A program made the translations under genes and the position numbers. The notes under the pieces were generated by a model. The model saw nothing but the letters and a program-made list of their open reading frames with translations. It was not told where the DNA came from and searched no databases. Positions 1-64,000 of a stretch of 64,000 nt of DNA are shown piece by piece (the stretch's first letter is position 1; each line of letters begins with the position of its first letter). Source of the DNA: Cupriavidus sp. AU9028 (lineage in GTDB: Bacteria > Pseudomonadota > Gammaproteobacteria > Burkholderiales > Burkholderiaceae); contig NZ_JAIMCG010000007.1 of NCBI RefSeq assembly GCF_019795295.1, forward strand, positions 62,001 to 126,000, written 5' to 3'.

Positions 1-65
1 GTTCGAGTGTTGGACGGTTCCGGCGTGACTTCGTTCCATCACACCGCCCAATTTCCCCTATTGGA

Positions 66-1439
66 TCAGGGGTTTGCGTCCGCTTGCACTGGTGTGGCGA
101 GTTGGCCTGCGGCGACGCTCGGCTGGACCGGTTTCGTGCTCTGCAGGTCGCTTGTCGGGTAAGGCGTGGCGATTCCGTGTGCCTTCAACGCCTTCCAGAT
201 GGCGCGGTTCATGGCGGACTGCACGCCAAGCTTGCCGTTCTGCGGATCCGCGATGTGGCCGGCGACTTCGTATTCGATGCCCTTCTCCACGAACGCCACC
301 AGGAATGCCGAAGGCTCCGGGTCCGAAAGCAGGCGTGGCAATCCTGCCACAGCTTCGGCCAGCACGCGCAGCACCGTTTCCGGATCGGTGCCGTAGTCGG
401 CAATTACACGTGTCGCCACGCGCACATTGGTTTTCGAGAACGACTGGTTCTGCACCGCCTGGGCCACCAGTTGCTCGTTGGGCACCAGCGTCTCGCCGTC
501 GCTGTTTCGCACCACCGTATAGCGCGTCCGGATCTGCGAGACGATGCCGCTGTATTTGTCGACGGTAATCTGGTCGCCCAGCTTGACCGAATGGTCCAGC
601 AGGATGATGAAGCCGGACACGTAGTTGCTGGCGATCTTCTGCAGGCCAAGGCCCAGGCCGACGCCGAGCGCCCCGCCGAACACGGACAGTACCGTCAGGT
701 CGATCCCGACCAGGGACAGGCTGAACAGCAGCGAGATCAGCAACAGCAGCGCCTTGGACAGCCGCGTCAGCACCACGCGCAGGTTGCTGTCGATGGACGC
801 CGAGCGCATCAGCCGCTCCTCCAGCCACGAGCCGAACCAGAGCGCCGCGAGCACCGTCAGCAGGATCCACAGGCACGCCATCATCAGGTTGGCCACGCTG
901 ACGCTCTGCTTGCCCAGCGAGAAGCGGATGGAGTCGAGCCAGCCGACCACGTCCCCGAGCAGGCCCAGCACGTACAGCCCCATGCAGACCCACACGGCCG
1001 TGGTCAGCACCTTCTCGACCAGCACCAGCATCCCGTGCAGCTGGCCATTGCCCGACAGCACGCGCCGCAGCACATAGAACGCCATGTAGAGGAAGGCGAT
1101 GCCGAACAGCGGCACCAGCGCCAGCCGCAGCACGCTGACCGACATCCAGGCTTCGAGTGCGAAGCGCGCCAGCAGCACCAGCAGCCAGCCGAACAGCGGG
1201 AACATGGCCCGTTCCAGGCTGCTCGCGGCGAAGCGCAGGGCAAAGCTGGAGCCGGCATAGCGCGCCTCCAGCCGGCGGGCGACATGGCGCGCCAGCGGCC
1301 AGGCGAGCGCGACGCACAGCGCCAGGACCGCCAGCTGCCAGAAGAAGCCGGGGCCGCCAGCATCGCGTAGCAGGTCGGCGACCATGCGGCCGAACATGGC
1401 ACGGGTGGGATTCAGATCGGTGATGGGTTCACCTTGCAT
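66..1439 (-). CDS. MscS-family mechanosensitive ion channel
   Basis: Predicted inner-membrane channel that opens under membrane tension and releases solutes during osmotic downshock. The protein is 457 aa from the ATG at 1437-1439; a TTG three codons upstream is less likely. Several hydrophobic helices fill residues 30-245. The Gly/Ala-rich pore helix of the MscS family runs from about 250 to 282 and leads into the motif NYVSGFIILLD, followed by the beta domain (LGDQITV) and a cytoplasmic alpha/beta domain. With extra N-terminal helices it is longer than E. coli MscS (286 aa) and belongs with the mid-sized YbdG/YnaI-like homologues. It stands alone; the next gene leftward is outside the window. 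Family assignment is firm, physiological role inferred. Confidence 0.88.
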   Translation of the reverse strand: MQGEPITDLNPTRAMFGRMVADLLRDAGGPGFFWQLAVLALCVALAWPLARHVARRLEARYAGSSFALRFAASSLERAMFPLFGWLLVLLARFALEAWMSVSVLRLALVPLFGIAFLYMAFYVLRRVLSGNGQLHGMLVLVEKVLTTAVWVCMGLYVLGLLGDVVGWLDSIRFSLGKQSVSVANLMMACLWILLTVLAALWFGSWLEERLMRSASIDSNLRVVLTRLSKALLLLISLLFSLSLVGIDLTVLSVFGGALGVGLGLGLQKIASNYVSGFIILLDHSVKLGDQITVDKYSGIVSQIRTRYTVVRNSDGETLVPNEQLVAQAVQNQSFSKTNVRVATRVIADYGTDPETVLRVLAEAVAGLPRLLSDPEPSAFLVAFVEKGIEYEVAGHIADPQNGKLGVQSAMNRAIWKALKAHGIATPYPTSDLQSTKPVQPSVAAGQLATPVQADANP

Positions 1440-1576
1440 GGCGTGCAATCGTCAGCTGTTGCGCGAGCGCCCTCCCGCAGGGACGCGCGTGGAGTCATCG
1501 CTCGGCTGCAGCAGTTGAACAGAACGGGCGGTGGAGCGGATGAGCCCCGGATGCAAGGCACCCGGGGCATCGAGGA

Positions 1577-3034
1577 TCAGACTGCTTCGTCGGACTCGGA
1601 CGCGGGAGCCGGCGCGGGCTGGGCAACCCGCTCGAGCACCGCTGCGAAAAAGCCGTCGGTCTGGTGCAGGTGCGGATACAGCGCGAGCATCTGCCCGTCT
1701 CCGGGCAGATTGTCGATGCTGACCTTCTGCTCGGCCAGCACCGCGGAGGCCGGCACCAGCTGGAACGACGGATTGCGCGAGAGGAAGTCCCGCACGATCG
1801 CCTCGTTCTCCGCCTCCAGTACGCTGCAGGTCGCGTAAACCACGCGACCGCCCGGCTTGACCAGCCGCGCCGCCGATTCGAGGATCGCACTTTGCTTGGC
1901 GGTCAGCTCCAGCACGCTCTCCGGCGTCTGGCGCCACTTCAGGTCGGGATTGCGACGCAACGTGCCCAGGCCGCTACATGGCGCATCGACCAGTACCCGG
2001 TCGATCTTGCCGGCCAGACGCTTGATCTTGGCGTCCTGCTCGGAATCGATCAGCACCGGATGCACGTTCGACAGGCCGCTGCGGGCCAGGCGCGGCTTCA
2101 GGTTCGAGAGCCGCTTCTCCGACACGTCGAAGGCATAGAGCCGGCCGGTCGAGCGCATCAGGGCGCCCAGTGCGAGCGTCTTGCCGCCCGCGCCGGCGCA
2201 GAAATCGACGACCATCTCGCCACGACGCGGCGCGACCAGATGGCACAGCAGCTGGCTGCCTTCGTCCTGCACTTCGACCAGCCCGTCGGTAAAGAGCGGC
2301 AGCTGGTTCAGCGCGGGCTTGCCGGCGAGCCGGATGCCGGCCGGCGCCAGCGGCGTCGGCTCCGCGTCCAGCCCGGCGTCGGCCAGCGCCTGCAGCGCGG
2401 CTTCCCGCGAGATCTTCACGAGGTTGGCGCGCAGGTCCAGCGGGGCCGGACGCAGCCAGCTGTCGCCCAATGCGGTGACGAATTCCTCGCCATGGCGCGC
2501 CACCAGTTGCGCGTACAGCCATTCGGGCAGATTCGCCCGTACCCGCGGCGCCAGGCTGGCGCGCTCGATGGTGGTCAACCGTTCCAGCCAGGCCGCTTCA
2601 TCCGGGGCCAGGAACGGCAGCAGCGCATCGCGTCCGAGCGTTGCGGCTAGCCCCAGCAGCGCCAGACGGCGCGATGCGGCGCCCGAGCCGCTCTCGGCGA
2701 ACTGGGCAAACTCCACCCGCCGGCGCAACACGGCGAAGACCGCCTCGGCGATGATGCCGCGCTCCCGGTGCCCGAGCTTGGGATTCTCCCGAAAGTAGTA
2801 GCTGACCACGGCGTCTGCCGGGCGCGCAAAGCGCAGCACCTTGCCCAGCAGCCGGTCGATATGCTGGATGTGGGCGGCATGCAGGCCACCCTGCCCCAAC
2901 CGTGACTGTCCATCCTCGCGCGGTCCCTGGGCGCGGCGCAGCGGGCTGCCGCCTCGCTTGTTGCCGCTGCGTGCGGGGCCGTTACCGCGTTCGCGCATGC
3001 CGGGGCGCGCACCCGATCCGTTGGCGCGGCTCAT
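1577..3034 (-). CDS. RsmB/NOP-family RNA (cytosine-5-)-methyltransferase
   Basis: SAM-dependent methyltransferase that makes 5-methylcytosine in RNA, most likely 16S rRNA. The 485-aa product has the SAM loop DFCAGAGGKT at 277-286, the PCSG motif with a catalytic cysteine at 353 and the TCS motif with the second cysteine at 403, the two-cysteine arrangement of the family. Residues 1-50 are Gly/Arg/Ser-rich and probably disordered; a helical region at about 55-150 resembles the NusB-like part of RsmB. The start at 3032-3034 is chosen because its ATG overlaps the purN stop as ATGA, implying translational coupling. It may be RsmB or a paralogue, so no symbol is given. Confidence 0.88.
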   Translation of the reverse strand: MSRANGSGARPGMRERGNGPARSGNKRGGSPLRRAQGPREDGQSRLGQGGLHAAHIQHIDRLLGKVLRFARPADAVVSYYFRENPKLGHRERGIIAEAVFAVLRRRVEFAQFAESGSGAASRRLALLGLAATLGRDALLPFLAPDEAAWLERLTTIERASLAPRVRANLPEWLYAQLVARHGEEFVTALGDSWLRPAPLDLRANLVKISREAALQALADAGLDAEPTPLAPAGIRLAGKPALNQLPLFTDGLVEVQDEGSQLLCHLVAPRRGEMVVDFCAGAGGKTLALGALMRSTGRLYAFDVSEKRLSNLKPRLARSGLSNVHPVLIDSEQDAKIKRLAGKIDRVLVDAPCSGLGTLRRNPDLKWRQTPESVLELTAKQSAILESAARLVKPGGRVVYATCSVLEAENEAIVRDFLSRNPSFQLVPASAVLAEQKVSIDNLPGDGQMLALYPHLHQTDGFFAAVLERVAQPAPAPASESDEAV

Positions 3035-3693
3035 GCTGCGTCTCCCTCGGTAGTGGAAGCGGACAGCCCAATCAGCAGCTGCGGCTCCGGAGGATCGACA
3101 TGCACGGCGCCGTCGTGGACGCGCAGCCGGTCCTCGACGAACCAGCGCACCGCACGCGGATAGATCTGGTGCTCGCAGGGAAGCAGGCGCTCGGCCAGCG
3201 ACTGCGGCGTATCTTCCGGCGTCACCTCGATGGCGGCCTGCACGACGATCGGACCGTGGTCCAGGGCCGCGGTAACGAAATGCACGCTCGCACCGTGCAC
3301 CTTGACGCCGGCGTCCAGCGCCTGGCGATGAGTATGCAGGCCCGGGAAGCTGGGCAGCAGGGAGGGATGGATATTCATCATCCGGCCGGCATACCGTTCG
3401 ACGAACTCGGGCGTCAGGATGCGCATGAATCCGGCCAGCACGACCAGATCCGGCACGTGCGCGTCGATGGCCTTGGCCAGCGCAGCATCGAAGCTGGCGC
3501 GATCGCTGTACTGGGTGTGGTCGACCACGCCGACGGGAATGCCCTGCGACGCGGCGAAACGCAGCCCCGGCGCATCGGGCCGGTTCGACAGCACGGCGGC
3601 GATGCGGGCGGGCCAGGACTGACTGGCGCAGGCGCGCACGATGGCCTCCATATTGGAGCCACGTCCCGAGATAAGGATGACGATGTTTTTCAT
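3031..3693 (-). CDS. purN: Phosphoribosylglycinamide formyltransferase
   Basis: Transfers the formyl group of 10-formyl-tetrahydrofolate to GAR, the third step of de novo purine synthesis, in the cytosol. The 220-aa protein opens with the phosphate-binding motif ISGRGSN (residues 8-14) and carries the signature MNIHPSLLPSFPG around 106-118, containing the catalytic Asn and His, with the catalytic Asp in the later DHGPIV segment. Length matches E. coli PurN (212 aa) plus a short tail. It is first in a two-gene unit with the downstream RNA methyltransferase (ATGA overlap). purM, its usual partner in enterics, is 33 kb away on the same strand. Confidence 0.97.
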   Translation of the reverse strand: MKNIVILISGRGSNMEAIVRACASQSWPARIAAVLSNRPDAPGLRFAASQGIPVGVVDHTQYSDRASFDAALAKAIDAHVPDLVVLAGFMRILTPEFVERYAGRMMNIHPSLLPSFPGLHTHRQALDAGVKVHGASVHFVTAALDHGPIVVQAAIEVTPEDTPQSLAERLLPCEHQIYPRAVRWFVEDRLRVHDGAVHVDPPEPQLLIGLSASTTEGDAA

Positions 3694-3967
3694 CGCGCAA
3701 TTCTACCAAGGGCCACCTTGCCACCCCCAGAATTATGCGCCCGCGCCCATGCCTTGCACGTCACTTCCCATGCTGCATGGGTCGCCTTCTGCCTGTTCGC
3801 ACGGATAATTTGTAACCAACACACCACCCGGAAACCCGCGCCGCCAGTGGCTTTGCGCATTGTGACGAGGAGCGCGCTCTGCTAGAGTCGCCCTATCGTC
3901 CACCTTCCGGATGGAGAAAAGCCGGAGCAAAACAAGGGCGAACTAAAAAAATTTGACGGGAAATCGC

Positions 3968-4627
3968 ATGTCGACAGCTGCACCGACCTTGCTGGTGGTC
4001 GATGACCACCCTATGGCGCTATCGGGTACGACCGTATTCTTGGCAGAAGTGATGCCCGATATCGCCGTCCACGCGGCGGGTAGCGCCGCCGAAGCGCTCA
4101 ACACGCTGGAGCACGGGCTGCGGCCGGATATCGTGCTGCTGGATATCTGGCTCAACGACGGCACCGGCTTCGATGCCATGCAGGCCCTGAAGTCCGTGGC
4201 GCCGGGCGCGCGTTTCATCTTCATGTCGGCGGAAGCGACGCCGGAAATCGTCGAGAAGGCCCGCGCGCTGTCCGCCCACGGTTTCGTCGGCAAGCATCTC
4301 GACGCCGGCGCCTTCACCGCCGCGGTGCGCCGCGTGCTGTCGGGGGAAACCGCCTTTCCGTCGGAAGAGTCACTGCACGGGCAGGCACGCTCCTTCGGCC
4401 CGACGCACGGCATCCCGGTCACGCCGGCGGAACTGGGGCTGACACCGCGTCAGGGTTCGGTGCTGGCGCTGGTGCTGGAAGGATTGCCGAACAAGGTGAT
4501 CGCGCGCGAGCTGGGACTGACGGAGAACACCGTCAAGGAGCATGTCTCGGCGATCCTGCAGCGGCTGGGCGTGCGTACGCGAATGCAGGCGATGTCCCGC
4601 CTGGAGCGCTTCCGCTTGCGCCAGTAG
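3968..4627 (+). CDS. Two-component response regulator, NarL/LuxR type
   Basis: DNA-binding response regulator of 219 aa. The receiver domain (about 1-120) has the acidic pair at 12-13 (VVDDHP), the phosphoacceptor Asp in VLLDIW near 55-60 and the conserved Lys in GFVGKHLD near 110. A LuxR/GerE helix-turn-helix fills about 150-215 (LTPRQGSVLALV, NTVKEHVSAILQRLGV). The ATG at 3968 is preferred because GGGAA lies just upstream; a TTG at 3953 would add five residues. It converges on a hybrid histidine kinase gene 28 bp away, its likely partner. Target genes are unknown. Confidence 0.9.
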   Translation: MSTAAPTLLVVDDHPMALSGTTVFLAEVMPDIAVHAAGSAAEALNTLEHGLRPDIVLLDIWLNDGTGFDAMQALKSVAPGARFIFMSAEATPEIVEKARALSAHGFVGKHLDAGAFTAAVRRVLSGETAFPSEESLHGQARSFGPTHGIPVTPAELGLTPRQGSVLALVLEGLPNKVIARELGLTENTVKEHVSAILQRLGVRTRMQAMSRLERFRLRQ

Positions 4628-4643
4628 GCCGGTCCGACCGGCC
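4627..4643. terminator. Short hairpin between convergent two-component genes
   Basis: A 7-bp perfect stem (arms 4627-4633 and 4637-4643, loop CCG) begins at the last base of the regulator stop codon and lies in the 28-bp gap before the kinase stop codon. There is no U-tract, so the terminator role is tentative. Confidence 0.4.
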
Positions 4644-4655
4644 GGCGAGCGGTCG

Positions 4656-6548
4656 TCACCCCCCTGCCACAGCGAGATCGGTCTCCAGCCAGCGCCGCAG
4701 CAACAGCCGCAGCGCGGCCGGGTCGGCGGGCTTTTCCAGCACGAAATAGCCTGCGTCCTCGGCCGCCAGCAGCGCTTCGGACTTCATGTCGCCGGTGAGC
4801 AACGCCATGCGCGCCTGCGGCTGGGTCTCCTGCCAGCGTTCCAGCAGATCCAGACCGTTCTCCTCGCCCGGCAGCCGCAGGTCGCAGAAGATGATGTGCG
4901 GGCGCAAGCCGTCCTGCAGCAGACGCTCGGCCTGCGCGCCGTCGGCCGCGCACGAGACGTGCACGCCCCAGGCCTGCATCAGCGCGGTCCAGGCCTCCCG
5001 GACCTGCCGATCGTCGTCGACCACGAGAACGGTGCCAAGCAGCGCCTCCACCGGCGTCTGTTCCGGCCCGGCCACTGGCAGTACGGCACCCGAGGCGATC
5101 GCCTGCGCCGGCGCATGGCCGAGCGTGAACCAGAACACCGAGCCCCTGCCCGGGACCGAGCGCACGCCATAGGTGCCCCGCATCAGCCGGACGCACTCCT
5201 TGAAGATCGCCAGACCGAGCCCCAGCCCCTGGGACAGGTCGCGCTGCTGGTTGTGAACTTGGAAGTAGGGCGAGAAGATGTCCGGCAACTGCTCGGGAGG
5301 AATGCCGGCACCGGTATCCCAGACCTCGATGCGGACGTGTTCGATACGGGCCCGGGCCGCCACCAGCACCCGGCCGCGTTCCGTATAACGCAGCGCGTTC
5401 TGCACCAGATTGAACAGCGCCCGGCGCAGCAGCACGGCGTCGCCCATCGCCAGCAAGCGCCGCGGCGAGCGGGCGTCCAGCGCCAGCCCGGCCGCCTGCG
5501 CGTCCTCGGCGAACTGCCCCACCACCTCGGACACCAGCCGGGCGACGTCGCACGGCTCCAGCGTCGGCAGTACCTTGCGGCCCTCCAGCTTGGACAGGTC
5601 GAGCAGCGAGCGAAACAGCAGGTCGATGGTCTGGGTGCTGGCGGCGACCTGCTCCACCAGGGGATGCAGCGCCGCCGACTGGTTGCGCGCACGCAACGCC
5701 TCCACCAGCATGACCAGCGCATGGACGGGCTGCCGCAGATCGTGGCTGGCCGCCGCCAGGAAGCGCGACTTTTCGTCGCTTGCATGCAACGCGCGCTCCT
5801 TTTCGTCCTGGAACTGGCGTGCCAGGCGACGGCTTTCCGCTTCCAGCTGGATCGCCCGCACCAGCGTGCCGTGCAGGTTGAGCGCGTGCCGGGTCAGCAT
5901 CAGCGCATAGGCCAGCAGCAGCAGCCGGACATACATGCCATGCCCGGGAAAGGCAAAGTCGGCCAGCAGCAGGTTGGGCACGAGGATCGGCAGGCCGGCA
6001 TAGGCCAGATTCGACGGCGCCGGCGCCTGCGAGCTGGCGCCCCCGGCCAGCGTGCAGATGGTCAGCAGGAACAGCACCCCCGAGAACATGGTGGAGTCGG
6101 TGAACAGGTGCAGCAGCGCAGAGCTGCCCCAGGTCACCCCGCTGAGCACCACCACGCCGCGCATGTTGGCCCACCACTTGTCAGTGTGGGTCGAGCGGTT
6201 CATCGTGGCCGCATCCCCCCGGTAGCCCACGTAGAACCAGGCCCAGGCCAGCGCCTGCACCGCCATCACGCCCGTCCATGCCACCAGCGCCAGGCTGCTC
6301 GCCTCGCGCCAGAACGCCATGGCGGTCAGGGCCGGCAACGCGAGAGCGGCAACGATGGCGCTGGGGGTCACGCGGTGGATCGCAGCCAGCAGTTTGGCCT
6401 GCGTTTCCACATCGAGCGGCGGCGCCGCCGGCGGCAGGATGCGTTTGAGCAGCGCGTGCAAGGCGTTAGCGGCGGGCGCCGCGGTAATGTGAACGGCCCA
6501 TATCATGCCGATCTTTGCAGGGTAGCGCCACGCATTGGGGCGTTGCAT
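4656..6548 (-). CDS. Membrane hybrid sensor histidine kinase with C-terminal receiver
   Basis: Hybrid kinase of up to 630 aa. Six or so hydrophobic helices in the first 210 residues form a membrane sensor with no large periplasmic domain. A linker leads to the HisKA box (FLAAASHDLRQPVHAL, His near 270), then the ATPase domain with its N box (LFNLVQNALRYTE), G1 (DTGAGIP) and G2 (QGLGLGLAI) motifs. A receiver domain at about 505-620 has VLVVDDD and the acceptor Asp in IIFCDLRLPG. An alternative ATG at 6506 would remove 14 residues; neither has a strong Shine-Dalgarno. It converges with a LuxR-type regulator gene, probably its output partner. The signal sensed is unknown. Confidence 0.88.
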   Translation of the reverse strand: MQRPNAWRYPAKIGMIWAVHITAAPAANALHALLKRILPPAAPPLDVETQAKLLAAIHRVTPSAIVAALALPALTAMAFWREASSLALVAWTGVMAVQALAWAWFYVGYRGDAATMNRSTHTDKWWANMRGVVVLSGVTWGSSALLHLFTDSTMFSGVLFLLTICTLAGGASSQAPAPSNLAYAGLPILVPNLLLADFAFPGHGMYVRLLLLAYALMLTRHALNLHGTLVRAIQLEAESRRLARQFQDEKERALHASDEKSRFLAAASHDLRQPVHALVMLVEALRARNQSAALHPLVEQVAASTQTIDLLFRSLLDLSKLEGRKVLPTLEPCDVARLVSEVVGQFAEDAQAAGLALDARSPRRLLAMGDAVLLRRALFNLVQNALRYTERGRVLVAARARIEHVRIEVWDTGAGIPPEQLPDIFSPYFQVHNQQRDLSQGLGLGLAIFKECVRLMRGTYGVRSVPGRGSVFWFTLGHAPAQAIASGAVLPVAGPEQTPVEALLGTVLVVDDDRQVREAWTALMQAWGVHVSCAADGAQAERLLQDGLRPHIIFCDLRLPGEENGLDLLERWQETQPQARMALLTGDMKSEALLAAEDAGYFVLEKPADPAALRLLLRRWLETDLAVAGG

Positions 6549-6583
6549 TGCAGCAGCGGGCAGGCAGCGGACCCCGTTCCCCT

Positions 6584-6589
6584 TATAAT
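6584..6589 (+). promoter_or_regulatory. Candidate -10 box for ribF
   Basis: A perfect TATAAT ends 33 bp before the ribF GTG start. The -35 position has no good match to TTGACA, so it is called only as a candidate housekeeping -10 element. Confidence 0.4.
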
Positions 6590-6622
6590 CTTGCCTTTAC
6601 CCATCAGTCCGTCGCCGTCCTC

Positions 6623-7624
6623 GTGAAAGTCTTCCGCGGCCTGCCCAATGCCGAGAGCCGGACGCCATGCGCCCTGACCATCGGCAATTTCGACGGGGTC
6701 CATCGCGGCCACCAGTCGCTGCTGGCGCGCGCCCGCGCAGCCGCGGATGCTCGCGGCCTGCCGCTTTGCGTGATGACCTTCGAGCCGCATCCGCGCGAGT
6801 TCTTCACGCCGGACCGGGCGCCCACCCGTATCGCGCTGCTGCGCGACAAGCTCGAAAGCCTGCGCCGCCACGGGGTGGACCGGGTCGTGGTCGAGCACTT
6901 CAACGCCCACTTCGCCGCCCAGTCTCCCGAGGATTTCGTGCGCGACGTGCTGTGGCACGGCCTGCATGCCCGCTGGGTACTGGTAGGCGACGACTTCCGC
7001 TTCGGCGCGCGCCGTGCCGGCGACTTCGGCTATCTGCGCGAGGCCGGGCAGCGTTATGGCTTCGACGTGGAGCAGATGGGCTCGGTGTCCGAAGGCGGCG
7101 TGCGCATTTCCAGTTCGGCGGTGCGCGAGGCGCTGGCCCAGGGCGACCTGGAACACGCCCGGCGCCTGCTCGGCCATGGCTATGCCATCAGCGGCCACGT
7201 GGTGCACGGGCGCAAGCTGGGCCGCGATCTGGGCTTTCCCACGCTGAACCTGCGCATTCCCCACAAGCGGCCGGCCATCGGCGGCATCTTCATCGTCCAG
7301 GTCCATGGACTGGACGAGCAGCCCCTGCCCGGGGTGGCCAGCATCGGGGTGCGGCCGACCATCGAGGACGCGGGCCGCGTCCTGCTGGAAGTGCATCTGT
7401 TCGATTTCAACCGGCAGGTCTACGGCGAGCTGGTGCAGGTCGAATTCATCCGCAAGCTGCGCGACGAGGCGCGTTTCGATTCGCTGGACGAGCTGACCGC
7501 CGCGATCGCCCGTGACAGCGCGCAGGCCCGCGCCTTCTTCGGACTGACCGTGCCGGACGGCCATGAACTGCCCGCCGGCGGCCCGGCGGTGCGGACCACC
7601 TCGGCAACCGACCGAATTAGCTAG
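6623..7624 (+). CDS. ribF: Bifunctional riboflavin kinase/FAD synthetase
   Basis: Phosphorylates riboflavin to FMN and adenylates FMN to FAD in the cytosol. The 333-aa protein has the N-terminal FMN adenylyltransferase nucleotide-binding motif GNFDGVHRGH near residues 20-29 and the SSSAVREAL segment near 160-170. The C-terminal flavokinase domain has GRDLGFPTLNL (about 200) and the PTIED segment (about 245). The GTG start at 6623 is chosen because the family motif KVFRGL follows it directly; the open frame upstream is not family-like. It heads the ribF-ileS-lspA order common in proteobacteria. No FMN riboswitch is visible upstream. Confidence 0.96.
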   Translation: MKVFRGLPNAESRTPCALTIGNFDGVHRGHQSLLARARAAADARGLPLCVMTFEPHPREFFTPDRAPTRIALLRDKLESLRRHGVDRVVVEHFNAHFAAQSPEDFVRDVLWHGLHARWVLVGDDFRFGARRAGDFGYLREAGQRYGFDVEQMGSVSEGGVRISSSAVREALAQGDLEHARRLLGHGYAISGHVVHGRKLGRDLGFPTLNLRIPHKRPAIGGIFIVQVHGLDEQPLPGVASIGVRPTIEDAGRVLLEVHLFDFNRQVYGELVQVEFIRKLRDEARFDSLDELTAAIARDSAQARAFFGLTVPDGHELPAGGPAVRTTSATDRIS

Positions 7625-7742
7625 CGGCCGGCCATCCCCACGGGGATCGCCGGGTCGCCGCCGTATCCGAGCCCCCTTTTTGCGCCCCGGCGAGGCATCG
7701 TTGCCGCGCCGGACGCCTACCGAATCGTCCTGAAGAATCGTC

Positions 7743-10658
7743 ATGTCCGATCCCAAGTCCAGCAAGCCCGGCAACAAGCCTGGCAAGAGCACTGAAAAGA
7801 GCAAATACCCGGTCAACCTGCTCGACACCGCCTTCCCGATGCGCGGCGACCTGCCCAGGCGCGAGCCGCTGTGGATCCAGCAGTGGCAGGAAAAGCGGAT
7901 CTACCAGGCCATCCGCGCCGCCCGTCGCGGCGCGAAGAAGTTCGTGCTGCACGACGGCCCCCCGTACGCCAACGGCGACATCCACATCGGCCACGCCGTC
8001 AACAAGATCCTGAAGGACATGATCGTCAAGGCCCGTGGCCTGAGCGGCCTGGACGCGGTCTACGTACCGGGCTGGGACTGCCACGGCATGCCGATCGAGA
8101 TCCAGATCGAGAAGCAGTTCGGCAAGGGCCTGCCGGTGCAGGAGGTCCAGTCGAAGGCGCGCGCCTACGCGACCGAGCAGATCGCTCGCCAGCGCCGTGA
8201 CTTCGAGCGCCTGGGCGTGCTGGGCGACTGGGCCGATCCCTATCTGACGATGAACTTCAGCAACGAGGCGGACGAGCTGCGGGCGCTGAGCAAGATCCTG
8301 CAGAAGGGGTACGTCTTCCGCGGCCTGAAGCCGGTCAACTGGTGCTTCGACTGCGGCTCGGCACTGGCCGAGGCCGAGGTCGAGTACAAGGACAAGACCG
8401 ATTTGTCGATCGATGTCGGTTTCCCCTTCGCCGAGCCCGAGAAGCTGGCGCAGGCATTCCGCGTGCCGCTGTCGCGCCTGCAGGGCCAGACCGGCTGGAT
8501 CGTGATCTGGACTACCACGCCCTGGACCATCCCGTCCAACCAGGCGCTGAACCTGCACCCGGAAATCGAGTATGCACTGGTCGAGACGCCCCGCGGCCTG
8601 CTGATCCTGGCCAGCGAGCGCGTCGAGGAACAGCTGAAGGTGTACGAGCTCGAAGGCACCGTGATCGCGACCTGCAAGGGCGAGGCGCTGACCGAAGTGC
8701 GCTTCCACCATCCGCTGGCGAAGATGGACACGGGCTACGATCGCCTGTCCCCGGTGTACCTGGGCGACTACGTGACCACCGATACCGGCACCGGCATCGT
8801 CCACTCGGCGCCCGCCTACGGCGTGGAAGATTTCCAGTCCTGCAAGGCCCACGGCATGCCGGACGAGGACGTGATCAGCCCGGTGATGGGCGATGGCGTC
8901 TATGCCAGCACGCTGCCGCTGTTCGGCGGCCTGTCGATCTGGGACGCCAACCCGCGCATCGTCGAGACGCTGAAGGCGTCGGGCAACCTGTTCCACTCGC
9001 AGCGCTATACGCACAGCTATATGCACTGCTGGCGCCACAAGACGCCGATCATCTACCGCGCCACCTCGCAGTGGTTCGCCGGCATGGACGTGCAGCCCAA
9101 CGACGACGGCCCGACCCTGCGCCAGACCGCGCTGGCCGGCATCGAGGCCACCGCCTTCTATCCGTCGTGGGGCAAGCAGCGCCTGCACAACATGATCGCC
9201 AACCGGCCGGACTGGACCCTGTCGCGCCAGCGCCAGTGGGGCGTGCCGATGGCCTTCTTCGTCCACAAGGAAACCGGCCAGCTGCATCCGCGCACGCCCG
9301 AACTGCTGGAAGCGGTGGCCCAGCGCGTCGAGCAGCAAGGCATCGAGGCCTGGCAGACGCTGGACGCGACCGCCTTCCTGACCGAGATGGGCGAGGCCGA
9401 CGCCGCCATGTATGAAAAGAACCGCGACACGCTGGATGTGTGGTTCGATTCCGGCACCACCCACTGGACCGTCATCCGCGGCTCGCACCGCGACAGTCTT
9501 TACGAGCCGGAAGCCGATACGCCCGATGGCCGGCTCGCCGACCTGTACCTGGAAGGTTCGGACCAGCATCGCGGCTGGTTCCACTCCTCGCTGCTGACCG
9601 CCTCGATGCTGTACGGCAAGCCGCCGTACAAGGCGCTGCTGACACACGGCTTCACCGTCGATGGCGAAGGCCGCAAGATGTCGAAGTCGCTCGGCAACAC
9701 CGTGTCGCCGCAGGAAATCGCCGACAAGATGGGCGCCGAAATCATCCGCCTGTGGGTCGCCTCGACCGACTACTCGGGCGAACTGGCCATCTCGGACGAG
9801 ATCCTCAAGCGCGTGGTGGAAGGCTATCGCCGCATCCGCAATACGCTGCGCTTCCTGCTGGCCAACCTGACCGACTACGACCACGAGAAGCACGCGCTGC
9901 CGCCGGAGCAATGGCTGGAGATCGACCGCTATGCGGTCGCGCTGACGGCGCAGATGCAGAAGGAACTGCTGTCGCACTACGACGTGTACGAGTTCCACCC
10001 GGTGGTGTCGAAGCTGCAGACCTTCTGCTCGGAAGACCTCGGCGGCTTCTACCTGGACGTGCTGAAGGACCGGCTCTACACCACCGCCGCCGACTCGCGG
10101 CCGCGCCGCGCCGCACAGAACGCGCTGTTCCACATCACCCAGGCGATGCTGCGCTGGATGGCGCCGTTCCTGTCCTTCACCGCCGAGGAAGCGTGGCAGG
10201 TGTTCGCCCACGGCACCGAGCATACCGACACCATCTTCACCAGCACCTACTACGAGGTGCCGGCGATCGACCGCGCCGATGACCTGCTGCAGAAATGGCA
10301 CACCTTGCGTGATGTGCGTGCGGAAGTGACGAAGCAACTGGAAGCGGTGCGGGTCGAGGGCGGCATCGGCTCGTCGCTGCAGGCCGAGGTGTCGATCCAG
10401 GCCGGCGGACCCGCGTTGCAGGCGCTGCAAAGCCTGGACAACGACCTGCGCTTCGTGCTGCTGACTTCGGCGGCCACCGTGTCGCCGGCACCGGACGGCG
10501 GCGACCTGCTGGTCACCGTCCATCCGTCGACCCACGACAAGTGCGAACGGTGCTGGCACTACCGCGCCGATGTGGGGCACGACGCCTCGCATCCGACGCT
10601 GTGCGGCCGCTGCACCAGCAACCTGTTCGGCAACGGTGAACCGAGGAGTCACGCCTGA
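7743..10658 (+). CDS. ileS: Isoleucyl-tRNA synthetase
   Basis: Class I synthetase (971 aa) that charges tRNA-Ile and edits misactivated valine. The HIGH signature is at 81-84 (GDIHIGHA), the editing CP1 domain follows with TTTPWT and [12 protein letters not shown], and the KMSKS loop is at 645-649. The C-terminus carries a zinc finger of two CxxC pairs (CERC and CGRC), typical of bacterial IleS type 1. Its stop codon overlaps the lspA start as TGATG, so the two are translationally coupled. A Lys/Ser-rich tail of about 20 residues precedes the core. The gap to ribF is 118 bp. Confidence 0.98.
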
Positions 10659-11182
10659 TGGCCGCCAACTCCCGCCCCGCCGCACGGCGCCGCACCGCTG
10701 CCGCCACCCGCAACGTCACGCCCTGGCTGTGGCTGTCGTTCTCGCTGCTGATCGTGCTGCTGGACCAGTTCCTGAAGATCCTGGTCGAGCGCAGCTTCAG
10801 CTACGGCGAGTCGCGCCCGGTCACCAGCTTCTTCAACCTGGTGCTGGTCTACAACAAGGGCGCTGCCTTCAGCTTCCTGGCGGATGCCGGCGGCTGGCAG
10901 CGCTGGTTCTTCACCATCCTCGGGCTGGCTGTGGGCGGCTTCATCGTCTGGCTGCTGTTCCGGCATACCGGGCAGAAGCTGTTCTGCCTGGCGGTCTCGC
11001 TGGTGATGGGCGGCGCCATCGGCAACGTGATCGACCGGATCGTCTATGGCCACGTGGTCGACTTCCTCGACTTCCATGCTGCTGGCTACCACTTCCCGGC
11101 CTTCAACCTGGCCGACTGCGCCATCACGGTCGGCGCCGTGCTGCTGATCGTGGACGAGCTGCGCCGGGTCCGGCGCCACTGA
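10658..11182 (+). CDS. lspA: Prolipoprotein signal peptidase II
   Basis: Inner-membrane aspartyl protease that removes the signal peptide from lipid-modified prolipoproteins. The 174-aa protein has four hydrophobic helices and both catalytic aspartates in their usual motifs, [14 protein letters not shown] and FNLADCAI. An Arg/Ala-rich cytoplasmic tail of about 20 residues precedes the first helix. It overlaps ileS by one base (TGATG), the classic ileS-lspA arrangement. A likely client in this window is the lipobox-bearing hydrolase encoded at 61972-63441. Confidence 0.97.
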
Positions 11183-11202
11183 TTCTTCCACCGCGACCCG
11201 CG

Positions 11203-11231
11203 GCCGGCGGCGGCAGAGCCGCGCCGCCGGC
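11203..11231 (+). terminator. GC-rich hairpin after lspA
   Basis: A 10-bp perfect stem (11203-11212 with 11222-11231) around a 9-nt loop lies 20 bp after the lspA stop. It lacks a U-tract, so it could be a weak terminator or an mRNA-end stabiliser ahead of coaBC. Confidence 0.4.
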
Positions 11232-11288
11232 GCTACCATTGCTTCCCGGCCCCCTTCTTCCAAGGACCGCTTTCCAGAGGACCGCTTC

Positions 11289-12488
11289 ATGGATCTGTCC
11301 GGCAAACACCTCGTCCTCGGCCTGACCGGCGGCATCGCCTGCTACAAGTCCGCCGAACTGGTCCGTCTGCTCACCAAGGCCGGCGCGACCGTGCAGGTGG
11401 TAATGACCGAGGCCGCGACCCAGTTCATCACGCCCGTCACGATGCAGGCCCTGTCGGGGCGCCCGGTCTACACCTCGCAGTGGGACGGCCGGATTCCCAA
11501 CAACATGGCGCATATCGACCTGTCGCGCGAGGCCGACGCCATCGTCATCGCCCCGGCCTCCACCGACTTCCTGGCGCGGCTGGCCAACGGGTTGTGCGAC
11601 GATCTGCTGTCCACGCTGTGCATCGCCCGCGACTGTCCGCTGCTGGTGGCGCCGGCAATGAACCGGCAGATGTGGATGGCACCGGCCACCCAGCGCAATA
11701 TCGCCACGCTGCGCGGCGATGGCGTGACGATCCTCGGTCCGGGCAGTGGCGACCAGGCCTGCGGCGAAGTCGGCGACGGCCGCATGCTGGAGCCGGAGGA
11801 GCTGCTGGAGGACATCGTCGCCCACTTCCAGCCCCGGCACCTGGCGGGCCGCCGCCTGCTGATCACCGCCGGCCCCACCTTCGAGGCAATCGACCCGGTA
11901 CGCGGCATCACCAACCTGTCCTCCGGCAAGATGGGATTTGCCATCGCCCGCGCGGCGCGCGAAGCCGGCGCTGACGTGGTGCTGGTGGCCGGCCCCACGG
12001 CGCTGCCCACTCCGCGCGGCGTCGCCCGGATCGACGTGGTCAGCGCCCGGCAGATGCACGACACCGTGCTGGCGCAGGTGGACCGGGCCGATGTCTTCGT
12101 CGCCGTCGCGGCAGTGGCGGACTGGCGCCCGGCGGAAGTGTCGGCGCAGAAGCTGAAGAAGACCGGCGACAGCGATACGCCCGAACTGCGCTTCGTGCAG
12201 AACCCCGATATCCTCGCCGCCGTCGCCGCGCGGCCCAATCCCCCGTACTGCGTCGGCTTTGCCGCCGAGAGCGAAGAGCTCGCCCGCCATGGCGAGGACA
12301 AGCGCCGCCGCAAGGGCGTGCCGCTGCTGGTCGGCAATATCGGCCACCATACCTTCGGCCGCGACGACAACGAGATCGTGCTGTTCGACGAGACCGGCAT
12401 GACCGCCCTGCCCCGGGCAGACAAGCTGGAGCTGGCCCGCCAGCTCGTTGCCGCGATCGCGCAGCGGCTGCCGGCGAGCCTCTTTTGA
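11289..12488 (+). CDS. coaBC: Bifunctional phosphopantothenoylcysteine decarboxylase/synthetase
   Basis: Catalyses two coenzyme A steps: CTP-dependent ligation of cysteine to 4'-phosphopantothenate, then FMN-dependent decarboxylation. The 399-aa protein begins with the flavoprotein CoaC domain (LTGGIACYKSAEL; the HIDLS active-site histidine near 75; PAMNRQMW near 120) and continues with CoaB from about 190 (ITAGPTFEAIDPVRGITNLS, then VAAVADWRP, and the KLKK motif near 292). Length is the usual one for the fusion. dut follows 44 bp downstream, as in many proteobacteria. Confidence 0.97.
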   Translation: MDLSGKHLVLGLTGGIACYKSAELVRLLTKAGATVQVVMTEAATQFITPVTMQALSGRPVYTSQWDGRIPNNMAHIDLSREADAIVIAPASTDFLARLANGLCDDLLSTLCIARDCPLLVAPAMNRQMWMAPATQRNIATLRGDGVTILGPGSGDQACGEVGDGRMLEPEELLEDIVAHFQPRHLAGRRLLITAGPTFEAIDPVRGITNLSSGKMGFAIARAAREAGADVVLVAGPTALPTPRGVARIDVVSARQMHDTVLAQVDRADVFVAVAAVADWRPAEVSAQKLKKTGDSDTPELRFVQNPDILAAVAARPNPPYCVGFAAESEELARHGEDKRRRKGVPLLVGNIGHHTFGRDDNEIVLFDETGMTALPRADKLELARQLVAAIAQRLPASLF

Positions 12489-12532
12489 TGCTGCACGCCG
12501 ACCGCCAACCTGACACAACCAACCGACTGACG

Positions 12533-13036
12533 ATGACCAATTCCGCCGCCAACCCCGTGGTCGAAATCAAGGTGCTGGACCAGCGCCTGCACCAGTGGGG
12601 GCTGCCGCGCTACCAGAGCGACATGGCTGCCGCCATTGATCTGCACGCCTGCATCGACGAGCCGTTGCGGCTGGAGGCTGGCAGCCCGGCGCAGCTGGTA
12701 CCGGCCGGCATTGCCGTGCATATGGGCAATCCCTACATGGCCGCCACCATCGCGCCACGCTCGGGCCTTGGCCACAAGAAGGGACTGGTACTGGGCAATT
12801 CGATCGGCGTGATCGACGCCGACTACCAGGGTCCGATCCTGGTCAGCGTCTGGAATCGCAACGCGCCAGGCACGCCGCCGATCGTGATCGAACCGGGCGA
12901 GCGCATTGCGCAGATGATGTTCGTACCGGTACTGCGGCCGGTTTTCCAGACCGTGGAGGCGTTTTCCGCCGACTCGGCGCGTGGCGCCGGCGGCTTCGGT
13001 TCGACCGGCGTGCACCACGGCGGCCAGGCCGGCTGA
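12533..13036 (+). CDS. dut: dUTP diphosphatase
   Basis: Hydrolyses dUTP to dUMP and pyrophosphate, keeping uracil out of DNA and supplying thymidylate synthesis. The 167-aa trimeric-type dUTPase has AAAIDLHA near 35, APRSGLG near 78, GVIDADYQGPI near 93 and the C-terminal P-loop-like RGAGGFGSTG near 150. The ATG at 12533 is preferred because the family N-terminus begins there; an ATG 48 bp upstream would add an atypical extension. It probably shares a transcript with coaBC. Confidence 0.97.
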   Translation: MTNSAANPVVEIKVLDQRLHQWGLPRYQSDMAAAIDLHACIDEPLRLEAGSPAQLVPAGIAVHMGNPYMAATIAPRSGLGHKKGLVLGNSIGVIDADYQGPILVSVWNRNAPGTPPIVIEPGERIAQMMFVPVLRPVFQTVEAFSADSARGAGGFGSTGVHHGGQAG

Positions 13037-13093
13037 TCCCGCAGCAGTCGAGCCCGCCCGCGGCCGGCGCCTCTGCTACGTCTCAGCTACGCC

Positions 13094-13942
13094 TCAGCCG
13101 CGCCGCTGCTCGAACAGCAGGGCGACGCCGGCAGCCGAGTCCGCCGGAATCAGGCTCTCGGTTGCACTCAGATCGCGGTACTCGACCCCGGCGCGGCGCC
13201 AGCCCTCGCGGGCCGCGTCGAGCGAGTCGGTGCGCAGCCGCATCGCCGCATAACCCGGCCCCTCCCTGCGAATCAGTTCGGTACCGGTCGCGGCGGACAG
13301 CGCCTGCGGTGTGGAAATCACGAGCGTCGCATCCCCCACCGCCAGGCTGCAGACGTGCTGGCTCAGCTCGGTCAACTCGGCCTGCAACAGCTCCGCATAG
13401 GCACGCCCCGTAGCGTCCACGAGCGACGGCGCCACCACCAGGAACATGGTGCTGATCGACAGCGCGCCGTTCGGATGGGCCATCCATTCGGGCCGCCATA
13501 GCAGTTCCGGCGTGCGATGCTCGCACAGGAAAAAGCGCGCACCCGGAGCGTCATCCATGGCGGTGACGACAAAGGAAGCAGGGTGCTCGCTGCCATCGTC
13601 CAGCCGAACCGGGCGCGAGAATGCGATCGGATCGGCGGTGTGCCAGCCGCCCGCGCGCAGCATCGCCGCATCGCCCGCGGCGTCCTGCGTGCGGCTGGAC
13701 AAGGCGGCGCAACCGCCGCCACGCTGCTGCACGTTCCAGTAGTACTGGCGCGCCGGGCTGGCGCCCTCCACCTGCAGCAGCTCGATGTAGTTGCCGTCCA
13801 GCATCACGCAGTGATTGCGCGAGCCGAGGGTATGGAACCCCATGGGCGTCAGCGTGAAGCCCAGGCGGCGCCATTGTTCGGCCCCGGCAGCGAGATCGGG
13901 GCAAACCACGACGGCATGGTCGATCGGACGAGGCACGGTCAT
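13094..13942 (-). CDS. Glyoxalase-like (VOC superfamily) protein
   Basis: Predicted 282-aa cytosolic protein resembling the glyoxalase-like domain family within the vicinal oxygen chelate superfamily. The N-terminus (IDHAVVVCPDLAAG, then LGFTLTPMGFHTLGSRNHCVML) has the beta-alpha-beta-beta-beta pattern and a His at 8 typical of a VOC half. A second half follows from about 130. The substrate cannot be deduced; members include dioxygenases, lyases and resistance proteins. The start at 13942 is the ATG immediately before the conserved domain. It converges with dut and is separated from clpA by a strong terminator, so it probably has its own promoter in the short gap at 13943-13998. Confidence 0.75.
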   Translation of the reverse strand: MTVPRPIDHAVVVCPDLAAGAEQWRRLGFTLTPMGFHTLGSRNHCVMLDGNYIELLQVEGASPARQYYWNVQQRGGGCAALSSRTQDAAGDAAMLRAGGWHTADPIAFSRPVRLDDGSEHPASFVVTAMDDAPGARFFLCEHRTPELLWRPEWMAHPNGALSISTMFLVVAPSLVDATGRAYAELLQAELTELSQHVCSLAVGDATLVISTPQALSAATGTELIRREGPGYAAMRLRTDSLDAAREGWRRAGVEYRDLSATESLIPADSAAGVALLFEQRRG

Positions 13943-13998
13943 TCGGTCACTCTCCGTACAAGACAGCGATAGAGCGCCATCGCCTGGCGCCGGCCCAG

Positions 13999-14028
13999 AA
14001 AAAAGGGGGCGGCATGTTTGCCGCCCCC
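13999..14028 (-). terminator. Intrinsic terminator of the clpSA operon
   Basis: A perfect 10-bp GC-rich stem (14005-14014 with 14019-14028, loop TGTT) is followed on the minus strand by six U residues (A-run at 13999-14004). It lies about 75 bp beyond the clpA stop codon. Confidence 0.85.
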
Positions 14029-14101
14029 GCCTATTGTGACGAAGAATGGGTCGAATCACCACCCGGATTTGACGCAGCGCCGCAAAGAAGCGGCGCCTGA
14101 A

Positions 14102-16399
14102 TCACGCTTCGGCGCGTTGCTCGCTCTCTGGCGCCTCTGGCGGCTCGGCGTCGACCTCGACAAAGTCCAGCTTGATCTGCTCCTGCTCGTCCAGGTCCAC
14201 GATCACCTTGCCGCCGGACACCAGCTTGCCGAACAGCAACTCGTCGGCCAGCGCCTTGCGGATCATGTCCTGGATCAGTCGCTGCATCGGCCGCGCCCCC
14301 ATCAGCGGATCGAACCCCTTGCGCGCCAGGAACTTGCGCAGGCCGTCGCTGAAATTGGCCTCGACCTTCTTCTCGTGCAGTTGCTCTTCCAGCTGCATCA
14401 GGAACTTGTCCACCACCCGCAGGATGATTTCCTCATCCAGTGCACGGAAGCTGATGATCGCGTCCAGGCGGTTGCGGAACTCCGGCGTGAACATGCGCTT
14501 GATGTCGGCCATCTCGTCGCCGCGCTGGCGCGACGACGTAAAGCCGATGGTGCCCCGGTTCATCGCCTCGGCGCCCGCGTTGGTCGTCATGATGATGACG
14601 ACATTGCGGAAGTCCGCCCGCCGGCCGTTGTTGTCGGTCAGCGCGCCGTGATCCATCACCTGCAGCAGGATATTGAAGATATCCGGGTGCGCCTTCTCGA
14701 TCTCGTCGAGCAGCAGCACGCAGTGCGGCTTCTTGGTGACGGCTTCGGTCAGCAGACCGCCCTGGTCGAAGCCCACGTATCCCGGCGGCGCGCCGATCAG
14801 CCGGCTGACCGCGTGGCGTTCCATGTACTCCGACATGTCGAAGCGAATCAGCTCGATGCCGAGGATGAACGCCAGTTGCTTGGCGACCTCGGTCTTGCCG
14901 ACGCCCGTGGGGCCCGAGAACAGGAAGGAGCCAATCGGCTTGTCGGTCTTGCCCAGGCCGGCACGCGACATCTTGATCGCCGCGGCCAGCGCCTCGATCG
15001 CCGGGTCCTGGCCGAACACCACCGACTTCAGATCGCGGTCCAGCGTCTGCAGCTTGCTGCGGTCGTCCTGGTTGACGCTCTGCGGCGGGATGCGGGCGAT
15101 ACGCGACACGATTTCCTCGATCTCGCCCTTGCCGATCGTCTTCTTCTGCTTCGACTTCGGCAGGATGCGTTGCGCCGCACCGGCCTCGTCGATCACGTCG
15201 ATCGCCTTGTCCGGCAGATGACGGTCGGTGATGAAGCGTGCCGACAGTTCCGCCGCGGCCGTCAATGCCGCCGCCGCGTACTTGACGCCGTGGTGCTCCT
15301 CGAAGCGCGACTTCAGGCCGCGCAGGATCTGCACGGTCTGGTCGACCGAGGGCTCCACCACATCGATCTTCTGGAAACGACGCGACAGCGCCGCATCCTT
15401 TTCAAAGATGCCGCGGTATTCGGTGAACGTGGTCGCGCCGATGCACTTGAGCTGCCCCGACGACAGCGCCGGCTTGAGCAGATTGCTCGCGTCCAGCGTG
15501 CCGCCCGACGCCGCACCGGCGCCAATCAGCGTGTGGATCTCGTCGATGAACAGGATCGCGTTCGGATTGTCCTTCAGCGACTTGAGCACGCCCTTCAGCC
15601 GCTGCTCGAAGTCGCCACGGTACTTGGTGCCGGCCAGCAGCGCGCCCATGTCGAGCGAGTACACGACTGCCTTTTCCAGGATGTCGGGCACTTCGTTCTT
15701 GGTAATGCGCCAAGCCAGGCCTTCGGCGATCGCGGTCTTGCCCACGCCGGCCTCGCCGACCAGCAGCGGATTGTTCTTGCGGCGGCGGCACAGCACCTGC
15801 ACCACCCGCTCGACCTCGCTCTCGCGGCCGATCAGCGGATCGATCTTGCCGGCCTTGGCCAGTGCGTTCAGGTTCTGCGTGTATTGCTCGAGCGGGCTTT
15901 CCTTGCCGTCCGCGCCCTCGCCTTCCGCGGCTGCGTCGCCGTGCTTGGCCGGTTCCGACTGGTCCTTGCGGATGCCGTGGCTGATGAAATTGACCACGTC
16001 CAGGCGCGTGACACCCTGCTGCTGCAAATAGTACACAGCATGGGAATCCTTCTCGCCGAAGATGGCCACCAGCACATTGGCGCCGGTGACTTCCTTCTTG
16101 CCGTTCGAGGTCGACTGGACATGCATGATGGCGCGCTGAATCACGCGCTGGAAACCCAGCGTCGGTTGCGTGTCCACCTCGTCCGTGCCGGGCACGACCG
16201 GCGTGTTGTCGACGATGAAATTCTTCAGACTGGTGCGCAGATCCTCGATATTCGCTGCGCAGGCGCGAAGAACCTCGGCCGCTGTCGGGTTGTCCAGCAA
16301 CGCCAACAGCAGGTGCTCCACGGTAATGAATTCGTGGCGTGCCTGCCGGGCCTCGACAAAGGCCATGTGCAGGCTGACTTCCAGTTCTTGCGCAATCAT
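14102..16399 (-). CDS. clpA: ATP-dependent Clp protease ATP-binding subunit ClpA
   Basis: AAA+ unfoldase (765 aa) that feeds substrates, including N-degron proteins delivered by ClpS, into ClpP. It has the double Clp N-domain (1-145), first AAA+ module with Walker A GEAGVGKT at 215-222 and sensor segment FIDEIHT, and second module with GPTGVGKT near 500 and [12 protein letters not shown]. The TIGF segment before the [11 protein letters not shown] motif occupies the place of the ClpP-binding IGL loop. The ATG at 16397-16399 overlaps the clpS stop as ATGA; an upstream ATG six codons earlier is less family-like. No clpP is in the window. Confidence 0.97.
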
Positions 16400-16722
16400 G
16401 CTTCCTCCATCACGCACTGCAGCGGATGCCCGGCCTGCCGTGCGTGCGTTGACACCAGCTCGACTTTCGTCGCCGCGATATCCCTGGTGTAGATACCGCA
16501 GACTCCCTTGCCCTCCCGATGGACGGTCAGCATGATCTGCGTCGCCGTTTCTCGGTCCCTGCCGAAATACTGCTGCAGGATCATCACGACGAACTCCATC
16601 GGCGTGTAGTCGTCGTTCAGCAGTACCACCTTGTACATCGACGGCGGCTTGAGCGCCTGCTCTTGCCGCTCGATGACAGTATCTGCATCGCGTTGTGGGA
16701 CGTTCGCCAGCCGTGTAACCAT
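16396..16722 (-). CDS. clpS: ClpS adaptor for N-degron proteolysis
   Basis: Adaptor of 108 aa that binds ClpA's N-domain and delivers substrates with bulky hydrophobic N-terminal residues. The core carries the substrate-pocket motif [13 protein letters not shown] near 34-46 and [11 protein letters not shown] near 69-79, both diagnostic. The first 25 residues form the extended tail that engages ClpA. It is first in an ATGA-coupled clpS-clpA operon. A near-consensus sigma-32 promoter ends about 34 bp upstream of its start, so the pair should be heat-inducible. Confidence 0.97.
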
Positions 16723-16755
16723 GGCCTTATTCTAACCCCTTCGCTCAAGTCTGCA

Positions 16756-16782
16756 ATTTGGGGGAAAGCCGGCCGTTTCAAG
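16756..16782 (-). promoter_or_regulatory. Sigma-32 (RpoH)-type promoter of clpSA
   Basis: On the minus strand CTTGAA (16777-16782) is followed after exactly 13 nt by CCCCAAAT (16756-16763), compared with the E. coli RpoH consensus CTTGAA-N13-CCCCATNT. The -35 is perfect and the -10 has one mismatch. It reads towards clpS, 34 bp from its ATG. Confidence 0.7.
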
Positions 16783-16927
16783 GGCCAGGCATGTGTTTGT
16801 GGGCCATGGCACGGACAGCGATGTGCCGGACACCGCCCCTCCCGTGACAGGCAACTGTCGTGACACTAGCACGAACAGTGCCGCCTCTGCCCGACCCCAC
16901 ACCGCGCGAGGGTGGGAAAACGCCGTC

Positions 16928-16956
16928 TTGACAGCGCCCGGGTTTGCCAGAAGAAT
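16928..16956 (+). promoter_or_regulatory. Sigma-70 promoter of the cold-shock gene
   Basis: A perfect TTGACA -35 (16928-16933) is separated by 17 nt from AAGAAT (16951-16956), which matches the TATAAT consensus at four of six positions. It would start a transcript near 16963 with a leader of about 200 nt before the cold-shock ORF. The region 16783-16927 between the two divergent promoters shows no gene. Confidence 0.65.
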
Positions 16957-16962
16957 CGTTCG

Positions 16963-17162
16963 AACATTCGGATCAGGCCCCGCGAGCCAAGCATCAGGCC
17001 GGGTTCGAGTGCTCCGTGAGCAGGGAGGCCCACGGATCCGACGGCAGCGCCCGCGAGGGCGCTTCCTTGCTTGGAAGCTGCGCCCGGCATGCCGGGTGCG
17101 GCAACACGGCAGGCCCGCGGCGCCCCCCTGCATTGAAATCTGCTTTTTCGTTGGGGGAGTTT
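16963..17162 (+). promoter_or_regulatory. Long structured 5' leader of the cold-shock gene
   Basis: About 200 nt separate the predicted start site from the ORF. Three hairpins stand in a row: GCGCCC/GGGCGC (17047-17062, loop GCGA), CTTCC/GGAAG (17062-17077) and the 14-bp palindrome at 17083-17096. A strong ribosome site, GGGGGAG, sits a few bases before the ATG. Long folded leaders are the known thermosensor of cspA-type genes; a thermosensor function here is inferred from that precedent. Confidence 0.5.
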
Positions 17163-17369
17163 ATGGCAAGCGGTACTGTCAAATGGTTCAATGACGCCAA
17201 GGGGTTCGGGTTCATCACGCCGGACAGCGGCGAGGAAGAACTGTTTGCGCACTTTTCGGCCATCCAGATGAATGGTTTCAAGACCCTGAAAGAGGGCCAG
17301 CGCGTCTCGTTCGAGATCGTGCAAGGTCCGAAGGGCAAGCAAGCCACCAACATCCAGAACGCCGCCTGA
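17163..17369 (+). CDS. Cold-shock protein of the CspA family
   Basis: Single OB-fold nucleic-acid-binding protein of 68 aa that melts RNA secondary structure at low temperature or in stationary phase. RNP1 (KGFGFITP, residues 13-20) and the RNP2-like LFAHFSAI (about 29-36) are present, and the length matches CspA/CspC/CspD-type proteins. The start is fixed by a GGGGGAG ribosome site just upstream. It is divergent from clpSA, a common neighbour pairing in beta- and gammaproteobacteria, where the clpS-adjacent member is often called cspD. Confidence 0.95.
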
Positions 17370-17528
17370 GCGCACTGCCACTGCACCGGCCGACTAGAGC
17401 CAGCGGCGGTGGCAAGCGGATAGGCGGCGCACTCCCAGCGGGGGCGAGCAGGGATAATGCAGCAGCACCGCTTGCGGTGCAGTAGGTTTGGTACCCTGAG
17501 CGCAGTGGAGCGCGTAGCCAATTCCGGG

Positions 17529-17556
17529 AAAGGCCTGGCAGCAATGCCAGGCCTTT
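17529..17556. terminator. Bidirectional terminator between the cold-shock gene and the small membrane-protein gene
   Basis: A perfect 12-bp stem (17529-17540 with 17545-17556, loop GCAA) has T-rich sequence on its plus-strand 3' side and A residues on the other, so it can end transcripts from both sides. The 159 bp between the cold-shock stop and this stem hold one further palindrome (17465-17480) but no ORF. Confidence 0.75.
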
Positions 17557-17572
17557 CTTATTGTCCGCGTCG

Positions 17573-17848
17573 TTAGTCGTTCCGACACGAGTCCCGGCAC
17601 GCGCCTCTGCTGGCGAGATAATGCCTCAGCATGCCAAGCGCTTCCCGACCAAGGCCATGGGCAATTCCCAACGCATCGGGGGGTGCCTCCCGGCGCCGAC
17701 CGTCCATGGGTTGAAAAGCGAAGCGCAGAAGCGCCAATACCAGCAAGGCGCCGATTGACGCCAGCACGATCAGCGGCGTGACGAACCAGGTCGCCTGATA
17801 AGTGCTCGCCGTGGTCGGACTTGCCACCCGCTCCCCCACGGTCGCCAT
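17573..17848 (-). CDS. Small single-span membrane protein, unknown function
   Basis: Predicted 91-aa protein not recognised as a named family. One strongly hydrophobic segment spans about 20-43 (WFVTPLIVLASIGALLVLAL), flanked by a short Ser/Thr-rich N-terminus and a basic C-terminal half with a helical stretch (LGREALGMLRHYL). No signal-peptidase site is obvious. It is the third gene of a tight unit: its ATG lies 3 nt beyond the stop of the preceding small membrane-protein gene. The terminator at 17529-17556 follows directly. Because it is short and unrecognised, confidence rests on the tight spacing and plausible composition. Confidence 0.55.
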   Translation of the reverse strand: MATVGERVASPTTASTYQATWFVTPLIVLASIGALLVLALLRFAFQPMDGRRREAPPDALGIAHGLGREALGMLRHYLASRGACRDSCRND

Positions 17849-17851
17849 CCA

Positions 17852-18085
17852 TCAGAGCAGAGCAGCAAAGCAGAGGCCGATCAGAGCCCAGACGCCGTAG
17901 AAAGCAACGCGGCGGAACATGCGGAACTGCTGGCGATCCCTGATCTGCTCAGCTACCAGCGATACCACGTCGTCGCGGACATCCGCCTCCGATACGTGGA
18001 GCTCAGCCGGTAACGTGACGGCACTGTCCTGCAGGGGCAGCCGCCGCTGCACCGTTCCCAGGTCCGCTTCATTGCCGTTTGTCAT
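17852..18085 (-). CDS. Small tail-anchored membrane protein, unknown function
   Basis: Predicted 77-aa protein with a soluble, acidic N-terminal region (1-50, including the helix-like VSEADVRDDVVSLVAEQIRD) and one hydrophobic helix at the extreme C-terminus (about 57-77), a tail-anchor layout with a basic FRMFRR flank. No family is recognised. It begins 3 nt after the stop of the upstream metallopeptidase gene and is followed after 3 nt by another small membrane-protein gene, so the three are almost certainly co-transcribed. A role as membrane partner or substrate of the peptidase is a hypothesis only. Confidence 0.6.
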   Translation of the reverse strand: MTNGNEADLGTVQRRLPLQDSAVTLPAELHVSEADVRDDVVSLVAEQIRDRQQFRMFRRVAFYGVWALIGLCFAALL

Positions 18086-18088
18086 GCT

Positions 18089-18559
18089 TCAGATCCAACC
18101 CAGTTGATCGAGCCGAACGCGCATTGCCAGGGGCGCGACACCGAAGGCCTTCGCCAGCTTGCGCAGATCGGTCTCGTTGCGGCGCATGATCAGCACCGTA
18201 ATGGCGAACTCCGGCATCAGGAGTTCCGCCGCGAAGCGGTTGGCGGCCACTTCCAGGGGGTCGGAATTCGCCAGCGAGAAGCTGTCCTTACCGTCGACGA
18301 ATGAGGCGCCGTGCCCCAGGGCGAAATGGCCGAGTTCGTGCGCGACGGTAAAGCGCTGTCGGAGATGGGCGTCGGTGTCGCTGATCCAGATGACCGGCAG
18401 CGGCGGTGTGCCGCTGAGGATTTCAAGTTTTCCGGCGTCACTCCCGAGGTGGGCGGCCTGAACCTGCACGCCGGCCGCGCGGGCAATGGCGACGGGGTCG
18501 ACCGGCAACCGGTGATCCCAATAGCGGTCGAGCAGTGGCTGTGCGGACTTGAGCGGCAT
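18089..18559 (-). CDS. ImmA/IrrE-family metallo-endopeptidase
   Basis: Predicted zinc peptidase of 156 aa. The gluzincin motif HELGH is at 74-78, preceded by RFTVAHE, and the third ligand region with a conserved Glu is at about 103 (PLEVAANRFAAELLMP), the classic ImmA/IrrE pattern. Family members usually cleave a repressor or antitoxin (ImmA acts on ImmR, IrrE/PprI on DdrO), but no XRE-type repressor gene is adjacent. Instead two tiny membrane-protein genes follow at 3-nt spacings. The cassette sits between the cold-shock gene and icd and is bounded by terminators. Target unknown. Confidence 0.85.
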   Translation of the reverse strand: MPLKSAQPLLDRYWDHRLPVDPVAIARAAGVQVQAAHLGSDAGKLEILSGTPPLPVIWISDTDAHLRQRFTVAHELGHFALGHGASFVDGKDSFSLANSDPLEVAANRFAAELLMPEFAITVLIMRRNETDLRKLAKAFGVAPLAMRVRLDQLGWI

Positions 18560-18701
18560 GAGGGTCCCGGGGAATGTGCGACGTCGGCAATGCGAGCCGA
18601 AGAACGGCAGCCCCGATCATTGCGGAATCCTGGCGAGCGTGCTTTCGGTTTCTGCCCGCCACCGGCAGCCGATGCCACGCTTCGGATGCCCCCCGCAAAA
18701 G

Positions 18702-18735
18702 AAAAACCCCGGGGAGCGACGCTCCACCGGGGTTT
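18702..18735 (-). terminator. Intrinsic terminator of icd
   Basis: A GC-rich hairpin (arms 18704-18717 and 18721-18735, one bulged base) is followed on the minus strand by a run of U residues (A-run 18702-18706). It lies about 30 bp past the icd stop and separates icd from the metallopeptidase cassette. The 140 bp between here and the peptidase ATG should hold the cassette promoter; no clear -35/-10 pair was found. Confidence 0.8.
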
Positions 18736-18765
18736 GGATTCGACCCGTACGGAACGGGTATCGAA

Positions 18766-20016
<1,251 letters not shown>

Positions 20017-20153
20017 GACGTCTCCAGTACGGAACGGGGGGTTTAGAACGGCTGCCGGGACCATTGCCGGCAGCGAAATGCAAACCTGGCGGGAGGCATT
20101 GTAGCGGCCTTGGCGCAGCGTTTCTGCTGCACTGCAAGATCAATCTGGTTTGG

Positions 20154-20167
20154 GTCTTATATAAGAC
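20154..20167. promoter_or_regulatory. Perfect 14-bp palindrome, candidate operator for icd and/or rluE
   Basis: The palindrome GTCTTATATAAGAC is very AT-rich for this genome and lies 137 bp upstream of icd and 141 bp upstream of rluE. The same 12-bp core TCTTATATAAGA recurs at 27428-27439 next to a TATAAT box. The recurrence suggests a shared transcription factor; which one is not known to me. Confidence 0.5.
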
Positions 20168-20186
20168 ACAAGACCGGTTTCGTATT

Positions 20187-20315
20187 ATGCAGCAATTTTT
20201 CACGATCCGCCATTCCGACGGGGCGGTCTTTCCCGTGCGTCTGGTGCATACTGCGCGCCTGATTCCGCAGGATTTTCCCTGCGGCGCTGGCATTCCCGCT
20301 TCCTTCGCATGCTGA
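20187..20315 (+). CDS. Possible 42-codon upstream ORF of rluE
   Basis: An ATG at 20187, 20 bp after the palindromic operator candidate, opens a 42-codon frame whose TGA (20313-20315) overlaps the rluE ATG (20309) by 7 nt. The product (beginning MQQFFTIRHSDG) is not recognised and has no membrane helix. The overlap would allow translational coupling to rluE, but there is no strong ribosome site and it may be chance. Confidence 0.25.
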   Translation: MQQFFTIRHSDGAVFPVRLVHTARLIPQDFPCGAGIPASFAC

Positions 20316-20920
20316 TCGCACTGAACAAACCCTTCGGCACCATGAGCCAGTTCTCGCCGCACCCGAGCCGCCCCACGCTGGCTGAATGGGTAGCGGTGCC
20401 GGACGTCTATCCCGCCGGCCGGCTCGACGCGGACTCGGAAGGGCTGCTGCTGTTGACGGACGACGGCGCGTTGCAGGCGCGCATTGCCGATCCGGCCGGG
20501 AAACTGGCCAAGACCTATCTGGCACAGGTCGAAGGCATTCCGGATGAGGCGGCGCTTGCCAGGCTGCGTTCCGGCGTCGATCTGGGCGACTTCCGCACGC
20601 TGCCCGCGAGTGCCGCCTGCATTGCCGAACCGGACTTCCTCTGGCCGCGACATCCGCCGATCCGGTACCGCGCCGCCATTCCCACCCAATGGATGGCGCT
20701 TGTCATTCGCGAGGGCAAGAACCGGCAGGTGCGCCGGATGACGGCGGCAGTGGGATACCCGACGCTGCGCCTGGTGCGGATTGCCATCGGCGCGCTGGAC
20801 CTGCGCACGCTGCAGCTGGCGCCCGGACAATGGTGCGAGATCGACCCTGCCGCGCTTGGGCTGCCGGCGGTGCGCAACCGGCCCTATCGTGGCCCGGGGC
20901 TGCGGCGCACCGCCAGATAG
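20309..20920 (+). CDS. rluE: 23S rRNA pseudouridine synthase, RluE type
   Basis: Converts a specific uridine of 23S rRNA (U2457 in E. coli) to pseudouridine. The 203-aa protein lacks an S4 domain and starts in the catalytic domain with LNKPFGTMSQF; the catalytic Asp lies in AGRLDADSEGLLLLT (about 35-49), and the late GKNRQVRRMTAAVGYPTLRL motif (about 138) is typical of the RsuA/RluB/E/F family. It is shorter than RsuA or RluB, fitting RluE. A small ORF overlaps its start. A DUF192 gene follows on the same strand 44 bp downstream. Confidence 0.9.
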   Translation: MLIALNKPFGTMSQFSPHPSRPTLAEWVAVPDVYPAGRLDADSEGLLLLTDDGALQARIADPAGKLAKTYLAQVEGIPDEAALARLRSGVDLGDFRTLPASAACIAEPDFLWPRHPPIRYRAAIPTQWMALVIREGKNRQVRRMTAAVGYPTLRLVRIAIGALDLRTLQLAPGQWCEIDPAALGLPAVRNRPYRGPGLRRTAR

Positions 20921-20964
20921 CCGGCTGCGCTATCCTTGGCGCTTCGCTTGCCAACGCTCACGTC

Positions 20965-21468
20965 ATGCCGACCGATTTGAACGCGCCGACCGTCGCCGCG
21001 CCTGCCGGGCGCTTCTTCTCACTGACCCGCCTTGCCATGACATCGGCCTGCTGTGCCGTGGCCGCCGTGCTCGCCGTGCCGACGGCGCACGCCCAGTCCA
21101 CGCTGCCGGTCGTCACGCTCAGTGCGGGCCTCTATGCCATCCGCGCGGAGGTCGCCGCCGATCCCGCTTCCCGCCAGCAGGGACTGATGTACCGCAAGTC
21201 GATGGCCGCGAACAGCGGCATGCTGTTCGTCTTCGAGCAGAAGGCCGGGCACTGCTTCTGGATGAAGAACACCGAGCTGCCGCTGTCGATCGCGTTCCTC
21301 GCGGATGACGGCACCATCGTCAACATCGAGGACATGAAGCCGCAAAGCGAGGACAACGTCTGCCCGAAGGCGGCAGTGCGCTACGCGCTGGAGATGAACC
21401 GGGGCTGGTTCGCGCAGAAGGGGATCGGCGCGGGCGCACGGATCGGCGGGCTGCCGGCGGCGCGGTAA
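20965..21468 (+). CDS. Exported DUF192-family protein
   Basis: Predicted 167-aa periplasmic protein. The N-terminus contains a Sec signal peptide (hydrophobic core CCAVAAVLAVPTAHA, about 29-43, cleavage after AHA). The mature part is a DUF192 domain with family hallmarks: the RQQGLMYRKSMAANSGMLFVF segment near 70-90, CFWMKNTELPLSIAFL near 97-112, and a late YALEMNRGWF. Biochemical function of DUF192 is unknown; a structural beta-barrel role is all that is established. It probably shares a transcript with rluE and converges with the YajQ-like gene. Confidence 0.88.
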   Translation: MPTDLNAPTVAAPAGRFFSLTRLAMTSACCAVAAVLAVPTAHAQSTLPVVTLSAGLYAIRAEVAADPASRQQGLMYRKSMAANSGMLFVFEQKAGHCFWMKNTELPLSIAFLADDGTIVNIEDMKPQSEDNVCPKAAVRYALEMNRGWFAQKGIGAGARIGGLPAAR

Positions 21469-21507
21469 GCCGCGCCGCCGCGTGGTTGCCCGGGTCCGCC
21501 GTCCCGC

Positions 21508-21993
21508 TCAGTCGCGGAAGTTGTTGAAGTCCAGCGGCGCTTCGGAAACGTCCTTGCGCAGCATGGCGATGACGCCCTGCAGGTCGTCGCGCTTGGTGCC
21601 CGAGACCCGCACGGCGTCGCCCTGGATGCTCGCCTGCACCTTGATCTTGCTGTCCTTGATCATGCGCACGATCTTCTTGGCGAGGTCGCCGGTGACGCCC
21701 TTCTTGATCGTGATGACCTGCTTGACCTTGTCGCCACTGATCTTCTCGGTCTTGCCATAGTCCAGGAAGCGCACGTCGACATTGCGCTTGGCCATCTTGT
21801 TGAGCAGGACATCCTTTACCTGACCGAGCTTGAAGTCGTCATCGGCGAAGGCCGTCAGTTCGCCTTCCTTCTGCTCGACCCGTGCATCCGAACCCTTGAA
21901 ATCGAAACGGGTGGAGATTTCCTTGTTGGCCTGCTCGACCGCGTTCTTGACCTCGACCATATTCGCTTCGCATACCACGTCAAACGACGGCAT
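21508..21993 (-). CDS. YajQ-family nucleotide-binding protein
   Basis: Small cytosolic protein of 161 aa, the full length of the YajQ/DUF520 family, with two ferredoxin-like folds. It begins MPSFDVV and contains [21 protein letters not shown], the late [22 protein letters not shown] and the C-terminal PLDFNNFRD, all characteristic. Some homologues (Xanthomonas, Pseudomonas) bind cyclic di-GMP and act with transcription factors; others bind GTP or tRNA. Which applies here is unknown. It is divergent from murB and convergent with the DUF192 gene. Confidence 0.93.
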
Positions 21994-22055
21994 CGCATTC
22001 TCCTTGTAGATGTTCGGGAGGCCCTGCACTGCGCAGGCTCCCTTGTCCGGTTCCG

Positions 22056-22061
22056 TATAAT
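22056..22061 (+). promoter_or_regulatory. Candidate -10 box for murB
   Basis: A TATAAT hexamer in the context CGTATAATCC lies about 100 bp upstream of murB. The same CGTATAATC context occurs before murJ and mutL. No convincing -35 is seen. Confidence 0.4.
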
Positions 22062-22163
22062 CCAGCAGCTTCGCCCCGGCACTCGCAATGACTCGCGAGA
22101 GCGCGCCTTGCCTTGCGAGGCGGCGCGTGGGAAGCCGGGGCCTCAGGGCATAACCTGTTTCGC

Positions 22164-23180
22164 ATGGCAGACTTCCTCGAATTTTATCCGCTGCGCCCGC
22201 ACAACACATTGGGATTCGATGTGACCGCGCGCTACGCCGTGCCGGTGCGCAGCGAGGACGACCTCGTGCAGGCGCTGGACGATGCGCGCGTGGCGTCACG
22301 CCCGGTGCTCGTGCTGGGAGGCGGCAGCAACGTCGTGCTGACCGGCGACCTCGATGCGGCGGTACTGCTGATGCAGATCCCGGGCTACCGGGTCGACACG
22401 GTCAGCGACGGCGAGGCGTCGCTGGTGACGGTGGGCGCCGGCGAGAACTGGCATGCGACCGTACTGCGCACGATCGCCGATGGCCTGCCGGGGCTGGAGA
22501 ATCTGGCGCTGATCCCGGGCACGGTGGGCGCCGCGCCGATCCAGAACATCGGCGCCTATGGCGTGGAGCTGCGCGAGCGCTTCCATGCGCTGCGGGCCTG
22601 GGATCGGCAAACGCGCCGATTCGTCACGCTCGACGCCGAGCAATGCGCGTTCGGCTATCGCGACAGCCTGTTCAAGCAGGCCGGGCGAGACCGCTTCGTG
22701 ATTACCGCCGTCACGCTGCGGCTGCCGCGCCGCTGGCAACCGGCGCTCGGCTATGCGGAACTGGCGCGTGGGGTGGCGCATCTGCCCGCCCCCCGTCCCG
22801 AGGATATCCGCGATGCGGTGATCGCGATCCGCAGCGCAAAGCTGCCGGATCCCGCCCACCTTGGCAATGCCGGCAGCTTCTTCAAGAATCCGGTGGTCAG
22901 CGCGCCGTTGCGCGATGCGCTGCTGCGCGAACACCCCTCGCTGGTGAGCCACCAGCAGGCCGATGGCAGCTACAAGCTGGCGGCGGGATGGCTGATCGAT
23001 CAGTGCGGCTTCAAGGGTTGGCGCGAAGGCTGTGTGGGCGTGCACGACCGCCAGGCGCTGGTTCTGGTGCACCATGGCGGCGGCAGCGGCAACGACCTGA
23101 TGGCGCTGGCGGCGCGCATTGCGGATACGGTGGCGCAGCGGTTCGGGGTAAGGATCGAGCCGGAGCCGGTGGTGATTTGA
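22164..23180 (+). CDS. murB: UDP-N-acetylenolpyruvoylglucosamine reductase
   Basis: NADPH- and FAD-dependent reductase that forms UDP-MurNAc in peptidoglycan synthesis. The 338-aa protein is a type I MurB: the FAD-binding segment [14 protein letters not shown] at about 49-62, the substrate region [24 protein letters not shown] near 110-133, and the [10 protein letters not shown] motif with the catalytic Ser near 235. The ATG at 22164 gives the family N-terminus; an upstream ATG would add 17 unsupported residues. A cluster of GC-rich palindromes follows within 40 bp of the stop. Confidence 0.96.
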
Positions 23181-23204
23181 GGCTGGAGGGGGGCCGCGGT
23201 TCGC

Positions 23205-23336
23205 TCCCTCTCCCCGGCCCTCTCCCGCAAGCGGGAGAGGGAGAACACCGATGGTTCGCTACCCTCCCGCAAGCGGGAGAGGGAGAACACCGATGGTTCG
23301 CTACCCTCGCCCGCTTGCGGGAGAGGGGTCGGGGGA
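23205..23336. repeat. Cluster of REP-like palindromes with a 42-bp tandem duplication
   Basis: Downstream of murB the hairpin CCCTCTCCCGC-AA-GCGGGAGAGGG (23218-23241) is followed by a linker containing GAGAACACCGATGGTTCGC. Hairpin plus linker is repeated once with a 42-bp period, and a third, more diverged palindrome follows near 23310-23326. The same hairpin stem recurs near 47.0 kb. The cluster separates the convergent murB and patatin genes. Confidence 0.8.
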
Positions 23337-23367
23337 GAGAGCAGCAGACCTCGGCCAACAGCGGCCG

Positions 23368-24408
23368 CTACAACGGCTGGTCCAGCAGGAATTCCTTGCG
23401 GATATCCACCGTTGCGCGCTCGCCGACCGCGTCGAAATGCTGCTCGATCCAGGCCCGGGCCGTTTCACGCCCGCGCTCGCGCAGCATCAGCAGGAAGTTC
23501 CAGTCGGTCACCAGTTTGGTGGACGACGACAGATCCGCCAGCGCCTCGTCGGCGCGAATGGAATGCAGCAGGATGTATTTGAGCCGGTCGCGGTATTCGG
23601 GCTTGAGCCATTCCTCGTCCAGCAGCTTCTGCACGAAGGCGATCGCGCGCATCTCCCGCAGCAGCGATGCATTGAAGGTGATCTCGTTGAGCCGCTCCAT
23701 CACCTCCTGCGGCTGGGTCGGGACGTCGGTCCGCGCAATCGGGTTGATATGGACCACCAGGATGTCGCGGGTGCCGGTCAGATAGAAGAACGGAAACAGC
23801 ACCGGGTTGCCCATATAGCCGCCGTCCCAGTAGTGCTTGCCGTCGATTTCGACCGCCGGATACAGATAGGGCAGGCAGGCGGAGGCAAGCACGACGTCGA
23901 CGGTCAGCTCGCGCGTCCGGAAGACGCGCACATTGCCGCTGTTGACGTCGGTCGCCGCGACGAACAGCTTGGCCCCGCCGTGGCGGCGCAGGCGATCGAA
24001 GTCGACCTGGTTCTCCAGCAAACCGCGCAGCGGATTGTATTGCCGGCCCTGCGAGGAGGCGGCCCACCAGCCGGCCCACATCCGCATCCAGTCCTGCATC
24101 GGCCAATTGCCGCCGCCGTTGCCGGTCAGCCAGTTGGCCGCCTGCTGGCCCAGCGTGGAGAACGGCGAGCCGATGCGCGACACGCCGAACCAGAAGTCGT
24201 GCAGCTTCTCCCGGGCGCGCTCGGCACCGCCCTCGGCCAGTCCGTCCAGCATGACGACCGCATTCATGGTGCCGGCGCTGGTGCCGCTGATGCCGTCGAA
24301 ATGCAGCCGGCCGTCTTCCAGCAGCGCGTCGAGCACGCCCCAGCCGAAGGCGCCATGCGCGCCGCCGCCCTGCAGGGCAAGGTTGATCGACTTCGAATGG
24401 TTCGCCAT
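23368..24408 (-). CDS. Patatin-like phospholipase
   Basis: Predicted Ser-Asp acyl hydrolase of 346 aa. The oxyanion motif GGGAHG is at 14-19, the nucleophile elbow GTSAG at 42-46 (Ser44) and the catalytic Asp in DGG at 195-197, so the dyad is complete. No signal peptide is evident, suggesting a cytosolic or membrane-associated enzyme. In Cupriavidus and Ralstonia, patatin-like proteins occur near polyhydroxybutyrate genes, but none is here. It reads in the same direction as, and 91 bp downstream of, ppnP. Substrate (phospholipid, other ester) unknown. Confidence 0.92.
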   Translation of the reverse strand: MANHSKSINLALQGGGAHGAFGWGVLDALLEDGRLHFDGISGTSAGTMNAVVMLDGLAEGGAERAREKLHDFWFGVSRIGSPFSTLGQQAANWLTGNGGGNWPMQDWMRMWAGWWAASSQGRQYNPLRGLLENQVDFDRLRRHGGAKLFVAATDVNSGNVRVFRTRELTVDVVLASACLPYLYPAVEIDGKHYWDGGYMGNPVLFPFFYLTGTRDILVVHINPIARTDVPTQPQEVMERLNEITFNASLLREMRAIAFVQKLLDEEWLKPEYRDRLKYILLHSIRADEALADLSSSTKLVTDWNFLLMLRERGRETARAWIEQHFDAVGERATVDIRKEFLLDQPL

Positions 24409-24499
24409 GGTCCGCGCCTCGATCGGGAAATGCCAGGTGCGTCAGGGAGTCCGGCAGGTTCGCCGCCGGACTGGCTTGGAAAGGATCAGCGGCCGATGC

Positions 24500-24811
24500 T
24501 CAACCGAAATGACAGACGTAGTCCAGCGTCTGTTGCACGTCGATCTCGAAGCTGCTGTCGCCCGGGATGCTGAACTGCTGCCCGGCACCGTATTGCTTCC
24601 ACTCGTCGGAGCCGGACAGCTTCACGCGGCACGAGCCGGCGTTGATCTCCATGATCTCCGGGGCGCCGGTATTGAAGGTCAGCGTGGCCGGGAAGATCAC
24701 GCCCAGCGTCTTGCGCGTACCGTCCGGAAACAGCACCGTATGGCTGACGCACTTGCCGTCGAAATACAGGTTGGCTTGCTTAAGGACCGAGACGTTGTCG
24801 AACTGGCTCAT
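24500..24811 (-). CDS. ppnP: Pyrimidine/purine nucleoside phosphorylase
   Basis: Cupin-fold nucleoside phosphorylase (YaiE/DUF1255 family) of 104 aa that cleaves uridine, cytidine, adenosine and related nucleosides with phosphate. Diagnostic segments are [15 protein letters not shown] near 13, [20 protein letters not shown] near 38-57 and the Gly-rich [18 protein letters not shown] near 74-91. The ATG at 24811 gives the full family length (94 aa in E. coli). The patatin gene follows after 91 bp. Confidence 0.92.
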
Positions 24812-24895
24812 GATGTCGTTGTGCAGAGTAGCGGGAGAGAGGAAAGACAAGAGACTGGAGGCGGCCGAGTGCGGATCCGAGCCCGCGCCCATGTG

Positions 24896-24921
24896 AAAAG
24901 AGGGGCCTGGAGGCCCCTCTT
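24896..24921 (-). terminator. Intrinsic terminator of argG
   Basis: An 11-bp stem (24898-24908 with 24911-24921) with a two-base apparent loop is followed on the minus strand by U residues, about 40 bp past the argG stop. Confidence 0.75.
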
Positions 24922-24959
24922 CGTGATGCGCGCAATGCGTGGCGGTTCGCCCTCGCGAA

Positions 24960-26189
<1,230 letters not shown>

Positions 26190-26204
26190 GTTCGACTCGA
26201 TGCG

Positions 26205-26238
26205 AAAAAAGGGCGGACCAGCCGGTGCGACGGCCCGC
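26205..26238 (-). terminator. Terminator-like hairpin in the argF-argG gap
   Basis: On the minus strand a 7-bp stem with one G-U pair (26232-26238 with 26213-26219) is followed after CC by six U residues (26205-26210). Only 15 nt separate the U-tract from the argG ATG, leaving no room for a promoter between them, so any argG transcript must pass through it. It may be the argF terminator, an argG attenuator, or both. Confidence 0.6.
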
Positions 26239-26315
26239 ATACCAGATTAGGAAATGCGAAAGCCGCTATTCTGACATGCCGGCCCGGGCTTGGGCGCCAC
26301 TTGCCGGCAAGCGTG

Positions 26316-27239
26316 TCAGTAGCGGCCGCAGAGCAGGTATTCCATCAGCGCCTTCTGCACATGCAGGCGGTTCTCGGCTTCGTCCCAGACCACGCTCTTC
26401 GGCCCGTCGATCACCTCCGCCTCGACCTCCTCGCCGCGGTGCGCCGGCAGGCAATGCATGAACACCGCGTCGTCGCGGGCCCGGTCCATCATCGCCGTGG
26501 TGACCATCCACTTCTGGAAGGCGCGCTTGCGCTCCTCGTTCTCGGCTTCGAATCCCATGCTGGTCCACACGTCGGTGGTGACCAGATCGGCACCGGCGCA
26601 GGCTTGCAGCGGATCGTCGAAGACCTTGACGAGGCCGGCTGCGGTAGCGGGCACCATGGCCGGATCCAGCTGGTAGCCCGGCGGCGCGGAGAAGTGGAAG
26701 GTGAAACCGAGGCGCTCGGCCGCCTGGATCCAGGTGTACGCCATGTTGTTGGCGTCACCGATCCAGGCCACGGTCTTGCCGCGGATGCTGCCGCGGTGCT
26801 CGATATAGGTGAAGACGTCGGCGAGTACCTGGCAGGGGTGATATTCGTTGGTCAGCCCGTTGATGACGGGCACCCGCGAGTGCGCGGCAAAGCGTTCGAT
26901 GATCTCCTGGCCGAAGGTGCGGATCATGATGATGTCCACCATGCGGGAGATCACCTGCGCGGCGTCCTCGATCGGTTCGCCGCGGCCGAGTTGCGAATCG
27001 CGCGTGCTGAGGAAGACCGCGTGGCCGCCCAGCTGGTGGATGCCGGCCTCGAACGACAGGCGCGTGCGGGTCGAGTTCTTCTCGAAGATCATCGCCAGCG
27101 TGCGGTCGTGCAGAGGGTGCCAGGTTTCGTAGTTCTTGAACTTGGCCTTCAGGATCCGCGCGCGGTCCAGCAGGTACTCGTACTCTTCGGCACCGAGATC
27201 GCTGAACTGCAGGTAATGCTTGATCGGAGTTGGGCTCAT
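26316..27239 (-). CDS. argF: Ornithine carbamoyltransferase
   Basis: Makes citrulline from ornithine and carbamoyl phosphate in arginine synthesis. The 307-aa protein has the carbamoyl-phosphate motif FEKNSTRTRLSFE near 50-62, the HPCQ-containing segment near 130 (NEYHPCQVLAD), and the ornithine-binding HCLPAHRGEEV near 268. Length fits the anabolic trimeric enzymes (about 310 aa). The family start MSPTPIKHYL is at 27237-27239 and has no recognisable Shine-Dalgarno because a terminator-like hairpin and U-tract end one base before it. An in-frame ATG 16 codons upstream is an alternative. Confidence 0.96.
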   Translation of the reverse strand: MSPTPIKHYLQFSDLGAEEYEYLLDRARILKAKFKNYETWHPLHDRTLAMIFEKNSTRTRLSFEAGIHQLGGHAVFLSTRDSQLGRGEPIEDAAQVISRMVDIIMIRTFGQEIIERFAAHSRVPVINGLTNEYHPCQVLADVFTYIEHRGSIRGKTVAWIGDANNMAYTWIQAAERLGFTFHFSAPPGYQLDPAMVPATAAGLVKVFDDPLQACAGADLVTTDVWTSMGFEAENEERKRAFQKWMVTTAMMDRARDDAVFMHCLPAHRGEEVEAEVIDGPKSVVWDEAENRLHVQKALMEYLLCGRY

Positions 27240-27240
27240 A

Positions 27241-27313
27241 AAACAAAGAAGGCGGCTCGATGGGGACACCGTCCATGAAATCGTCATGAAATCCGGTGCC
27301 GCGGAGCCGCCTT
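27241..27313 (-). promoter_or_regulatory. Candidate attenuator in the argF leader
   Basis: On the minus strand AAGGCGGCTC (27304-27313) pairs perfectly with GAGCCGCCTT (27249-27258), with a further CACCG/CGGTG pairing inside; the stem is followed by CTTTGTTTT running into the argF ATG. No minus-strand gene lies upstream to be terminated, because rpsT is closed off by the terminator at 27976-28004. The structure therefore lies in argF's own leader. Confidence 0.6.
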
Positions 27314-27344
27314 TCGCGTCGCTTGCGCAATGTGAGTGACAGGA

Positions 27345-27373
27345 ATCATAAGGGATTATTCCGGCTTTGGCGA
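27345..27373 (-). promoter_or_regulatory. Candidate promoter of argF
   Basis: On the minus strand TCGCCA (27368-27373, four of six matches to TTGACA) is separated by 17 nt from TATGAT (27345-27350, five of six). It would start a transcript near 27338, giving a leader of about 100 nt that contains the hairpin described at 27241-27313. Confidence 0.45.
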
Positions 27374-27426
27374 GCCTGCGCCCCTGTCATCCCGGCGCCA
27401 CGCCGCCCGGGCGAGCTTATGCGGCA

Positions 27427-27445
27427 GTCTTATATAAGATATAAT
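27427..27445 (+). promoter_or_regulatory. TCTTATATAAGA palindrome overlapping a TATAAT box
   Basis: The 12-bp palindromic core TCTTATATAAGA (27428-27439) touches a perfect TATAAT (27440-27445). The core is identical to the one between icd and rluE. An operator in the -35/-10 spacer is typical for repression. The box reads towards the DUF3579 gene, about 175 bp away; the -35 match is poor. Confidence 0.5.
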
Positions 27446-27619
27446 ACTCGCTGATTCACGCGGGGCCCGGCAGACCTTGCCTGCGCCCGCATCCGGCATC
27501 AAAAGTGCCCCCGCTCCCCGTCGCCCCACCAGCGATCCGATGTGCGAACCCTTCGCCGCCGGGCGCGTCCAACGGGCGCCCCGTCGCGGGTTTCCCGTCG
27601 AGTCACAAGCGCAGTCTCC

Positions 27620-27919
27620 ATGAATTCCAACGTTCGCCAGTACTTCATCCAGGGCATCACCAAGGAAGGCCGGACCTTCCGTCCGAGCGACTGGGCTGAA
27701 CGGCTGTGCGGCGTGATGGCGCAATTTCGTCCGAAGGGAGACACCGGCGACCCTCGCCTGACGTACTCCCCCTATGTCCGCCCGGTGATGTCCGGCGGCG
27801 TCAAATGCGTGGTGGTCGATGCACGGCTGCGCGACATCGAGCCCAAGGCGCTGGACTTCGTGCTGAACTTCGCCCGCGACAACAACCTGCAGCTGGTCGA
27901 GGCCTGCTCGCTGGAGTAA
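27620..27919 (+). CDS. DUF3579-family protein
   Basis: Predicted 99-aa cytosolic protein, recognised as DUF3579, a family I know mainly from betaproteobacteria. Distinctive segments are YFIQGITKEGRTFRPSDWAERL (split across about 8-29), a central PYVRPVMSGGVKCVVVDARL, and the C-terminal VEACSLE. It shows alternating beta and alpha character, no signal peptide and no membrane helix. It sits between argF and rpsT, divergent from argF and convergent with rpsT. An AT-rich palindrome and TATAAT box lie upstream. Function unknown. Confidence 0.85.
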   Translation: MNSNVRQYFIQGITKEGRTFRPSDWAERLCGVMAQFRPKGDTGDPRLTYSPYVRPVMSGGVKCVVVDARLRDIEPKALDFVLNFARDNNLQLVEACSLE

Positions 27920-27975
27920 GACTTCGCGAACGATCGGTCGCTGGATCAGGGCGGAACAAGCGCCCGGACCAAAGC

Positions 27976-28004
27976 AAAAAGCCCGTCGCGAGGACGGGCT
28001 TTTT
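27976..28004. terminator. Bidirectional terminator between the DUF3579 gene and rpsT
   Basis: A 12-bp stem (27976-27987 with 27993-28004) consists of a GC core (GCCCGTC/GACGGGC) flanked by A5 and T5 runs, so it has a U-tract in both directions. It closes both convergent genes. Confidence 0.88.
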
Positions 28005-28048
28005 GTCTGTTCACCGCCGGCCAAGGCCAGCGGCGAACGAGCCGAAAC

Positions 28049-28315
28049 TCAGGCGGCCATTGCCTTGATCGCGGCCGACAGGCGCGACTTGTGGCGAGCG
28101 GCCTTGTTCTTGTGAACGATCTTCTTGTCGGCAATGCTGTCGATCACGCATTGCGACTGCTTGAAGATCTCGGCTGCGGCAGCCTTGTCGCCAGCGTCGA
28201 TGGCCTTGCGGACTGCCTTGACGGCGGTGCGCAGACGCGAGCGCAGGCTGGAGTTATGAGCGTTCTGGGCGACGGCTTGGCGCGCGCGCTTGCGAGCTTG
28301 TGCGGAATTTGCCAT
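28049..28315 (-). CDS. rpsT: 30S ribosomal protein S20
   Basis: Primary 16S rRNA-binding protein of the small subunit, 88 aa, very basic and helical. The N-terminal [14 protein letters not shown] and the C-terminal [18 protein letters not shown] are characteristic. It is monocistronic here, with a TTGCAC/TATAAT promoter about 100 bp upstream and a shared terminator downstream. In E. coli S20 represses its own translation through its leader; the 97-nt leader here would permit this, but that is inference. Confidence 0.98.
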
Positions 28316-28418
28316 TTTGAAATCCTGAATTCAGATGCGGTGCGTGCAGTTGCACATCGAGCGACCCGGCATGCACTGGCACACGAATCCGGAACGCAAC
28401 TATCCTTTGGAACCGGCG

Positions 28419-28448
28419 ATTATACACACAGAAAGATCGCCGGTGCAA
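28419..28448 (-). promoter_or_regulatory. Sigma-70 promoter of rpsT within an inverted repeat
   Basis: On the minus strand TTGCAC (28443-28448) and TATAAT (28419-28424) are spaced by 18 nt, pointing at rpsT. A 9-bp inverted repeat (28412-28420 and 28435-28443) straddles the element, its arms touching the -10 and the -35. Confidence 0.65.
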
Positions 28449-28517
28449 GACAGGGATGTAGGGGGCCGGCAACGCCGGTTCATCCTGCTGGCGGGAGGCG
28501 CGGCGAAGCCACATCCG

Positions 28518-28523
28518 TATAAT
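28518..28523 (+). promoter_or_regulatory. Candidate -10 box for murJ
   Basis: TATAAT in the context CGTATAATCC lies about 120 bp before the first murJ ATG. No good -35 is seen. The rest of the gap between rpsT and murJ (28449-28640) holds no supported gene. Confidence 0.4.
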
Positions 28524-28640
28524 CCCGGCTGATTCCCCTGCGCCGTTCGGCCACCCGCGACCGCTGACAACGCTGCGCGGTCCCGGCCGCCCCGGCTGAC
28601 CAGTGGGCGCAATCATATCCGACCGAGTGCCAGGTTCGCC

Positions 28641-30266
28641 ATGCCGGCTGCAACTTTGCAAGGCATGTGGCGTCTGACCGCCACCCGGCACCGCGGTCCC
28701 GAACCCTCCCCGACCTTGAACCTGCTCAAAGCGCTCTTCACCATCAGCGGCCTGACCCTGCTGTCGCGCATCACCGGACTGATCCGCGAGATCCTGATCG
28801 CCCGCACCTTCGGCGCCTCGGAGATGACCGATGCGTTCAACGTCGCCTTCCGCATCCCCAACATGCTGCGACGGATCTTTGGCGAAGGCGCGTTCGCGCA
28901 AGCCTTCGTGCCGATCCTCGGCGAGTACCACGGCAAGCGCGGCGACGAGCAGACGCGCCGACTGGTGGATGCGGTGGCGACCGTCATGGCGTGGACGCTG
29001 GCGGCCGTGTCGCTGCTCGGCGTACTGGGCGCGCCGGTGATCATGACGGTGGTGGCGACGGGCTTTCGCAGCGAGGGCGACACCTACGACGCGGCGGTCT
29101 TCATGACGCGCGTGATGTTCCCCTATATCGGGCTGATCTCGATGGTGGCCCTCACCTCGGGGGTGCTCAACACGTGGCGGCGCTTTGCCGTGCCGGCCTT
29201 TACGCCGGTGCTGCTGAACCTGTCGTTCATCGGCGCGGCGATGTTCGTCGCGCCGCGGATGGAGCAACCGATCTACGGCCTGGCCTGGGGCGTGCTGGTC
29301 GGCGGCGTGCTGCAGTTGCTGCTGCAGATTCCCGCGCTGATGCGCATCGGCATGGTGCCGCGCATCGGCGTCAACCTGCGCGCGGCATGGCGCGAACCGG
29401 GCGTGCGGCGCGTGCTCAAGCAGATGGCGCCGGCCCTGCTCGGCGTATCGGTCGCGCAGATCAGCCTGATCATCAATACCAATATCGCGTCGCGGCTGGG
29501 CACCGGCGCGGTCTCCTTCATTACCTACGCCGATCGGCTGATGGAGTTCCCGACCGCGCTGCTGGGCGTGGCGCTGGGGACCATCCTGCTGCCCAGCCTG
29601 TCCAAGTCGATGGCGCGCGAGGACACGGCCGAATTCTCGGCGCTGCTGGACTGGGGCCTGCGGCTGACCTTCCTGCTGGCGCTGCCCAGCGCGATCGGCC
29701 TGTTCGTGTTCGGCACGCCGCTGACCGCGGTGCTGTTCCACTACGGCAGGTTCGACGCGCACGATGTCGACATGACGCGGCTGGCGGTGATGGCGTACGG
29801 CGTCGGCCTGCTCGGACAGATCCTGATCAAGATCCTGGCGCCGGGCTTCTATGCGCGTCAGGACATCCGCACGCCGGTCAGGATCGCCATCGCCATCCTG
29901 ATCATGACGCAGCTGGCCAACCTCGTCTTCGTTCCGTGGATCGGCCACGCGGGCCTGGCGCTGTCGATCAGCGTGGGCGCGACGCTGAATGCGGCGCTGC
30001 TGTTCCACGGCCTGTGGCGCGGCGGGTTCTACCGGCCGGCGCCGGGCTGGGGGCTGTTTCTGGCGCAGGTGGCTGCGGCGGTGACGCTGCTGGCCGGCGT
30101 GCTGCTGTGGTTCGCCCGCAGCTTCGACTGGGTCGCGATGGGCACGACGCCGGGGCTGCGCATTGCGCTGATGGCGTCCTGCCTCGTGCTTGCGGCGGTG
30201 GTGTACTTCGGTACACTGTGGCTGGCGGGCTTGCGCTATGCTGCCTTCAAACGCCGCGCCGGCTAA
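28641..30266 (+). CDS. murJ: Lipid II flippase MurJ (MviN)
   Basis: Flips the peptidoglycan precursor lipid II across the inner membrane. The protein (541 aa from the first ATG) is almost wholly hydrophobic with about 14 helices; the family opening SGLTLLSRITGLIREILIA, followed by ASEMTDAFNVAFRIPNMLRR, is unmistakable and contains conserved arginines of the central cavity. Family alignments usually begin at NLLKALFTISG, which here follows a TTG codon at 28716, so the true start may be there; none of the candidate starts has a good Shine-Dalgarno. It is downstream of, and divergent from, rpsT. Confidence 0.95.
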   Translation: MPAATLQGMWRLTATRHRGPEPSPTLNLLKALFTISGLTLLSRITGLIREILIARTFGASEMTDAFNVAFRIPNMLRRIFGEGAFAQAFVPILGEYHGKRGDEQTRRLVDAVATVMAWTLAAVSLLGVLGAPVIMTVVATGFRSEGDTYDAAVFMTRVMFPYIGLISMVALTSGVLNTWRRFAVPAFTPVLLNLSFIGAAMFVAPRMEQPIYGLAWGVLVGGVLQLLLQIPALMRIGMVPRIGVNLRAAWREPGVRRVLKQMAPALLGVSVAQISLIINTNIASRLGTGAVSFITYADRLMEFPTALLGVALGTILLPSLSKSMAREDTAEFSALLDWGLRLTFLLALPSAIGLFVFGTPLTAVLFHYGRFDAHDVDMTRLAVMAYGVGLLGQILIKILAPGFYARQDIRTPVRIAIAILIMTQLANLVFVPWIGHAGLALSISVGATLNAALLFHGLWRGGFYRPAPGWGLFLAQVAAAVTLLAGVLLWFARSFDWVAMGTTPGLRIALMASCLVLAAVVYFGTLWLAGLRYAAFKRRAG

Positions 30267-30496
30267 GGCAGCCGACATGGCGCGGGCCGGGGCCGCACCG
30301 GCGGATCCGGATCGGCTGGGGGCGATGGCGCAAGGTTTGCTTGCAGCGCCATGAAGCCTTGGCGCGGCAACGTGACCGACGCAGCGCCGTGAGGCCGCTT
30401 CGCAGCTTTACCCAGGCTGGCACCCCAGGGTGCCCCTCGACACCGCGCCCTCCGCTCGTGTCGGCGGCCCCATGCCGGCCGCAACCAGGAACCGCT

Positions 30497-31345
30497 ATGC
30501 CTTCCACCAAAATCCTGGACTACTTCGCCGCCCTGGTGGCGGACGACGACGCGATTCCCCTGACCGAAACCGCATTGTCGATCGCGCAGGACGCCTATCC
30601 GGATCTCGATCTGCAGGCGGAACTGGCGGCCATCGATGTGCTCGCCCTGCGGCTGCGGCGCCGGATTGCCGAAGGCACCCCCGCCATCCAGCGCCTGCGG
30701 CTGCTCAACCATTTCTTCTACCGCGATCTGGGCTTCGGGCCAAACGCCAACGATTACTACGATCCGGACAATTCCTACCTGAACGTGGTGCTGCGGCAGC
30801 GGCGCGGCATCCCCATCTCGCTGGCGGTGCTCTATATGGAGCTGGGCCAGCAGATTGGCCTGCCGCTGAAGGGCGTCTCGTTTCCCAATCACTTCCTGCT
30901 GCGCATGTCGATTCCCGCCGGCGAGGTGGTGATCGACCCGCTGACCGGCGAAACGCTATCGAAAGAGCAGCTGCAGGAGATGCTCGACCCGTATCTGGAA
31001 CGCGAGGGTGTGGAGGACACCAACGACGTGCCGCTGGGCCTGTTCCTGCGTACCGCAAGCCATCGGGAGATCGTCGCGCGGATGCTGCGCAACCTGAAGG
31101 CGATCTATCTGCAGGAGTCGCGCTGGCAGCGGTTGCTGGCGGTGCAGAACCGGCTGGTGATCCTGCTGCCGGATTCGATCGAGGAAGTGCGCGACCGCGG
31201 CCTGGCGTATGCCAACCTGGAGTGCTTCCGCCCTGCCCTGGAAGATCTCGAGGCGTACGTCAGCGCGCGGCCGGACGCGGCCGATTCGACGCAGATCCGC
31301 GACCGCATGCCGGCATTGCGGATGATGAGCCGCAGCCCGGGCTGA
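30497..31345 (+). CDS. SirB1-family transglutaminase-like/TPR protein
   Basis: Predicted cytosolic protein of 282 aa in the SirB1 family. The N-terminal half has a transglutaminase-like core: NHFFYRDLGF (about 73), LNVVLRQRRGIPISLAVLYME (about 95-115) and GVSFPNHFLLRM (about 124-135). The C-terminal part is helical and TPR-like. Whether the core is catalytically active is not known. It follows murJ on the same strand after 230 bp. It is not a regulator, despite the historic Sir name. Confidence 0.88.
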   Translation: MPSTKILDYFAALVADDDAIPLTETALSIAQDAYPDLDLQAELAAIDVLALRLRRRIAEGTPAIQRLRLLNHFFYRDLGFGPNANDYYDPDNSYLNVVLRQRRGIPISLAVLYMELGQQIGLPLKGVSFPNHFLLRMSIPAGEVVIDPLTGETLSKEQLQEMLDPYLEREGVEDTNDVPLGLFLRTASHREIVARMLRNLKAIYLQESRWQRLLAVQNRLVILLPDSIEEVRDRGLAYANLECFRPALEDLEAYVSARPDAADSTQIRDRMPALRMMSRSPG

Positions 31346-31362
31346 ACCGCGCTGGAGTGCGC

Positions 31363-31388
31363 GCCCTTGCCAGCGCCGTGGCAAGGGC
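31363..31388. terminator. Hairpin between convergent SirB1 and DedA genes
   Basis: A perfect 10-bp stem (31363-31372 with 31379-31388, loop GCGCCG) fills the 51-bp gap between two convergent stop codons. There is no U-tract on either side, but position and perfection support a terminator role. Confidence 0.55.
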
Positions 31389-31396
31389 GGCTGCCC

Positions 31397-32071
31397 TCAG
31401 GAAAGCTTGCGATTGCGCGGCTTGCCCCGCACCAGCTTCCACAGCCCGCCGAGCACCAGCGGCACGATGGCGGCGCTGATGCCGACCAGCACGATCAGAT
31501 TCAGGTACTGCTTGACGAACGGCAGGTTGCCGAAGAAGTAGCCGGCGAAGACCAGGCCAAACACCCAGATCACTGCGCCAAGCACGTTGTAGAGCTGGAA
31601 GCGCGCGAAGGTCATCTGCGACACGCCGGCGACGAACGGCGCGAAGGTGCGCACGATCGGCACGAAGCGGGCGATCACCAGCGTCTTGCCGCCATGGCGC
31701 TCGTAGAAGTCGTGCGTCCTGCGCAGCGCATCCTGGTCCAGGAAGCGGAAGCGGCGGTGTTCGAACACCTTGGGTCCGATCCAGCTGCCAATCATGTAGT
31801 TGACCGTATTGCCGCCAATTGCCGCCACCAGCAGCAGGCCGATCAGCACCCATTCGTTCATCGCGCCGGTTGCGCAAAAGGCACCGGCGATGAACAACAG
31901 CGAATCGCCGGGCAGGAAGGGCATCACGACGAGGCCGGTTTCCGCGAACACGATGGCAAACAGAATGGCGTAGACCCAGACGCCGTACTGCTGGATCACG
32001 GTGCCGAGATACTTGTCGACATGCAGCAGCATGTCGATGAATTGCATGGCGATTTCCAAGGCATTCCCCAT
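31397..32071 (-). CDS. DedA-family inner-membrane protein
   Basis: Predicted membrane protein of 224 aa in the DedA/VTT family, members of which support undecaprenyl phosphate or phospholipid recycling and envelope homeostasis. It has a re-entrant N-terminal region with E and G-rich motif FAETGLVVMPFLPGDSLLF (about 42-60), the conserved FVPIVRTFAPFVAGV (about 139-153) with the essential arginine, and a basic C-terminal tail. It is divergent from mutL and convergent with the SirB1 gene. Specific lipid substrate is not assignable. Confidence 0.92.
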   Translation of the reverse strand: MGNALEIAMQFIDMLLHVDKYLGTVIQQYGVWVYAILFAIVFAETGLVVMPFLPGDSLLFIAGAFCATGAMNEWVLIGLLLVAAIGGNTVNYMIGSWIGPKVFEHRRFRFLDQDALRRTHDFYERHGGKTLVIARFVPIVRTFAPFVAGVSQMTFARFQLYNVLGAVIWVFGLVFAGYFFGNLPFVKQYLNLIVLVGISAAIVPLVLGGLWKLVRGKPRNRKLS

Positions 32072-32162
32072 CGGTGTTCAGCCCGACATCATACAAGAGG
32101 CTGGTGGCCAAACGGCGGTTTGGCAGCGTATTGCGCGGCAAATCCGTGCGGGCTGGCCCACG

Positions 32163-32168
32163 TATAAT
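32163..32168 (+). promoter_or_regulatory. Candidate -10 box for mutL
   Basis: TATAAT in the context CGTATAATCGGCGC lies only 6 bp before the mutL ATG. If used, transcription would begin at or next to the start codon, giving a leaderless or near-leaderless mRNA. The -35 match is poor. Confidence 0.4.
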
Positions 32169-32174
32169 CGGCGC

Positions 32175-34160
32175 ATGTCCGCGCAAGCTCCTACCGCACT
32201 CTCCGCCTCCCCTGCCGCCCGCGCCGCGACGGCGCGACCTATTCGCCCCCTGCCCGATCAGCTGATCAGCCAGATCGCCGCGGGCGAGGTGGTGGAGCGG
32301 CCGGCCTCGGTGGTCAAGGAGCTGCTGGAAAACGCGCTGGATGCGGGCGCGACGCAGATCGGCGTGCGGCTGGAGGAAGGCGGGGTGCGCCGTATCGTCA
32401 TCAGCGACAACGGCCGCGGCATCCCCGCCGACGAATTGCCGGTGGCGCTGATGCGGCATGCCACCAGCAAGATCGCTTCCCTCGAAGAGCTCGAGTCGGT
32501 GCTGACGCTCGGTTTTCGCGGCGAGGCGCTGGCGTCGATCGCCTCGGTGTCGCAGCTGACGCTGACCAGCCGCACGGCGAGTTGCCCGCACGCCAGCCAG
32601 ATCAGCGCGGAGTCCGGCGCGCTGCAGCCGGCATCGGGCGGCGTCGGCACGACCGTCGACGTGCAGCACCTTTACTTCAACACGCCGGCGCGCCGCAAGT
32701 TCCTCAAGAGCGAGCAGACCGAACTGGGGCATTGCCTGGAGATGGTGCGACGCGCCGCGCTGGCGCGGCCCGACGTCACCGTCTCCGTCCACCATAACGG
32801 CAAGCCGCTGGAGCACTGGAATGCGGGCGACGTGGCCACGCGCACGGCGCAGGTGCTCGGCGGCGAGTTCGCGCGGGCCCGGCTCGCGCTGGACGAACAA
32901 GCCGACGCGCTGCACCTGTATGGCTTCGCCGGCCTGCCGACGGCGTCGCGGGGGCGGCCGGACCAGCAGTTCTTCTTCGTCAACGGCCGCTTCGTGCGCG
33001 ACAAACTGCTGACGCATGCGGTGCGCAGCGCCTACCAGGATGTGCTGCACGGCGACCGCTTCCCCTCCTACGTGCTGTGCCTGGACCTGCCGCCCGAACT
33101 GGTCGACGTCAACGTGCATCCGTCCAAGATCGAGGTGCGCTTTCGCGAATCGCGGGCGGTGCACCAGTTCGTCTATCACGCCGTGCAGCGTTGCCTGGCG
33201 CGGCAGGCGGGCGAGAACGGCGACAGCCTGCATACCGAAGGCGCCCGCGCGGATGCCGCGGGCATGCCGGTGCCCGGGGCGGGCGTGCGGATCGCGGCGA
33301 CCAGTCCCGCGCAGCCCGGCCGGCAGTGGATCGACTACACCGCCGCCGCGCGGCAGACCGACCTTGGCATCGCGCAACCGCGCCAGGCATATCTGGGCAT
33401 GGTTCGCGACGCGCTGAGCCCGCGCACCGGCGTGCAGCCATCGAGCGGTTTCGTGCCCGCCAGCCGGCCGCCGGCGTGGCTGGCCGATGCGCAGGCGGCA
33501 CGCGGCGCCGAACCGCCATCGCTGCTCGATGCGGGCACTGGCGCCGCACCGACGCAGCCCGCTGCGGATGACGGCTCCCACCCGCTGGGTTATGCGCTGG
33601 CGCAGCTGCATGGCATCTACGTGCTGGCGCAAAACGCGCGCGGCCTGGTGCTGGTGGACATGCACGCCGCGCACGAGCGCATCCTCTACGAGCAGATCAA
33701 GCAGGCGCTGGACACGCGGCAGATGACCGTGCAGCCGCTGCTGATCCCGGTGACGCTGCCCGCCACGCCGGTGGAGATCGGCGCCGCCGAGGAGCATCGG
33801 CAAACCCTGACGCTGCTGGGCTTCGACATCGCGCCGGTGTCGCCCACCACGCTGGCGGTGCGGGCGATTCCGGCGCTGCTCAAACAGGCCGACGCCGAGG
33901 CGCTGGCGCGTGACGTGCTGCGCGACCTGCAAGCCTATGGCGGCTCGCGCGTATTGGCCGAACGGCAGAACGAACTGCTGGCGACGCTGGCCTGCCATAG
34001 CGCCGTGCGCGCCAACCGCCGGCTGACCATCGAGGAAATGAACGCGCTGCTGCGGCAGATGGAACAGACCGAGCGCGCCGACCAGTGCAACCACGGCCGG
34101 CCCACCTGGGTGCAACTGAGCGTGACCGAACTGGACCGCCTGTTCCTGCGCGGCCAGTGA
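32175..34160 (+). CDS. mutL: DNA mismatch repair protein MutL
   Basis: Couples mismatch recognition by MutS to strand removal. The 661-aa protein has the GHKL ATPase: [13 protein letters not shown] (Mg-binding Glu and Asn), DNGRGIP, RHATSKI and [11 protein letters not shown] within the first 130 residues. A Pro/Ala-rich linker (about 360-465) leads to the dimerisation domain. The motif [12 protein letters not shown] (about 495-506) fits DxHAxxExxxxE of endonuclease-type MutL proteins, and CNHGRPTW near the C-terminus is the other metal-site motif, as expected in species without MutH. miaA follows after 2 bp, the classic mutL-miaA operon. Confidence 0.96.
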
Positions 34161-34162
34161 CC

Positions 34163-35155
34163 ATGGCCGCTTCCCCGCACCACACCGCGCCGGTGGTCTG
34201 CCTGCTCGGGCCGACGGCATCGGGCAAGACCGCCGCGGCGCTCGCGCTGGCCGCGCGCGCCCCGATCGAGATCATCAGCATGGATTCCGCGCTGGTCTAT
34301 CGCCAGATGGACATCGGCACGGCCAAGCCCAGCGCGGACGAGCTGGCCGCGGTGCCGCACCACCTGATCGATATCCGCGATCCGCGCGACAGTTATTCGG
34401 CGGCGATGTTTGCCGCGGACACGGAAGCGCTGATCGCGCAGATCCGTGCACGCGGGCGCGAGCCGCTGATCGTCGGCGGCACCATGCTGTACTACAAGGC
34501 GCTGACCCAGGGGCTGAACGACCTGCCGCAGGCGGACCCCGCCGTGCGCGCGCAGATCGATGCGCTGGCCGCGCGAGAGGGCTGGCCGGCCTTGCATGCG
34601 CTGCTGGCGCAGGTGGATCCGGTGACCGCCGCGCGCCTGGCACCGAACGATGCCCAGCGCATCCAGCGCGCGCTGGAAATCCATCGCCTGACCGGGCAAC
34701 CGATGTCAGCCCTGCTGGCCAGGCAGGGCGAAGCGCGCGCGTTCGAGGGCCAGGCGGGCGCGCGTTTTCGCGCGATTGCGCTGGAGCCGTCCGACCGCGC
34801 CGTCCTGCATCGACGCATTGCCGCGCGCTTCGATGCGATGCTGGCGGGCGGGCTGATCGAGGAAGTCGAGCGGCTGCGCGCCCGCGGCGACCTGCACGCT
34901 GGCCTGCCCTCGATCCGCTGCGTGGGATACCGTCAGGTCTGGGAGTATCTGGACGGCGAGTGCGACCGCGACACCATGCGCGAACGCGGCATCGCCGCTA
35001 CCCGTCAACTGTGCAAGCGTCAGCTGACCTGGCTGCGCTCCACGCCGGAGCGGCTGGTCGTCGATTGCCTGGCACCCGATTATGTGGACCAGGTGGCGCG
35101 GCTGGCGCAGGTCGGCGAATCGCCCGATCGACGGCCTTCCACGACGACATCATGA
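34163..35155 (+). CDS. miaA: tRNA dimethylallyltransferase
   Basis: Adds a dimethylallyl group to A37 of tRNAs reading codons that start with U. The 330-aa enzyme has the P-loop GPTASGKT near 15-22, [16 protein letters not shown] near 39-54, [10 protein letters not shown] (about 106) and the tRNA-binding [13 protein letters not shown] near 253. It follows mutL by 2 bp and its TGA overlaps the next gene's ATG as ATGA, so mutL-miaA-acetyltransferase is probably one transcript. Confidence 0.97.
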
Positions 35156-35688
35156 GCGAACCCACTTCCACCGCAAACACCGCATTCACCCTTCGTGCCG
35201 CCACCGAGCAGGACTGCGAGACACTGCTGCGCCTGATCCGCGAGCTGGCCGACTACGAGAAGTTGACGCATCTGGTCGAGGCGACGCCGGCGCGCCTGCG
35301 CGAGGCGCTGTTTGGCGAGCGGCGTCATGCCGAGGCGGTGCTGGCGGAGGTCCCGGCCGAAGCGGGCTCGTCGCGCGGCGCGCACGCGGTGGGCTTTGCG
35401 CTGTTCTTCCACAATTTCTCGACCTTCCTGGCCAAGCCGGGCCTGTATCTGGAAGACCTGTACGTCGAGCCGCGATGGCGCGGGCACGGCATCGGCAAGG
35501 CCCTGCTGCAGCACCTTGCCGCGCTGGCGGTTGCGCGCGATTGCGGGCGCTTCGAGTGGTGCGTGCTGGACTGGAATACGCCGTCGATCGAGTTCTATCG
35601 GGCGATGGGGGCGGACGTGCTGCCCGACTGGCGCATCTGCCGGGTGACGGGTGCCGCGCTGCAAGCCATGGCGGCTGCCCGGGATTGA
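35152..35688 (+). CDS. GNAT-family N-acetyltransferase
   Basis: Predicted acetyl-CoA-dependent acetyltransferase of 178 aa. The acetyl-CoA loop is the [14 protein letters not shown] segment around 110-123, preceded by [13 protein letters not shown] (motif A strand) and followed by [14 protein letters not shown], giving the full GNAT fold; the overall pattern resembles diamine/spermidine acetyltransferases, but the substrate is not certain. Translationally coupled to miaA by ATGA overlap. Confidence 0.9.
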
Positions 35689-35738
35689 TCCGTTCCGGCC
35701 TCGCCTGCCATGCCCGGGGCGGCGTGGCAGGTGAGCGC

Positions 35739-35764
35739 AGGGCAGCCAGGACTGGCGCTGCCCT
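35739..35764. terminator. Hairpin between the acetyltransferase and YtxH-like genes
   Basis: A long stem (35739-35749 with 35752-35764, one bulged G) fills the gap between two convergent genes. It lacks a U-tract. Confidence 0.5.
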
Positions 35765-35773
35765 TCGGCACGG

Positions 35774-36115
35774 TTATCGCGATTCCGTCCCCAGATTGGC
35801 CGTATCCGAACTGAGCGCCGGCTGGTCGATCATTTCGGCCCCACTCCCCTCGGGAAGCGCGTCCCCGCTCGTCGCCTCGTCGCCTTGCTGGCCGGCACGC
35901 GAGCTGATCTTTTCCTTCAGGCCGCGCGCCTTGTCCAGCGTGCGGTTCGCCTGGGTCTGCGCGTAATCGCTGACCTCGCGCCGCCGCGCCGCCGCCTTGT
36001 CCCGCAGTTGCGCACGCCGCCGTTCCCCCTGGTCAGGGTCGAACAGGTACATGAGGGCGGCCCCCGCTGCGGCCGCCACTGCGAAGTCCACCAGGTCCCG
36101 CGTTCCGATATGCAT
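35774..36115 (-). CDS. YtxH-like small membrane-anchored protein
   Basis: Predicted 113-aa protein with one N-terminal membrane helix (about 8-26, FAVAAAAGAALMYLF), directly followed by the FDPDQGERRRAQLRDKAA signature that I associate with YtxH-type/DUF3618-like stress proteins. The remainder is a charged helix (about 35-85) and an acidic disordered tail. The ATG at 36115 is chosen because an upstream frame extension is not protein-like. It stands alone between convergent GNAT and purM genes. Role unknown, possibly envelope stress. Confidence 0.75.
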   Translation of the reverse strand: MHIGTRDLVDFAVAAAAGAALMYLFDPDQGERRRAQLRDKAAARRREVSDYAQTQANRTLDKARGLKEKISSRAGQQGDEATSGDALPEGSGAEMIDQPALSSDTANLGTESR

Positions 36116-36360
36116 TTTCGCCTCCTGTCGATGTTCCGTGGATCGGTCCTGCGGCTGCGGCCGCCAGGTGTAGGCGGCATTGCATCGGCTGTGCCTGACC
36201 GGGATGGGAAGGGAGCGGCACTGCGTTCCGGACACAGAGGGCTGGCGCGGGATGACGCCGCTGCATTCTTACAGCGGGTTGTAAAACGGCGTGCGGGCGG
36301 GGGGAGATTCGTCGCAAAGGCAAGCGCTCTTTGCGTGAATGCCCTGCAAAACCCTTGGTG

Positions 36361-36396
36361 TTGCTTCCCTTTCCCGCGCGCGGGAAAGGGAAGCAA
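36361..36396. repeat. Perfect 36-bp palindrome after purM
   Basis: The sequence is self-complementary over all 36 bases, centred on GCGCGC, and begins 6 bp past the purM stop codon. Its core CCCTTTCCCGCG/CGCGGGAAAGGG resembles the REP-like hairpins at 23.2 and 47.0 kb. It could end or stabilise purM mRNA; no U-tract follows. Confidence 0.7.
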
Positions 36397-36402
36397 GTCC
36401 GA

Positions 36403-37455
36403 TCAGACCACCACGGTCTGCGGCTGGCCTTCCTCGCGTTCGCGGATCTCGCCGATCTGCCAGACTGCCTCGCCGGCCGCCTGCAGATGACGCACGGCGC
36501 GCTCGGCATCCTCGCGCGAGACGATGACCGCCATGCCGATGCCGCAGTTGAAGACGCGATGCATTTCGTCGTCGGCGACGCGGCCTTGCGCCTGCAGCCA
36601 CTGGAACAGCGGCGGCAGCGTCCAGGCGTCCCGTTGCAGCACGGCGGCAACGTTCTCGGGCAGCACGCGCGGCACGTTCTCGGTCAGGCCCCCGCCGGTG
36701 ATATGCGCCATGCCCTTGACCGGCAAGGATTCGATCAGCGACAGCAGCGGCTTCACGTAGATCCGGGTCGGCGCCATGATGGCATCCTGCAGCCGCTGCC
36801 CGTGGAAGTCTGCGTTCAGGTCCGGCTTTGCCACGTCCAGGATCTTGCGCACCAGCGAGTAGCCGTTCGAATGCGCGCCCGACGATGCCAGGCCCAGCAC
36901 CACGTCGCCCGGCACGATGGTGGTGCCGTCGATGATGTTGCTCTTCTCGACCGCGCCGACCGCAAAGCCGGCCAGGTCGTACTCGCCGTCCGGGTACATG
37001 CTCGGCATCTCGGCGGTTTCGCCGCCGATCAGCGCGCAGCCGGCCAGTTCGCAGCCATGGGCGATGCCCTGGATCACGGTCGCCGCGGTATCGACGTCCA
37101 GCTTGCCGCAGGCGAAGTAGTCGAGGAAAAACAGCGGTTCCGCGCCCTGCACCAGGATGTCGTTGACGCTCATCGCCACCAGATCCTGGCCGACGGTGTC
37201 ATGGCGGTTCAGCTGGAACGCCAGCTTCAGCTTGGTGCCGACGCCGTCGGTGCCGGACACCAGCACCGGCTCCTTGAACTTGCGGGACAGCTCGAACAGC
37301 GCGCCGAAGCCCCCGATACCGGCCATCACTCCCTCGCGCATCGTGCGCTTGGCGAACGGCTTGATGCGGTCGACCAGCGCGTCGCCCGCGTCGATATCGA
37401 CACCGGCGTCGCGGTAGGAAAGGCCTGCCTGGCCGGTGGTGGAGGATGCGCTCAT
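36403..37455 (-). CDS. purM: Phosphoribosylformylglycinamidine cyclo-ligase
   Basis: AIR synthetase, the fifth purine step. The 350-aa protein has [14 protein letters not shown] near 13-26, the ATP/substrate segment [13 protein letters not shown] near 66-78, [19 protein letters not shown] (about 94), and the Gly-rich [16 protein letters not shown] near 245-260. Full length for the family (345 aa in E. coli). It is monocistronic, divergent from an AI-2E-family permease, an arrangement purM-permease-hda also known from other Burkholderiaceae and Pseudomonas relatives. Confidence 0.97.
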
Positions 37456-37664
37456 GGGAATCTGCAGATCAAGGTAAATGTCGGCACTTGCGCCGGGCCG
37501 GCGGCCGGCCGGTCGGGCGAGTGAGGATTGCGGCTCTCGAGCAGCGGGTAGCAGCCCGCCCGAGTCCAGTAGAATCGCGATTTTAACGGATACAGGCTCC
37601 CGGCTTCCAGATTCTCCCGGCGGCGTGCCCGCTGCCCCTTTCGATGCCGTCTCCTCCCTCCCCG

Positions 37665-38735
37665 ATGAACGCCCCTTTGCTGTCGCGCGAGGCCAAGCGA
37701 ATCCTGCTCTGGACCACGCTGGGCATCGCGCTGTTCGCCGCGCTGCTGGCGCTGGCACCGGTGCTGACGCCCTTCCTGTTCGCGTTCATCTTCGCCTACA
37801 TCCTGAACCCGGGGGTGGACTGGCTGCAACGCCACAAGGTGCCGCGAGTACTCGGCGTGACGCTGATGATCCTGCTGCTGATCGTGGTGTTCATCCTGCT
37901 GGCGCTGCTGCTGATCGCCGTGCTGCAGCACGAGATCCCGCAGCTGCGCGAACGGCTGCCGGTGCTGCTGCAGAAGCTCAATGCCGTGGTGTCGCCGCGC
38001 CTGGCGGACTTCGGCATCCGCGTGCGCTTCGACTTCCCGGGGCTGCGCCGGATGATGTCCGAGCGCTTCGCCGCCAGCCCGGAAGACATGTGGGCGGTCC
38101 TGCTGACCTATGTGCGGGTGTCGAGCTCGGCGCTGCTGACCGTCGGCGGGTTCGTGTTCCTGATCCCCATCGTGATGTTCTACCTGCTGATGGACTGGCA
38201 CATGCTGATGCGCCGGATCGAGAGCGTGGTGCCGCGGCGCTGGGTGCCGAAGGTGCGGGAACTGAGCGGGGAGACCGATGCGCTGCTTTCCCAATACCTG
38301 CGCGGCCAGATCCTGGTGATGATGATCCTGGCCACGCTGTATTCCGTCGGGCTGTGGATCGCCGGGTTCGACCTGGCGATTCCGGTGGGCATCTTCACCG
38401 GACTGGCGGTCTTCATCCCGTATATCGGCTTCGGCATGGGCCTTGCGCTGGCCATCGTGGCGGCGCTGCTGCAGTTCGGCGACTGGTATGGACTGATCGC
38501 GGTGGCGATCGTCTATGGCATCGGGCAGTTCGTCGAGAGCTTCTACCTGACGCCGCGGCTGGTGGGCGAGCGCATTGGCCTGCACCCACTGGTGGTGATC
38601 TTCGCGCTGCTGGCGTTCGGGCAGATGTTCGGCTTCTTCGGCGTACTGCTGGCGCTGCCCACCTGCGCGGTGCTGCTGGTCGGCGCACGGCAGCTGCGCC
38701 GGCTGTACCTGACCAGCGACCTCTACCGCAAGTAG
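37665..38735 (+). CDS. AI-2E family (PerM-like) transporter
   Basis: Predicted inner-membrane protein of 356 aa with 7-8 helices in the PerM/YdiK/TqsA pattern: two N-terminal helices ([20 protein letters not shown]), a cytoplasmic or periplasmic insert (about 80-145), then helices that include the family motif [13 protein letters not shown] and [19 protein letters not shown] near 300. Some homologues export autoinducer-2, others Na+; the substrate here is unassigned. An ATG 21 bp upstream (37644) is an alternative start. hda follows 40 bp downstream, an arrangement seen in many proteobacteria. Confidence 0.9.
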
Positions 38736-38775
38736 GGCAACCCTCCGAGAGACATCGCGCATAGCAGGCGAATCC

Positions 38776-39483
38776 ATGTCATACCGCCCGAAGCAACTGT
38801 CGCTGGAGCTGGGCAGCCCGCCCCCGTCGACGTTCGAGAACTTCGTCATCGCGGCCAATCGCGAGGCCGTGCAGCGCCTGCGCGAACTGCCACAGGCGAT
38901 GCTGGGGGAGCAGGCGTCGGACCGGCTGCTCTATCTGTGGGGCGAGACCGGCTCCGGGCGCACGCATCTGCTGCATGCGCTGTGCGACGCCGGCATGCAG
39001 GCCGGGCTGCAATGCCGCTACCTGAGCCCGCACCACGCGCTGGCCGACTACGTGTTCGACCCGGCCTGCCAGCTTTACACCGTGGACGATGTCGAACTGC
39101 TGGACGAGGCGCGCCAGATCGGCGTGTTCTCGCTGATCAACGAAGTGCGCGCGCATGGGCGCACCGCCATCGTCAGCGCCGGGGCGTTCGCGCCGCTGTC
39201 GATGCCGGTGCGCGAGGACGTGCGCACGCGGCTGGGCTGGGGCCTGGTCTACCAGCTGGCCCCGCTGTCGGACGACGACAAGATGGCGGCGGTGCTGCAG
39301 GCGGCCCGTGAGCGAGGGCTGCAATTCTCGCCGGAAATCACCCACTGGCTGGTGACCCGGCATTACCGGGACATGCCCAGCCTGATGGCGCTGCTGGACG
39401 CGCTGGACACCTATTCCCTCGAAAAGAAGCGGCCGGTGACGCTGCCGCTGCTGCGCCAGATGTTTGCCGAACTGCGCGAATAA
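38776..39483 (+). CDS. hda: DnaA regulatory inactivator Hda
   Basis: AAA+ protein of 235 aa that, with the DNA-loaded beta clamp, stimulates ATP hydrolysis by DnaA and prevents over-initiation. The N-terminal clamp-binding motif QLSLEL is at 7-12, the Walker A-like GETGSGRTHLLHAL near 55-68, and sensor/arginine-finger region in RTRLGWGLVYQL. Length matches E. coli Hda. It follows the permease gene. A 10-bp hairpin lies after its stop codon. Confidence 0.94.
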   Translation: MSYRPKQLSLELGSPPPSTFENFVIAANREAVQRLRELPQAMLGEQASDRLLYLWGETGSGRTHLLHALCDAGMQAGLQCRYLSPHHALADYVFDPACQLYTVDDVELLDEARQIGVFSLINEVRAHGRTAIVSAGAFAPLSMPVREDVRTRLGWGLVYQLAPLSDDDKMAAVLQAARERGLQFSPEITHWLVTRHYRDMPSLMALLDALDTYSLEKKRPVTLPLLRQMFAELRE

Positions 39484-39508
39484 CCGCGCCGCGCCCCGGC
39501 ATGCAGCC

Positions 39509-39535
39509 CGCTGCCTGCAGGCAACGCAGGCAGCG
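39509..39535 (+). terminator. Hairpin after hda
   Basis: A 10-bp stem (39509-39518 with 39526-39535) around a 7-nt loop lies 26 bp past the hda stop. No U-tract follows. Confidence 0.4.
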
Positions 39536-39597
39536 CGCTGGCGCTGCGCGAGGCGGGCACCGGCTCGCTGCAATCCCTTAAGGTAAAATCGCCGCCC

Positions 39598-40272
39598 ATG
39601 AATCTGGCATTGTTCGATCTCGACCACACCCTGCTGCCGACCGACAGCGGCCACCAATGGGGCCGCTTCCTGGTCCGGCATGGTGTCGTCGACGAGGAAA
39701 GCTTCCTGCGCAGGAACGAGGAGTTCTTCGGCCAATACAAGGCCGGCGTCCTCGACATCCATGCGTTTCTGCGCTTTGCGCTGGCGCCGCTCGCCGCGCA
39801 TCCGCGCGCGCAGCTGGAGCAGTGGCGCGACGCCTACATGCGCGAGGCCATCGAGCCGGCCATGACGCCGCAGGCGCGCGCCTTGGTCAGGAAGCACCTG
39901 GACGCCGGCGACCTGTGCGCGCTGGTGACGGCAACCAACAGCTTCATCACCGCGCCGATCTGCGCCGCCTTCGGCATCAAGCATCTGATCGCCACGGAGC
40001 CGGCCACCGCCGACGGCACGCCGGGCGGTCAGTTCACCGGCGAGGTGGCCGGGCTGCCGAGCTTTCGCGAAGGCAAGATAGACCGGGTGCACAGCTGGCT
40101 GAAGGGGCTCGGCACCCGCCTGGACGACTTCGCCACCACCACGTTCTACAGCGACTCCATCAACGACCTGCCGCTGCTGGAGAAGGTCAGCGACCCGATC
40201 GCCACCAACCCTGACGATCGTCTCCGCCACCATGCCGCCGCGGCAGGCTGGCGCATCATGGACCTGTTCTGA
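39598..40272 (+). CDS. HAD-superfamily phosphatase, SerB-like subfamily IB
   Basis: Predicted Mg-dependent phosphatase of 224 aa. Motif I DLDHTLLPTDS (nucleophile Asp7) is at 7-17, motif II lies in ALVTATNSF (about 103-111), and motif IV in YSDSINDLPLL (about 183-193). The helical cap between about 17 and 85 marks subclass IB, like phosphoserine phosphatase or histidinol-phosphatase relatives. A TAAAAT -10-like box lies just upstream. pcnB begins 1 nt after its stop, so they are co-transcribed. Substrate unknown. Confidence 0.9.
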   Translation: MNLALFDLDHTLLPTDSGHQWGRFLVRHGVVDEESFLRRNEEFFGQYKAGVLDIHAFLRFALAPLAAHPRAQLEQWRDAYMREAIEPAMTPQARALVRKHLDAGDLCALVTATNSFITAPICAAFGIKHLIATEPATADGTPGGQFTGEVAGLPSFREGKIDRVHSWLKGLGTRLDDFATTTFYSDSINDLPLLEKVSDPIATNPDDRLRHHAAAAGWRIMDLF

Positions 40273-40273
40273 C

Positions 40274-41794
40274 GTGATCAAGAAACTCATCAACCGCCTG
40301 CTGGGCAAACCCGGGCCCAGGCTGCGCCGCGCCGGCCGCGCACACACTCCCCGCATCTACACGGCCGACCAACACCAGATCGACCCGACCCTGCTGTCGC
40401 GCAACGCGGTCAAGGTCACCAGCACGCTGCAGCAGGCGGGTTTCCAGGCCTTCGTGGTCGGTGGCGCGGTGCGCGACCTGCTGCTGGGGATCAAGCCGAA
40501 GGACTTCGACGTGGCGACCAACGCCACGCCGGAGCAGGTGCAGGCGCTGTTCCGCCGCTCGCGGATCATCGGCCGGCGCTTCCAGATCGTGCATGTGACC
40601 TTCTACGGCGGGCGCGAGCAGGAGATCATCGAGGTTTCGACCTTCCGCGCGCTGGTCGACGCGATCGCCAGCGAAACGCTGCCGGAAGGCCGGCGCTACA
40701 AGCGCGCCGAGCTGGACACCAAGACGCATGCGATCGACGCCTCGGGCCGCGTGCTGCGCGACAACGTGTGGGGATCGCAGGCCGAAGACGCGGAGCGCCG
40801 CGACTTCACCATCAACGCGATGTACTACGATCCGGCCGAGCAGACCGTCCATGACTACCACCATGGCATGGACGACATGCGCGCGCGCACGCTGCGCATG
40901 ATCGGCGACCCGGTGGTGCGCTACCGCGAAGACCCGGTGCGGATGCTGCGCGTGGTGCGCTTTGCCGCCAAGACCGGTTTCGATATCGACGAGGCCACGC
41001 GCCAGCCGATCGCCGACCTCGCCTCGCTGATCCACAACGTACCGAGCGCGCGGCTGTTCGACGAGATGCTCAAGCTGCTGATGTCCGGGCACGCCTGGGC
41101 CTCGCTGCAGGAGCTGCGCAAGGCAGGGCTGCACAAGGGCCTGCTGCCGCTGCTGGACGTGGCGCTGGAGCAGCCGATGGGACAGCGCTTCGTGCAACTG
41201 GCGCTGGACAATACCGACCGCCGGGTCAAGGCCGGCAAGCCGGTCTCGCCGGGCTTCCTGTTCGCCGCACTGCTGTGGCACCACGTGCTGGAGCAGTGGA
41301 AGACGCTGCGCGACATCGGCGACCATCCGATCGCGGCGCTGAACTCGGCGATGGACACCGTGCTGGAGCGCCAGACCGGCCAGCTGGCGATCCAGCGGCG
41401 CTTCGTCACCGACATGCGGGATATCTGGGGCATGCAGCCGCGCTTCGAGAAGCGCGTCGGCCGCATGCCCTACCGGCTGCTGGAGTCGCCGCGGTTCCGC
41501 GCCGGCTACGACTTCCTGGTGCTGCGCTGCGAGGCCGGCGAGCTGCCGGGCGAGATGGCCAGCTGGTGGCAGGACTTCCAGAATGCCGACTCGGAAGGGC
41601 GCGAGCAGCTGATCGAAGCCGCCCGGGAGGCCGAGCGCGCGGCCGGCGGCCCGGCCAGTGGCGACGGTGCCGGGCGCAAGAAGCGCCGTCGGCGGCCGTC
41701 GCGGAAATCGGATAAAGTCTCCCCCCGGGACGAGAACGACGCGGCCTCCGGGGAATCCGGCGGGCCTCGCGGGCAGCCGGAGGAAACCGAATGA
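40274..41794 (+). CDS. pcnB: Poly(A) polymerase I
   Basis: Template-independent polymerase that adds 3' poly(A) tails marking RNA for decay. The 506-aa protein begins at a GTG. The class II nucleotidyltransferase head is clear: FVVGGAVRDLLLGIKPKDFDVAT near 58-80 with the catalytic DxD, RRDFTINAMYY (about 175), and the ARLFDEMLKLL helix near 265. The C-terminal 60 residues are highly basic (RKKRRRRPSRKSD) then acidic, a tail also found in E. coli PcnB and likely RNA-binding. The stop codon overlaps folK as ATGA, a conserved pcnB-folK pairing. Confidence 0.95.
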   Translation: MIKKLINRLLGKPGPRLRRAGRAHTPRIYTADQHQIDPTLLSRNAVKVTSTLQQAGFQAFVVGGAVRDLLLGIKPKDFDVATNATPEQVQALFRRSRIIGRRFQIVHVTFYGGREQEIIEVSTFRALVDAIASETLPEGRRYKRAELDTKTHAIDASGRVLRDNVWGSQAEDAERRDFTINAMYYDPAEQTVHDYHHGMDDMRARTLRMIGDPVVRYREDPVRMLRVVRFAAKTGFDIDEATRQPIADLASLIHNVPSARLFDEMLKLLMSGHAWASLQELRKAGLHKGLLPLLDVALEQPMGQRFVQLALDNTDRRVKAGKPVSPGFLFAALLWHHVLEQWKTLRDIGDHPIAALNSAMDTVLERQTGQLAIQRRFVTDMRDIWGMQPRFEKRVGRMPYRLLESPRFRAGYDFLVLRCEAGELPGEMASWWQDFQNADSEGREQLIEAAREAERAAGGPASGDGAGRKKRRRRPSRKSDKVSPRDENDAASGESGGPRGQPEETE

Positions 41795-42309
41795 CACTTG
41801 CCTTCATTGGCATCGGCGCGAACCTGGGGGACGCCAGGCAGGCCGTCAAGGACGCCATCGTGTGCCTGGCCCAGCAGGTCGGCATCACCATCCTTGCGCG
41901 ATCGTCGCTGTATCGCAGCGCGCCCGTCGATGCCGGCGGCGACGATTACTACAACGCGGTGGTCAAGCTCGACACGAGCCTGAGCGCCAGCCAGCTGCTG
42001 TGCGTCTGCCACCATATCGAGGATCAGTTCGGCCGCGAACGCCCGTTTCGCAATGCGCCCCGTACACTCGATCTCGATCTGCTGCTGTTCGGCAGCGAAG
42101 TGCATGACAACGCCGACCTGATGGTGCCGCATCCGCGCGTGGCGGAGCGGGCCTTCACGCTGGTGCCCCTGCTCGAACTGGACCCGGAACTGACGATTCC
42201 CGGGCTGGGACGCGCCGCCGATCACCTGGCCCGGGTGGCGGCCCAGCGGATCGACAAGGTCTCCTACTGCCAATGTACGCGCCAAGCGGAATCTCGCCTT
42301 TCTTCCTGA
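41791..42309 (+). CDS. folK: 2-amino-4-hydroxy-6-hydroxymethyldihydropteridine pyrophosphokinase
   Basis: Transfers pyrophosphate from ATP to 6-hydroxymethyl-dihydropterin in folate synthesis. The 172-aa protein has GIGANLGDARQAV near 7-19, the LYRSAPV segment (about 40) and the HPPK signature RTLDLDLLLFG near 91-101, with MVPHPRVAERAFTLVPL near 111. It is coupled to pcnB, and panB, another C1/folate-linked enzyme gene, lies nearby. The C-terminal ~15 residues are overlapped by the next gene. Confidence 0.95.
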   Translation: MTLAFIGIGANLGDARQAVKDAIVCLAQQVGITILARSSLYRSAPVDAGGDDYYNAVVKLDTSLSASQLLCVCHHIEDQFGRERPFRNAPRTLDLDLLLFGSEVHDNADLMVPHPRVAERAFTLVPLLELDPELTIPGLGRAADHLARVAAQRIDKVSYCQCTRQAESRLSS

Positions 42310-42635
42310 CCGCCGGCCTGCTGGCCCTGTCCAATGTCTTCATGACCTTCGCGTGGTACGGCCACCTGAAGGACCTGGCGAGCCGGCCCTGGTATATCGC
42401 CGCCATCGTCAGCTGGGGCATCGCGCTGTTCGAGTACCTGCTGCAGGTGCCGGCCAACCGCATCGGCTTCCAGAGCGGCATCTCGCTGGCGCAGCTCAAG
42501 ATCCTGCAGGAAGCGATCACGCTGACGGTATTCGTGCCGTTCTCGCTGCTGTACATGGGCCAGCCGTTCAAGCTCGACTATGTCTGGGCGGCGCTGTGCA
42601 TGGTCGGCGCGGTCTACTTCATCTTCCGCAGCTAG
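42273..42635 (+). CDS. DMT-superfamily DUF486 membrane protein
   Basis: Predicted four-helix membrane protein of 120 aa in the DUF486 family, a small branch of the drug/metabolite transporter superfamily. Recognisable segments are LLALSNVFMTFAWYGHL (about 16-32), EYLLQVPANRIGF (about 56-68) and KLDYVWAALCMVGAVYFIF at the C-terminus. The ATG lies 37 bp inside folK; this overlap is long but the first helix needs that start. Substrate unknown. Confidence 0.85.
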   Translation: MYAPSGISPFFLTAGLLALSNVFMTFAWYGHLKDLASRPWYIAAIVSWGIALFEYLLQVPANRIGFQSGISLAQLKILQEAITLTVFVPFSLLYMGQPFKLDYVWAALCMVGAVYFIFRS

Positions 42636-42755
42636 CGCCGCATGGGGCACAATGCGGTCGCCCGGCGATCGCATCGCCGCAAGCTCGCCGCAGGCTCCCG
42701 CAAGACGGCAGGCGCTCGCATCTTCCCCCCCATCACCACAAGCCAGAGGCACGCC

Positions 42756-43577
42756 ATGAGCTATCTGCTCGATCCTTCCCGCAAGACAGTCACCGTTCCG
42801 CGCCTGCAGGCGATGCGCGCGGCCGGCGAGAAGATCGCCATGCTGACCGCCTATGACGCCAGCTTTGCCGCGCTGCTGGACTACTGCGGCGTGGATGCGA
42901 TCCTCGTCGGCGATTCGCTGGGCAATGTCATCCAGGGCCAGACCACGACCCTGCCGGTGACGCTGGAGCAGCTGGCTTACCACACCGAGTGCGTGGCGCG
43001 CGGCAACCAGACCGCGCTGCTGCTGGCCGACCTGCCGTTCGGCACCTATGGCACGCCGGAGATGGCGTTCCAGAGCGCGGTGACGCTGATGCGCGCCGGC
43101 GCGCAGATGGTCAAGCTCGAAGGCGGCGAGTGGCTGGCACCGACGGTGCGCTTCCTGGTCGAGCGCAGCATCCCGGTGTGCGCCCACATCGGCCTGACGC
43201 CGCAGTCGGTGCACGCCTTTGGCGGCTTCAAGGTGCAGGGCAAGACCGACGAAGGCGCCGCGCAGCTGCGGCGCGATGCGATGGCGCTGCAGGAAGCCGG
43301 CGCCCAGGTGGTGCTGATGGAAGCGGTGCCCGCCGCGCTGGCCTCGACAGTGACCCAGCAGCTGGCGGTGCCGACCATCGGTATCGGCGCGGGGGCCGAC
43401 TGTTCCGGCCAGGTGCTGGTGCTGCAGGACATGCTGAATGTCTACCCGGGCCGCAAGGCGAAGTTCGTGCGCAATTTCATGGAGGGCCAGACCTCCATCG
43501 AAGGGGCGATCCGGGCCTATGTGGCGGCGGTCAAGGACGGCAGCTTCCCGGCGATCGAGCACACCTTCTCCGCCTGA
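42756..43577 (+). CDS. panB: 3-methyl-2-oxobutanoate hydroxymethyltransferase
   Basis: Uses methylene-tetrahydrofolate to hydroxymethylate ketoisovalerate, the first committed pantothenate step. The 273-aa decameric-type enzyme has [14 protein letters not shown] near 29-42, [20 protein letters not shown] near 52-71, [15 protein letters not shown] near 145-159 and a late [19 protein letters not shown]. panC is not adjacent. coaBC, which uses the downstream product, is 30 kb away. Confidence 0.97.
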
Positions 43578-43584
43578 TTCCGGC

Positions 43585-44283
43585 ATGGATATCGGCGCGG
43601 CTACCATGGCCGCCTTCGTGCTGCTGGCCAGCGGCGACCCGGCGCTGTGGCAGATCGTGCAGACCTCGCTGACCGTGGCGCTCGCAGGACTGGCGCTGGC
43701 CACCCCGCCCGCCATCGCCGCCGCCTATCTGATCGCCACGCACCGCTTCCCGGGCCGCCGGGTGCTGGTGGTGGTGGCGCAGGCCTTCCTGTCCTTTCCG
43801 ACCGTACTGGTCGGCCTGATCCTCTATCTGCTGATGACGCGGCAGGGGCCGCTGGGCGAGCTGCAGCTGCTGTTCACGCCGACCGGCATGGTGATCGGCC
43901 AGGCCGTGATCGGCTTGCCCGTGGTGCTCGCCTTCGCGCTCGCCACCATGCAGAGTGCCGACCCACGGCTGGTGGAAACGGCGCGCGTGCTGGGCGCGGG
44001 CCCGTGGCGCACGTTCCTCACGGTGCTGCGCGAGCTGCGCTTCGGCCTGATGGCGGCGGTGGTCGCCGGCTTTGGCCGTGTCATCGCCGAGGTCGGCTCG
44101 GCGCTGATGATCGGCGGCAACATCGAGGGCTCGACCCGCACCATCACCACCGCCATCGCGCTGGAAACCAGCAAGGGCGAGTTCGCGCAGGGCATCGCGC
44201 TGGGCATCGTGCTGGTGGTGCTGGCGCTGCTGGTCAACATCCTGCTGGCATGGCTGCAGGGCGCGGGAGGCTTTCGTCGATGA
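43585..44283 (+). CDS. ABC transporter permease, tungstate (TupB) type
   Basis: Predicted inner-membrane permease of 232 aa with five to six helices and the inner-membrane signature in ETARVLGAGPWRTFLTVLRELRFG (EAA-like loop, about 132-155). The family motif ALMIGGNIEGSTRTITTAIALETSKGEF (split near 172-199) is characteristic of tungstate/molybdate TupB or WtpB-like permeases. It begins 7 bp after panB and overlaps the ATPase gene by ATGA. No substrate-binding protein gene is adjacent, so specificity is inferred. An ATG seven codons downstream is an alternative start. Confidence 0.85.
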   Translation: MDIGAATMAAFVLLASGDPALWQIVQTSLTVALAGLALATPPAIAAAYLIATHRFPGRRVLVVVAQAFLSFPTVLVGLILYLLMTRQGPLGELQLLFTPTGMVIGQAVIGLPVVLAFALATMQSADPRLVETARVLGAGPWRTFLTVLRELRFGLMAAVVAGFGRVIAEVGSALMIGGNIEGSTRTITTAIALETSKGEFAQGIALGIVLVVLALLVNILLAWLQGAGGFRR

Positions 44284-44981
44284 CACCGGCATCCCCCGCC
44301 CCGGCCACCGATGCGCTGCTGACGGTGCGCGGATTGCAGCGGCGCATCGGCGCGCGCGCCCTGTTCGATATCGACACCCTCCCCTTTCCGCGGGCCACCG
44401 CGGTGGTGCTGACCGGCGTGAACGGCGCGGGCAAGACCACGCTGCTGCGGATGGTCGCAGGCCTGGAGCCGGCCCGGGGCGCGACGGTGGAATGGACCGG
44501 GGACGACGGCCGGCCGCAACGCGCGCCGCTGGACCCGCTGCCGCCGGCGCTGCGCCGTCGCATCGCCTACATGCACCAGCACCCCTACCTGTTCCGCACG
44601 TCGGTGCGGGAGAACATCGCCTATGGGTTGCGCGCGCGCGGCATGCACGCCGGGCAGATCGAACGTCGGGTGGACGCGGCGCTGGCATGGGCCGGCATCG
44701 AGCATGTGCAGGACACCGAGCCGCAGAAGCTGTCGGGCGGGGAGATCCAGCGCGTCGCACTGGCACGCGCCAAGGTGCTGGAGCCGGACCTGCTGCTGCT
44801 GGACGAGCCGACTTCGAACCTGGACGGACGCGCGCGCGAGCAGGTGATCGCGCTGGTCAGCGAACTGGCCGCGGAAGGCCGCACCGTGGTGATGATCTGC
44901 CACGACCGCGACCTGATCAACCTGCCTGGCGTGGTGCGCTGGAAGCTGGGCGACGGGCGCCTCGACACCCACCACCGCTGA
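44280..44981 (+). CDS. ABC transporter ATP-binding protein, tungstate (TupC) type
   Basis: ATPase subunit (233 aa) for the permease encoded just upstream. Walker A GVNGAGKTTLL is near 47-57, the Q-loop in YMHQHPYLF near 98, the ABC signature LSGGEIQRVALARA near 151-164 and Walker B LLLLDEPTSNLD near 171-182, with the H-switch in ICHDRDL. All catalytic residues are present. Coupled to the permease by ATGA and convergent with the pabBC gene, with only 12 bp between the stop codons. Confidence 0.92.
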   Translation: MTPASPAPATDALLTVRGLQRRIGARALFDIDTLPFPRATAVVLTGVNGAGKTTLLRMVAGLEPARGATVEWTGDDGRPQRAPLDPLPPALRRRIAYMHQHPYLFRTSVRENIAYGLRARGMHAGQIERRVDAALAWAGIEHVQDTEPQKLSGGEIQRVALARAKVLEPDLLLLDEPTSNLDGRAREQVIALVSELAAEGRTVVMICHDRDLINLPGVVRWKLGDGRLDTHHR

Positions 44982-44993
44982 AGCCGGGGCGCG

Positions 44994-46943
44994 TCAGTCC
45001 GCGAGCAAGCGGGCGTGCAGCACACCGCGCAGCGAGTTGGCCAGCACCAGTCGGTCTGCGCGGCGAAGCATCGGCACGGTGATGGTCGCTTCCCGCACCG
45101 GCCCGCCCAGCCAGTGCAACGGGTCCCGCAGCACCTCGCCCCGCATCACGCCGGGCAGGATGTCGGCGTCCAGCGGCGGGGTCAGCCAATGGCCGTCCAC
45201 GCGGGCGAAGACCGAACTGCGGCCGCCTTCGAGCAATTCCCCTCTGGTGTTGAAGAACAGGCTGTCGAACGCGCCAGCCCGTTCGGCCGCCTGCCAGCCG
45301 CGATCATAGGCGGCGCGATGGGTGGTCTTGTGGCGGCGCAGCGGGTCGGCCGGCGGCAATGTCTCGGTGGCCAGCGTGACGCCGACCGGACCAGTGGGCA
45401 GGGCGGCAAGGGCTGCGCCGGTGATGCCCAGCGTGCCCGACTTGTCCAGCGTCAGCCGCAGGCGCGCGCCGCCCTCGCGACAGGCACGGGCGGCCTGCTG
45501 CAATCGAGCGCGGGCAGCGTCGATATCGACAGGGAAGCCCAGCGCCGCCGCGGATGCGGCGAGCCGGGCCAGATGCGCCTCCAGCCGAAGGCACTGCCCG
45601 CTCTCCACCCGCAGCGTTTCGATCAGCGAGACGCCCGGATCGTGCTCCGTCAGGAAACGCGCCTTCCAGCCGCACTCGGCAAATTCCTGCGCCGCCACGC
45701 TGTCATGGACAATCCCCGACCCCACGCCCATCTCGCCCGCGCGAAGGCCGCGGTCCGTGAGCGGGCCGAGCACCAGCGTGCGTATCGCCACCGACAACGC
45801 GCCGCGGCCCAGGCGCTCGCCGGGTGCCGGCGCATCCATCCAGCCGATGCTGCCGGTATAGAGGCCGCGCGGAGACGATTCGAGCTCGGCAATGATCTCC
45901 ATCGTCCGGCGCTTGGGCGCCCCGGTGATCGAGCCGCAGGGAAACAGGGCGTCCAGCAGGGACCCGGTTGTGGTCGCGGCCGTGGCCTGCGCGGTCACCG
46001 TGGACGTCATCTGCAGCACGGCACCGAACGGCCGGACCTCGAACAGCGCGGGGACCTTGACCGTCCCCGGCACTGCCACCCGGCCGAGGTCGTTGCGCAG
46101 CAGGTCCACGATCATCACGTTTTCCGCGCGATTCTTCGGATCGGCGGCAAGCGCGGCCGCCGCGGCGGCATCCGCCTGTGCATCGCCGGTCAAGGGTGCG
46201 GTGCCTTTCATCGGCCGGGCCACGAGGGTGCCTGCGCCCTCGTGGCGCACGAACAATTCCGGCGACAGCGACAAGACCCAGCTGTCGTCGGGCATCCGTG
46301 CCACAGCACCGTAAGGGACCGGTTGCGCTGCGCGAAGCCGGGCATACAGCGCGAGCGGGTCGCCGAAGACATCGAAGCGCAAGCGCTGGGTGTAGTTGAC
46401 CTGGTAGGTATGCCCGGCGCGGATCCACTGATGAATGCGTCCAACCGCGTCGGCGAATGCCGGCGCCCCGGTGTCGCTGGTCAGGTGCAGGATGCCCGTG
46501 GGCTGGGCCGGTTGCAGGCATTGGCTCTCCAGCCACTGCTTCACCCCGCCGGCATCGAGCCGGGTCAGGGAGCGGAACCATAGCAGCCTCGCCGCGCCGC
46601 CATGGAACGGGAGCGTGCGATCCGGCGGGTGATGGACGGCGCCGGCCACCGGCGTGCCAACCAGCGGCGCGCCGAATTCATACGGGATGAAGACGCAGAC
46701 ATGCCAGCCGGCATCCCAGCCTTGCTGCAAGCAGCGCGTCAGGGTGTCGAGGTCGCCTGCCGCCACGTCGTTCTGACGAACGAAATCGGTGTAGAGCCGG
46801 GACGCCGGTTCGCCCGGGGCTGCCGTGGCGTCGTCGAGCAACACGAACGGTGGAAGCGGCTCGATGCCGCTCGCCAGCGGCCCGGCCGGCGGGGACCACG
46901 GGGACGGATCGAACGAAGACGGGGAGGACGACAGGGAAGACAT
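44994..46943 (-). CDS. Aminodeoxychorismate synthase component I fused to aminodeoxychorismate lyase
   Basis: Predicted bifunctional PabB-PabC protein of 649 aa for the p-aminobenzoate branch of folate synthesis. The N-terminal chorismate-binding domain (to about 400) has HTYQVNYTQRLRF, RPMKGTAPLTGDAQAD with the PabB-type lysine, NVMIVDLLRNDLGRV and FPCGSITGAPKRRTMEII. From about 430 a class IV aminotransferase domain begins (LIETLRVESGQCLRLEAHLARL) with FNTRGELLEGGRSSVF and a PLP-lysine-type region. The glutaminase PabA is not in the window. The first 40 residues are Ser/Pro-rich; an ATG 7 codons upstream is an alternative. It links functionally with folK nearby. Confidence 0.9.
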   Translation of the reverse strand: MSSLSSSPSSFDPSPWSPPAGPLASGIEPLPPFVLLDDATAAPGEPASRLYTDFVRQNDVAAGDLDTLTRCLQQGWDAGWHVCVFIPYEFGAPLVGTPVAGAVHHPPDRTLPFHGGAARLLWFRSLTRLDAGGVKQWLESQCLQPAQPTGILHLTSDTGAPAFADAVGRIHQWIRAGHTYQVNYTQRLRFDVFGDPLALYARLRAAQPVPYGAVARMPDDSWVLSLSPELFVRHEGAGTLVARPMKGTAPLTGDAQADAAAAAALAADPKNRAENVMIVDLLRNDLGRVAVPGTVKVPALFEVRPFGAVLQMTSTVTAQATAATTTGSLLDALFPCGSITGAPKRRTMEIIAELESSPRGLYTGSIGWMDAPAPGERLGRGALSVAIRTLVLGPLTDRGLRAGEMGVGSGIVHDSVAAQEFAECGWKARFLTEHDPGVSLIETLRVESGQCLRLEAHLARLAASAAALGFPVDIDAARARLQQAARACREGGARLRLTLDKSGTLGITGAALAALPTGPVGVTLATETLPPADPLRRHKTTHRAAYDRGWQAAERAGAFDSLFFNTRGELLEGGRSSVFARVDGHWLTPPLDADILPGVMRGEVLRDPLHWLGGPVREATITVPMLRRADRLVLANSLRGVLHARLLAD

Positions 46944-47032
46944 CGGCTGCAGGTGGGAAGGCAACCGGCAGCATACCGGGGTTGGCCGGTCCAGGCGAGC
47001 GGTCCACGGCAGGACGCTGCCCTCTCCCCCGG

Positions 47033-47130
47033 CCCCTCTCCCGCAGGGCGGGAGAGGGGAGCAAACCCGGAGCGTTGGATGGGCTGCCGGTTTTCTCCCC
47101 TCTCCTGCGGGGCGGGAGAGGGGAGCAACC
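47033..47130. repeat. Two REP-like palindromes, 64 bp apart
   Basis: The hairpin CCCCTCTCCCGC-AGG-GCGGGAGAGGGG (47033-47059) and a second copy with one G-U pair (about 47097-47124) share the trailing GGAGCAA and are spaced 64 bp. The stem is nearly identical to that at 23218-23241. They lie just past the dnaJ stop codon, in front of pabBC. Confidence 0.75.
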
Positions 47131-47156
47131 CTGGGCGATGGAATCGCCGGCGGTGC

Positions 47157-48287
47157 TCAGCTGAAGAAGCTCTTGACCTTGTCCAGCCAGGATTGCTCCT
47201 GCGGGCTGTGGCGGGAGCCGCCTTCATGCACCGAGCGGTCGAACTGGCGCAGCAGTTCCTTCTGCGCCTCGGTCAGCTTGACCGGCGTCTCGACGTTGAC
47301 ATGGACATAGAGATCGCCCGGCAGGCCGGAGCGCACACCCTTGATGCCCTTGCCGCGCAGCCGGAAGGTACGGCCGGTCTGGGTGCCCTCGGGCACCGGG
47401 AAGCTGGCCTTGCCGTCCAGCGTCGGCACCTGCAGGTCGCCGCCCAGCGCCGCGGTGGCGTACGAGATCGGCATGGTGCAATGCAGGTCGTCGCCGTCGC
47501 GCTCGAATACCGGGTGCGGCTTGATATGGACTTCGACGTACAGGTCGCCCGGCGGGCCGCCGTTGATGCCCGGCTCGCCGTTGCCGGTCGAGCGGATGCG
47601 CATGCCTTCGTCGATGCCGGCCGGGATCTTCACCTCCAGCGTCTTCTGCGACTTCAGCTTGCCCTGGCCGTGGCACTTTACGCACGGCTTGGGAATGTAC
47701 TTGCCGCTGCCGTGGCACTTCGGGCAAGTCTGCTGCATGGTGAAGAAGCCCTGCGAGACGCGGACCTGGCCGACGCCCTTGCAGGTCGGGCAGGTTTCGA
47801 CCGACGAACCCGGCTCGGCGCCGTCGCCGTGGCAGTGGTCGCAGTCGTCCCAGTGCGGCACGCGGATCTGCGCTTCGTGGCCATGCGCGGCCTGCTCCAG
47901 CGAGATTTCCATGCTGTAGCGCAGGTCGGCGCCACGGTAGACCTGCGGACCGCCGCGCTGGCGGCCGGCGGCCTGGCCGAAGATGTCGCCGAAGATATCG
48001 CCGAACGCCTCGGCGAACCCGCCGTACCCCTGGCCACCGCCGAAGCCGCCCGCCATGTTCGGATCCACGCCGGCATGGCCATACTGGTCGTAGGCCGCCT
48101 TCTTCTCGGGATCGGAGAGCATCTCGTAGGCCTCTTTGACCTCCTTGAACTTCTCTTCCGCTTCCTTGTTGTCCGGATTGCGGTCCGGGTGGTACTTCAT
48201 CGCGAGCTTGCGATAGGCCTTCTTGACCTCGTCGTCGCTCGCGTTCTTGCCCACCCCGAGCACTTCGTAGTAGTCACGTTTTGCCAT
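47157..48287 (-). CDS. dnaJ: Chaperone DnaJ (Hsp40)
   Basis: Co-chaperone that delivers substrates to DnaK and stimulates its ATPase. The 376-aa protein has a J domain with KYHPDRNP (HPD near 33-35), a Gly/Phe-rich region (about 75-110; [12 protein letters not shown]), four CxxCxGxG zinc motifs ([32 protein letters not shown]) at about 145-205, and C-terminal substrate-binding domains. Full family length. It lies 202 bp downstream of dnaK on the same strand, the classical dnaK-dnaJ order. The gap contains the 8-bp hairpin 48311-48337 but no ORF. Confidence 0.98.
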
Positions 48288-48310
48288 GGTGGCTCAAACC
48301 CCAGATGCCC

Positions 48311-48337
48311 GGCCGCACCCTTGCCTGGCGTGCGGCC
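48311..48337 (-). other. Hairpin in the dnaK-dnaJ gap
   Basis: GGCCGCAC (48311-48318) pairs with GTGCGGCC (48330-48337) about 25 bp upstream of dnaJ. It may tune the ratio of DnaK to DnaJ mRNA; a C-T6-G U-tract lies further upstream on the minus strand (about 48359-48364), suggesting a partial terminator after dnaK. Confidence 0.35.
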
Positions 48338-48489
48338 GGCGAATAGCAGACAAACAGCAAAAAAGCCGAGCGGGGATTCCGACGGCGACGGCCCCGCAGG
48401 TCCGCGCTTGTCCGATATCCGCCGCCCGGCGTCGGGACTGGCCTTCGGTGCGCCGGCGGCTTGCGCCCGCGCACCGGCCGTCCGTCGCA

Positions 48490-50463
<1,974 letters not shown>

Positions 50464-50519
50464 TATTCTCTCCTCTTGAGCCATCGCTATCCGCGCGGCT
50501 TCAACTCAACCTGAGCCCG

Positions 50520-50547
50520 AAGTGTGGCCGGCCGGCACCTTTTCAAG
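50520..50547 (-). promoter_or_regulatory. Sigma-32-like promoter of dnaK
   Basis: On the minus strand CTTGAA (50542-50547, within CCCTTGAAAAGG) is followed after 14 nt by CCACACTT (50520-50527), five of seven informative matches to CCCCATNT. Weaker than the clpSA promoter but correctly placed 57 bp before the dnaK ATG. Confidence 0.5.
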
Positions 50548-50624
50548 GGCAGAATCGGCAAATCCGACTAATTTTGTCGGGTATGACGGCAAACGCACCG
50601 CGGATTCGCGCCAGGCGGGTGCGG

Positions 50625-51188
50625 TCACTCACTTCCGCCCGCCTGCCGTCCGCGCTGCCACAGCACGTCGCCGCTGCCGGCCTCCCGGTTCAGCACGCGG
50701 GCCAGCACGAACAGCAGGTCGGACAGCCTGTTCAGGTACTGCCGCGGCGCCTGGTTGACCGGCTCGGCGGCCCCCAGCGCGACCAGCGAGCGCTCGGCAC
50801 GGCGGCAGACCGTGCGCCCGACATGCGCCAGGGCTGCGGCGCGGCTGCCGCCAGGCAGGATGAACTCGGCCAGCGGCGGCAGCGCCGCGTTGTATTGCGC
50901 CAGCCAGCCATCCAGGCGAGCGACCTGGGCCGGCTGCAGCAGCGCGTGACCGGGAATCGACACTTCGCCGCCCAGGTCGAACAGATCATGCTGGATCTCC
51001 AGCAGCACGGCCGCGACGCCCTCGGGCAGCGGCTCGGCGAGCAGCACGCCGAGATGCGAATTCAGTTCGTCGATATCGCCAATGGCGGCGATGCGCAGGC
51101 TGTCCTTGCCGGTGCGGCTGCCGTCGCCCAGCCCGGTGGATCCGGCATCGCCGGTACGGGTGGCGATGCGGCTAAGGCGGTTGCCCAT
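50625..51188 (-). CDS. Cob(I)alamin adenosyltransferase, PduO type
   Basis: Transfers the adenosyl group of ATP to cob(I)alamin to make coenzyme B12. The 187-aa protein begins with the ATP-binding motif TRTGDAGSTGLGDGSR near 10-25 and contains GDIDELNSHLGVLLA near 37, PGGSRAAALAHVGRTVCRRAER near 113-134 and a C-terminal LNRLSDLLFVLAR, all diagnostic of the PduO/MMAB trimer. It lies 160 bp upstream of dnaK on the same strand. No B12-dependent enzyme gene is nearby. The start at 51188 excludes an implausible Arg-rich extension. Confidence 0.93.
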   Translation of the reverse strand: MGNRLSRIATRTGDAGSTGLGDGSRTGKDSLRIAAIGDIDELNSHLGVLLAEPLPEGVAAVLLEIQHDLFDLGGEVSIPGHALLQPAQVARLDGWLAQYNAALPPLAEFILPGGSRAAALAHVGRTVCRRAERSLVALGAAEPVNQAPRQYLNRLSDLLFVLARVLNREAGSGDVLWQRGRQAGGSE

Positions 51189-51416
51189 GGCGGCTTCTCC
51201 CTCTGTAGTGCCTTCTCGTGCCTTGCCTGGCCTCTCCGGCCTTGACCTGCGCCGGCGCCCCTCTGCCCGGCAGTCCTGCCGGGCAGTATGGCGGGCCCGG
51301 CACGCGGCGTAGAATACCGTCATCGATCAAGCCGCACCACGCCTTGCCGTACCGCATCCGGATTGCCTCGCCGCACCGGCGTGCCGCGGGGCGCAGCGCC
51401 CAAGCCGGAGACCACG

Positions 51417-52835
51417 ATGAATCATCCCACGCCCCACGCCGCGCTGGAGCGCCGCCCCCTGCCCCCGACCGTCGCCGATGCGCTGCAGGCCCGCTTCGGC
51501 GAGCGTTTCACCACCTCCGCCGGCATGCGCGAGCACCATGGTCGCGACGAGTCGCCCTTCCCGCCGGCGCTGCCCGATGCCGTGGTCTTTGCGCGCAGCA
51601 CCGAGGAGGTCGCCGAAGTCGCGCGGCTGTGCCACGCCCATGACGTGCCGCTGATCCCCTACGGCGCCGGCTCCTCGCTGGAAGGCCACCTGCTGGCCGT
51701 GGCCGGCGGCATCAGCCTCGATCTGTCCCAGATGAACGGCGTGCTGGCGGTGCGTACCGAGGACCTGACGGTGACCGTGCAGGCCGGCGTCACACGCAAG
51801 CAGCTGAACCAGGAGATCAAGGACACCGGGCTGTTCTTCCCCATCGACCCGGGCGCGGATGCCTCCATCGGCGGCATGTGCGCCACGCGCGCCTCCGGCA
51901 CCAACGCCGTGCGCTACGGCACCATGCGCGAGAACGTCCTGGCGCTGACGGTGGTCACCGCCGACGGCCGCACGATCCGCACCGGCACGCAGGCGCGCAA
52001 GTCGTCGGCGGGCTATGACCTGACCCGGCTGTTCATCGGCAGCGAAGGAACGCTCGGCATCATCACCGAGATCACGGTGCGCGTGTACCCGCAGCCCGAG
52101 GCCATCTCGGCGGCCGTCTGCGCCTTCCCCGACATGGGCAGCGCGGTGCGGGCGGTGATCGAGACCATCCAGCTGGGCGTGCCGGTGGCGCGCGTCGAGT
52201 TCGTCGACGCGCTGGCGATCCGCGCCATCAACCGGCACGACAAGCTGACCCTGCCGGAAAGCCCGCACCTGTTCTTCGAATTCCACGGCAGCGAGGCCGG
52301 CGTGCGCGAGCAGGCCGAGACGGTGCAGCAGATCTGCGCCGAGCACGGCGGCAGCGGCTTCGAATGGGCCACCCGTCCGGAGGACCGCAGCCGGCTCTGG
52401 AACGCGCGGCACAACGCCTACTTCGCCATGCTGCAACTGAAGCCCGGCTGCCGCGCCGTCACCACCGACGTCTGCGTGCCGATCTCGCGGCTGGCCGACT
52501 GCGTCACCGAGACCGAGCGCGACCTGATCGCCTCCGGCCTGCCTTGCCCCATCGTCGGCCATGTCGGCGACGGCAACTTCCATGTCGCCATCCTGACCGA
52601 CCCGGCGCGTCCGCAGGAACTGGAACAGGCCGAGCAGATCAACGCGGCCATCGTCGCGCGCGCGCTGGCGATGGGCGGCACCTGCACCGGCGAGCATGGC
52701 GTGGGGCTGCACAAGATGGATTTCCTCGTCAGCGAGCACGGCGAGGACGCGCTGGACCTGATGCGCGCGATCAAGGGCGCGCTGGACCCCAGGGGCATCC
52801 TCAACCCGGGCAAGATCTTCCGCGCGACCCGCTAG
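51417..52835 (+). CDS. FAD-linked D-2-hydroxyacid dehydrogenase (D-lactate dehydrogenase-like)
   Basis: Predicted flavoprotein of 472 aa that oxidises D-lactate or a related 2-hydroxyacid and passes electrons to the respiratory chain. The PCMH-type FAD fold is clear: PYGAGSSLEGHL near 81-92, DPGADASIGGMCATRASGTNAVRYG near 142-166 and SEGTLGIITEITVR near 205-218. The C-terminal FAD-oxidase domain has the substrate/metal motif HVGDGNFHV near 381-389 and GTCTGEHGVG near 421. It resembles cytochrome-type D-LDH more than GlcD. A GcvA-like LysR gene begins 9 bp after its stop. Confidence 0.9.
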   Translation: MNHPTPHAALERRPLPPTVADALQARFGERFTTSAGMREHHGRDESPFPPALPDAVVFARSTEEVAEVARLCHAHDVPLIPYGAGSSLEGHLLAVAGGISLDLSQMNGVLAVRTEDLTVTVQAGVTRKQLNQEIKDTGLFFPIDPGADASIGGMCATRASGTNAVRYGTMRENVLALTVVTADGRTIRTGTQARKSSAGYDLTRLFIGSEGTLGIITEITVRVYPQPEAISAAVCAFPDMGSAVRAVIETIQLGVPVARVEFVDALAIRAINRHDKLTLPESPHLFFEFHGSEAGVREQAETVQQICAEHGGSGFEWATRPEDRSRLWNARHNAYFAMLQLKPGCRAVTTDVCVPISRLADCVTETERDLIASGLPCPIVGHVGDGNFHVAILTDPARPQELEQAEQINAAIVARALAMGGTCTGEHGVGLHKMDFLVSEHGEDALDLMRAIKGALDPRGILNPGKIFRATR

Positions 52836-52844
52836 GCCGCCGTC

Positions 52845-53735
52845 ATGGCCTCGCTGTTCAACCGGGTGCCGCCGCTGCACCTGCTGATCGCCTTCGAAGC
52901 CGCGGCGCGGCTGGGCAGCTTCGCGCGCGCGGCCGAGGAGCTGTCCGTCACGCCCAGCGCCGTGTCGCATCGCATCCGCAATCTGGAAGAGCTGTGGGGC
53001 GAGGACCTGTTCGTCCGCACCAACACGGCACTGCGGCTGACCGCCAGCGGCATGCGCTACCTGCGCAACGTGCAGGACGCGCTCAAGTCGCTCAACGAGC
53101 TGGCCCGTCCCGAATTCAACAAGCTGCGCACCCGGCTGCGGGTGGCGACGCCGCCGACCTTCGGGCGCCAGCACCTGGTGCCGCGGCTGCCCGAGTTCGC
53201 CGCGCTGTACCCGCATATCGACCTCGAGCTGCATCTGGCGATTCCGTTTCTCGACGTCAAGGCCGAGGACACCGACGTCGAGGTGCGCTATGGCAGCGGC
53301 CGCTACCCCGACCTGAAGACCACGCGCCTGCTGGTCGAGCCGGTGTTTCCCGCCTGCGGACGCGAGTACTATGAACGCATCGACGGCCGCTCGATTACCC
53401 GGCCGGAGCACCTTGCCAACCTGGTATTGCTGCGCAGCCCGCTGGAGCCGTGGAAGCCGTGGTTCGAGACCGCCGGGCTGGACTGGCCCGAGCCGCAGAC
53501 CGGCCCGCAGTTCAACGATATCGGCTTCATGCTGGAGGCGGTGGCGTCGAACCAGGGGGTCGCGCTGGTGCGGCAACGCATGGCGCGGCACTGGCTGTCC
53601 CTGGGCCAGATGGTGCGCCTGCTCGATATCGAGTCGGAGTCCCCGCATGGCTACTACATCGTCGAGCGGGAGCAGGCCCCGCTCAAGCCCGAGGCGCGCT
53701 ACTTCATCGACTGGCTGCTCGGCCTGGAGTGGTAG
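52845..53735 (+). CDS. LysR-family transcriptional regulator (GcvA-like)
   Basis: Predicted DNA-binding activator or repressor of 296 aa. The winged HTH covers residues 10-70, with LIAFEAAARLGSFARAAEEL and the recognition helix TPSAVSHRIRNLEE. The effector-binding domain follows from about 90 (LRVATPPTFGRQHLVPRLPEF). The N-terminal motif and periplasmic-fold segment RYGSGRYPDLKT are GcvA-like. It is co-directional with the FAD dehydrogenase upstream and lies 137 bp before glcD, suggesting control of hydroxyacid oxidation; the effector is not known. Confidence 0.9.
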   Translation: MASLFNRVPPLHLLIAFEAAARLGSFARAAEELSVTPSAVSHRIRNLEELWGEDLFVRTNTALRLTASGMRYLRNVQDALKSLNELARPEFNKLRTRLRVATPPTFGRQHLVPRLPEFAALYPHIDLELHLAIPFLDVKAEDTDVEVRYGSGRYPDLKTTRLLVEPVFPACGREYYERIDGRSITRPEHLANLVLLRSPLEPWKPWFETAGLDWPEPQTGPQFNDIGFMLEAVASNQGVALVRQRMARHWLSLGQMVRLLDIESESPHGYYIVEREQAPLKPEARYFIDWLLGLEW

Positions 53736-53811
53736 CCCGCATGAGCATTTTTTGAGGCAGCGCCGCGCCGAATTCACCGGCCGCGCGGCCCCGGCGCCGA
53801 CGGGTGTGCGC

Positions 53812-53817
53812 TATAGT
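53812..53817 (+). promoter_or_regulatory. Candidate -10 box for the glcD operon
   Basis: TATAGT lies 56 bp before glcD in the 137-bp gap after the LysR gene. No good -35 is visible, as would be expected if an activator is required. Confidence 0.3.
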
Positions 53818-53872
53818 CGGCCGTCCCTGCCCCGGCCAGGCCCTGCGCCGCCGGGACCATGAAGGAGTTGCC

Positions 53873-55381
53873 ATGAACGCCCCGCAAGATGCCGCCCTGG
53901 CCACCCGATCCGCGTCGATCGCACCGGCCGTCACGGCGGAACTGCTGTCGGAACTCGCGCGGATCGTGCCCGAGCCGGCGCTGCTGACCCGTCCCGAAGA
54001 CACCGTGCCGTACGAGTGCGACGGCCTTGCCGCCTACCGGCAGGTGCCGCTGGCGGTGGTGCTGCCCGAGACCGAGGCGCAGGTGCAGGCGGTGCTGCGC
54101 GTCTGCCATCGGCTGCAGGTGCCGGTGGTGCCGCGCGGCGCGGGTACCAGCCTGTCGGGCGGCGCGATGCCGATCGCCGAGGGCGTGGTGCTGTCGCTGG
54201 CCAAGTTCAAGCGCATCCTGAAACTCGACCCGCTCGCGCGCGTTGCCGTGGTCCAGCCCGGCGTGCGCAACCTGGCCATCTCCGAGGCGGCCGCGCCCTA
54301 CAACCTCTACTACGCGCCGGACCCGTCGTCCCAGATCGCTTGCACCATCGGTGGCAACGTCGCCGAGAATTCGGGCGGCGTGCATTGCCTGAAGTACGGC
54401 CTGACGGTGCACAACGTGCTGAAAGTGCGCGCGGTGACGATGGAAGGCGAGATCGTCGAATTCGGCGGCGACGCGCCCGATGCCCCGGGCCTGGACCTGC
54501 TGGCCGTGCTGATCGGCTCCGAGGGCATGCTGGCGGTGACCACCGAGGTCACGGTCCGGCTGGTGCCCAAGCCGCAGCTCGCGCAGGTGATCATGGCCAG
54601 TTTCGACGACGTCGAGAAAGGCGGCAATGCCGTCGCCGACGTGATTGCCGCCGGCATCATCCCGGCGGGTCTCGAAATGATGGACAAGCCGGCCACTGCG
54701 GCGGTGGAAGAGTTCGTCCACGCCGGCTACGACGTCGATGCCGCCGCCATCCTGCTGTGCGAATCCGATGGCACGCCCGAGGAAGTCGCCGAGGAGATCG
54801 AGCGGATGAGCGAGGTGCTGCGCGCCTCGGGCGCGACCCGGATCACCGTGTCGCAAAGCGAGGCCGAGCGGCTGCGCTTCTGGAGCGGCCGCAAGAACGC
54901 GTTTCCGGCGGCCGGACGGATCTCGCCAGACTACTACTGCATGGACGGCACCATCCCGCGCAAGCATATCGGCACGCTGCTCAAGCGCATCGAGGCGATG
55001 GAGGGCAAGTACGGCCTGCGCTGCATCAACGTATTCCATGCCGGCGACGGCAACATGCACCCGCTGATCCTGTTCGATGGCGCCGACCATGACGAATGGC
55101 AGCGCGCCGAGCTGTTCGGCGCGGACATCCTGGAGACCTGCGTCGAGCTGGGCGGCACGGTCACCGGGGAGCACGGCGTCGGCGTCGAGAAGCTCAATTC
55201 GATGTGCGTGCAGTTTTCGCCCCAGGAGCGCGAGGCGTTCCTGCGCGTCAAGGCCGCCTTCGACCCGGCGCGGCTGCTCAACCCCGACAAGGCCATCCCG
55301 ACGCTGGCGCGCTGCGCCGAGTACGGCAAGCTCCATGTGCGGGGTGGCGTGCTGCCGCATCCCGATCTGCCGCGCTTCTGA
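53873..55381 (+). CDS. glcD: Glycolate oxidase FAD subunit GlcD
   Basis: Catalytic flavoprotein of glycolate dehydrogenase (502 aa), which turns glycolate into glyoxylate. FAD motifs are VPRGAGTSLSGGAMP near 84-98, DPSSQIACTIGGNVAENSGGVHCLKYG near 148-174 and SEGMLAVTTEVTVRL near 215; the substrate motif FHAGDGNMHPLI is near 389 and TGEHGVGVEKL near 427. The start is fixed by a strong ribosome site, AAGGAG, 5 nt upstream. The partner subunits glcE and glcF lie downstream, with an ion channel gene placed between glcD and glcE. Confidence 0.96.
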   Translation: MNAPQDAALATRSASIAPAVTAELLSELARIVPEPALLTRPEDTVPYECDGLAAYRQVPLAVVLPETEAQVQAVLRVCHRLQVPVVPRGAGTSLSGGAMPIAEGVVLSLAKFKRILKLDPLARVAVVQPGVRNLAISEAAAPYNLYYAPDPSSQIACTIGGNVAENSGGVHCLKYGLTVHNVLKVRAVTMEGEIVEFGGDAPDAPGLDLLAVLIGSEGMLAVTTEVTVRLVPKPQLAQVIMASFDDVEKGGNAVADVIAAGIIPAGLEMMDKPATAAVEEFVHAGYDVDAAAILLCESDGTPEEVAEEIERMSEVLRASGATRITVSQSEAERLRFWSGRKNAFPAAGRISPDYYCMDGTIPRKHIGTLLKRIEAMEGKYGLRCINVFHAGDGNMHPLILFDGADHDEWQRAELFGADILETCVELGGTVTGEHGVGVEKLNSMCVQFSPQEREAFLRVKAAFDPARLLNPDKAIPTLARCAEYGKLHVRGGVLPHPDLPRF

Positions 55382-55401
55382 GCGGGGACCGGATCCGCTT
55401 C

Positions 55402-56427
55402 ATGTCCCGACGCTCCTCCGCCCCGCCCGCCGGCACCGCCCGAGCGCGGCCCAAGCCGCAGCCGGAGTCGCACGAGCCGCGCCGCCGGCAGGAGGCGTTC
55501 ATCCGCCAGTACCTGGGCAAGCCGGACTCGGGCTGGCGCCAGCGCTGGTACACCATCATCTTCGAGGCGGACACCCGCCAGGGACAGCTGTTCGACGTCA
55601 CGCTGCTGCTGGCCATCGTCGCCAGCGTGCTGGTGGTGATGTTCGACAGCGTGCCGCACATCCACGCGCGCTTCGGCACACCGCTGACCGTGCTGGAGTG
55701 GACCTTCACGCTGGCCTTCACCGCCGAGTACCTGATGCGGGTACTGGTGGTGCGCCGGCCGCTGCGCTATGTCTTCAGCTTCTTCGGCATCATCGACTTC
55801 GTGTCGATCATGCCGACCTGGCTGGCCTTCTTCGTGCCCGAGCTCGCCTTCCTGATCGACGTGCGGCTGCTGCGGCTGCTGCGCGTGTTCCGCATCCTGA
55901 AGCTGACGGTCTATTTCGAGGAAGCGCAGATCCTGTACCGGGCGCTGGCCAACAGCCGCCGCAAGATCTTCGTGTTCCTGGGCACCGTGTTCATCATCAC
56001 GGTGATCCTCGGCACGGTGATGTACGTGGTCGAGGGCCCGGAGCACGGCTTCCACAGCATTCCGCTGAGCATGTACTGGGCGGTGGTGACGCTGACCACC
56101 ACCGGCTTCGGCGACATGGTGCCCAAGACCGCGGCCGGGCAATTCATCACCTCGCTGACCATCCTGCTGGGCTACGGCATCATCGCCTTCCCCACCGGGA
56201 TCGTCGGCGCCGAACTGGCGGCGAGCATCATCCGCCGGCCGCTGACCACGCGCACCTGCGTCTATTGCCTGACCGAGGGCCACGACCCGGACGCCAACTA
56301 CTGCCGGCATTGCGGCAAGCCGCTGCCGGCCTACCAGATGGACGACAGCGGCGACGAGGGCACCGCCACCGGCGCGGCCAGGTCCGCGGGCCAGGACGAC
56401 GGCAACCGCTCCGGCCCGCCTGGCTGA
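55402..56427 (+). CDS. Voltage-gated-type ion channel with C-terminal zinc ribbon
   Basis: Predicted potassium-channel-like protein of 341 aa. After a basic, disordered N-terminus (1-45) come S1 (about 63-80), S2-S3, and an S4 with positive charges every third residue (R155, R158, R161, R164, K167). The pore loop has the filter TTTGFGD at 222-228, a variant of TTVGYGD, between S5 and S6. The C-terminus carries CxxC-x11-CxxC (C266, C269, C281, C284), a zinc ribbon of the zinc-ribbon-DUF type. It sits between glcD and glcE in the same direction. Ion and gating are inferred. Confidence 0.9.
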   Translation: MSRRSSAPPAGTARARPKPQPESHEPRRRQEAFIRQYLGKPDSGWRQRWYTIIFEADTRQGQLFDVTLLLAIVASVLVVMFDSVPHIHARFGTPLTVLEWTFTLAFTAEYLMRVLVVRRPLRYVFSFFGIIDFVSIMPTWLAFFVPELAFLIDVRLLRLLRVFRILKLTVYFEEAQILYRALANSRRKIFVFLGTVFIITVILGTVMYVVEGPEHGFHSIPLSMYWAVVTLTTTGFGDMVPKTAAGQFITSLTILLGYGIIAFPTGIVGAELAASIIRRPLTTRTCVYCLTEGHDPDANYCRHCGKPLPAYQMDDSGDEGTATGAARSAGQDDGNRSGPPG

Positions 56428-56477
56428 CGCATCCCTGCCGACACAGAAGAACAGACCGAGACACCTATCCCCCAGCC

Positions 56478-57572
56478 ATGCAAGACAGCCCCGACGCCCT
56501 GCGCGATACCTTTCGCGACGTGATCCGGCGCGCCAGCGCCAGCCGCACGCCGCTGCGGCTGGCCGGCGGCCGCAGCAAGGACTTCTACGGGCAGACGCCC
56601 ACCGGCGAGCTGCTCGACACCCGCGGCTATGCCGGCATCGTCGATTACGATCCCGCCGAGCTGGTGATCACCGCGCGTTGCGGCACGCCGCTGCGCGAGA
56701 TCGAAGCGGCGCTCGCCGACCGCCGCCAGATGCTGGCTTTCGAGCCGCCGCACTTCGGCGCCGCCACGCTCGGCGGCGCGGTCGCGGCGGGACTGTCGGG
56801 TCCGCGCCGGCAGGCGGTCGGCGCGCTGCGCGACTTCGTGCTGGGCGTCAGCATGATGGACGGCCGTGGCGACGTGCTGCATTTCGGCGGACAGGTGATG
56901 AAGAACGTGGCGGGCTACGACGTGTCCCGGCTGCTGGCCGGCTCGATGGGCACGCTCGGCCTGATCCTGGACGTCTCGCTGAAGGTGCTGCCGCTGCCGT
57001 TCGACGACGCCACGCTGCGCTTCGAACTGGCGCAGGACGAAGCGCTGCGGCGCCTGAACGAATGGGGCGGACAGCCGCTGCCGATCGCCGCCTCGGCCTG
57101 GCACGACGGCGTGCTCTGGGTGCGGCTGTCGGGCGCGGCGGCCGCGCTGCGCGCCGCACGGGAGCGCCTGGGCGGCGAAGCGGTCGATCCGGATGCCGCC
57201 GCAACGCTGTGGCATCAGCTGCGCGAGCAGACCCACGCGTTCTTCGCGCCCGCGCATGCCGGCGCGCCGCTGTGGCGCCTGGCGGTGCCGACCACCGCCG
57301 CGCCACTGCCGCTGCCGGGCGATGGCGCGCTGCTGGTCGAATGGGGCGGCGGGCAGCGCTGGTGGCTGCCGGCGCAGCCGGTGCCGGCGGCGCAGGTGCG
57401 CGCGGTCGCGCTGGCCGCGGGCGGCCACGCCACCCTCTTTCGCAACGGCGACAAGGACGAAGGCGTGTTCACGCCGCTGGCCGCGCCGCTGGCGGCGATC
57501 CAGGCCCGCCTGAAGGCCGCCTTCGACCCCGCCGGCATCTTCAACCCGGGACGGATGTACCCCTCGCTCTGA
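56478..57572 (+). CDS. glcE: Glycolate oxidase subunit GlcE
   Basis: FAD-binding subunit of glycolate dehydrogenase (364 aa). It has a PCMH-type FAD domain (LRLAGGRSKDFYG near 26-38; LAFEPPHFGAATLGGAVAAGLSGPRR near 92-117; GSMGTLGLILDVSLKVLP near 155-172) but a reduced C-terminal domain, as is usual for GlcE. The end KAAFDPAGIFNPGRMYPSL matches the family. It is separated from glcD by the ion channel gene and followed by glcF after 59 bp. Confidence 0.95.
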   Translation: MQDSPDALRDTFRDVIRRASASRTPLRLAGGRSKDFYGQTPTGELLDTRGYAGIVDYDPAELVITARCGTPLREIEAALADRRQMLAFEPPHFGAATLGGAVAAGLSGPRRQAVGALRDFVLGVSMMDGRGDVLHFGGQVMKNVAGYDVSRLLAGSMGTLGLILDVSLKVLPLPFDDATLRFELAQDEALRRLNEWGGQPLPIAASAWHDGVLWVRLSGAAAALRAARERLGGEAVDPDAAATLWHQLREQTHAFFAPAHAGAPLWRLAVPTTAAPLPLPGDGALLVEWGGGQRWWLPAQPVPAAQVRAVALAAGGHATLFRNGDKDEGVFTPLAAPLAAIQARLKAAFDPAGIFNPGRMYPSL

Positions 57573-57631
57573 TCGTCCCACCACCGGATCCTGCCCTGCC
57601 GCCAATGGCGGCGGGCCCTGACGAAGCCATC

Positions 57632-58876
57632 ATGCAGACCACCCTCGCTGACTTCCTGCGCGACACGCCCGATGGCGAAGAAGCCAAGGCCATCATCGGC
57701 AAATGCGTGCATTGCGGCTTCTGTACCGCGACCTGTCCCACCTACCAGCTGCTCGGCGACGAGCTCGACGGTCCGCGCGGCCGCATCTACCTGATGAAGC
57801 AGGCGGTAGAAGGCAACCCGGTCACCGACAGCACCCGGATGCATCTGGACCGCTGCCTGACCTGCCGCAACTGCGAATCGACCTGCCCCTCGGGCGTGCG
57901 CTACGGACGCCTGGTCGATATCGGCCGGCAGGTGGTCGAGGACCGGCTCGACTCGCAGGGCATGCGCCGGCCGCTGCGGCAGCGTCTGACGCGCTGGGCA
58001 CTGCGCGAGGGGCTGACGCGGCCTCGCCTGTTCGGCGCGGCGATGCGCGCGGGCCAGCTGGCTCGCCCGCTGCTGCCGCCCGTGCTGCGCAACAAGGTGC
58101 CGGTGTCCCGCCCGGCAAGCGCGTGGCCGCAGCGCGAGCATGCCCGCAAGATGTTGCTGCTGGCCGGATGCGTGCAGCCGTCGATGTCGCCGGACATCAA
58201 CCCGGCCACCGCGCGCGTGCTGGATCGCCTTGGCGTGCAGCTGGTGGTGGCGCGGGAAGCCGGATGCTGCGGTGCGATCCGTTATCACAACGGTGATCAA
58301 CCCGGCGGGCTGGACGACATGCGCCGCAACATCGACGCCTGGTGGCCGCATGTCGAGGCGGGCGTAGAAGCAATCGTGATGAACGCCTCCGGTTGCGGGG
58401 CGCTGGTGCGCGAGTATGGCCACCTGCTGCGCAACGACCCCGTCTATGCGCAGCGGGCCGCCCGCATCTCGGCGCTCACGCGCGATGTCTCCGAACTGCT
58501 GCCCGAGTTCGATGCCCAGTTGCGGACGCTGGCCGAGGCCGCGCCGGAACCGCGCGAACGGGTGGCCTGGCACCCGCCGTGCACCCTGCAGCACGGGCAG
58601 CAGATCCGCGGCAAGGTCGAATCGCTCTTGACCGCACTCGGCGTGGAAGTCAAACTCTGCGCTGACAGCCACCTGTGCTGCGGCTCGGCGGGTACCTACT
58701 CGGTACTGCAGCCCGAGCTGGCTTATCGCCTGCGCGACAACAAGCTCGCCAACCTGCAAGCCACGCAGCCGGACACCATCGTGTCGGCCAATATCGGCTG
58801 CATCACCCACCTGCAAAGCGGCACGCAGACGCCGGTGTTGCACTGGATCGAACTGGTGGACCGCATTCTGCCCTGA
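57632..58876 (+). CDS. glcF: Glycolate oxidase iron-sulfur subunit GlcF
   Basis: Carries electrons from GlcD/GlcE to the quinone pool. The 414-aa protein has two [4Fe-4S] motifs: CVHCGFCTATCP near 25-36 and CLTCRNCESTCP near 75-86, followed by two CCG-type heterodisulfide-reductase domains, one around REAGCCGAIRYHNG near 210 and the other around SHLCCGSAGTY near 350. All cysteines of these motifs are present. It closes the glcD-channel-glcE-glcF unit; the LrgA-like gene follows after 96 bp. Confidence 0.96.
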   Translation: MQTTLADFLRDTPDGEEAKAIIGKCVHCGFCTATCPTYQLLGDELDGPRGRIYLMKQAVEGNPVTDSTRMHLDRCLTCRNCESTCPSGVRYGRLVDIGRQVVEDRLDSQGMRRPLRQRLTRWALREGLTRPRLFGAAMRAGQLARPLLPPVLRNKVPVSRPASAWPQREHARKMLLLAGCVQPSMSPDINPATARVLDRLGVQLVVAREAGCCGAIRYHNGDQPGGLDDMRRNIDAWWPHVEAGVEAIVMNASGCGALVREYGHLLRNDPVYAQRAARISALTRDVSELLPEFDAQLRTLAEAAPEPRERVAWHPPCTLQHGQQIRGKVESLLTALGVEVKLCADSHLCCGSAGTYSVLQPELAYRLRDNKLANLQATQPDTIVSANIGCITHLQSGTQTPVLHWIELVDRILP

Positions 58877-58972
58877 GCCGCCTCGCGTGGCTGGCGGGCC
58901 AGGGAGGCTGTGCGCGGATGGCGCCGGGCGGGCGTCATCCTCTTTTCCCCGCCTCCCCGGCCCGTCGATCGA

Positions 58973-59353
58973 ATGCTGCAAACGTTTGCGATCCTGCTTG
59001 TCTTCCAGTCCGTCGGCGAAGTGCTCAGCTTCGCGCTGCGGCTGCCGGTACCCGGGCCCGTCATCGGCATGATGCTGCTGTTCTGCTGGCTCGCCGTCGA
59101 CGACCGCCTGCTGCCGGTGATCCAGGACACCTCGTCGGCACTGCTGCGCCACCTGTCGCTGCTGTTCGTGCCGGCCGGGGTCGGCATCATGGTCCACGCG
59201 CACCGGATCGGCGGCGAATGGCTGCCCATCGTCGTCGCGCTGGTGCTGTCGACCTGGCTGGCGATCGCCACCACCGCGCTGGTCACGCGCGCGCTGATGC
59301 GGCGCGAGTCAGCCCGTCACGGCGGCGAGCCGGCGGACAAGGGGCAGGCATGA
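58973..59353 (+). CDS. LrgA/CidA-family membrane protein
   Basis: Predicted four-helix membrane protein of 126 aa. The family pattern is LQTFAILLVFQSVGEVLSF, PVPGPVIGMMLLFCWL near 28-43 and LSLLFVPAGVGIMVH near 70-84. In Staphylococcus the Cid/Lrg proteins are holin-like and linked to pyruvate or acetate transport and cell death; in Gram-negatives and plastids (PLGG1) LrgB-type partners export glycolate or glycerate. It is coupled to the LrgB gene by ATGA and follows glcF, which makes a glycolate-related role worth testing. Confidence 0.9.
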   Translation: MLQTFAILLVFQSVGEVLSFALRLPVPGPVIGMMLLFCWLAVDDRLLPVIQDTSSALLRHLSLLFVPAGVGIMVHAHRIGGEWLPIVVALVLSTWLAIATTALVTRALMRRESARHGGEPADKGQA

Positions 59354-60072
59354 CGCCGCGGCTCAGCGAAATCTGGGTCTACCTCGCCGCCAGCCCGCTG
59401 CTGGGGCTGACCGCGACGCTGCTGGCCTATGTCCTCGCCTTCCGCATCTACGAACGCAGCCGATTTTCGCCGCTGGCCAATCCGGTGCTGATTTCCGTCG
59501 CGCTGCTGGTGGCCGTGCTGACCGTCACCGGCACGCCTTACCAGACCTATTTCGACGGCGCCCAGTTCGTCCACTTCCTGCTCGGTCCGGCCACCGTCGC
59601 GCTGGCGGTGCCGCTCTACCTGCAGTTGCCCAAGCTTCGGGCGCATGTCTTTCCGCTGCTGGTGGGACTGCTGGCGGGCTCGGCCGTGGCGGTCGTATCG
59701 GCGGTCGGCATCGCCTGGCTGCTGGGCGGATCGCCCGAGGTGCTGCGCTCGCTGGCGCCGAAGTCCGTGACCATCCCCATTGCCATGGGCGTCGCCGAGA
59801 AGATCGGCGGCCTGCCCTCCCTGACCGCGGTGCTGGTAATGGCCACCGGCATCATCGGCGCGGTCAGTACCACGCGCCTGCTGAACCTGCTGCGCGTGCG
59901 CGACTACAGCGTGCGCGGCTTTGCCACCGGCCTTGCCGCCCACGGCATCGGCACGGCACGTGCTTTCCAGGTCAGCGAGGAAGCCGGCGCGTTCGCCGCG
60001 CTCGGCATGGGGCTCAATGGCGTATTGACCGCCGTGCTGGTGCCGCTGGTGGCCGCCTGGCTGCCGCGCTAG
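59350..60072 (+). CDS. LrgB/CidB-family membrane protein
   Basis: Predicted 240-aa membrane protein with about 6-7 helices. LrgB motifs include FVHFLLGPATVALAVPLY near 75-92, SLAPKSVTIPIAMGVAEKIGG near 136-156 and ATGLAAHGIGTARAFQ-type segment FATGLAAHGIGTARAF near 195. It overlaps the LrgA-like gene by ATGA. Plant PLGG1, an LrgB homologue, transports glycolate and glycerate in photorespiration; with glcDEF next door, a glycolate permease function is a reasonable inference, not shown. Confidence 0.92.
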   Translation: MTPRLSEIWVYLAASPLLGLTATLLAYVLAFRIYERSRFSPLANPVLISVALLVAVLTVTGTPYQTYFDGAQFVHFLLGPATVALAVPLYLQLPKLRAHVFPLLVGLLAGSAVAVVSAVGIAWLLGGSPEVLRSLAPKSVTIPIAMGVAEKIGGLPSLTAVLVMATGIIGAVSTTRLLNLLRVRDYSVRGFATGLAAHGIGTARAFQVSEEAGAFAALGMGLNGVLTAVLVPLVAAWLPR

Positions 60073-60111
60073 CCTCCGACGCAAGCGCGTCCGGGCGGTG
60101 GCTCGACCGTG

Positions 60112-60120
60112 CCCCCCCCC
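60112..60120 (+). repeat. Homopolymeric C9 tract
   Basis: Nine consecutive C residues lie 84 bp before the BCCT transporter ATG and 40 bp after the LrgB stop. Slippage at such tracts is a known source of expression variation. No frame is interrupted. Confidence 0.6.
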
Positions 60121-60203
60121 GCGCGTGCGGGCCTGTCCTGTCGTTCCGTGCGGCCCCGCCGCCCAGCTCCGCCGGCCCCGGAGCCACGTAAGAAGGGGAA
60201 ATC

Positions 60204-61760
60204 ATGGTTTTCAGAATTGCACTGACGCTCGTGTCCATCTTCGTTGCCTGGGGAATCGTGTCTCCCGGCAGCCTGGGGGAGTCCATGCAGTGGCTGCTGA
60301 CCGGGGTGATCGGGCGGGTCGGCTGGTTCTACCTGCTGGCGATGTTCGGCTTCCTGGTGTTCGCGCTCTACCTGGCGTTCAGCCGCTTCGGCTACATCCG
60401 TCTGGGGGGCGAAGACGCGGAGCCGCACTTTCACCGCGTCAGCTGGTTCTCGATGCTGTTCGCCGCCGGCATGGGCATCGGCCTGGTGTTCTGGGGCGTG
60501 GCCGAACCGGTCTCGCACTACGCCAAGCCGCCGCTCGGGCTGGAACCGCTGAGTCCCCAATCGGCCGGCGCGGGCCTGCGTTTTGCCTTCTTCCACTGGG
60601 GACTGCAGCCCTGGGCCGCCTATTCGATCATTGCGCTCGCGCTGGCCTTCTTCCAGTTCAACCGCAATCGCCCGATGCTGATCAGCACCACCTTCGAGCC
60701 GCTGATCGGCGCGCGCGCCAATGGCCCGATCGGCAAGGCGATCGATGTGCTGGCGCTGATCGCCACGGCCTTCGGCGTGGCGACGTCGCTCGGCCTGGGA
60801 GCGATGCAGATCGGCGCCGGGCTGGAGCGCGTGTTCGGCGTGCCCAATACCGTGGCGGCCGAGCTGATCGTCATCGCCGTGGCCAGCGCCCTTTATATCG
60901 CCTCGTCGATGAGCGGGCTGACGCGCGGCATCCAGTGGCTCAGCAACTTCAACATGCTGCTGGCGCTGTTGCTGTTGCTGTCCGTGTTCGTGCTCGGCCC
61001 CACCTCCTTCATCCTCGATGCGGCCACCACCACGCTGGGCGCCTACCTCGACGGACTGGTCGGCATGAGTCTGCGCATGACGCCGTTCAGCCGCGGCACC
61101 TGGGTAGCCGACTGGACGCTGTTCTACTGGGCGTGGTGGATCGCGTGGGCGCCGTTCGTGGGCACCTTCATCGCCCGTATCTCGTATGGCCGCACGGTGC
61201 GCGAATTCATCATCGGCGTGCTGCTGGTGCCGTCGATCATCAGCTTCCTGTGGTTCTCGGTATTCGGCGGAGCCGGCCTGTACGCCGCCATCTTCGAACA
61301 GGTGCCCATCGTCCAGGCAGTGCAGCAGGACGCCTCGCTCGCGCTGTTCGCGCTGCTCGACGCCTATCCGGCCGCCACGCTGACCTCGATCGTGGCGATC
61401 CTGCTGGTGCTGGTGTTCTTCGTCACCTCGGCGGATTCGGCCACCTATGTGCTGGGCATGATGTCGGACCGCGGCAACCCGCAACCGCCGTCCCGCTACA
61501 AGCTGACGTGGGGCCTGTTGATCGCGCTGATCGCCGGCGTGCTGCTGCTGTCGGGCGGGCTGGAAGGGTTGCAGGCCATGTCGATCCTGGCGGCGCTGCC
61601 CTTCGCCATCGTCATGTCGCTGATGTGCGTGGCGCTGTTCCGCGCCATGGACGAGGAATCGACCAGCCTGTCCCGCCGGCGCCACGCCCGCGACCGGCTG
61701 CTGGAGCGCCTGCTGCGCGAGCGTGAAACCGCGCCGGCCCCAGGACCGCCACAGGACTGA
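60204..61760 (+). CDS. BCCT-family transporter
   Basis: Predicted betaine/choline/carnitine-type secondary transporter of 518 aa with 12 helices. Diagnostic are GMGIGLVFWGVAEPVSHY near 91-108 and the Trp-rich signature DWTLFYWAWWIAWAPFVGTF near 302-321. The central substrate box shows aromatic residues as expected, but charge-pattern discrimination between Na+ and H+ coupling is not possible by eye. The C-terminal 25 residues are basic, and such tails are osmosensors in BetP. GTAAGAAGGGG precedes the ATG. It follows the LrgAB pair by 131 bp; substrate unassigned. Confidence 0.92.
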   Translation: MVFRIALTLVSIFVAWGIVSPGSLGESMQWLLTGVIGRVGWFYLLAMFGFLVFALYLAFSRFGYIRLGGEDAEPHFHRVSWFSMLFAAGMGIGLVFWGVAEPVSHYAKPPLGLEPLSPQSAGAGLRFAFFHWGLQPWAAYSIIALALAFFQFNRNRPMLISTTFEPLIGARANGPIGKAIDVLALIATAFGVATSLGLGAMQIGAGLERVFGVPNTVAAELIVIAVASALYIASSMSGLTRGIQWLSNFNMLLALLLLLSVFVLGPTSFILDAATTTLGAYLDGLVGMSLRMTPFSRGTWVADWTLFYWAWWIAWAPFVGTFIARISYGRTVREFIIGVLLVPSIISFLWFSVFGGAGLYAAIFEQVPIVQAVQQDASLALFALLDAYPAATLTSIVAILLVLVFFVTSADSATYVLGMMSDRGNPQPPSRYKLTWGLLIALIAGVLLLSGGLEGLQAMSILAALPFAIVMSLMCVALFRAMDEESTSLSRRRHARDRLLERLLRERETAPAPGPPQD

Positions 61761-61868
61761 TGCCGTCACGGCGCCTTTCGCATGTGCGCCATGCCGCTGT
61801 GTCGCGCCTGGCACAGGCATTACCGTAGCGTCACCGGACGGGCACGGCGGCGCCGTGCGCCGCCCCTT

Positions 61869-61916
61869 GCAGTTCGCAGTCGCAGTCGCAGTCGAAGTCG
61901 AAGTTGAAGTTTGCAG
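61869..61916 (+). repeat. Imperfect 6-bp tandem repeat
   Basis: About eight units of a CAGTCG/AAGTCG-type hexamer (GCAGTC GCAGTC then GAAGTC GAAGTT) fill this stretch, 56 bp upstream of the lipoprotein gene. Hexamers do not change reading frame. Confidence 0.7.
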
Positions 61917-61971
61917 TCCCGCAGTGGTGTACCGACGCAGCAAACCAACCATAACGATCTGGAGACAAAGC

Positions 61972-63441
61972 ATGCAGGGACCCATCTGGAAAACCGCCGC
62001 GCTGGCCATGGCCGCCGCGGCAACGCTGCTCGCCGGTTGTGGCGGGGACGATGACGATCCGGTCGTCACCCCTCCGCCCTCGCCGCCGCCGGCACCGGAA
62101 GAACGACGGGCGCAGGATGACCGGACCTTCACGGTCGATCCGGCCACGCTGCCCTTCCAGGCCCTGGCCGGCGCGCCCGACGCGGACCGCTGGTGGGGGC
62201 AGCTCGACGGCAGCGGCTATCGCATCGAAGTGCCCAGGAACTGGAACGGCAGGCTGGTGATGTATGCCCACGGCTATGCCGGCACCGGACCGGGGCTGAA
62301 CGTCAGCAACCCGTCCATCCGCCGCCATCTGCTCGAGGCCGGCTATGCCTGGGCGGCATCGAGCTACTCCAAGAACTACTACGATGTGCGCGTCGGCGTG
62401 GAGGACACCAACGCGCTGGCGCTGGCGTTCCAGCGCATCGCCAGCGAGAACGGCCGCACGCTCGCGGCACCTTCGCGGCTCTATATCGTCGGCCATTCGA
62501 TGGGCGGGCACGTGGCGGCGGCCGCGGTGGACGAGGAGAACATCGCCTCGGCCAAGCATTCGGTGCGCTATCACGGCGCGGTGCCGATGTGCGGGGTGAT
62601 GGGCGACACCGAGCTGTTCAACTACTTCGCTGCCTACCAGACCGCCGCGCAGCAGCTGGCCGGCTTCCCGGCCACTGCCTGGCCGGTGGCGAACTGGGCC
62701 GACATTGCCGCAGCGGTACGATCGGCGCTGTTCGTCGCCTACCCCGGCCAGACCACCGCGCAAGGCGATCGGCTCAAGCAGGTCGTCAAGGGCCTGACCG
62801 GCGGCGAACGTCCGCTGTTCGACATCAGCTTCGGCGGTCCGGCCGCGCAGGGACTGCAGGACGCGGTGTGGAGCACGTTCGGCCAGGACGGCAGCGTCAA
62901 TGGCATCCTCAACGCCAACGTGGCCAACACCGAGGGCATTACCTTCCAGCTCGACAACAACGCCGCCGTGTCGGCGCTGGAGCAGTCGTTCAATGCATCG
63001 ATCTACCGGGTGAAGGGAAGCGAGGAAGCCAACCGTGCGCGCCGCGACGGCCTGCGCTGGATCCCCAGGGCGAACGCCCGCATCGGCGTGCCGGTGGTCA
63101 CGCTGCATACGCTGGGCGACATGTACGTGCCGTTCAGCATGCAGCAGATCTACAAACGCCGCGCCGACAGCAACGGCACCGCAAACTGGCTTGTGCAGCG
63201 CGCCATCCGCGGCATCAGCCATTGCGACTTCACCGTGGCCGAGCAGGCGCGCGCCTTCGACGACATGGTGAACTGGGAGCAGAACGGCGTGCGGCCGGAA
63301 GGCGATGAGGTGCTGGACGCGGGCGTCGTGGCAGCGGCCAACTATGGCTGCCGCTTCACCGACAACACGCTCGGCGTGGACGACTCCGCCAGCACGGCGG
63401 GGCTGCGTCAGCTGGTGCAGCAGACCGCGCCCTGCCAGTAA
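61972..63441 (+). CDS. Lipoprotein alpha/beta hydrolase
   Basis: Predicted outer-envelope lipoprotein of 489 aa. The signal peptide ends in lipobox LAGC with the lipidated Cys at 23, followed by an acidic, Pro-rich linker. An alpha/beta-hydrolase domain follows: oxyanion-type HGYAGTG near 100-106, nucleophile elbow GHSMGG with Ser176, acid Asp383 in TLGDMYVP and His417 in ISHCDF. The triad is therefore complete. Substrate unknown; it might be an esterase or PHB-oligomer/polyester hydrolase, a guess. The start is chosen for a GGAGA ribosome site and the lipobox. Confidence 0.88.
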   Translation: MQGPIWKTAALAMAAAATLLAGCGGDDDDPVVTPPPSPPPAPEERRAQDDRTFTVDPATLPFQALAGAPDADRWWGQLDGSGYRIEVPRNWNGRLVMYAHGYAGTGPGLNVSNPSIRRHLLEAGYAWAASSYSKNYYDVRVGVEDTNALALAFQRIASENGRTLAAPSRLYIVGHSMGGHVAAAAVDEENIASAKHSVRYHGAVPMCGVMGDTELFNYFAAYQTAAQQLAGFPATAWPVANWADIAAAVRSALFVAYPGQTTAQGDRLKQVVKGLTGGERPLFDISFGGPAAQGLQDAVWSTFGQDGSVNGILNANVANTEGITFQLDNNAAVSALEQSFNASIYRVKGSEEANRARRDGLRWIPRANARIGVPVVTLHTLGDMYVPFSMQQIYKRRADSNGTANWLVQRAIRGISHCDFTVAEQARAFDDMVNWEQNGVRPEGDEVLDAGVVAAANYGCRFTDNTLGVDDSASTAGLRQLVQQTAPCQ

Positions 63442-63471
63442 GCGCAGCGCGGTGCAGGATCGTCGGTGCAA

Positions 63472-63505
63472 GACGGTTCATCCCGCCACGGCGGGATGAA
63501 CCGTC
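63472..63505. terminator. Perfect hairpin between convergent genes
   Basis: A perfect 15-bp stem (63472-63486 with 63491-63505, loop CACG) ends one base before the glutathione peroxidase stop codon and serves both convergent genes. There is no U-tract on either side. Confidence 0.65.
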
Positions 63506-63506
63506 G

Positions 63507-63989
63507 CTACCCGAGCAGCGCCTCGATATCGGCCTTGATGTCCTCCGGCCGCGTGGTCGGTGCATAGCGCTTGAATACGGTGCCATCGCGGCGCAGCAGG
63601 AACTTGGTGAAATTCCACTTGATCGCGCCGATGCCGAGCAGCCCCGGCGCTTCCGAGGTCAGCCAGCGATAGAGCGGATGGGCATTGGCGCCATTGACGT
63701 CGATCTTGGCGAACAGCGGGAACCGCACCCGGAAGCGCGTTTCACAGAAGGCGCCGATCTGCTGCGCATCGCCCGGCTCCTGCTTGCCGAACTGGTTGCA
63801 GGGGAACGCCAGCACGTTGAAGCCGCGCGGGCCGTATTCCTCCTGCAACTGCTGCAGCCCCGCGTACTGCGGGGTGAAGCCGCACTCGCTGGCGGTATTG
63901 ACGATCAGCAGCACCTGCCCGTCGAAACGGGACAGCGGCACGGATTCGCCCGCGAGCGACTCGGCGGTGAACTGGTAGACGTTGTTCAT
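63507..63989 (-). CDS. Glutathione peroxidase
   Basis: Thiol peroxidase of 160 aa that reduces hydroperoxides. The peroxidatic Cys is at 36 in NTASECGFTPQY, a resolving-type Cys lies in FPCNQFGKQEPG near 63-74, and the WNFTKFLL motif near 125 completes the active site. With Cys rather than selenocysteine, it is of the BtuE/Gpx type that usually uses thioredoxin. The gene is complete: the ATG is at 63987-63989, and 11 bp remain to the window edge. No signal peptide, so cytosolic. Confidence 0.96.
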   Translation of the reverse strand: MNNVYQFTAESLAGESVPLSRFDGQVLLIVNTASECGFTPQYAGLQQLQEEYGPRGFNVLAFPCNQFGKQEPGDAQQIGAFCETRFRVRFPLFAKIDVNGANAHPLYRWLTSEAPGLLGIGAIKWNFTKFLLRRDGTVFKRYAPTTRPEDIKADIEALLG

Positions 63990-64000
63990 GGCGACCTCCT

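Follow-up and report, generated by a model that had tools for sequence, protein, structure and literature searches.

Attenuation of the pyrBI type depends on a translated leader and on UTP-sensitive pausing. In attenuators of the his/trp/leu type, a biosynthetic gene is preceded by a promoter and a short leader, with a GC-rich hairpin and a U-rich tract immediately ahead of the gene. Excerpts of PMC5343134 describe the arginine regulator ArgR as strongly conserved across many gammaproteobacterial groups and missing from other classes. We did not find ArgR (PF01316) in the genome studied here (94.6% complete), and none of 148 relatives of the order carries it above the cut-off, with one sub-threshold fragment in G045. 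In B. cenocepacia, 82 5′ UTRs are reported to give short transcripts by processing or attenuation, with inspection limited to 5′ UTRs longer than 72 nt (PMC5688073, in excerpts). In its excerpted main text argF is not named, which means little because the argF leader predicted for B. cenocepacia (L092) is 68 nt long, below that cut. Excerpts of PMC4603805, PMC5688073, PMC8632094 and PMC2864571 name no argF leader, and a term search of PMC11109978 returned none. On how argF is controlled in these relatives, our search of paper listings and excerpts, largely outside subscription journals, found nothing.

The argF leader in the window

The window analyzed here, a stretch of 64,000 nucleotides, is Cupriavidus DNA, and the best named matches of its ArgF protein are from Cupriavidus as well. 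The features of the argF locus are the following.

26316..27239, minus strand: argF (ornithine carbamoyltransferase), an ORF with its start ATG at 27239 assigned by alignment with relatives
27345..27373, minus strand: predicted promoter, −35 TCGCCA (27373–27368), 17 nt, −10 TATGAT (27350–27345), from a sigma-70-like scan and conservation
27240..27338, minus strand: predicted argF 5′ leader of about 99 nt, its start placed by promoter spacing ∼7 nt past the −10 box and uncertain by a few nt
27300..27331, minus strand: near-invariant Cupriavidus segment, from before the 5′ arm to just past it, containing the start of an Arg-rich TTG frame (alignment A2 and codon table)
27304..27313, minus strand: hairpin 5′ arm AAGGCGGCTC (sequence, fold and stem-cell counts)
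27249..27258, minus strand: hairpin 3′ arm GAGCCGCCTT (sequence, fold and stem-cell counts)
27264..27300, minus strand: apical hairpin within the loop, limits approximate, differing among species in both sequence and length (loop of 4–64 nt)
27240..27250, minus strand: U-rich spacer TTCTTTGTTTT up to the argF ATG, no Shine-Dalgarno sequence, the first two T being part of the stem

Read on the minus strand, the two arms (27313–27304 and 27258–27249) form a perfect 10-bp stem, and the ATG at 27239 directly follows the U-rich spacer (27250–27240), just as the original prediction, made from the letters of this stretch, had described. The stem encloses a 45-nt loop with an inner hairpin of its own. 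An alternative in-frame ATG upstream of the argF start (27287) lies inside the hypervariable loop. The fold of 27345–27230 has a predicted energy of −40.4 kcal/mol (z −2.28), a value equally low in 6 of 200 dinucleotide shuffles. A terminator scan for short loops returned no site (1.6 expected), because the argF loop is 45 nt long and contains an inner hairpin. Rfam gave no match at gathering score in the window, none at E ≤1 for 27200–27460 and none at gathering score at the argF loci of five relatives.

The promoter element TCGCCA-17-TATGAT (27373–27345) agrees with the consensus at 9 of 12 positions and is the sole sigma-70-like match in 26000–28500 (0.5 expected). It is the candidate promoter of the original prediction, and the leader length expected there (∼100 nt) agrees with our estimate from promoter spacing. 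The neighboring upstream ORF (27542–27919), presumably a DUF3579 gene, is on the plus strand and directed away from argF; as had been noted, no minus-strand gene upstream is in need of a terminator.

A second stem lies between argF and argG on the minus strand: 7 bp (26238–26232 with 26219–26213), followed by six T (26210–26205) and located ∼15 nt before the argG ATG (26189). This element (26205–26238) may terminate argF transcripts, or it may be another leader terminator, belonging to argG. A TGTCAAAATAG-like element recurs upstream of argG in many Cupriavidus and Paraburkholderia-type genomes, with argG loci located by tblastn.

A predicted hairpin is conserved before argF in several genera

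Our set comprises the regions upstream of argF at 275 loci, with 240 different sequences in the last 110 nt; it is a chosen sample of best matches and picked stretches of longer lists. L262, which has no match to the argF start, and L002, a paralogue, were left out. Group names are labels assigned in this analysis from record titles or, for other genomes, from shared contigs and genus groupings; L040, named Ralstonia sp., falls into the genus grouping of the window and is counted with Cupriavidus. A leader was scored as having the hairpin when at least 6 consecutive pairs (G-U allowed), at least 4 of them G-C, enclose a loop of at most 75 nt, with the 3′ arm ending 5–17 nt before the ATG and at least half T in the first 11 nt past this arm. 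By this fixed rule, the hairpin and U-rich spacer precede the argF ATG in all unique leaders of Cupriavidus (53/53), Ralstonia (16/16), and the Paraburkholderia-type (43/43) and Trinickia-type (7/7) groups, in 20/23 Caballeronia-type and in 16/19 Burkholderia leaders. Small groups that pass are g13 (3/3), g4 (1/1), g16 (1/1) and the Oxalobacteraceae-like leaders (2/5). No leader passes in Pandoraea (0/4), the Polynucleobacter-type group (0/12), Mycetohabitans/Vallotia (g7, 0/3), the others of the order (0/44), or g2, g6, g15, g17, g18 and g23 (0/1 each).

At two Oxalobacteraceae-like loci (L103 and L242), CGGCGGC/GCCGCCG hairpins and a U-rich spacer adjoin the argF ATG, and the promoter pattern of the Burkholderiaceae is missing. 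Among the four reduced genomes of g7, where the promoter region is still recognizable, a hairpin has re-formed in L306 (identical in sequence to L109; z −2.9), L310 (identical to L218) has a weaker one (z −1.0), and L308 and L309 have no argF hairpin (z −0.3 and 0.1).

GC-rich DNA can pair by chance, and a functionless stem of this origin has to be considered. When everything except the last 9 nt was shuffled in the Cupriavidus, Ralstonia, Paraburkholderia-type and Burkholderia leaders, a stem score of at least 18 was reached by 232 of 2620 shuffled leaders (∼9%). However, 126 of the 131 real leaders reach this score, in several genera and at a near-fixed distance to the ATG, and only 1 of 81 other ATG starts in the window (44 approximate genes, from a greedy ORF list without argF) passes the hairpin test. 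Conservation makes chance pairing very unlikely, and we give a functionless stem next to no credence. Loss of the stem in relatives had been named beforehand as an outcome that would speak against the original prediction; the stem is kept over several genera, which favors function.

Promoter, spacer and start codon

The promoter pattern (T/C)CG(C/T)CA, 17 nt, TAT(G/C/A)(A/C/T)T is found in 47/53 Cupriavidus, 16/16 Ralstonia, 42/43 Paraburkholderia-type, 22/23 Caballeronia-type, 19/19 Burkholderia and 7/7 Trinickia-type leaders, and in 0/44 others of the order. It is thus more widespread than the hairpin, because it is kept in groups that fail the hairpin rule (g7, 3/3; g2, g6, g15, g17 and g18, 1/1 each). 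In one Cupriavidus leader (L118, genome G002), unrelated sequence stands in place of the usual −10 box, and leader and hairpin are intact.

The least-changing part of the leader adjoins the ATG. It reads GTTTT in 53/53 Cupriavidus and 16/16 Ralstonia leaders, and GTTTC in 37/43 Paraburkholderia-type, 17/23 Caballeronia-type and 16/19 Burkholderia leaders. In the Caballeronia-type group, the U-run beside the stem contains few T (median 2 of 6) and the hairpin is kept. Measured from the last stem G-C pair, the distance to the ATG is 11 nt in 49 and 12 nt in 3 of 52 Cupriavidus leaders, 11 nt in 16/16 Ralstonia leaders, 10 nt (34) or 11 nt (1) in 35 Paraburkholderia-type, 11 nt (15) or 10 nt (3) in 18 Burkholderia, and 10 nt (6) or 11 nt (1) in 7 Trinickia-type leaders; it ranges from 8 to 12 nt in 23 Caballeronia-type leaders, with 10 or 11 nt in 16 of them. 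This distance is near-fixed in Cupriavidus despite loop lengths of 4 to 64 nt. Both the stem-to-ATG spacing and the GTTTY motif could be inherited rather than selected.

A Shine-Dalgarno match of at least 4 nt is absent from all leaders of Cupriavidus (0/53), Ralstonia (0/16), Burkholderia (0/19) and the Paraburkholderia-type (0/43), Caballeronia-type (0/23) and Trinickia-type (0/7) groups. The claim that argF lacks this sequence is thereby confirmed for the window and extended to the hairpin genera. The match is present in 16/44 argF genes of other families of the order, in 0/4 Pandoraea, 0/5 Oxalobacteraceae-like and 2/12 Polynucleobacter-type leaders. Its absence is not peculiar to hairpin leaders, since Pandoraea and Polynucleobacter-type leaders, which have no hairpin, lack it or nearly so. 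Judged by sequence comparison, the conserved feature is a predicted hairpin at a near-fixed distance from a start codon without Shine-Dalgarno sequence, behind a conserved promoter, and it extends well beyond one genome.

Pairing in the stem and leader models

The Cupriavidus stem (53 leaders, 530 cells) contains 515 Watson-Crick pairs, 13 G-U pairs and 2 others, and changes within the genus are one-sided and nearly all to G-U. For the Burkholderia-type stem, we counted the 80 leaders that match the core pattern, with 16 non-matching leaders outside the count, and found 534 Watson-Crick, 3 G-U and 23 other cells among 560, most of the latter at the outermost pair. Stem pair 2 is A-U in 53/53 Cupriavidus and 15/16 Ralstonia leaders (G-U in one) and C-G in 79/80 Burkholderia-type leaders. 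Both arms are altered in a Paraburkholderia-type subgroup (L054, L059–L064 and L067) that still passes the hairpin rule; L220 and L221 are more divergent. A double change from CGCG/CGCG to CGGA/UCCG in L037 and L135 represents one event and is not relied on here.

In alignment A1, stem and apical hairpin are paired in 92.6% of cells, with a covariation score above all 500 column shuffles. Three pairs change on both sides, a number matched by 109 of 500 shuffles in which relatedness is not controlled, and the RNAalifold consensus of A1 consists of only 5 pairs, with the register shifted.

Searched with a sequence-only model of the Cupriavidus leader, the genome studied here gave a single significant match, at argF (1.1e-21; next 0.34). 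A structured model of the Burkholderia-type leader returned seven strong matches (≤1.1e-12) in the 148 relatives, all at argF leaders, and weak matches from 0.0019 up, one of which (G030, 0.026) is a Cupriavidus argF leader. Run with strict filters, the structured model gave no match in our own genome and missed its argF leader, so that the link between the Cupriavidus and Burkholderia-type leaders rests on position, promoter and stem core rather than on the model. A further, weaker match of the structured model (E 1.6e-4) is located away from argF, at G083:C103:103409-103495.

A possible gate at ribosome entry

The explanation that we favor, with somewhat less than even confidence and from comparative sequence evidence, is that a cis-acting hairpin in the argF 5′ leader gates argF expression, mostly at ribosome entry. 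The hairpin would form by default in the nascent leader. Located 10–11 nt before the AUG, in place of a Shine-Dalgarno sequence and with only the U-rich spacer between, the closed hairpin would take up the upstream portion of the 30S footprint. Efficient translation of argF would then require a bound factor, a small RNA or an arriving ribosome to open the hairpin. In Cupriavidus, which has the most U-rich spacer, some of the transcripts may also end at this hairpin. We infer formation of the hairpin in the cell, the gate, its signal and any trans factor; arginine as the signal is a guess from the function of the gene.

With the 5′ arm blocked, predicted pairing at −9..−1 and +1..+12 shows small changes without a consistent sign; closing of the start by the hairpin is thus not evident from folding. 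Occlusion of the start codon by folding, tried as a candidate mechanism, was rejected, as blocking the 5′ arm had no clear effect. A hairpin that gates ribosome entry, one of the two possibilities raised originally, is the best-fitting alternative.

A constitutive role would leave the same sequence trace as a gate. The hairpin could protect the mRNA end or pack the GC-rich leader, thus keeping a U-rich start without Shine-Dalgarno sequence open, with no regulation involved. In line with this, the 5′ arm is left free for the hairpin in Cupriavidus and Ralstonia, the content of the apical loop is free to vary, and the U-rich start itself is conserved. Start-region accessibility is, however, about equal with the arm blocked, and the motif occurs at one biosynthetic gene per genome (in our own genome, and in seven genomes by the structured model), which we would expect more usually of regulation. 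We consider an unregulated element of this kind rather unlikely.

Possible transcription attenuation

The hairpin and U-tract may alternatively be an intrinsic terminator, with arginine scarcity raising read-through via a putative factor, which we regard as possible but doubtful. The layout in Cupriavidus is terminator-like, with an A-run before the stem and a U-rich tract after it; four species with short loops (L037, L127, L135 and L039) resemble ordinary terminators, and the lack of a same-strand upstream gene in need of a terminator fits as well. The intrinsic-terminator pattern of a GC-rich stem followed by a U-run is present in the window and in Cupriavidus but poorly developed in the Caballeronia-type group, where the U-tracts are weak. 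Using a score of the d'Aubenton-Carafa type, with a threshold of 0, we obtained positive terminator scores in few leaders: 9/53 Cupriavidus, 1/43 Paraburkholderia-type and 1/3 scored Oxalobacteraceae-like leaders, and 0/16 Ralstonia, 0/23 Caballeronia-type, 0/19 Burkholderia and 0/7 Trinickia-type leaders. A low score does not exclude termination, because a long loop lowers it. The short transcripts from 82 5′ UTRs of B. cenocepacia, as given in excerpts of PMC5688073, are compatible with attenuation.

An attenuator might be switched by a competing structure. Burkholderia-type leaders contain a competing hairpin, GACGGC-GGC-GCCGTC, that overlaps the 5′ arm, with 88% of cells paired and 4 of 6 pairs changed on both sides, but its least conserved pair fails in 13 of 54 aligned leaders. 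Sequestration was taken as the average pairing of the 5′ arm at the stage when the 3′ arm is yet to be transcribed, in real leaders versus flank shuffles. It is above the shuffles in Burkholderia (0.80 versus 0.71), g13 (3 leaders, 0.71 versus 0.67) and g7 (2 leaders, 0.70 versus 0.66), not above them in the Paraburkholderia-type (0.61 versus 0.65), Caballeronia-type (0.60 versus 0.73) and Trinickia-type (0.68 versus 0.71) groups, and below them in Cupriavidus (0.43 versus 0.62) and Ralstonia (0.41 versus 0.63). By these folding models, Burkholderia leaders lean toward 5′-arm sequestration. In Cupriavidus and Ralstonia, the low nascent sequestration argues against an antiterminator, and the hairpin, its 5′ arm being kept free, seems made to form by default. 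An RNA-only antiterminator, apparent from folding in many of 20 chosen nascent leaders, was not retained outside Burkholderia, for want of support from the shuffle control.

RNA-based attenuation, the main suggestion of the original prediction, thus stands in part: stem and U-tract are conserved, but terminator scores are low, the 5′ arm is less sequestered than in shuffles in Cupriavidus and Ralstonia, and the Arg-rich frame discussed below is found in a minority of leaders outside Cupriavidus.

The Arg-rich leader frame

The frame starting at TTG 27330 reads TTG CGC AAG CGA CGC GAA AGG CGG CTC CGC. It has six Arg codons in positions 2–10 and no Shine-Dalgarno sequence before it, as originally observed, and no stop before argF, into which it is open. 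A ribosome stalled on these codons over the 5′ arm could keep the hairpin open in Cupriavidus, the gene then being controlled by ribosome-mediated attenuation.

A start followed by at least 3 Arg in the first 13 residues is found in 51/52 Cupriavidus leaders, a set without L118, which has no −10 box. The same pattern is present in 6/16 Ralstonia and 32/90 Burkholderia-type leaders, the groups being Paraburkholderia-type (18/35), Caballeronia-type (11/23), Trinickia-type (1/7), Burkholderia (1/18), g7 (1/3), g13 (0/3) and g16 (0/1). The conservation that had been proposed as a check on the frame is therefore seen within Cupriavidus, but it drops to a minority elsewhere, and even in this genus the frame is broken in 4 of 53 leaders (TTG lost in L019, frameshift in L017, L020 and L118) while the hairpin is intact in 53/53. 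As a mechanism shared by the hairpin genera, a leader peptide was rejected on these minority counts.

Within Cupriavidus, 35 of the 51 TTG frames end before the ATG, 32 of them 37–65 nt before it and past the 5′ arm; codon 2 also varies synonymously (CGC/CGT). Yet the remaining Arg codons are almost constant at the third position, as a constraint on RNA or DNA would give, and the frames end in all three phases, 14 of them overlapping the argF ATG and 2, including that of the window, without a stop in the first 60 nt of argF. The start is a TTG without Shine-Dalgarno sequence about 7–8 nt from the predicted transcript end. At the predicted +1, only 11/90 Burkholderia-type leaders have any start codon before the 5′ arm, a number that rises to 65/90 if transcription begins three nt earlier. 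Of the six Ralstonia leaders with an Arg-rich start, 4 have it upstream of the predicted +1, and the other 2 have one solely past the 5′ arm. Altogether, we regard ribosome-mediated attenuation in Cupriavidus as improbable.

Discussion

Our analysis makes the argF leader hairpin a good candidate for RNA-level control in Cupriavidus and several related genera, with a gate at ribosome entry as the tentatively preferred reading. A broader proposal is a family-wide RNA switch in Burkholderiaceae that lack ArgR, in which the hairpin would sense arginine status via a putative RNA-binding factor or small RNA and gate both read-through and translation without a Shine-Dalgarno sequence; we hold this to be rather unlikely. 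The hairpin is conserved and easily mutated, which makes argF control in relatives without ArgR directly testable, and the leader could be a clean case of Shine-Dalgarno-less initiation beside a stable hairpin.

The carA leaders L285, L286 and L287 (Paraburkholderia-, Burkholderia- and g6-type) have common blocks around CCCTAGCGCC and GTCGGCA-CAGGG. These blocks spread over ∼200 nt or more before the gene and may belong to a structured carA leader.

The argF leader resembles pyrBI in that a leader frame overlaps a terminator-like hairpin just before a transcarbamoylase gene, and differs from it in that the frame is not common across genera. ArgR and ARG boxes control argF and the same pathway in the E. 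coli type (PMC5343134, in excerpts); there, the regulator is a DNA-binding repressor, unlike an RNA hairpin, and it scores over the cut-off in 0/148 relatives. The carA motif, as described in excerpts of PMC8632094, is likewise a candidate structured leader directly before a carbamoyl-phosphate/arginine gene in betaproteobacteria; its hairpin is long and imperfect and shows little covariation. Unlike the argF hairpin, it precedes another gene, lies beside a predicted RBS and is found mostly in Polynucleobacter, where the argF hairpin scores 0/12. With attenuators of the his/trp/leu type, the argF leader has in common the promoter, the short leader, the GC-rich hairpin and U-rich tract just before a biosynthetic gene and, in Cupriavidus, an Arg-rich frame. 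It departs from them in that no leader peptide is common across genera, no antiterminator is supported in Cupriavidus and Ralstonia, and terminator scores are mostly low, while the hairpin is positioned 10–11 nt from an AUG that has no Shine-Dalgarno sequence.
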